DNA from: a virus
Direction: 5' to 3' (one strand)
DNA length: 25,753 nt
Virus record (IMG/VR): IMGVR_UViG_3300034071_000067
Span: 1 to 25,753 of that record
The stretch's first letter is position 1. Each line of letters begins with the position of its first letter. Shown in pieces: positions 1 to 25,753 of the stretch. The notes under the pieces are model-generated. The model saw nothing but the letters and a program-made list of their open reading frames with translations, did not search any database and was not told where the DNA came from. A program made the position numbers and the translations under genes.

Positions 1-32
1 GTGTATCTAATTTAATTAAAAAATAAATCAAC

Positions 33-203
33 ATGGCAAAGTCAAAACTAATTGATGAGGTTGTTCAAGACAACTTAGAGTTGTCTGAAGAAACTGTAGC
101 TGAGGTTAAGAAAGCTGTTGCTGAAAAAGATGCATATGCTATGCCTGAGCCTAAAAAGATAGTTCTTTACCCGGGTCATACAAAACGTGACTTCAGAAAC
201 TAA
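33..203 (+). CDS. Small acidic-to-mixed charge hypothetical protein, 56 aa
   Basis: I do not recognise this protein. It starts MAKSKLIDEV and ends KRDFRN. Residues 1-35 are probably helical, with alternating E, K and V/L and no Cys or membrane segment. The C-terminal third contains a YPGH stretch before the basic end. The ATG follows an A/T-rich leader (1-32) like those of other genes here, and the stop lies 5 bases before the next ATG, so it looks like part of the same transcription unit. The sequence upstream is outside the window, so I cannot say whether it is the first gene of its operon. No function is assigned. Confidence 0.65.
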   Translation: MAKSKLIDEVVQDNLELSEETVAEVKKAVAEKDAYAMPEPKKIVLYPGHTKRDFRN

Positions 204-208
204 TTAGC

Positions 209-499
209 ATGGCTGATAAGGCAAATATGAAATGCAATCGTCCTGTTCCATCGGATAGAGCCGGGAAAAAGAGGATGGTAAAAGCCTGTTCCGGAGGGGA
301 GGAGAAACTCCTCCACTTTGGAGCAAAGGGTTACGGGAACAATTACAGTCCTGCGGCACGTAAGAGTTTCAAGGCAAGACATAGTTGCGACACAGCTACT
401 GACAAATTAACTCCAAGGTATTGGGCGTGTAAAAATTTATGGGCAGGACCGGGCGGAGCCACAACAAGTAATCCAAAAGGTCGTAGAGGCAAATATTAA
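209..499 (+). CDS. Basic Cys-containing phage protein with FRARH-type motif, 96 aa
   Basis: A small, strongly basic protein. Its core reads KRMVKACSGGEEKLLHFGAK, followed by RKSFKARHSCD and later RYWACKNLWAG. From memory, this matches a widespread phage family of unknown function with the pattern FGdpn..RRksFrARHkCD...YWsCk.W, common in marine and freshwater phages. Cys residues in the ACSGG, HSCD and WACK segments plus the His of ARHSC could bind zinc; that is inference. The tail ends in a K/R-rich segment (NPKGRRGKY). It sits in a run of small basic genes just ahead of a structural protein, so a virion or DNA-packing role is possible but unproven. Confidence 0.75.
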   Translation: MADKANMKCNRPVPSDRAGKKRMVKACSGGEEKLLHFGAKGYGNNYSPAARKSFKARHSCDTATDKLTPRYWACKNLWAGPGGATTSNPKGRRGKY

Positions 500-503
500 A
501 GTT

Positions 504-683
504 ATGAACAGAGATTATCCATTAGCACCAACCCCTAACATAGATAGGTTAGAAAGAAAAGAAAATAGACTTGTAAGAAAAGGATATAAGGCTATAGATG
601 AAGGTAGAGATAGAAAGGCTGACAGACTTCTTGGAAGAGCAGCTAAAACAGAAAACCGTTTAATCAAAGCCAAAAAAATGTAA
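504..683 (+). CDS. Small highly charged helical protein, 59 aa
   Basis: The start is the ATG at 504, 4 bases after the upstream stop. After a short PLAPTPN segment the protein is almost entirely Arg/Lys/Asp/Glu-rich helix: residues 14-30 and 33-57 alternate R/K with D/E, with repeated RL and RK pairs. There is no Cys, signal peptide or membrane segment. The composition resembles small phage proteins that bind nucleic acid or fill heads, but I recognise no family. Its stop at 681-683 is followed one base later by the next start, suggesting co-translation with the neighbouring miniproteins. Confidence 0.6.
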   Translation: MNRDYPLAPTPNIDRLERKENRLVRKGYKAIDEGRDRKADRLLGRAAKTENRLIKAKKM

Positions 684-684
684 T

Positions 685-870
685 ATGAAAAACATTGTAA
701 AAAAAGCAGCCAAGTACGAGTCTAAGAAATCATTAGATGGTCCTATGAAGTTCCTTAAGGGCAACACAGGCAAAGCAAAGAAATCATTTCCCGATGTTAG
801 TGGTGACGGAAAAGTAACCAAGAAGGATGTGTTAATGGCTAAGGGAGTTATTGCAAAGAAGAAAAAGTAA
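685..870 (+). CDS. Lysine-rich miniprotein with one EF-hand-type calcium loop, 61 aa
   Basis: Residues 37-48 read DVSGDGKVTKKD. This satisfies the EF-hand/dockerin calcium loop: D at 1, S at 3, D at 5, G at 6, hydrophobic V at 8, D at 12. The loop is followed by a short helix (VLMAKGVIAKKKK). The N-terminal half is lysine-rich (MKNIVKKAAKYESKK). Similar tiny phage proteins with a PD.n.DGkVT..DVL..rGV core are familiar from environmental phages, but their role is unknown to me. With a single loop, calcium binding would probably need dimerisation or packing in a virion. It starts one base after the upstream stop and ends one base before the next start. Confidence 0.7.
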   Translation: MKNIVKKAAKYESKKSLDGPMKFLKGNTGKAKKSFPDVSGDGKVTKKDVLMAKGVIAKKKK

Positions 871-871
871 A

Positions 872-1210
872 ATGCCAAAGGACGCTTGCTACCGAAAAGT
901 TAAAGCATCGTATGATGTGTTCCCATCTGCTCGTGCATCACAAGCAATTGCTAAGTGTCGCAAGAGTTCAGGCAGTGTGAGGAAGACTGAGGCAGGCAGC
1001 AACTTGAAGAGGTGGGAGAAAGAGAAGTGGCAGGATACCAAGAGTGGTAAAGCGTGTGGTGCCGGTGGTAGCAATGAGTACTGCCGACCTACAAATAGGG
1101 TGTCTTCAAAGACACCTAAAACAAAATCAGAGATAAGTCCATCAAGGTTGGCTGCAAAGAAAGCTGAGAAGTCAAGAGTTGGTATGGGCAGAAGAGTTTC
1201 AAACATTTAA
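872..1210 (+). CDS. DUF5872-like basic protein, 112 aa
   Basis: I chose the ATG at 872, one base after the upstream stop; an in-frame TTG at 851 would overlap the previous gene by 20 bases and is less likely. The N-terminus (MPKDACYRKVKASYDVFPSA, then RASQAIAKCRKSSG) and the middle (LKRWEKEKWQDTKSGKACG, then EYCRPTNRVSSKTPKT) match my memory of the DUF5872-type family. That family is found in phages and also in large algal viruses. Its hallmarks are a Y.VFPSA motif, an RW..EKW motif and paired Cys residues. Lysines and arginines make up much of the C-terminus. The function is unknown; a virion-associated or nucleic-acid-binding role is only a guess. Confidence 0.75.
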   Translation: MPKDACYRKVKASYDVFPSARASQAIAKCRKSSGSVRKTEAGSNLKRWEKEKWQDTKSGKACGAGGSNEYCRPTNRVSSKTPKTKSEISPSRLAAKKAEKSRVGMGRRVSNI

Positions 1211-1221
1211 AATTTAATCAA

Positions 1222-1383
1222 ATGCAAAGTAAAGGTCTTGGCGATACCATTGAGAAAATTACAACAGCTACCGGAATTAAGAAGGTAGTTGAGACTGTGG
1301 CTAAAGCTGCAGGAAAGGATTGTGGCTGTAAAGCACGTAGAGACGCATTAAATAGAGTATTCCCTTATCAAGATAAAAAATAA
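1222..1383 (+). CDS. Small CGC-motif protein, 53 aa
   Basis: The sequence begins MQSKGLGDTIEKITTATGIK, then VVETVAKAAGKDCGCKARRD, then ALNRVFPY. The KDCGC..RR..LN..FPY ending is, from memory, a recurrent small protein in Bacteroidota phages and their hosts. The first 30 residues look like a glycine-punctuated amphipathic helix. Two Cys separated by one residue could form a metal site or a redox pair, but nothing here proves it. It follows an AATTTAATCAA leader resembling the repeated leader seen elsewhere in the window. It lies between the DUF5872-like gene and the 163-aa structural gene, with no obvious terminator. Confidence 0.7.
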   Translation: MQSKGLGDTIEKITTATGIKKVVETVAKAAGKDCGCKARRDALNRVFPYQDKK

Positions 1384-1387
1384 AAAT

Positions 1388-1879
1388 ATGTCAGTATTTA
1401 AAACAACATTTTCAAGAGCACTCCGTGTCATTCCTACAGACAACGCTAACGTGCCTTTTCCTGCACCGGCTACAAGTGGAGCAAACACCTCAGTTGTTGT
1501 TGCATCATTGGTGTCATCTACCTCAAACTTCTTATCAAGTGCAGTTGCTACAGGTGACATTGTGTATAATACAACAGATGGAACTGCTGCAACCGTACTT
1601 GCAGTGGTTAATGCAACTACATTGCTTTTAAATGCAGACATTTTTACTGCAACAGCAAAAGATTTTGTTGTATATCAAGCGTCTTCTCAAACCACTATTG
1701 GTAATCAAGGGTGTTTCTTATATGTTGGTGGAGCAGGTAATGTAAGAGTTACTACAATCGGTCAAGATATAATTACATTTACAGCGGTTCCTGTAGGAAC
1801 AGTGTTACCGGTTCAGATAATTAAAGTTCACTCATTAGAAAGTGGTACCACAGCAACACTCATTAATGCTCTTTGGTAA
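1388..1879 (+). CDS. Beta-rich virion structural protein (spike/decoration candidate), 163 aa
   Basis: A low-charge protein rich in Thr, Ala and Val with almost no Lys, typical of a beta-structured virion component. Residues 42-96 form a module with GDIVYNTTDGTAATV, then NATTLLLNADIF. It is closely echoed in the 312-aa connector protein at 20789 and more distantly in the capsid protein. The C-terminal part (FLYVGGAGNVRVTTIG, then FTAVPVGTVLPVQIIKVHS, ending TTATLINALW) matches a very common phage structural family whose C-terminus reads fLPVqv.rV...gTTAt.i.ALw. I read it as a small head or neck decoration/spike protein. Its exact place in the virion cannot be told from sequence. Confidence 0.75.
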   Translation: MSVFKTTFSRALRVIPTDNANVPFPAPATSGANTSVVVASLVSSTSNFLSSAVATGDIVYNTTDGTAATVLAVVNATTLLLNADIFTATAKDFVVYQASSQTTIGNQGCFLYVGGAGNVRVTTIGQDIITFTAVPVGTVLPVQIIKVHSLESGTTATLINALW

Positions 1880-1884
1880 TTCTT

Positions 1885-2175
1885 ATGAACCAACAAGATA
1901 ATAGTAGGCTTGATATTATGGCAGACGAATTGGAGTCTATCAAGAAGGAAGTATCTGAGATGAAAGCCATGTTGAAAGACGTGTACACTTTATTAGCCGG
2001 CAATCCAATTGACAAAGATTCAAGTGGACTGATAGGTAACTTCAAAGAAGTTAAGAAGGAGGTCTATGAGTTAAAAGCTGAGTTAAAAAAGTACAAGGCT
2101 TACTTCTATGCTTTGGTTACATTAGTTGGATTGGGTGCATTAAAAGTTATCACTGAATTTATTCTCAATAAATAA
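1885..2175 (+). CDS. Coiled-coil protein with C-terminal membrane anchor, 96 aa
   Basis: I prefer the ATG at 1885, 5 bases after the upstream stop; a TTG at 1873 would overlap the previous gene. Residues 11-36 and 52-71 have heptad-like patterning (LESIKKEVSEMKAMLKDVY and FKEVKKEVYELKAELKKY). Residues 72-94 form one membrane segment rich in L, V, G and A. This layout (soluble coiled coil then a C-terminal membrane helix, under 100 aa) recalls XhlA-type membrane proteins that work with phage holins. I recognise no closer family. It opens the envelope/lysis block and its stop overlaps the next start (TAATG at 2173-2177). Confidence 0.65.
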   Translation: MNQQDNSRLDIMADELESIKKEVSEMKAMLKDVYTLLAGNPIDKDSSGLIGNFKEVKKEVYELKAELKKYKAYFYALVTLVGLGALKVITEFILNK

Positions 2176-2306
2176 TGGCAAAGTCAATAAACGTAAGTTT
2201 ATACGTTAAAAAATCCGACAAAAGAGGTGTGGCTGCTAAAAGCAAAACAAGCAGCAATAAAACAAGCAAACTTTATAAAAAAAAATATAGAGGTCAAGGA
2301 CGATAA
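2175..2306 (+). CDS. Very small basic KKYRGQGR-ending protein, 43 aa
   Basis: The ATG at 2175 shares its A with the upstream TAA. The product begins MAKSINVSLYVKKSDKRGVA and continues with a Ser/Lys-rich segment (KSKTSSNKTSKLYKKKYRGQ) to a GR end. The SKts.nK.SK.Y.KkyrGQGr tail is, from memory, a recurring tiny protein in Bacteroidota phages. It has no membrane segment. One third of residues are Lys or Arg, so it may bind nucleic acid or membranes, but no function is known to me. The sequence around its stop also carries the AAGGA that probably serves the following TTG start. Confidence 0.65.
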   Translation: MAKSINVSLYVKKSDKRGVAAKSKTSSNKTSKLYKKKYRGQGR

Positions 2307-2308
2307 CA

Positions 2309-2647
2309 TTGGAAAATTTTATTAAAAACTTCTTAGAGGGTGGATGGGTTGTATTACTCATTGGTGCAGCCGGAATGGTTGCTCGGCTTGTTACAACAAG
2401 TGAGAACCAATCGGGAGTTGATGTAATAAAAAAGATGGTAAGTGCAATGATAGCGTCTCTTATTGCGTGGTTTGTCATGGAACAGTTTGAGATTAGTTCA
2501 ATGTATAAAGCTATTACTTATGGATTAGTTGGGTTAAACAGTCCTGAAATTATAAATGGAGTTCTAAAAATAAGTGGACAGTTTGCAGCTGACCCAATGT
2601 CTTTTTTAAAAAAAGAACAGCCTAAGCCAATAAGAAGAAGGAAATGA
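2309..2647 (+). CDS. Phage holin candidate, TTG start, 112 aa
   Basis: A small hydrophobic protein with membrane segments at about residues 12-29 (GWVVLLIGAAGMVARLV) and 42-57 (MVSAMIASLIAWFVME), a weaker third at 66-86, and a basic end (RRRK). The size, two or three segments and charged tail fit a holin of the LydA/superfamily III type; the family call is tentative. The start is unusual: the only good candidate is TTG at 2309, preceded by AAGGA at 2296-2300 with 8 bases between, one of the few Shine-Dalgarno-like sites here. Its stop overlaps the next start (ATGA, 2644-2647). The endolysin lies 1.3 kb downstream in the same run of overlapping genes. Confidence 0.7.
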   Translation: MENFIKNFLEGGWVVLLIGAAGMVARLVTTSENQSGVDVIKKMVSAMIASLIAWFVMEQFEISSMYKAITYGLVGLNSPEIINGVLKISGQFAADPMSFLKKEQPKPIRRRK

Positions 2648-3285
2648 AAAATATATTACTCATTATACTAACTGCTATAATTTTAGCTATTGCAGGATTT
2701 GGCAAATATGTGGAGCAAACTATCAAGCAAACTGCCATTAGTGTTTATCAGGATAGGTTAGTGCCTCAACCTTATTTGAGCCGAAAGTTTGACTATTACG
2801 GCTCAACAATCCAAGACCAAATAAAAGTTATCAAAGGTGGCAAAATAGATTTAGTGGCTATACAGAAAGAGAAGGCAATAACTGATACCATGTGGGCAGC
2901 TTATCTAAAGACTTATCAAACAGAAGAAGAAAAAGAGGTAAGCAATAAAGCCCAAATATATATTGATATGGCTGATATTTATTTTGAGCAGATTTCTAAA
3001 GACGATATTATTACAGACGATGAAGCAAAAGAAATGGATGCAAAAATCTATCCTGTCTTAGAGTATGTAAATAACTTAATAAATATTCAAACTACTATTG
3101 GAGCAAAAGACACTAAGGGAATGATAGCTTTATTAGATAAGTTTTCAACATTTATGATAGGGGCTATTGCTTTGGCTATTGCTCTTTTAGGTTCTATTGT
3201 TTATGATATGTTAAAAAAACCTGCTTTGCCTAAGAAACCTGTAAGAAAAGTAACAGTTAAAAAGGTGGCAGTTAAAAAGAAATGA
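2644..3285 (+). CDS. Two-segment membrane protein with chemoreceptor-type four-helix-bundle sensor-like domain, 213 aa
   Basis: Residues 4-20 form an N-terminal membrane helix and about 170-188 a second one, leaving an external domain of roughly 150 residues between them. That domain starts YQDRLVPQPYLSRKFDYYG (35-53) and continues QDQIKVIKGGKID and MWAAYLKTYQTEEEKE (83-98). These closely resemble the 4HB_MCP sensor domain of methyl-accepting chemotaxis proteins (Y.dRl.Pl..l......y...i.d.i..v..g....W..Y..ty.t.eE). No HAMP or signalling domain follows; instead there is a 23-residue Lys/Pro-rich cytoplasmic tail. Both ends overlap neighbours by 4 bases. It could be a decoy receptor subunit, an envelope sensor for lysis, or a structural membrane protein. 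The match is by eye. Confidence 0.7.
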   Translation: MKNILLIILTAIILAIAGFGKYVEQTIKQTAISVYQDRLVPQPYLSRKFDYYGSTIQDQIKVIKGGKIDLVAIQKEKAITDTMWAAYLKTYQTEEEKEVSNKAQIYIDMADIYFEQISKDDIITDDEAKEMDAKIYPVLEYVNNLINIQTTIGAKDTKGMIALLDKFSTFMIGAIALAIALLGSIVYDMLKKPALPKKPVRKVTVKKVAVKKK

Positions 3286-3716
3286 GATTAATATTTATTT
3301 TATTATTTTTTATTACTTTCGAATCAAAGGCTCAGTATTATATTATGGTTGCTCCTAATGTAGCGTTTGATACTAAGTTACAGGATACAAAAAACCTTTT
3401 AGGTGCGACTGTTGAAGCAGGAAGATATTTTGGAAATGTAGCAGTTGGCATTAATAGTGGGTGGTGGACATTTGATAAAAAAGATTTTTACCAAGAAGCT
3501 ATGGGTACCTTTCCTATTTATCAAAGATTTAGCGTAAGTGCAGCTATTGGATATTTTTATTACCATAAAGATATTACGATGGAGTATGATTTTAATTATA
3601 CAGTGCCTATAAAAAAAGAATATTCATTCGTGTTAAGTTATGGTGCTCAGAGTGCTTTTGGAGATACATTTGCATCTTATTCAATAGGAATTAATAAGGA
3701 CTTTAAAATTAAATAA
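3282..3716 (+). CDS. Secreted outer-membrane beta-barrel candidate, 144 aa
   Basis: Residues 1-17 are a signal peptide (MRLIFILLFFITFESKA), with likely cleavage before QYY, the usual Bacteroidota pattern (KAQ). The mature 127 residues alternate hydrophobic/aromatic and polar residues in strand-length stretches: YYIMVAPNVAFD, GATVEAGRYFGNVAVGINSG, FSVSAAIGYFYYHK, YSFVLSYGAQSAFG, FASYSIGINKDFKIK. Aromatics cluster near strand ends, as in small six- to eight-stranded barrels. I recognise no named family. It overlaps the preceding gene by ATGA. Phage-coded surface barrels can block superinfection or alter adsorption, and a place in a lysis block could also mean a role in outer-membrane disruption; both are inference. 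Confidence 0.65.
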   Translation: MRLIFILLFFITFESKAQYYIMVAPNVAFDTKLQDTKNLLGATVEAGRYFGNVAVGINSGWWTFDKKDFYQEAMGTFPIYQRFSVSAAIGYFYYHKDITMEYDFNYTVPIKKEYSFVLSYGAQSAFGDTFASYSIGINKDFKIK

Positions 3717-3717
3717 T

Positions 3718-3930
3718 ATGAAACAGTTTTTTTGTGATGAAAATGGAAATCTAAGCATGAAGCGTTTATGCGGATTGTTATGTGTTATTGCTTTATGCGT
3801 TACTATGTATCATAACTCATTTAGCGAAGAACATACTGCACCCTCAACTATATTGGTTGAGTCAGTAGCTTTATTAGCTTTTGGTTGTTTAGGATTAACA
3901 TCTGCTGAAAAAATATTTAAGAAGAAATGA
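3718..3930 (+). CDS. Two-segment holin-like membrane protein, 70 aa
   Basis: The soluble start MKQFFCDENGNLSMKRLCG is followed by membrane segments at about 17-34 (CGLLCVIALCVTMYHNS) and 46-64 (VESVALLAFGCLGLTSA), then a short basic end (EKIFKKK). The pattern DenGN.SmKR.cG....L.......S....lv..va.La.G.LGlTs.EKIF is familiar from Bacteroidota phages, where it usually sits next to an endolysin and is annotated as a putative holin. It is directly upstream of, and overlaps by ATGA, the M15 peptidase gene, which supports a holin or antiholin role. With the gene at 2309 the block has two holin candidates. Confidence 0.7.
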   Translation: MKQFFCDENGNLSMKRLCGLLCVIALCVTMYHNSFSEEHTAPSTILVESVALLAFGCLGLTSAEKIFKKK

Positions 3931-4391
3931 AACTATCTACACATTTAGATTTAAGCGAAGTTACACGCAGCGAATCTGCGAAACGTAATCAAATTTCAAA
4001 TATGCCAACCGGTGAGCATATTGCAAACTTTATGATATTAGCTGAAAAAGTATTTGAGCCTATCAGAGAACATTTTGGCGTTCCTATTCATATCTCATCC
4101 GGGTACAGAAGCAAAGAGTTAAATGCAAAGATTGGTGGAAGTGCAAGCAGTCAGCATTGCAAAGGTCAAGCCATTGACATTGATATGGATGGCAGCACCA
4201 ATGGAGTTACCAATAAGATGGTCTATGACTACATTAAGGACAACTTAAAATTTGACCAATTAATTTGGGAGTTTGGAGATGATACTAATCCGGATTGGGT
4301 TCACGTTTCTTACAATGAAGGTAAAAATAGAAATCAAAAATTAAAAGCAATCAAATCAAATGGCAAAACATCTTATACTGCTATTACTTAG
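3927..4391 (+). CDS. Peptidase M15 family endolysin, 154 aa
   Basis: A zinc peptidase of the D-Ala-D-Ala carboxypeptidase (M15, peptidase_M15_3-like) type, expected to cut peptide cross-links of peptidoglycan at lysis. The SGYRSKELNAKIGG segment leads into HCKGQAIDID, giving zinc ligands His77 and Asp84 (HxxGxAxD) and the third ligand His126 in WVHVSY. Full-length single-domain enzymes of this family are about 120-160 aa, so it looks intact. There is no signal peptide, so release to the periplasm should need a holin; two candidates lie just upstream. Its last 32 bases overlap the spanin candidate in another frame, a packing typical of lysis cassettes. Confidence 0.92.
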   Translation: MKLSTHLDLSEVTRSESAKRNQISNMPTGEHIANFMILAEKVFEPIREHFGVPIHISSGYRSKELNAKIGGSASSQHCKGQAIDIDMDGSTNGVTNKMVYDYIKDNLKFDQLIWEFGDDTNPDWVHVSYNEGKNRNQKLKAIKSNGKTSYTAIT

Positions 4392-4815
4392 TTTCTCACT
4401 ATTCTCTTGTGCATCTAAGAAAGTAGCAATAAACAAAACACAAGTTGAAACACACATTGATAGCACAGTTGTCGAAAAGAAAGATAGCGTTTCTGTACAG
4501 CAGAACGCTATTTCTGTTAAAGAGGATGTTGATGAGGTTGAGATAGTACCAATTGATTCAACTCAGCCAATAATAATAGGCGATAAAAAGTACTATAACG
4601 CTATAGTTAGACTTAAAAAAACACGTAGACAAGTATTGGATACGTCCAAGATTACTGTATCTCTTTCGTCTGAGAATAAAGTTTCGGTAAAGAAACATTT
4701 AAAATCAAAAGTGTTTGACAAAAAAGTTGAGAAGAAAGCAAACTATTGGGTATTGTTATGGCTCTTATTGATACCATTTACATGGTTTGTGCTAAGAAGG
4801 TTGGCTCTAAAATGA
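4360..4815 (+). CDS. Unimolecular spanin candidate (lipoprotein with C-terminal membrane anchor), 151 aa
   Basis: The N-terminus MAKHLILLLLSFSLFSCASK is a lipoprotein signal with the lipobox Cys at residue 17. The C-terminus has a membrane segment at about 129-147 (WVLLWLLLIPFTWFVLRRL). Between them lies a polar, periplasmic-sized domain rich in Ser, Val, Lys and Asp, with beta-prone stretches (DSVSVQQNAISVKEDVDEVE, ITVSLSSENKVSVKK). Outer-membrane lipid anchor plus inner-membrane helix in one chain is the architecture of u-spanins such as T1 gp11, which fuse the two membranes as the last step of lysis. It overlaps the endolysin gene by 32 bases, as spanin genes often do. It shows no sequence likeness I recognise to known u-spanins; the call rests on topology and position. 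Confidence 0.78.
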   Translation: MAKHLILLLLSFSLFSCASKKVAINKTQVETHIDSTVVEKKDSVSVQQNAISVKEDVDEVEIVPIDSTQPIIIGDKKYYNAIVRLKKTRRQVLDTSKITVSLSSENKVSVKKHLKSKVFDKKVEKKANYWVLLWLLLIPFTWFVLRRLALK

Positions 4816-4829
4816 TAATTTTTATTTAC

Positions 4830-4858
4830 TATATTTGTATAAATTAAATCAAAATCAA
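4830..4858 (+). promoter_or_regulatory. Bacteroidota-type promoter and AT-rich leader before the fibre operon
   Basis: TATATTTG at 4830-4837 matches the Bacteroidota -7 consensus TAnnTTTG and is followed by TATAAATTAAATCAAAATCA up to the ATG at 4859. The same TAnnTTTGTATAAATTAAAT string occurs at 17304, with a close variant at 10661. No good -33 TTG is placed at the standard 19-base spacing. It lies in a 43-base gap after the spanin candidate. Confidence 0.6.
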
Positions 4859-5089
4859 ATGGCAAATTTAACAGTAGAAGAATTAGACTTTATTCAAAAA
4901 GGAACGCAAGAATTTACTAAGATTAAAATTACTCTTGGTGACCTTGAATTAAAAAAACAAGGACTGTTTTCTCAAGCAGAGAAGATAATGGAGGCTTTTG
5001 CTAATAACGAAAAGTTGCTTATTTCAAAGTATGGAGAAAACTCTGTTATCAATATGCAAACAGGAGAGGTAACTCAAAAAGAAAAGTAA
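4859..5089 (+). CDS. Small helical protein with YGENSVINMQTGEVT ending, 76 aa
   Basis: The ATG at 4859 is chosen because it follows the promoter-leader unit at 4830-4858; a TTG at 4835 lies inside the -7 box and cannot be the start. Residues 5-60 form a charged helix (EELDFIQKGTQEFTKIKITL and following). The end YGENSVINMQTGEVTQKEK resembles a familiar C-terminus of small Bacteroidota phage proteins (YG.naVINiqTGEVt) of unknown function. There is no Cys or membrane segment. It is first in the fibre operon and its stop is one base before the mini-fibre start. Confidence 0.7.
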   Translation: MANLTVEELDFIQKGTQEFTKIKITLGDLELKKQGLFSQAEKIMEAFANNEKLLISKYGENSVINMQTGEVTQKEK

Positions 5090-5090
5090 A

Positions 5091-5357
5091 ATGGGAAAAA
5101 TAAACTCATATCCTAATAATGCAACACCGCAGTTAAATGATAAACTTGTAGGCACAAGGGTTGGTAACACACCTGCAAATGCAACTTATAATTTTACTCC
5201 GGCAGCTTTATTGCAATTATTTCAGCAGAACTTTAACGCTGCAGCTATAGTAATAGCTGACGTTCCTGTTTATGCAGATAATGCTGCTGCTTTATTAGGT
5301 GGATTAGTTGTAGGTCAGCTTTATAGAACAGGTGATTACTTAAAAGTAGTTCATTAA
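5091..5357 (+). CDS. Mini-fibre protein sharing the large fibre's N-terminal module, 88 aa
   Basis: Residues 3-46 (INSYPNNATPQLNDKLVGTR, then TYNFTPAALLQLFQQ) match the N-terminus of the adjacent 1661-aa fibre (ISTYEVVPVPKLADKLIGTS, then TYNFTLQELLNLFIP) almost position by position. Instead of a shaft it has only about 40 more residues, ending VPVYADNAAALLGGLVVGQL then YRTGDYLKVVH. That ending recurs, from memory, at the C-termini of other Bacteroidota phage virion proteins. It may use the same virion socket as the large fibre and act as a short fibre, plug or cap. A duplicated remnant of a longer fibre is the alternative, but the intact frame and well-formed ending argue against decay. Confidence 0.75.
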   Translation: MGKINSYPNNATPQLNDKLVGTRVGNTPANATYNFTPAALLQLFQQNFNAAAIVIADVPVYADNAAALLGGLVVGQLYRTGDYLKVVH

Positions 5358-5369
5358 AATTCATATCTA

Positions 5370-8300
5370 ATGTCAAGGATTAGTACATACGAAGTTGTAC
5401 CTGTACCTAAATTAGCCGACAAGCTAATTGGTACAAGCGTTGGTGGCGAAATAGAAGATGTAACGTACAACTTTACGTTACAAGAATTGTTGAATCTATT
5501 TATTCCTTTTATTCCTGCAAATAACTTGCAAGGGGTTTTAGATTTTGGCAATACAGCTACACAAGATATTAATCTATTTGGTACAATTACTACTACTAAC
5601 CTTGACGTAACAAACACATCAAATTTATTTATAACTTATTTAAATGATGAGGTTCATATAGTAGGTTCTTTATTTGACTCAAATGATTTTGTTGGTACTG
5701 CCGGTCAAGTTCTTATAAGTACAGGGGCAGGCGTTGAATGGTACAGCCTTCCTCCTATTTTTACTCCCAATTTGCAACAAGTTTTAACTGAAGGCAACAC
5801 ATCAACGGTTGATATTATTCTAACATCAAACCTTAGTGCATTAGATGTCAGCTCAGATACAGCAACTTTTTCTACTGATATAACGATTGACGGAACATTA
5901 ACCGATGGAGCCGCATCAGTTGGTACCTTAGGTAAGGTATTAAGTAGTACCGTAACAGGAGTTCAATGGGTTGATTTACCGTCTTACTCAGCAATTTCTC
6001 CTTTATTTTTTAATTCAGCTACCGGTGTTTTTTCTATTCAAGTAGCAAATAATCTTCAAAATGGTTATTTATCTTCTGCGGATTGGATAAACTTTGATGG
6101 CAAACAACCGGCAGGTAATTATATTACCGCATTAACCGGTGAGGCTACAGCGTCAGGACCGGGTTCAGTTCCTATTACGCTAAACAATGCTTCAGTTATA
6201 GCTAAAGTTTTAACAGGATTAAATGTTACAGGTGGCTCTATATCTGCAACTGATAGTATATTAATAGCATTTGGTAAAGTTCAGAATCAAATAAATGGAT
6301 TATTAGGAGGCGTTCAATACCAAGGCGTATGGAATGCTTTTACAAATAATCCTGTTTTAACAAGTAGTGTTGGAACACAAGGATACTACTACGTTGTAAA
6401 TGTTGCAGGCTCAACTAACTTAAATGGAATTACTGATTGGCAGGTTGGTGATTGGGCTATTTTTAGTGGGGGTGTTTGGCAGAAAGTAGACAATACTGAC
6501 GCTGTTAGTTCGGTAAACGGACAGGTAGGAGCAGTTAGTTTAACTACCGACAATATTCCTGAAGGCGTAACAAATCTTTACTTTTTAAATTCAAGAGCAC
6601 GAACTGCTGTCAGTGCTACATCTCCATTATTATACGATAACTCAACCGGAGTATTTAGTATTCAAGTAGCTAATAGTAGCCAAAGTGGTTATTTAAGCAG
6701 TGCAGATTGGATAGCATTTGATGGTAAACAAAACCTTTTAGGGGGGACCGGATTAGTTAAATCTACCGCAGGAACAATATCATATATTACAGATAACTCA
6801 ACAAATTGGAACACTGCATACAATGACAGTATTGTTAGTGCTGCAGTTACAGGTACCGGCACAAAAACATTGACATTAACCCAACAAGATGCAGGAACAA
6901 TTACAGCGTCTTGGACAGACTTGGGTCTAACATCAGTAGCCTTATCAATGCCAAGTGCATTCAATGTTGCTAATAGTCCACTAACTGCCAATGGAACATT
7001 AGCTGTTACTGCAATAGGTCTTGCGTCTCAATATATTCGTGGAGATGGAACATTGGCTAACTTCCCAACAGATGGAGGTGGCGGTGGTTCTTCCGTATCA
7101 TATTATTTGAATGGCTCTGTAAATCAGGGAACATTTGGTGGCAATACGTATTATGAGATGAGTAAAACTCCTATTTTTGGAGCAGGAACTGATTTTAATA
7201 TTGCTGCTAATGGTTACATTGCTCAATTTTTAACGGATGCGAATGACCCTAATGCCTTATTAATTCCGGCAGGAAATTGGAATTTTGAAACTTATTTTAG
7301 TGCTTCTTCGGGTGGCGGTTCTCCTACTTTTTATATTGAACTTTATAAATTTGATGGAGTTGTATTTACTTTAATTGCAAGTAATTCTGCAACTCCTGAA
7401 TTAATATCATTAGGAACTAATATAAATCCATACTTTTCAGCTTTAGCGGTTCCTGAAACTGTGTTGACAGCTACTGATAGATTAGCAATAAGAATTTATG
7501 TTAATCATTCAGGAAGGACAATTACGTTACACACCGAGAATAGTCATTTATGTCAAGTCATTACTACGTTTACCACAGGAATACAGGCATTAAACGGACT
7601 AACCAAACAAACACAATATTTTGCGGTTGGCACAAGTGGAACTGACTTTAATATTTCAAGCGCAACAGATACTCATACGTTTAATATTCCAAGTGCAAGT
7701 GCAAGTAATAGAGGTTTAATAACCACAGGTTCACAAACAATTGCAGGAGAAAAGACATTTACTGCTATAAGAACTAATATAAATGGAGCCTTAGTAATAA
7801 AATCGGGTGTTGCAACAGGTGTATCTATTGAATCATTTACGGCTAATTATTTATCATTAGGAGTTACTAATGGAGTTTCTACATATACTCAAGATTTAAT
7901 TTTTCCTGCAAGTAGTGCAAATGTTTATACATTCCCATCGGCATCAGGTACAATAGCTTTAGTAGGTGGAGCAGGTGTAGGAACGGTAACAAGCGTCGCT
8001 GCTTTAACTTTAGGAACAACAGGTACTGATTTATCATCAACAGTAGCTAACGGTACTACAACGCCTGTAATTACCCTGAACGTACCAACTGCATCGGCTA
8101 CTAATCGTGGTGCATTATCATCTGCTGATTGGACTTCCTTTAATGGAAAGCAAGATGCGTTATCAGGAACAGGGATAGTAAAATCAACTGCTGGAGTTAT
8201 CAGTTATTTAACAGACCCTTTGCCTATCGCAAATGGAGGTACAGGAAGTTCAACGCAAAACTTTGTTGATTTAACTACTGACCAAACTATTGCAGGATTT

Positions 8301-10355
8301 AAAACCTTTTCATATACTATAAAATTAACAAATGGTACTTCTAATGCGTTTAGTTTTGAAAGCGGTACGACAGGATTTTATGCGAGTTTAAAAGCACCTG
8401 CTGGTCTTGGTGCAGGTATAATAGTTACACTCCCATCTGCCACAGGAACATTAGCATTAACATCTGATATCCCTGCCAATCCTGTTGGTGGAACAGGTAC
8501 AACAAACAATCTACCTAAGTTTACAGGTGCAAGTACAATAGGAGATAGTGCTATTACTGATGATGGAACTACTGTTACTTTAGTAAGCAGAGCATTATCG
8601 GGTACAAGTGCTACGTTTAGTTCGACTGCAACTGCATCAGCTTTCATTCCAAGCGGTGCATCAGTTCCTACAAACGGAATGTATTTATCGGCTGCAAATA
8701 CTTTAAACTTTGCTACTAATTCAACTAATCGGTTAAGTATCACATCAGGTGGTGATGTGCTTGTTGGTAATGCTACATCGTCAGGTTCTGGTCTTTTATC
8801 AATAGCGGTTGGAAATTCAGTAGGTGGAGCAATAAAAGTCCATGATACAGATGGAGGTGGCACAATTGAAATGCAAGCGTCTGGAGGGGCAACTTATTTA
8901 TTTGCAACAACGAATCATCCATTATTAATTGGTACAAATAATACCGAACGTATGCGTATCACATCAGGTGGTAATGTTGGGATTGGAACATCAAGTCCAA
9001 GTGTAAGACTCCAAGTTTTAGGGGGAACAATTACAACTAACACTCAATCAACTTATGCTTTTGGCGTTGGAAATTCAAGTGGTTATGATTTAACTTTTGG
9101 TACAGATGCTTCCTTTGCATATATACAATCATGGGCAAGTAAACCATTACAGATTAATAATCAAGGGAATAACTTGATATTAAATGCAACCGCTGGTAAC
9201 GTACTAATAGGAACTACATCAGATAATGGAGCAAAGTTTCAAGTATCAGGAGCAGCTACGTTTAGTGGTAGAATAAATGGTGTAGTAGGTGGAACTGCTT
9301 TCAATACAGCAGGTTTATGGTTACAAGGTTCTTCAAGTACTGATGGTATTGCAATAGGTGGAACAGGCAGTGCAGATAAAACTATTGATACTTATGGAGG
9401 AACTTTAAAAATAAATGCTACATCAGGTAATGGTTTATCAGTTACAGGAACAGCTACGTTTAGTTCAGGTGTAGGAATAAATGGAGCAACATTACAAACA
9501 GGATTAGGGGCAGGATTGACTATTGAGGGAGGAAGTTATGCACCTTTATATCTTTCTAATTCAGGAACCTTAAGAGGTTTCTTAGCAGCCTATTCAGGTG
9601 GTATTTTATTAAGTGCATCAACAGGTATTTTATCTCTTAATAATGCTGGTGGTAACGTATTAATAGGAACAACTACAGACGCAGGATATAAATTAGATGT
9701 TAATGCGGGAGGTGGTAGTGTAAGATTTAATGGAACAATAGGAGATAAATTAGTTTTATATAATAGCGGAAACAATGGCGGAACTAATGGTATATATATT
9801 GATTCTGATATTTATCCTGCTATAAGATTTAATAACAGAGTAGGATATGCAGGTACTGCTAAAATAGTATATAATACTTATGCTACAGGATATGGTGCAG
9901 CATCTTTAAATGGTTCATTTATAATGCAGGGTCCTAACGCTTTACAGTTTTCAAGTGGTGGGGATAATGTTAGGATGACTATTGATGCAAGTGGTAATAT
10001 AGGTGCTCCTACTGGAACTAATATCTATAATGCATCTGACTTACGATTAAAACGCAACATAACAACTATAACTGATGGATTAGATAAAATATTAAATCTA
10101 AATCCCGTTAAATTTAATTGGATTGAAAATTATGTTTCATCTGAAGAAAATAAAGATATGTTTGGATTTATAGCTCAAGAAATTCAAAAAATAATTCCTG
10201 AAGCTGTTGAATCTTTTGCTGATGGGAATTTAATAACAGTAGGAAATACAATAATTGATAATCCTCTTCGTGTTAATGAAAAATTTATTATCCCAATATT
10301 AGTAAAAGCTATACAAGAATTATCAGCAAAAATTACACAATTAGAAAATAAATAA
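5370..10355 (+). CDS. Large tail/receptor-binding fibre with C-terminal peptidase S74 chaperone, 1661 aa
   Basis: Domains in order: an N-terminal anchor module (about 1-50) shared with the mini-fibre; a repetitive Thr/Ser/Gly/Asn-rich shaft with three copies of LSSADW..F.GKQ (at 6066-6107, 6690-6730 and 8111-8153) and paired GTG(L/I)VKSTAG.ISY.TD units; a globular C1q/TNF-like beta domain at about 575-735 (PAGNWNFETYF, then HSGRTITLHTENSHLCQVIT); more shaft with repeated ITSGG(D/N)V..G and GNVLIGTT.D.G units at about 1122, 1195, 1272 and 1424. The C-terminal S74 domain begins SDLRLKRNI; Ser1556 and Lys1561 have the spacing of the autocleavage dyad known in endosialidase chaperones. The chaperone should trimerise the fibre and then cut itself off. 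Confidence 0.93.
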   Translation: MSRISTYEVVPVPKLADKLIGTSVGGEIEDVTYNFTLQELLNLFIPFIPANNLQGVLDFGNTATQDINLFGTITTTNLDVTNTSNLFITYLNDEVHIVGSLFDSNDFVGTAGQVLISTGAGVEWYSLPPIFTPNLQQVLTEGNTSTVDIILTSNLSALDVSSDTATFSTDITIDGTLTDGAASVGTLGKVLSSTVTGVQWVDLPSYSAISPLFFNSATGVFSIQVANNLQNGYLSSADWINFDGKQPAGNYITALTGEATASGPGSVPITLNNASVIAKVLTGLNVTGGSISATDSILIAFGKVQNQINGLLGGVQYQGVWNAFTNNPVLTSSVGTQGYYYVVNVAGSTNLNGITDWQVGDWAIFSGGVWQKVDNTDAVSSVNGQVGAVSLTTDNIPEGVTNLYFLNSRARTAVSATSPLLYDNSTGVFSIQVANSSQSGYLSSADWIAFDGKQNLLGGTGLVKSTAGTISYITDNSTNWNTAYNDSIVSAAVTGTGTKTLTLTQQDAGTITASWTDLGLTSVALSMPSAFNVANSPLTANGTLAVTAIGLASQYIRGDGTLANFPTDGGGGGSSVSYYLNGSVNQGTFGGNTYYEMSKTPIFGAGTDFNIAANGYIAQFLTDANDPNALLIPAGNWNFETYFSASSGGGSPTFYIELYKFDGVVFTLIASNSATPELISLGTNINPYFSALAVPETVLTATDRLAIRIYVNHSGRTITLHTENSHLCQVITTFTTGIQALNGLTKQTQYFAVGTSGTDFNISSATDTHTFNIPSASASNRGLITTGSQTIAGEKTFTAIRTNINGALVIKSGVATGVSIESFTANYLSLGVTNGVSTYTQDLIFPASSANVYTFPSASGTIALVGGAGVGTVTSVAALTLGTTGTDLSSTVANGTTTPVITLNVPTASATNRGALSSADWTSFNGKQDALSGTGIVKSTAGVISYLTDPLPIANGGTGSSTQNFVDLTTDQTIAGFKTFSYTIKLTNGTSNAFSFESGTTGFYASLKAPAGLGAGIIVTLPSATGTLALTSDIPANPVGGTGTTNNLPKFTGASTIGDSAITDDGTTVTLVSRALSGTSATFSSTATASAFIPSGASVPTNGMYLSAANTLNFATNSTNRLSITSGGDVLVGNATSSGSGLLSIAVGNSVGGAIKVHDTDGGGTIEMQASGGATYLFATTNHPLLIGTNNTERMRITSGGNVGIGTSSPSVRLQVLGGTITTNTQSTYAFGVGNSSGYDLTFGTDASFAYIQSWASKPLQINNQGNNLILNATAGNVLIGTTSDNGAKFQVSGAATFSGRINGVVGGTAFNTAGLWLQGSSSTDGIAIGGTGSADKTIDTYGGTLKINATSGNGLSVTGTATFSSGVGINGATLQTGLGAGLTIEGGSYAPLYLSNSGTLRGFLAAYSGGILLSASTGILSLNNAGGNVLIGTTTDAGYKLDVNAGGGSVRFNGTIGDKLVLYNSGNNGGTNGIYIDSDIYPAIRFNNRVGYAGTAKIVYNTYATGYGAASLNGSFIMQGPNALQFSSGGDNVRMTIDASGNIGAPTGTNIYNASDLRLKRNITTITDGLDKILNLNPVKFNWIENYVSSEENKDMFGFIAQEIQKIIPEAVESFADGNLITVGNTIIDNPLRVNEKFIIPILVKAIQELSAKITQLENK

Positions 10356-10358
10356 ATT

Positions 10359-10655
10359 ATGAAACAAATCACACCTATCTCAATATGGGATAATGGCATA
10401 GTCCAAGAAGCAACAGTATTAAATGCTTATGCTATTAATGACAATTTAACTACATCAGCAACATTTTACTACACTCTTTTAAGTGAGAGTATGCAACTAC
10501 TTGCTCAAGGTAATTTAACTATGTCAGGAGATGATTATGATGCGTGGCAAACTAATGACTACGCTTATAATTGGGTTGCAGCACAACTTAATTTAACTAT
10601 TATAGGAGATTACGTTCCTCCTGTTGTTGAGCCAATAGTTGAAGTTTCAGAATAA
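10359..10655 (+). CDS. Conserved phage protein downstream of the fibre, 98 aa
   Basis: The start ATG lies 3 bases after the fibre stop. The sequence MKQITPISIWDNGIVQEATV, then YAINDNLTTSATFYYTLLSE, then NDYAYNWVAAQLNLTIIGDY matches a familiar Bacteroidota phage family (NG....AT.L.a..iNDNL..sAtFyY.L......GNL.m.G.dY..W..NdYAw.wva..LnLTii). Its function is unknown to me. The fold looks mainly beta in the first 60 residues, followed by an acidic Pro/Val-rich tail. Position suggests a fibre cofactor, fibre-tip or virion protein. It is the last gene before the promoter-like unit at 10661. Confidence 0.75.
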   Translation: MKQITPISIWDNGIVQEATVLNAYAINDNLTTSATFYYTLLSESMQLLAQGNLTMSGDDYDAWQTNDYAYNWVAAQLNLTIIGDYVPPVVEPIVEVSE

Positions 10656-10660
10656 ATTAT

Positions 10661-10689
10661 TACTTTTATATAAATCAAATTAAATCAAA
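10661..10689 (+). promoter_or_regulatory. Variant promoter-leader unit before the morphogenesis genes
   Basis: TACTTTTA at 10661-10668 fits TAnnTTTG except for the last base and is followed by TATAAATCAAATTAAATCAA before the ATG at 10690. It aligns with the units at 4830 and 17304 over the TATAAAT and TAAATCAAA parts. It may be a weaker promoter, or only the translational leader may be conserved. Confidence 0.4.
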
Positions 10690-11079
10690 ATGAAATTTAA
10701 TCAAATTAACACGTTAGTTGCTAACCTCAATTCCGTAATCGGTTCTCAAGAAAGCAAAACTCAAAAGAAGTTATTCCGCATCTACGAGAAAATCAAATCT
10801 CATCACGAAACATTTCAGTCAGAAATCGAAGGGTTAAGACTTGACAATGCACAGGTGGATGAAAAAGATTGTTTAATCCTTGATGAAAAAGGTGGATACA
10901 AGTTCAGTAAAGAAGGACTCAAAAAACTTACTAAGAACATTGCTGAATTAGGTGAGAAGGAATTTGACTTCACCCCTATCAGTATTGTTAATCCTCAAGG
11001 CTTAGAAAAATTTTATTTCCTTAAAGATTGGGTGACAGGCGTTAACTTCCTTAAAGAAGAGGAAGAAGAAGAATTGTAA
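10690..11079 (+). CDS. Helical conserved phage protein (DUF1617-like layout), 129 aa
   Basis: The protein starts MKFNQINTLVANLNSVIGSQ, with a long helix through the KLFRIYEKIKSHHETFQSEI region. It then has a DEKDCLILDEKGGYKFSKEG segment, a second helical part (LKKLTKNIAELGEKEF) and an end FLKDWVTGVNFLKEEEEEEL that is strongly acidic. The layout (helix, E..R...a..DE.G...l...g.y.f...g) recalls DUF1617-type phage proteins; this is a weak, by-eye likeness. The function is unknown. It leads a TAATG-coupled run into the GroES-like and oxygenase genes and probably acts in head assembly or packaging. Confidence 0.7.
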   Translation: MKFNQINTLVANLNSVIGSQESKTQKKLFRIYEKIKSHHETFQSEIEGLRLDNAQVDEKDCLILDEKGGYKFSKEGLKKLTKNIAELGEKEFDFTPISIVNPQGLEKFYFLKDWVTGVNFLKEEEEEEL

Positions 11080-11306
11080 TGGACATTCGTAAAATATCAA
11101 TAGGACCGGACTACAAGGGTGGTGCCATGCATTATCTTGTTGGTCAAAAAGTTCTTGGAGATACGAGTGAAATTCATCTTATAAAAATTGATGGAAAGAA
11201 AAATTCAATCAAAATTTACATCATAAACTTGAATAAGGAAGTGATACTTTGGAAAGAGTTCACTTCCACTATTCCAATTTCAATTGAATATAACATTAAC
11301 TTCTAA
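11079..11306 (+). CDS. Conserved small phage protein, 75 aa
   Basis: It begins MDIRKISIGPDYKGGAMHYL and ends STIPISIEYNINF, beta-rich throughout. I recall close relatives in Bacteroidota phages with the same opening (MDIRKISIG.DYK.gaMHY.vGQ.vl) and ending (PiSIEYNinF) but no assigned function. No Cys, signal peptide or membrane segment is present. The start shares its A with the upstream TAA, and its own stop overlaps the next start in the same way, so translation is probably coupled across three genes. It may be a partner of the GroES-like protein next to it. Confidence 0.75.
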   Translation: MDIRKISIGPDYKGGAMHYLVGQKVLGDTSEIHLIKIDGKKNSIKIYIINLNKEVILWKEFTSTIPISIEYNINF

Positions 11307-11869
11307 TGAGGTCGCCATTCTATTTCATAGCCAAGCCGGTTAATGGAAAGCGATACGATAATACAAAAGAGATAGGTGGTGTTGACTTTATTGTCAGCAC
11401 CTCTGAAGAAGACCACAGGTTTTCTAACCGATTTGCAGAAGTCGTTGAGTTGCCATTAGATTATTCCGGACCTATTCAAAAGTCAGATACTCTTCTTGTA
11501 CACCATAATGTCTTTAAGTTTTATAATGACATGAAGGGTAGACAAAAGAGTGGTAAGTCTTTTTTTAAAGACGACCTATTTTTTATTGAGCCTGACCAAT
11601 TCTTTATGTATAAGCACAACGCTACGTGGTATGCTTATGATAGATACTGTTTTGTTAAACCAATTGGCATTACAGAGAGTTATATCAAGAAGCCTTTCTC
11701 AGAGGAGCCACTGATGGGCATAATGAAGTACCCTAACGAATACTTATTAAAGAAAGGTATAAACCCCGGTGATATGATTTGCTTCTCTCCTGACAGCGAA
11801 TATGAGTTCACAGTAGATGATGAAAAGTTGTACAGAATGTATGACCATCAAATAACAATGAAATTATGA
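11306..11869 (+). CDS. Double GroES-like (co-chaperonin-type) protein, 187 aa
   Basis: The protein appears to have two GroES-like beta domains. The first (about 1-110) has FIAKPVNGKRYDNTKEIGGV, a pattern of IQKSDTLLVHHNVFKFYNDM, and a mobile-loop-like basic segment KGRQKSGKSFFKDD. The second begins CFVKPIGI and ends GINPGDMICFSPDSEYEFTV then DDEKLYRMYDHQITMKL, matching the GroES C-terminal logic (v..GD.V.f......ei.dge.y.ri....i). Phages use such proteins (T4 gp31 is the model) to fold capsid protein in the host GroEL. A single GroES is about 95 aa, so the length fits a tandem. The call is by pattern only. Overlaps TAATG upstream and ATGA downstream. Confidence 0.6.
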   Translation: MRSPFYFIAKPVNGKRYDNTKEIGGVDFIVSTSEEDHRFSNRFAEVVELPLDYSGPIQKSDTLLVHHNVFKFYNDMKGRQKSGKSFFKDDLFFIEPDQFFMYKHNATWYAYDRYCFVKPIGITESYIKKPFSEEPLMGIMKYPNEYLLKKGINPGDMICFSPDSEYEFTVDDEKLYRMYDHQITMKL

Positions 11870-12339
11870 ATATGATTACACTTGACAATATAATAAAAGA
11901 CCCGGTTGCTTATGTTGATGACATACACAAGTATGGCTTTCAAGATATTGCAGATGGAGAGAACATATTTAAAAACATTCAGCCAAGAGATAATAACGAT
12001 GAGTTTGCTCAGTACGTTTCTGAACTATTTGACCAATACAGTGTTTCATTTAACTTTGTAAGGAAGTCTCCATTAAATCAGAAAGAGCCAAATTTCATAC
12101 ATACTGATGAAATGATGGGTGATATTACTTGTATTTTATACTTAAATGAACAAGCACCTGACAATGATGGAACAACTATCTACGATGAAGATAAAAATCC
12201 TTTACTTACAATGTACTCTAAATTCAACCGCATGGTTGTATTTAACTCTGATGCCCCACATTCAAGGAATATTCTTGAGAACTTTGGCTCAGGTGAACAA
12301 TCTCGATTGGTTCAGGTAATATTTTTAAAAGCTAAGTAA
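11866..12339 (+). CDS. 2-oxoglutarate/Fe(II)-dependent oxygenase, 157 aa
   Basis: The double-stranded beta-helix iron site is visible: His79 and Asp81 in FIHTDEMMGDITCILYLN, distal His132 in NSDAPHSRN, and Arg147 (SRLVQVIFLK) placed to bind the 2-oxoglutarate carboxylate. The pattern HTDe..gdit.ilYLn......GG/DGtt.Y......f...P....r.v.F.s...H.. is that of the prolyl-4-hydroxylase-like phage oxygenases (DUF6445-like). Substrate cannot be read from sequence: a virion protein, a host protein or a nucleotide are all possible. It is coupled by ATGA to the GroES-like gene and by TAATG to the small-terminase candidate, which hints at a morphogenesis role. Confidence 0.82.
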   Translation: MNMITLDNIIKDPVAYVDDIHKYGFQDIADGENIFKNIQPRDNNDEFAQYVSELFDQYSVSFNFVRKSPLNQKEPNFIHTDEMMGDITCILYLNEQAPDNDGTTIYDEDKNPLLTMYSKFNRMVVFNSDAPHSRNILENFGSGEQSRLVQVIFLKAK

Positions 12340-12626
12340 TGAGAGACACCAAAGAGATAAAGTCAAGAATCATTGAAGCCGGGTACAAAGCGGTCAACCA
12401 TCTTGTAAAAGTGGCTGAGGAAGATATTATTAATACCGAGTCAGATACTGACGTATCTGCTGATAAAATGAAGAACGCAGCAGCAGCTAAAAAGTTAGCT
12501 ATCTTTGATGCGTTCGAAATACTAAGTAGAATAGAATTAGAACAAGAAAATCTTGATTCCGCAGAGCGTGGAGTAAGCAGAACAGATACAAAACAAGGAT
12601 TTGCAGAACGAAGGTCAAAGCAATAG
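12339..12626 (+). CDS. Small terminase subunit candidate, 95 aa
   Basis: An all-helical protein: MRDTKEIKSRIIEAGYKAVN, a VKVAEEDII helix, then DKMKNAAAAKKLAIFDAFEI with LSRIELEQENL, and a basic end FAERRSKQ. The FAERRSK tail and Ala/Lys helix are, from memory, typical of the gene just upstream of terminase in Bacteroidota podoviruses. Position directly ahead of the large terminase, with a 26-base overlap, is the main support for a DNA-recognition small subunit. There is no visible helix-turn-helix I would trust, so the role is inferred from place. Confidence 0.6.
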   Translation: MRDTKEIKSRIIEAGYKAVNHLVKVAEEDIINTESDTDVSADKMKNAAAAKKLAIFDAFEILSRIELEQENLDSAERGVSRTDTKQGFAERRSKQ

Positions 12627-14850
12627 TCTTTGCCGTATAATAGAAAACTATATACCGGCAGGTGTCATCTCTAATAAAAACAGAGTGAAGTCTTGGCTCT
12701 ATGGCTATAACGAGCAATACAATGTCATAGTAATTTCAAAAACAGGTCAGATTGGTCAAATTGTAGAAATAGAAGGACTGAAGATAGCATTGCCTGCCAC
12801 TCCCGATAAGTGTCTCCAAAGACACGCATCAAAAGCTGAACAATATTGGGAACGCCAAGAACTCCCCCGTGATTTAGCAAGAATACAAACCATATTTCAA
12901 TGGAACGAAAAATCAAAAGAATTTAAAAATCGTTGGGTAGACTACATTGAGAACGAGTTTGATTTTCGTGAGCAAGGTTTTTGGTTCATGAACAATGGTG
13001 TTAAGACCTACATAACCGGTTCTCATTATATGTACTTGCAGTGGTCAAGTATTGACGTTGGTTATCCTGACTTCCGTGAAGCCAATCGCATCTATTGGAT
13101 ATTTTGGGAAGCCTGTCGTGCCGACCCGAGGTCATTTGGTATGATATACTTAAAGATTAGACGTTCGGGATTCTCATTCATGTCCTCATCCGAGTGTGTA
13201 AACATAGGTACGCTTGCACGAAATGCACGTATAGGTATATTGTCAAAGACGGGACCCGATGCTAAAAAGATGTTTACCGACAAGGTTGTTCCTATCAATA
13301 GTCGTCTTCCATTTTTCTTCAAACCTATCATGGATGGTATGGATAAGCCTAAAACTGAATTAGCTTTTAGGATTCCGGCATCCAAGATTACCAAAAAGAA
13401 TATGTATGACACTGACGATACAGAAGTAGAAGGTCTTGACACGTCAATAGATTGGAAAAATACAGACGACAACTCATACGATGGAGAAAAGCTATTGTTC
13501 TTGGCTCATGACGAAAGTGGAAAATGGACAAAGCCGGTTAACATCAAGGAGAATTGGCGTGTAACTAAGACTTGTCTTCGATTAGGTAGCAAGATTATTG
13601 GTAAGTGCATGATGGGTTCAACCTCAAATGCATTATCAAAAGGAGGGCAGAACTATAAAGATATGTTTGAGGATTCAAATTTATTAAAAAGAAATGCCAA
13701 CGGACAGACTAAAAGTGGTCTATATTCCTTGTTTATTCCCATGGAGTGGAACATGGAAGGATTTATTGACAGGTATGGTCATCCTGTATTCAGAAAGCCT
13801 AAAGAACCTATCATAGGAGTTGATGGCAATTTGATTACAAATGGAGCAATAGACTATTGGGAGGCTGAAGTAGAATCGTTAAAGAGTGATGCCGATGCGT
13901 TAAACGAATTTTATCGTCAGTTCCCAAGGACGCATTCCCACGCTTTCAGGGATGAGAGTAAGCAGTCCTTATTCAACTTGACCAAAATCTATCAGCAGAT
14001 TGACTATAATGACTCAATGATTAAGGAGCACTACCTTACTCGTGGCTCATTCTCATGGAAAGATGGTATTAAAGATACCCAAGTAATATGGACTCCTGAC
14101 ACACGAGGTAGATTCAACATCAGTTGGGCACCACCAAAACATATGCAGAACAATGTGCATATCCGCAATGGTGTTAAATACCCGGGTAATGAGCACCTTG
14201 GTTCGTTTGGTTGTGACTCCTATGACATATCAGCAGTAGTTGGTGGACGTGGTTCGAATGGTGCATTGCATGGTCAGACTAAATTCCACATGGACGATGC
14301 TCCTGTAAATGAGTTCTTCTTGGAGTATGTTGCTCGTCCGCAGACGGCAGAAATATTTTTTGAGGAAGTCCTTATGGCAATAGTATTTTACGGAATGCCT
14401 ATCTTAGTAGAAAATAATAAGCCAAGACTTTTATACCATATTAAAAATAGGGGGTACAGAGGGTTTTCTATTAATAGACCTGACAAGCAGATGTCTAAGC
14501 TGACAAAAACTGAACGAGAATTAGGTGGTATTCCAAACTCTTCGGAAGATGTTAGGCAGGCACACGCTTCAGCAATTGAGTCGTACATAGAGAAACACGT
14601 TGGATTAGATTTAGAGGCTAAGTATAGAGACCCGGAAGAAATGGGAACAATGCCATTTACAAGGACTCTTGAAGATTGGGCAAAGTTTGATATTAACGAT
14701 AGAACCAAGTTTGATGCTTCGATAAGTTCCGGATTATGTATAATGGCTAACCAAAAGCACCTCTACATTCCTGAGAAAAAAGAATCAAAAATAATTATTA
14801 ACTTCGCTAAGTATAAAAATGAAGGTACAACAAGTCAATTGATTAGATGA
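12601..14850 (+). CDS. terL: Terminase large subunit (packaging ATPase/nuclease), 749 aa
   Basis: The DNA-packaging motor. Walker A is of the lambda gpA deviant type: K185-I-R-R-S-G-F-S192 aligns with gpA KSARVGYS, with Lys at the front and no GK. Walker B is LLFLAHDES with Asp304-Glu305. The nuclease domain has Asp539 in GSFGCDSYD, Glu604 in ILVENNKP and Asp705 in TKFDASISS. The N-terminal segment (IPAGVISNKNRVKSWLYGYN, then VISKTGQIGQIVEIEGLKIA) belongs to the family and lies upstream of any ATG. The TTG at 12601 is therefore the best start, overlapping the previous gene by 26 bases. At 749 aa it is long for a TerL (usually 450-650 aa), mainly because of this N-terminal part. Its stop overlaps the portal start (ATGA). 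Confidence 0.9.
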   Translation: MQNEGQSNSLCRIIENYIPAGVISNKNRVKSWLYGYNEQYNVIVISKTGQIGQIVEIEGLKIALPATPDKCLQRHASKAEQYWERQELPRDLARIQTIFQWNEKSKEFKNRWVDYIENEFDFREQGFWFMNNGVKTYITGSHYMYLQWSSIDVGYPDFREANRIYWIFWEACRADPRSFGMIYLKIRRSGFSFMSSSECVNIGTLARNARIGILSKTGPDAKKMFTDKVVPINSRLPFFFKPIMDGMDKPKTELAFRIPASKITKKNMYDTDDTEVEGLDTSIDWKNTDDNSYDGEKLLFLAHDESGKWTKPVNIKENWRVTKTCLRLGSKIIGKCMMGSTSNALSKGGQNYKDMFEDSNLLKRNANGQTKSGLYSLFIPMEWNMEGFIDRYGHPVFRKPKEPIIGVDGNLITNGAIDYWEAEVESLKSDADALNEFYRQFPRTHSHAFRDESKQSLFNLTKIYQQIDYNDSMIKEHYLTRGSFSWKDGIKDTQVIWTPDTRGRFNISWAPPKHMQNNVHIRNGVKYPGNEHLGSFGCDSYDISAVVGGRGSNGALHGQTKFHMDDAPVNEFFLEYVARPQTAEIFFEEVLMAIVFYGMPILVENNKPRLLYHIKNRGYRGFSINRPDKQMSKLTKTERELGGIPNSSEDVRQAHASAIESYIEKHVGLDLEAKYRDPEEMGTMPFTRTLEDWAKFDINDRTKFDASISSGLCIMANQKHLYIPEKKESKIIINFAKYKNEGTTSQLIR

Positions 14851-17285
14851 AAAACGACATAAAAATAGAGATAAATGCCACTTCATTTCCAAGTCAGTTA
14901 GCAACTGATGCAGAAAAGGCTTCGGATGCATTTGGGTTGCAAGTGGGGCAAGCTATCCAATATGAGTGGTTCAGAAAAGATGGTAACTCTTGTAGATACT
15001 ATAGTCAATGGAGAGACTTCCGTAGACTTAGGCTTTATGCTCGTGGCGAACAATCAATTGCAAAATACAAAGATGAGTTAGCTATTGATGGTGACTTATC
15101 TTATTTGAACTTAGATTGGACTCCGGTCCCTATCCTTCCTAAATTTATTGACATTGTTGTCAATGGTATGTCTGATAGATTATTTAAGGTTAAGGCTTAT
15201 GCACAGGATGCAATGTCTCAATCTAAAAGAAGCAAATATCAAGATGAATTAGAGGGGCAAATGATTTCAAAAGATATATTAACAACTATTAAAGATAAAA
15301 CAGGAGTTAATGCATTCACTATAGACCCCGAAGAGTTACCGGAAAATGACGAGGAGTTAGCATTGTATATGCAACTTAAGTATAAACCTGCTATTGAAAT
15401 TGCTGAGGAGGTAGGTATTAATACCATATTTGATGAAAATCATTATGAAGATACTCGTAAAAGAATAGACTATGACACCACAGTTATTGGTATAGGTGTT
15501 GCAAAACACGAGTTTCTTCAAGGAGCAGGTGTTAAAATATCGTATGTTGACCCGGCTAATATTGTCTATAGCTACACAGAAGACCCTTTCTTTAAAGATT
15601 GTTTTTATTGGGGTGAGATTAAGACGGTTTCATTAACAGAATTAATGAAGATTGACCAATCTTTAACCAAAGAAGATTTACAAGAAATTACTCAATACAG
15701 TCAAGGATGGTATGATTATTACAATGTTGCTCAATTTTATGAGAACAGTTTGTTTTATCGTGACACTTGTACACTAATGTATTTTAATTATAAGTCTACC
15801 AAGAAAATAGTTTATAAGAAAAAGATACTTGAGGGTGGCGGTTCAAGAATTATTGAGAAAGATGAAAACTTTAATCCTCCGGTTGAAATGATGGAAGAGG
15901 GTAAGTTTGAAAAAATTGAAAAGACTATTGACGTTTGGTATGAAGGCATTTTGGTAATGGGTACCAATATCCTATTACAATGGAAGATGTCTGAGAATAT
16001 GGTTCGTCCTAAGTCCGCATCTCAGCACGCATTGCCTAATTATGTTGCTTGTGCTCCACGTATGTATAAGGGAGTAATTGAGTCTTTATGTAGAAGAATG
16101 ATACCATTTGCTGACTTGATTCAAATTACACACTTAAAACTTCAGCAAGTAATTGCAAGAGTTGTTCCTGATGGTGTATTTATTGATGCCGATGGATTAA
16201 ATGAGATTGACTTAGGAACCGGTAATGCATACAATCCTGAGGATGCACTTAGATTATACTTCCAAACAGGTAGTGTAATTGGACGTAGTTTTACTCAAGA
16301 TGGTGACTTTAATAATGCAAGAGTGCCTATCACTCAGTTAAGTTCTAACTCAGGTGCAGGTAAAACGCAGATGTTGATTACCAACATGAACCACTACATT
16401 GACATGATTAGGTCCGTAACCGGTCTTAACGAAGCAAGAGATGGTTCTAAACCTGATCCTAATGCATTAGTTGGCATACAAAAATTAGCAGCTTTAAATT
16501 CAAATACAGCAACAAGACACATCTTGGATGCATCTTTGTACATTTATCGTTCATTAGCTGAGGCTTTAACTTATAGAATTGCAGATATTTTAGAATACTC
16601 AGACTTTAAAGAGGAGTTTGCTAATCAAATTGGAAAGTATAATGTATCAATATTGAATGATATTAAAGACCTTTATATTTATGACTTTGGTATATTCATT
16701 GAGATTTCACCTGATGAAGAGCAGAAAGCACAGCTTGAAGCTAATATACAAATGGCATTGGCTAAAGGAGATATTAATCTTGAAGATGCAATCGACATTC
16801 GTGAAATTCGTAACATTAAAATGGCTAATCAGTTATTGAAAATGAAACGAATTAAGACTCAAGACCGTGAGGAAAAAATGGCTATGCAAAAACAAGCCAT
16901 GATTGCTCAACAGCAATTAAAGTCTCAAGAAATGGCAAGTCAAGTTGCTATGCAAAAAATTGAGATGGAGACAAGGTCTAAAATGCAAATTAAACAAGCA
17001 GAAGTTGCATTTGATATACAAAGGTCTCAGCAAGAAGCTACATTGAAATCACAATTAATGCGTGAAGAGTTTGAATACAACTTGCAGTTACGTGGTATGG
17101 AGGTTAGTGATTTAAATTCAAGAGAGCAGATGAAAGAAGATGCAAAAGCAAAAAGAATTAGTCAACAAAATAGCGAGCAATCTAAATTAATTAATCAAAG
17201 AAAGAACAATCTACCACCTATGAGTTTCGAATCAAATGAGGATAGTTTAGACGGATTTGATTTAGCTGAATTTGAACCTCGTTAG
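14847..17285 (+). CDS. Portal protein, 812 aa
   Basis: The dodecameric DNA gateway of the head. After the N-terminal part (VGQAIQYEWFRKDGNSCRYY, RRLRLYARGEQSIAKYKDEL) come wing/stem segments: PILPKFIDIVVNGMSDRLFK, SYVDPANIVYSYTEDPFFKD and, from about residue 502, an Asn/Ser-rich loop followed by long helices (NHYIDMIRSVTGLNEARDGS, RHILDASLYIYRSLAEALTY). Residues about 625-780 are a Gln/Met/Lys-rich coiled coil, probably the barrel, followed by an acidic tail. Length and order match large portals of podoviruses infecting Bacteroidota. It follows terL by ATGA overlap and precedes the scaffold-like gene. Confidence 0.87.
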   Translation: MKNDIKIEINATSFPSQLATDAEKASDAFGLQVGQAIQYEWFRKDGNSCRYYSQWRDFRRLRLYARGEQSIAKYKDELAIDGDLSYLNLDWTPVPILPKFIDIVVNGMSDRLFKVKAYAQDAMSQSKRSKYQDELEGQMISKDILTTIKDKTGVNAFTIDPEELPENDEELALYMQLKYKPAIEIAEEVGINTIFDENHYEDTRKRIDYDTTVIGIGVAKHEFLQGAGVKISYVDPANIVYSYTEDPFFKDCFYWGEIKTVSLTELMKIDQSLTKEDLQEITQYSQGWYDYYNVAQFYENSLFYRDTCTLMYFNYKSTKKIVYKKKILEGGGSRIIEKDENFNPPVEMMEEGKFEKIEKTIDVWYEGILVMGTNILLQWKMSENMVRPKSASQHALPNYVACAPRMYKGVIESLCRRMIPFADLIQITHLKLQQVIARVVPDGVFIDADGLNEIDLGTGNAYNPEDALRLYFQTGSVIGRSFTQDGDFNNARVPITQLSSNSGAGKTQMLITNMNHYIDMIRSVTGLNEARDGSKPDPNALVGIQKLAALNSNTATRHILDASLYIYRSLAEALTYRIADILEYSDFKEEFANQIGKYNVSILNDIKDLYIYDFGIFIEISPDEEQKAQLEANIQMALAKGDINLEDAIDIREIRNIKMANQLLKMKRIKTQDREEKMAMQKQAMIAQQQLKSQEMASQVAMQKIEMETRSKMQIKQAEVAFDIQRSQQEATLKSQLMREEFEYNLQLRGMEVSDLNSREQMKEDAKAKRISQQNSEQSKLINQRKNNLPPMSFESNEDSLDGFDLAEFEPR

Positions 17286-17303
17286 AATATAAAAATTTTT
17301 ATC

Positions 17304-17331
17304 TAAGTTTGTATAAATTAAATCAAATCAA
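17304..17331 (+). promoter_or_regulatory. Bacteroidota-type promoter and AT-rich leader before scaffold and capsid
   Basis: TAAGTTTG at 17304-17311 matches TAnnTTTG and is followed by TATAAATTAAATCAAATCAA up to the ATG at 17332, nearly identical to the unit at 4830. The preceding bases AAAATTTTTAT also echo the 4830 unit. No clear -33 TTG at 19 bases. It would drive the scaffold-like and capsid genes separately from terminase and portal. Confidence 0.6.
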
Positions 17332-18441
17332 ATGGAATTTAAAGTAAGAGCATTAGACATAATTGAACCAAAAAGTGTTCAAGAAGTAGAGCAACAATTG
17401 CTTGATAAGCATGAACAAGAAATGAACCAAGGTAATGGTTCAAGTGAAGAAGAGATAGCGGCAGCGGCAGCAGCACAAGCACAAGCAGCGTCTGCAGCAG
17501 CAGAAATAGAATTAAAAGACGAAGACGTTCTTTCATATATTGGTAAAAGGTATAACAAGCAGATTAACTCATTAGACGATTTAGTAGCTGAGCGTGAAGA
17601 TGCAGAGCCACTTCCGGAAGATGTAGCTGCTTACATGAAATACAAAAAGGAAACAGGCAGAGGTTTTGAAGATTTCATTAATCTTAAGAAAGATTTTGAA
17701 ACAATGGACCCTGATAAACTCCTTAAAGAATACTTAACTGCTACGCAGGAAGGACTCGATAGTGATGACATCGAGTCGTTAATGGATGAATACAGATACG
17801 ATGAAGATTTGGATGATGAGTCAACCATTAAAAAAGTAAAAATCACAAAGAAGAAAGTTCTTGCTGAAGCCAAGAAATACTTCAATTCTCACAAGGAGAA
17901 ATACAAAATGCCTCTTGAGTCAAGAACGGCATTTATCCCCGATGAAGAGAAAGAAGTTTACGAAAGCTACAAGCAATATACCCAACAGGCAAAGACCATA
18001 GAAGAGGAAAACAATCGTAAACGTCAATGGTTTGACCAAAAGACGAATGATGTCTTTAACAGTGAGTTCAAAGGTTTTGAGTTTAATGTTAATGACAAGA
18101 AGTTTACGTTTGCTCCGGGAGACGCTAATGAGTTAAAAAAGAACCAATCAACTCCGCAGAACTTTATTAATAAGTTCTTGGATGAGCAAGGTTTAATGAA
18201 AGACGCATCAGGCTATCATAGGTCATTGTCAATAGCAATGAATCCTGAAAAATTTGCTAAGTTCTTTTATGAACAAGGACAATCAGATGCAACGGAGGGT
18301 ACGATGAAAGGCATTAAAAATATTCAAATGTCTGAACGTAGAGTGCCCGAGGTTGGTAAAACAACTGATGGATTTCAGGTAAAGGCTGTAAATCCTGATT
18401 CAGGTAGAAACCTGAAAATACGCAGTATAAAACGATTTTAA
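17332..18441 (+). CDS. Scaffolding-like head assembly protein, 369 aa
   Basis: A strongly charged, mostly helical protein between portal and capsid, where scaffolds normally lie. Residues about 27-57 are a flexible Gln/Ala-rich stretch (AAAAAAQAQAASAAA). The middle is very acidic (DSDDIESLMDEYRYDEDLDD) followed by a Lys-rich helix (KKVKITKKKVLAEAKKYF). The end is basic and extended (GRNLKIRSIKRF), as in scaffolds that bind capsid protein through a basic C-terminus. No Ser/His/Asp protease signature is visible, and no separate prohead protease gene exists between portal and capsid. The family is not recognised by name, so the role is inferred from composition and place. Confidence 0.72.
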   Translation: MEFKVRALDIIEPKSVQEVEQQLLDKHEQEMNQGNGSSEEEIAAAAAAQAQAASAAAEIELKDEDVLSYIGKRYNKQINSLDDLVAEREDAEPLPEDVAAYMKYKKETGRGFEDFINLKKDFETMDPDKLLKEYLTATQEGLDSDDIESLMDEYRYDEDLDDESTIKKVKITKKKVLAEAKKYFNSHKEKYKMPLESRTAFIPDEEKEVYESYKQYTQQAKTIEEENNRKRQWFDQKTNDVFNSEFKGFEFNVNDKKFTFAPGDANELKKNQSTPQNFINKFLDEQGLMKDASGYHRSLSIAMNPEKFAKFFYEQGQSDATEGTMKGIKNIQMSERRVPEVGKTTDGFQVKAVNPDSGRNLKIRSIKRF

Positions 18442-18463
18442 AACAATTTAAAAATTAAAAAAA

Positions 18464-19882
18464 ATGGCAAGTGCACTTTTAAATAACCCCACCTACGCCC
18501 TGCAACCTTCTGCAGAGCAGGTAGCGTTACAGACAAACTACATTACCAACTTCAACTTCTTGAATCAGTATCTTCCGGATACTTACGAGAAAGAATTTGA
18601 GCGTTATGGTAACAGAACAATCGCATCTTTCTTACGTATGGTAGGAGCAGAGATGCCGTCTAACTCTGACCAAATCAAATGGGCAGAACAAGGACGTTTA
18701 CACATTAAGTACACCAATATCACTTCAGCAGCAGCAGCAGCATCAGCAACAGCAACTTTTACTGTAGCTGACAGTGGTGTTACTTACATCGCTATCCGTG
18801 TTGGACAAACCGTTATGATTCAAAACAATGCATCAGGCGTTTTCAACAAGGCTATCGTAACAGCAGTTCCTTCAGCAACTACTTTCACAGTAGCTTACTA
18901 TGAGACTGCAGGTCAAGCATTCGCAGTTTCTACTCAATGTACTGTATTTATTTATGGTTCTGAGTTCAAGAAAGGTACTAACGGAATGGTTGGTTCTTTG
19001 GAATCTGAGGATGACATCTACTCTAACAACCCGATTATCATCAAAGATAAGTATGCGGTTAACGGTTCTGACATGGCTCAAATCGGATGGGTTGAAGTAA
19101 CTACCGAGAATGGTGCTACAGGATACCTTTGGTATTTGAAATCAGAGCACGAGACTCGTCTTCGTTTTGAAGATTACTTAGAGACCTCAATGATTGAAGC
19201 AGTTCCTGCTGCAACTTCTTCAGGTGCTGCTACTGCAGGTTACATCGGTTCTGAAGGTATCTTCTACGTTGTAAACAATCGTGGTAACGTATGGGGTGGT
19301 GGTACTCCAACAAGCCTTTCTGATTGGGATTCTATCGTTTCTCGTTTAGATAAGCAAGGTGCTATTGAAGAGAACGTAGTGTTTGTTAATCGTGGTTTAA
19401 GTTTCGACATTGACAATATGTTGGCTACTTTGAACGGTTACAACGGAGTTAACGCTGCAGGTGCTGCATCTTATGGTCTATTTGACAACGATGTTGACAT
19501 GGCGTTAAACTTAGGTTTCACAGGATTCCGTAGAGGATACGACTTCTACAAGTCTGATTGGAAATACCTAAACGACCCAACAATGCGTGGTGGATTAAAT
19601 ACTACTGCTGCAACTGCAACCGGTACTATCACAGGTTTGATGGTTCCTGCAGGTTCTACTTCAGTGTACGACCAAATCATGGGCAAGAACGCTAAGCGTC
19701 CTTTCTTACACGTAAGGTACCGTGCTTCTGAAGCTGAAGACCGCAGATACAAAACTTGGATTACAGGTTCTGCCGGTGGTGCTGCTACAAGCGACTTAGA
19801 TGCAATGGAGGTAAACTTCTTGTCTGAGCGTTGCGTATGTACCTTGGGTGCAAACAACTTCGTATTATTCCGTTACGGGTGA
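18464..19882 (+). CDS. Major capsid protein (HK97-fold expected), 472 aa
   Basis: The opening MASALLNNPTYALQPSAEQV, then TNYITNFNFLNQYLPDTYEK and FERYGNRTIASFLRMVGAEM, is typical of major capsid proteins in Bacteroidota podoviruses. Residues about 85-168 form a Thr/Ala/Val-rich beta insertion (ATATFTVADSGVTYIAIRVG, FTVAYYETAGQAF) in the region where the E-loop or an inserted domain would lie. The rest includes KGTNGMVGSLESEDDIYSNN and an end AMEVNFLSERCVCTLGANNF. Codon choice differs from its neighbours, with many C-ending codons (AAC, TTC, TAC, ATC) and CGT for Arg, as expected for a very highly expressed gene. A strong terminator follows 14 bases after the stop. Confidence 0.9.
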   Translation: MASALLNNPTYALQPSAEQVALQTNYITNFNFLNQYLPDTYEKEFERYGNRTIASFLRMVGAEMPSNSDQIKWAEQGRLHIKYTNITSAAAAASATATFTVADSGVTYIAIRVGQTVMIQNNASGVFNKAIVTAVPSATTFTVAYYETAGQAFAVSTQCTVFIYGSEFKKGTNGMVGSLESEDDIYSNNPIIIKDKYAVNGSDMAQIGWVEVTTENGATGYLWYLKSEHETRLRFEDYLETSMIEAVPAATSSGAATAGYIGSEGIFYVVNNRGNVWGGGTPTSLSDWDSIVSRLDKQGAIEENVVFVNRGLSFDIDNMLATLNGYNGVNAAGAASYGLFDNDVDMALNLGFTGFRRGYDFYKSDWKYLNDPTMRGGLNTTAATATGTITGLMVPAGSTSVYDQIMGKNAKRPFLHVRYRASEAEDRRYKTWITGSAGGAATSDLDAMEVNFLSERCVCTLGANNFVLFRYG

Positions 19883-19896
19883 TAAGACAGTAATAG

Positions 19897-19928
19897 GGAG
19901 GGTGTCTATAAAGACACTCTCCTTTTTT
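19897..19928 (+). terminator. Rho-independent terminator after the capsid gene
   Basis: An 11-bp stem pairs GGAGGGTGTCT (19897-19907) with AGACACTCTCC (19912-19922), with one G-T wobble and an ATAA loop, followed by six T residues (19923-19928). It lies 14 bases after the capsid stop. No TAnnTTTG box is seen between it and the next gene at 19958, so downstream expression may depend on read-through. Confidence 0.92.
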
Positions 19929-19957
19929 AATTAAATCAAATTAAATTAAATAAAATA

Positions 19958-20704
19958 ATGGCAAAAAGTACAACCCCTGTAGACAAGGTCTACAAGTTAA
20001 AAATAGGAAATCCGCTATCTTATACGTTAGCGTCAAGAAATCATCCTCGTTTCCCACTAATGTGGTATGATGAGAAGAACAATGTTAATCGTGCTCTGAG
20101 ATATTCTACAAATCAAAAGTCTCCATTTGAAGACGAGCAAGATGGAAATGCAATCATAGAACCAATCATATTTGAAGATGGGTTTTTGCGAGTTCCAAAA
20201 AACAATCCTGTATTACAGCAATTTTTACACTACCATCCTTTAAATGGAAATATTTTTACGGAAGTAGATAAAGAAAAAGATGCTGCAGTAGAGGTTGAAG
20301 ATTTAAACTTAGAGATTGAGGCTTTAGTTGAAGCACGTCAATTATCACTTGACCAAATCGAAACTCTTACAAGAGTTATGTTTGGAAAAGACCCGTCTAC
20401 TGTGTCAACTGCTGAGTTAAAGCGTGACATTTTGGTATTTGCTAAGAGAGACCCTAAAGAGTTTTTGAATATATTGAATGACCCGGAGTTAAAATTCCAA
20501 GCTAAAATTCGTTTATTCTTTGAAAACAAACTATTGATATTAAGAAACGGTGAAAAGGAAGTGTGGTTTAATACTGCAACAAACAAAAAGAAAATGCTAT
20601 CGGTTCCTTTTGGAGAAGACCCATACGAAATGGTAGCACACTACCTTCAAAGTGATGATGGTATTGATTCTTTAAAGATGTTAGACGCAACTTTAGCACA
20701 GTAA
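19958..20704 (+). CDS. Head-associated conserved protein, 248 aa
   Basis: The first half (FPLMWYDEKNNVNRALRYST, NQKSPFEDEQDGNAIIEPII, then FEDGFLRVPKNNPVLQQFLH) is very distinctive and, from memory, conserved just downstream of the capsid gene in Bacteroidota podoviruses. A charged middle (EVDKEKDAAVEVEDLNLEIE) leads to a helical half with DPSTVSTAELKRDILVFAKR and an end VWFNTATNKKKMLSVPFGED. No catalytic motif is visible. It could be a decoration, vertex or head-completion protein. A leader with repeated AATTAAA and AATCAAA units precedes its ATG, but no promoter does. Confidence 0.75.
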   Translation: MAKSTTPVDKVYKLKIGNPLSYTLASRNHPRFPLMWYDEKNNVNRALRYSTNQKSPFEDEQDGNAIIEPIIFEDGFLRVPKNNPVLQQFLHYHPLNGNIFTEVDKEKDAAVEVEDLNLEIEALVEARQLSLDQIETLTRVMFGKDPSTVSTAELKRDILVFAKRDPKEFLNILNDPELKFQAKIRLFFENKLLILRNGEKEVWFNTATNKKKMLSVPFGEDPYEMVAHYLQSDDGIDSLKMLDATLAQ

Positions 20705-20731
20705 AAATTTTATTATTGACCAATTATCGAG

Positions 20732-20763
20732 GAGGGTACACTTGTTGTACCCTCTTTTTTTTT
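20732..20763 (+). terminator. Rho-independent terminator before the connector genes
   Basis: A perfect 9-bp stem pairs GAGGGTACA (20732-20740) with TGTACCCTC (20746-20754) around a CTTGT loop, followed by nine T residues. It closes the capsid/head unit and overlaps the -33 element of the promoter for the next operon. Confidence 0.92.
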
Positions 20764-20774
20764 ATGTATATTTG
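20745..20774 (+). promoter_or_regulatory. Bacteroidota promoter overlapping a terminator hairpin
   Basis: TATATTTG at 20767-20774 is a perfect TAnnTTTG -7 box. TTG at 20745-20747 lies exactly 19 bases upstream, the standard -33 spacing, and is inside the terminator hairpin. The ATG of the connector gene follows 14 bases after the -7 box, giving a very short 5' leader that lacks the TAAATCAAA repeats of the other units. Confidence 0.65.
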
Positions 20775-20788
20775 TAAAAAAAGAACCA

Positions 20789-21727
20789 ATGATAAACTCA
20801 GTAAGAAATACGGTATTATCTGTACTGAATAAAAATAATTACGGATATATTTCACCTTCTGATTTTAATTTGTATGCACAAAATGCACAGATGGAAATCT
20901 TTGAAGAATATTTTAGCAGTTATAATGCTGTTATTAATGCAGAAAATGCTCGTACATCGGGTGTTGATTATGCAGATATGGAGCAGCCGATTGCTGAAAC
21001 AATGGAATCTTTTTTACGCACAGATTATTTATCAAAAATTGCAGGCAATAGATTTTCGGTACCTACACCTACTACAACCGGATATTATTCGTATTTTTTA
21101 TTAGACTTGCAGTGCAAGCCTGTAACATTAAAAACAGGAACTAATACCTCTGTTGTAAGCAATCAATTAGTTGATAGCACAGCTACATTTACAACAGATG
21201 ATATTGTAGCAGGAGATGTGGTTACCAATCTTACAACAGGCTTAGTTTCTACAGTTGTATCGGTAGTTAGCAATACAGTGATTTTATTGGATTCAAATAT
21301 ATTTTTAGCATCAGGTAATTCATATGGTGTTTTTTCTTCTTCAACCATTGTACAAATAGAAAAGGTTGTTAACTCAAAAATTGTTCTTTTGAATAACTCA
21401 AATTTAACACCTCCTTCAAATGAGTATCCTGCTTATGCATTGCAGGGAACTGAGATAACTGTTTATCCTAATACAATAAGCAATAAGGGTCAGGTTCAAG
21501 CTACTTATTTTAGATTTCCTAAAGTTCCTAAATGGACGTATATTACGTTGTCTAACGGAGAACCTGTATTTGACCAATCACAAAATGATTATCAAGATTT
21601 CGAGTTGCCTAATGAAGATGAATATAAATTGGTAACAAGGATTCTTCAATATTGCGGTGTATCTATACGTGAAACTGAAGTTACTCAATTTAGTATGGCT
21701 CAAGAACAACAAGAAAAAAACCCATAA
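20789..21727 (+). CDS. Connector/ring protein 1, 312 aa
   Basis: The N-terminal helical part (NTVLSVLNKNNYGYISPSDF, then NLYAQNAQMEIFEEYFSSYN) and the C-terminal part (FELPNEDEYKLVTRILQYCG then VSIRETEVTQFSMAQEQQEK) match the pattern of head-tail connector (ring) proteins in crAss-like and related podoviruses, which have a Gyi.p.dFN...q.AQ.e.f motif. Residues about 120-182 carry a beta module (TTDDIVAGDVVTNLTTGLVS, then NTVILLDSNIFLASGNSYGV) like that of the 163-aa structural protein at 1388. It should sit below the portal. The gene starts its own operon after a terminator/promoter junction. Confidence 0.75.
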   Translation: MINSVRNTVLSVLNKNNYGYISPSDFNLYAQNAQMEIFEEYFSSYNAVINAENARTSGVDYADMEQPIAETMESFLRTDYLSKIAGNRFSVPTPTTTGYYSYFLLDLQCKPVTLKTGTNTSVVSNQLVDSTATFTTDDIVAGDVVTNLTTGLVSTVVSVVSNTVILLDSNIFLASGNSYGVFSSSTIVQIEKVVNSKIVLLNNSNLTPPSNEYPAYALQGTEITVYPNTISNKGQVQATYFRFPKVPKWTYITLSNGEPVFDQSQNDYQDFELPNEDEYKLVTRILQYCGVSIRETEVTQFSMAQEQQEKNP

Positions 21728-21738
21728 AAACATAAGAT

Positions 21739-22662
21739 ATGGCATATATATCACAATATCAATACTACGAAAATGGAGGTGTTGTACCCGAGGATGTAAA
21801 TTGGGGGTCATATCAATATGTAAGTTTGACTGACATCGTGAACAACTTTTTATTAATGTACTCAGGGAATCACTCATTAGTGAACAATGAGGAGCGTTAT
21901 AAAGTATTGTTCCACGCAAAGCGTGCTATTCAAGAATTAAACTACGATGCATTTAAAGAGATAAAAATATTAGAGTTAACAGTTCCGGATATGCTGAGGT
22001 TTATTTTACCTTCAGACTACGTGAATTGGGTTCGTATTTCATTGTATAAAGATGGATGGTTACGTCCATTGTCTGAGAATATTCAGACGCTTTCATCTAA
22101 GGCTTATCTTCAGGATAATACCGGGCGAATTTTGTTTGACCAATATGGTAATGCATTGTCTCCTCAGTATTCAAACATTGACTTTGACCGATTGACTAAG
22201 ACCAAAAAAAGTATTTACTTAAATCAAGGGAATCAATACAATGGTCAATTAGGTTGGAATTATGATGGTATGTGGTACTTTGACTACAACATAGGTACAG
22301 CTTATGGTCTAAACACAGAAACAGCAAATTTTAATCCTACGTTCAATATAGACAGAAAGGGCGGTGTAATTAACTTTGATTCGTCAATGTCAGGACAGTC
22401 TTGTATTCTTGAATATGTGTCTGATGGTATGGAGGGTGGAGATAATTCATTGATTACTGTCAACAAATTATTTGAAAAATATATTTATGCCTCTATTCAA
22501 TATGACATTTTAAATTCTAAATTAGGTGTACAAGAATATATTATTGCTCGTGCTCGAAAAGAAAGAAGTGCATTATTAAGAAACGCAAAAATCAGAATTA
22601 GTAATATTCACCCCGGCAGACTCTTAATGAACATGAGAGGAATGGATAAGCAAATAAAATAA
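21739..22662 (+). CDS. Connector/ring protein 2 (head-tail adaptor), 307 aa
   Basis: Residues 50-105 (ERYKVLFHAKRAIQELNYDA, FKEIKILELTVPDMLRFILP, SDYVNWVRISLYKDG) match the adaptor signature of crAss-like and P22-like short-tailed phages (r...kaRraIqELnyDaf..ik..El.v......LP.DyVn.vrIS). The second half is beta-rich with Tyr/Asn-rich loops. The C-terminus (ARARKERSALLRNAKIRISN then IHPGRLLMNMRGMDKQIK) is basic and matches the usual ending of this family. It follows connector protein 1 by 11 bases and is one base ahead of the muzzle gene, giving the canonical ring-ring-muzzle order. Confidence 0.8.
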   Translation: MAYISQYQYYENGGVVPEDVNWGSYQYVSLTDIVNNFLLMYSGNHSLVNNEERYKVLFHAKRAIQELNYDAFKEIKILELTVPDMLRFILPSDYVNWVRISLYKDGWLRPLSENIQTLSSKAYLQDNTGRILFDQYGNALSPQYSNIDFDRLTKTKKSIYLNQGNQYNGQLGWNYDGMWYFDYNIGTAYGLNTETANFNPTFNIDRKGGVINFDSSMSGQSCILEYVSDGMEGGDNSLITVNKLFEKYIYASIQYDILNSKLGVQEYIIARARKERSALLRNAKIRISNIHPGRLLMNMRGMDKQIK

Positions 22663-22663
22663 A

Positions 22664-25600
22664 ATGGCGAATTTTACAAGAAATTTTATAGCAGGTAGGA
22701 TGAATAAAGTCGTTGACCAACGGCTTCTTCCTGAAGGTGAATATGTAGACGCTATGAATATCAGAATGGGTTCAACTGAAAATTCTGAAGTTGGAGTCAT
22801 TGAAAATACTAAAGGTAATCTTCCCCTTACATCTTTGTCATATATTGATGGAACGCCATTAAGTAGTGAGGCAAGGTGTATTGGAGCAATCCAAGATGGT
22901 GTTAATGATACTTTGTATTGGCTTGTTCACGACCCAAATTTTCCTGTAGGTGCTACAGGTAAACTTGATTTAATAGTTTCTTACAACATCTTTTCAAATA
23001 CACTTACGTATCATGTTATAAGCATAGATGATGGGGGTGGTGTAAATACTACACTTAACTTTAATCCAAGCTATTTAGTTACCGGTATTGATATTCTTAA
23101 TGATTTGTTTTTCTTTACCGATGACTACAATGCTCCAAGGTTTATTAATACAGGAAGAAACTATCCAAACCCGATTGCAAACATAGACCAAGTCAGTGCT
23201 GAGTCTTTACTTGTTATAAAGAAACCACCGGTAGAATCACCGGGTGTAGAACCGTTTGTGACTAATGGTCAGGAGAACTTTTTAAATACACGATTTATTT
23301 GTTTTGCTTATAGGTATAAGTATATAGATGGAGAGTATAGTGCCACATCTCAGTGGTCCCAACCTGCATTTGTTCCAAATCCTTTTAGTTTTAGCATTGA
23401 TAGCTTTTTGAATGAGGGTATGACTAATTTTTGCAACTCTGCAAGAATCACATACAACTCAGGAAGTTCTCTTGTAGTTGGTATAGACCTTCTTTTTAAG
23501 AAAGCAGATGGTAACATCATCAAAGTTATTGAGAAACTTGACAAGGCTAATTTAGGTCTTGCTAATAACACAGACTATCAGTACACATTTACAAACAGTA
23601 AAATATTTACAATCTTATCTGAGGCTGAATTATTAAGACTGTATGACAATGTGCCTCGATTTGCAAAGGCTCAAACAATAATGGGCAACAGGTTGATGTA
23701 TGGAAACTATGTTGAAGGATATGACTTGCTTGATGAAAATGGTGTTCCTATAAAGTTTGAATATACAACTTCTTTGGTGTCTGAACCTATAGGAAATTCA
23801 TCTATTGATGATGGACTCTCTAATGGTAACTATTCCATTAATGGAGCAGTAACTGTTACTAATGCTACAGTTACGTTTGATTTAGCAGGAAAAAGTTTAG
23901 TAGCAGGTTCTGCAATTAATTTAGATGTAACCATAGAGCATTCTCAGTTTTCAGGAGAGGTGCCATATCCAACTGAAGAAACAGGTACAGTTAGATTGAA
24001 TTTTGCATTTTTCTTATCAACCACATACAACTCTGTGTATGCATTAGCTACAAGCATAGAGTTTCAAAATGCAATTGGCGATATAGCAAACATTGAACCG
24101 GTTGCTAATGCGTGTAATGGTATAACCTTTACTGATGCGTTTAACTGTGCCATACCAAATAACTTAGATGCTTATATTAAAAATGGCAGCGGTATTAGTG
24201 CGGTTGGTCAACCAATAGGTATTATTACAAGTCCGGGAAGCAGTGAAATTGGATTGCAGTTTCCTGCAATGAGATATGTTGATAACACAACTACTCCAAC
24301 TCAAACATTCTATGAATACTATCAGGTTGCTTTTGCCGATGCTACCTTTCAAGAAATAGCAAATCCTCAAAGTCTACATAGCAATCGTGACTACGAGATT
24401 GGTATTGTTTACATGGATGAGTTTAATAGAGCAACAACCGCATTGGTTAGTCCTAATAATACTGAGCATATACCATGTGGATTTTCTGCATTTAAAAACT
24501 CTATTCAAGTAACTATACCACCTACTCAGTTGCCTCCGGCTTGGGCGACAAGATATAAGTTTGTAATAAAGCCTGATGAAGAGAATTACGAGACAATTTA
24601 TGTAAGTATTTTCTTTGAAGACCCTTTAACAAATAATGCATATTTTTTACTTGAGGGTGAGAATGCACGTAAGATTGAGGTAGGTGATAGATTAATTGTA
24701 AAAGCTGATTCAAGTGGTCCTACTACATCTTGTGTGTATGCTACTGTGCTTGAGAAATCTTCTCAGAGTTCAGACTTTATTGAAATACCAAGTGAATTAG
24801 ACCCGTCTGTTTTTATTCCAATTCCTGCCGGAGTTTATATGAAAATTAATCCTAACAGTTTTAATATTGTTCAGGACCAACAAGCTATTATAGCACCCGG
24901 AAAAATATCTGAAAGGTCTCCTAAGGGAGGAACCTATCCTATTCTATACTATCCTATGAATACTGCTCAAACAGCAGGATTTGACCCATTAAACCCTACT
25001 TGGGAATTTTCAGATTATGATGTTCCTGCAGGTAGTCGAATACTTCTTTCTATTAAGCAATGGAGAGATGGTGTTGGTAGTCTTTGTGAAGAAAGAAGAA
25101 ATACATTAGAGAGAACTATTATTTCCGGAAACTCATACGATAATATGTATGATTGGTTTATTGGTGAAAATGTACAGCAGTTTTTAAATGATGGAATAAG
25201 ATATGCAGGAGGAGGAGATTGTATTCCTGAAAATGAATTTGTAACAACAATAACTAATACTATAGACGACATACCAACTGCTTTATGTACTAATTATTAT
25301 AGATTTATTAGAAATACAGTTACTAATCAGCTTGAGTTGATGGTTACCGGTACATTGCCATGTACAGGTCTTTTCCAACCTAATGCTCGTGCATCAAACG
25401 TAGAGGTTAATATCACTGTATTCCGTTCAGATAAAACAATAATATTTGAGACACTTCCATCAGATGCTTTACCTGATGTATTCTTTGAGAATGAAATGTC
25501 ATTTGCAATTACAAATGGAAACCACATGGGCAATATCCAAAACCAAGATATTGCATTAGGATTGCCGGCTATTGTAGATACAAAGTTTTTCAATTGTTTT

Positions 25601-25753
25601 GCATTTGGCAATGGAGCAGAGAGTTATAAAATAAGAGACTCAATTGTAGGCAATTCTTTCAATCTTGGTAATAGAGTAACAAGCGTATCTGCTCAGGACT
25701 ATAAAGAGGCTGATAGATTCTCTGACATTACATATAGTGGCGTGTACAGTGCT
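22664..25753 (+). CDS. Tail muzzle / stabilization protein, partial (1030 codons, 3' end missing)
   Basis: The frame opens at the ATG at 22664 and has no stop through the last base, so the C-terminus lies outside. The start MANFTRNFIAGRMNKVVDQR, then LLPEGEYVDAMNIRMGSTEN and GVIENTKGN, is the hallmark of the stabilization (muzzle) protein of crAss-like and Cellulophaga podoviruses, distantly related to P22 gp10-type tail accessory factors. Further family blocks are YRYKYIDGEYSATSQWSQPA, ELLRLYDNVPRFAKAQTIMG then NRLMYGNYVEGYDL, and FNCFAFGNGAESYKIRDSIV near the window end, followed by DRFSDITYSGVYSA. In crAss-like phages the protein forms the tail's distal muzzle and stabilises DNA-filled heads. 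Confidence 0.85.
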   Translation, partial: MANFTRNFIAGRMNKVVDQRLLPEGEYVDAMNIRMGSTENSEVGVIENTKGNLPLTSLSYIDGTPLSSEARCIGAIQDGVNDTLYWLVHDPNFPVGATGKLDLIVSYNIFSNTLTYHVISIDDGGGVNTTLNFNPSYLVTGIDILNDLFFFTDDYNAPRFINTGRNYPNPIANIDQVSAESLLVIKKPPVESPGVEPFVTNGQENFLNTRFICFAYRYKYIDGEYSATSQWSQPAFVPNPFSFSIDSFLNEGMTNFCNSARITYNSGSSLVVGIDLLFKKADGNIIKVIEKLDKANLGLANNTDYQYTFTNSKIFTILSEAELLRLYDNVPRFAKAQTIMGNRLMYGNYVEGYDLLDENGVPIKFEYTTSLVSEPIGNSSIDDGLSNGNYSINGAVTVTNATVTFDLAGKSLVAGSAINLDVTIEHSQFSGEVPYPTEETGTVRLNFAFFLSTTYNSVYALATSIEFQNAIGDIANIEPVANACNGITFTDAFNCAIPNNLDAYIKNGSGISAVGQPIGIITSPGSSEIGLQFPAMRYVDNTTTPTQTFYEYYQVAFADATFQEIANPQSLHSNRDYEIGIVYMDEFNRATTALVSPNNTEHIPCGFSAFKNSIQVTIPPTQLPPAWATRYKFVIKPDEENYETIYVSIFFEDPLTNNAYFLLEGENARKIEVGDRLIVKADSSGPTTSCVYATVLEKSSQSSDFIEIPSELDPSVFIPIPAGVYMKINPNSFNIVQDQQAIIAPGKISERSPKGGTYPILYYPMNTAQTAGFDPLNPTWEFSDYDVPAGSRILLSIKQWRDGVGSLCEERRNTLERTIISGNSYDNMYDWFIGENVQQFLNDGIRYAGGGDCIPENEFVTTITNTIDDIPTALCTNYYRFIRNTVTNQLELMVTGTLPCTGLFQPNARASNVEVNITVFRSDKTIIFETLPSDALPDVFFENEMSFAITNGNHMGNIQNQDIALGLPAIVDTKFFNCFAFGNGAESYKIRDSIVGNSFNLGNRVTSVSAQDYKEADRFSDITYSGVYSA

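Follow-up and report, generated by a model that had tools for sequence, protein, structure and literature searches.

Receptor-binding proteins (RBPs) of the Klebsiella KP32/KP34 viruses are modular, and several RBP genes are found per phage (PMC6872550). One arrangement described there, group D, is an 'anchor with truncated protein', and the second RBP is proposed to use a short conserved peptide for docking on the anchored protein, at its T4 gp10-like domain (PMC6872550). Sets of several RBPs with anchors and truncated anchored proteins are already known (PMC6872550). In KP32/KP34 the docking partner has the peptide and no anchor, whereas in the phage described below a short protein of 88 aa (mini-fibre) and its partner, a giant fibre, are both anchored. 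By the likeness of their N-termini, the two genes appear to form a shared-anchor RBP set, that is, a homologous N-terminal anchor in at least two fibre genes of one phage. Searches of the mini-fibre for a T4 gp10-like branching domain were made with Pfam and PHROGs, where the KP32/KP34 study had used HHpred; they gave no match, and 88 aa leaves little room for such a domain. Small proteins encoded together with a fibre are also described in work on Alteromonas tail-fibre chaperones, where they are proposed to be transient fibre caps (PMC10579305), and the Pam3 chaperone was placed on the distal part (PMC9608196). The Alteromonas proteins are chaperones of the fibre; the mini-fibre instead bears the N-terminal anchor of the fibre itself.

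The phage and the mini-fibre locus

The window, i.e. the whole stretch of DNA that was analysed, is a 25.7-kb IMG/VR virus record of 25,753 nucleotides, in which terminase, portal and virion proteins match PHROGs; the phage belongs to a group of uncultured phages from freshwater. The genes run in the order endolysin, spanin-like lipoprotein, a small gene, mini-fibre, fibre, small genes, terminase, portal and capsid. Relatives by portal and capsid are MW202828 (portal 76%, capsid 69%), Maribacter phage Panino, the elemo phages of Flavobacterium and several phages of Cellulophaga, one of which is the isolate phi38:1 (Pervagoviridae). The capsid is 40% identical to that of phi38:1 over 99% of its length and 46-51% to those of elemo and Panino; the portal is 46% identical to that of elemo and was also matched in 15 Cellulophaga records. 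The window phage is therefore related to Bacteroidetes podophages and, by homologous portal and capsid sequences, to Pervagoviridae and Elemovirus. The features of the locus are as follows.

4835 to 5089, plus strand: small gene upstream of the mini-fibre, 84 aa counted from a TTG start, a later ATG being the probable start
5091 to 5357, plus strand: mini-fibre gene, 88 aa, with anchor, short linker and C-terminal tip, conserved in IMG/VR contigs
5091 to 5234, plus strand: anchor of the mini-fibre (residues 1-48), common with the fibre, 47% identity over residues 1-45, matched by profile
5265 to 5354, plus strand: tip module of the mini-fibre (residues 59-88), recurring at the C-termini of other phage proteins
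5370 to 10355, plus strand: giant fibre gene, 1661 aa
5370 to 5501, plus strand: anchor of the fibre (residues 1-44), matching the mini-fibre anchor, median dN/dS 0.061
10035 to 10208, plus strand: Peptidase_S74 domain of the fibre (residues 1556-1613), Pfam E 3.3e-16, near the C-terminus
10359 to 10655, plus strand: 98-aa gene after the fibre, with look-alikes (by eye) adjoining tip genes at L078:8135-8482 and L112:5480-5833

The mini-fibre and fibre reading frames stand head to tail, 12 bases apart. The first-pass annotation had proposed that the two proteins share an N-terminal anchor of about 50 residues, aligned nearly position by position. The anchor itself proved real: mini-fibre and fibre residues 1-44 align without gaps and are identical at 21 of 44 positions (counted by eye), and a search of the window's own record gave 47% identity over residues 1-45 (E 8.6e-8). 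The common part extends over about 44-48 residues. The local alignment score is 98, compared with at most 45 for shuffled sequences (n=40), and the likeness goes far beyond chance because the mini-fibre/fibre pair recurs across contigs (see below). The mini-fibre ends in the tip, residues 59-88, for which no counterpart was found in the window's fibre, whereas the fibre has Peptidase_S74 near its end. PHROGs gave no match for the mini-fibre or for fibre residues 1-100, and Pfam none for the mini-fibre; on the whole fibre Pfam returned only Peptidase_S74 and a sub-threshold stretch of 14 residues. When 19 mini-fibres were scanned against PHROGs, the best E-value was 0.031. In bacterial genomes 71 stretches fitted a search pattern, none of them a relative.

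Look-alikes (by eye) of the small upstream gene precede the mini-fibre, directly or one gene off, in L052, L058, L079, L195, L200 and L203; in L208 such a look-alike stands before a single anchored protein. The product of the 98-aa gene is possibly a fibre accessory protein that travels with the fibre/tip system. Several other genes of the window drew attention. In the lysis region (3282-3716), a 144-aa protein begins much like a signal peptide and has aromatic residues repeating in the manner of a small outer-membrane barrel (by eye); it had no match in the PHROG scan and could alter the host surface or lysis. Between fibre and terminase, a 157-aa protein (11866-12339) shows a pattern like that of 2-oxoglutarate/iron oxygenases (by eye); the PHROGs it matches carry the labels minor coat protein and DNA endonuclease V. 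The 187-aa protein at 11306-11869 lies about where relatives have an annotated GroES/cpn10 gene, and a GroEL-like frame was seen by eye at 3289 of L224, from a relative.

Conservation of the gene pair

Searching with the mini-fibre retrieved 28 viral contigs, and a mini-fibre profile found 294 places, the best 80 of which were taken further. The reverse search with the fibre anchor yielded 47 loci, comprising 46 with a fibre-type frame and one, L210, that is a mini-fibre at a contig end. In 42 of these 46 contigs, some of which are nearly identical to one another, an intact mini-fibre immediately precedes the fibre, which starts 12-17 positions after it. Related phages thus contain the anchor-sharing pairs whose search had been recommended in the first-pass annotation. 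Loss of the gene as a pseudogene in close relatives, which had been named there as counting against the proposal, was not seen. The remaining four contigs differ: in L206 and L207 a 388-aa anchored protein takes the place of the mini-fibre, and in L208 and L209 the mini-fibre is absent and a single anchored protein is present. The relative MW202828 also does without a mini-fibre. In the close group the mini-fibre is 87-89 aa long, those of L022 and L024 coming to 109 only when counted from an earlier TTG, and complete fibres beside mini-fibres range from 924 to 2469 aa. A 'length-varied' adhesion system, another of the early suggestions, therefore holds as a description of the anatomy. Gene order varies in two contigs: L071 has an anchored 1948-aa frame about 13 kb upstream of the mini-fibre, and in L046 the mini-fibre follows the fibre.

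Seventeen records, picked by hand and not at random, were searched over their whole length for mini-fibres and anchored frames. Each of the 17 has one mini-fibre, and 12 of them hold one or more other anchored frames as well. No further anchored frame is present in the other five, four of which are 10-46 kb long. The fifth, G001, is 61 kb long, and several members of its group are 60-64 kb. G001, a record that may be incomplete, was checked with the fibre anchor and along its whole length, and nothing but the mini-fibre matched the anchor below E 1. Its mini-fibre is at the usual place, with the small upstream genes before it and the small pre-terminase genes after it. In this record without an anchored fibre, the frame at L079:4083-5090, upstream of the mini-fibre, encodes a 335-aa protein whose start resembles PKD/BspA-type surface proteins (by eye); it is a candidate adhesin in the place of the fibre.

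Genes matching the anchor profile are also found in isolated phages. In elemoF (Elemovirus, a Flavobacterium phage) two consecutive genes, of 157 and 398 aa, match it with E-values of 3.8e-14 and 2.1e-10, and the start of gp087 of phi38:1 matches it with E 6.7e-6. These proteins match the anchor, but none of them is a mini-fibre composed of anchor plus tip.

Selection and history of the two anchors

Pairwise dN/dS was computed for 28 genomes (378 pairs, of which 323 were usable for the mini-fibre overall and 331 for the tip). The median is 0.18 for the mini-fibre as a whole, with 0.186 in its anchor and 0.16 in its tip, and 0.061 for the fibre anchor; all values are approximate because dS approaches saturation (mean pS about 0.6). 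The mini-fibre is under purifying selection, and the fibre anchor is about threefold more constrained than the mini-fibre anchor (0.061 vs 0.186). In a tree of 56 anchors (47 different), mini-fibres and fibres are split by a single branch with support values of 98/91, recovered in 96% of 200 bootstrap trees; since the tree is built from few columns, its inner forks are weak. Mean identity of the mini-fibre anchor to the fibre of its own genome is 0.568, compared with 0.567 to the fibres of other genomes, and in 6 of 28 genomes no other fibre matches it better than its own. The simplest account of these relationships would be one old duplication followed by separate evolution with little sign of exchange. 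Separate clades with little exchange speak for distinct roles or sites and against freely interchangeable subunits. As the two anchors have diverged, mini-fibre and fibre may use different sites.

The tip module

The second half of the mini-fibre, which had been passed over in the first-pass annotation, is a widespread C-terminal module. After two further seeds were added to the search, 157 reading frames (107 distinct) with a tip were collected. The 106 distinct proteins with a closed C-terminal end are 58-1329 aa long, and the tip is followed by no residue in 58 of them, by one in 44, by two in two, by three in one and by ten in one. We scanned ten long tip proteins against PHROGs and obtained matches to tail spike (L090, L122 and L125), tail fibre (L131), virion structural protein (L125 and L155) and internal virion protein (L137); the sole match of L134 was to a PHROG of unknown function, and L127 matched none. 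The long tip protein of L110 contains YadA-head repeats and that of L121 a GDSL lipase. None of the ten matches Peptidase_S74 at E 0.01. Given its C-terminal position and the absence of S74 from the long tip proteins, the tip occupies the place where other fibres, including that of the window, have S74, and so is an alternative fibre end. The motif 'GNVGIGT..P...L.V.G' precedes the tip in L131 and L155 and is present in the window's fibre (by eye). Mean column identity of the tip is 55% (51 tips, filtered at 85% identity).

Two known modules offer themselves for comparison. The Peptidase_S74 intramolecular chaperone (PF13884) is, like the tip, a C-terminal fibre module; the S74 model, however, has 58 residues and the tip about 30, and 0 of 10 long tip proteins match S74. 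The foldon of T4 fibritin, a C-terminal trimeriser of about 30 residues with a hairpin, resembles the tip in size and in its hairpin (that of the tip coming from a monomer model), but a relation in sequence is not detectable. Homology to the foldon, which was considered because of the tip motif G(Q/N).Y....GE, was rejected: the hhalign score of 7.2 compares with a null mean of 7.5, and 104 of 200 shuffles score as high.

Recurrence with a second anchor

The 97 distinct short tip proteins were sorted by their N-termini into 74 of the window's anchor type, 14 of a cysteine-rich type, four of a third type and five with other N-termini. For 44 of the 74 window-type proteins an anchored frame starts 12-19 positions downstream; such a frame is found somewhere in the stretch examined for 49 and is absent from it for 25, several of these stretches being short. 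For the cysteine type, a leave-one-out profile detects a further copy of the domain downstream in 13 of 14 cases. On closer inspection the next downstream frame has the domain in all 14, using a profile to which the short proteins of these loci also contribute; the weakest case is L109 (E 0.0015). Counted from the end of the mini-fibre, the domain lies in the first about 20 residues of the next frame in 5 of 14 cases and about 50-131 residues in for the other nine. In the cysteine-type loci (L072, L075, L076, L097-L106, L109, L120 and L123, on contigs of up to 110 kb) a 129-134 aa protein made of cysteine anchor plus tip adjoins a long fibre, which carries collagen-like GTSG repeats in L072, L076 and L098. 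The two anchors are unrelated by profile comparison (hhalign probability 0.7%, 10 columns). The same design, the anchor of the neighbouring fibre joined to a tip, thus recurs with a second, unrelated anchor.

In a shuffle test of likeness to the neighbour, 55 of 94 short tip proteins pass, and the 39 that fail include cut contig ends, neighbours whose starts were called too early and real absences. For the third N-terminal type, proteins of 58-60 aa in L078 and its relatives, a likeness to the neighbour noted by eye was discarded, as its scores do not exceed those of shuffles and 0 of 4 neighbours match. For the five proteins with other N-termini, as for these four, a shared neighbour was not found.

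Structure models

The monomer model of the mini-fibre has a mean pLDDT of 82 and a pTM of 0.45. The tip is modelled confidently, block means over residues 61-88 being 95, 92 and 90, with a helix at 64-69 and a hairpin at 77-80/83-86. In the anchor part the model shows brief strand or bridge segments (19-23, 31-34) and a helix at 37-47; the monomer model of the fibre anchor, unreliable at pLDDT 45, has strands at 18-21 and 33-36 and a helix at 37-44, at like places. A fold search of the mini-fibre model against the PDB gave two matches with E-values of 6.1 and 6.6 and none at Z 2 or more, and the mini-fibre profile reached at best E 0.85 against PDB sequences. No solved relative of the tip was found by sequence, nor by fold from this model, and with no detectable relation to the foldon either, its trimerisation is argued by analogy. 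Against BFVD the model gave 78 matches at E<=10, two of them at E<=0.001. The first matches, short phage proteins of 63-129 aa, apparently belong to the same family as the mini-fibre, as far as predicted folds can tell. Entries F8TUM5 (63 aa) and A0A6G6XV13 (755 aa) fit gp23 of an EBPR podovirus and a protein of Pseudoalteromonas phage AL, respectively, by length alone. There is also a weak fold match (E 0.09, 45 columns) to A0A481YQE4, a 312-aa protein of Marseillevirus LCMAC101; the tip may extend to viruses beyond phages, or the LCMAC101 bin may be contaminated.

A true foldon is present at residues 48-73 of gp085, a fibre-like protein of phi38:1 (E 3e-8 for the best chain containing a foldon and 1.2e-4 for the foldon of fibritin by itself). 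The start of gp085 resembles that of its neighbour, the anchor-bearing gp087 (by eye), so that a small trimerisation unit near that position would have a precedent, a weak one drawn by analogy. That gp085 carries the anchor itself, as had been claimed by eye, was dismissed because the anchor profile finds no match in it.

Possible roles of the mini-fibre

We propose, with a probability of about 0.5, that the mini-fibre acts as a tail fibre of zero length, probably as a trimer, and plugs or caps a site at which fibres attach. It combines the attachment domain of the neighbouring fibre with a C-terminal module of about 30 residues and would have no shaft. Three copies would most likely assemble via the tip, and the trimer would dock by its anchor at a fibre attachment site of the virion, where it would plug or cap the positions that the long fibre leaves free. 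Such a role fits the data because the protein has no known receptor domain, a steady length and a conserved tip, and is present in G001. A 'cap protein' was among the options raised in the first-pass annotation; the combination of anchor and end module and the case of G001 agree with it, and the role itself we infer.

A distinctly less probable explanation is that the mini-fibre is an assembly helper or adaptor, which binds the anchor region of the fibre in a mixed trimer or ring, or keeps the socket while the virion is assembled and aids attachment of the fibre, and may then leave the virion. The close spacing of the genes in 42 of 46 contigs would suit this role, and a similar anchor in a separate clade is what one might expect of a partner subunit. 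However, G001 has the mini-fibre and no fibre with this anchor, the anchored frame of L071 is about 13 kb away and the mini-fibre of L046 follows the fibre, and the anchors of a genome's own mini-fibre and fibre are on average unmatched. We consider it somewhat less probable still that the mini-fibre is a short receptor-binding fibre, the tip of which contacts a common cell-surface molecule once the host has been located by the long fibre. Tail-spike-like and YadA-like proteins end in the tip as well, so a distal position is possible, but the tip is much alike across architectures (mean column identity 55%), unlike a host-range determinant, and 30 residues placed right after the anchor would hardly reach past the socket.

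Mixed occupancy of one socket had been put forward first for this locus; interchangeable long and short fibres would then tune the number of long fibres per virion. Homologous anchors encoded by adjoining genes are compatible with it, yet the two anchor clades, their unequal constraint and the lack of an own-genome match on average count against freely interchangeable subunits, and we regard this version as improbable. That the gene is a functionless remnant, left when a fibre gene was stripped of its shaft, is the least credible reading, since the mini-fibre, for all its resemblance to a fibre minus the middle, is under purifying selection over 28 genomes, keeps a constant 87-89 aa in the close group and is intact in 42 of 46 contigs. 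The preferred reading remains a trimeric plug or cap; no virion proteomics of a phage with a mini-fibre/fibre pair was found in the open-access papers searched.

Implications

In the open-access papers searched we found no description of the mini-fibre, the tip module or the pairing of anchor and end-cap. On that basis, the 88-aa anchor plus end-cap pairing, its conservation, the tip module and the recurrence with a second anchor appear to be new. The tip is a recognisable fibre-end module that, in the window's copy, Pfam and PHROGs do not match. Its small size makes it a candidate trimerisation tag, and it is useful for spotting fibre genes among the hypothetical proteins of uncultured phages.

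The number and length of fibres per virion are usually taken as fixed by symmetry. That a conserved gene next to a giant fibre provides no more than anchor and end-cap suggests that sockets may be filled or closed deliberately by the phage. One could go further and suppose that several unrelated lineages of tailed phages independently fused the anchor of their giant fibre to one mobile, 30-residue trimeric end-cap, a socket plug that sets the number of long fibres; we hold this wider scenario to be rather unlikely. If true, it would amount to a general device by which phages close or regulate their fibre sockets and so set the number of long fibres per virion.
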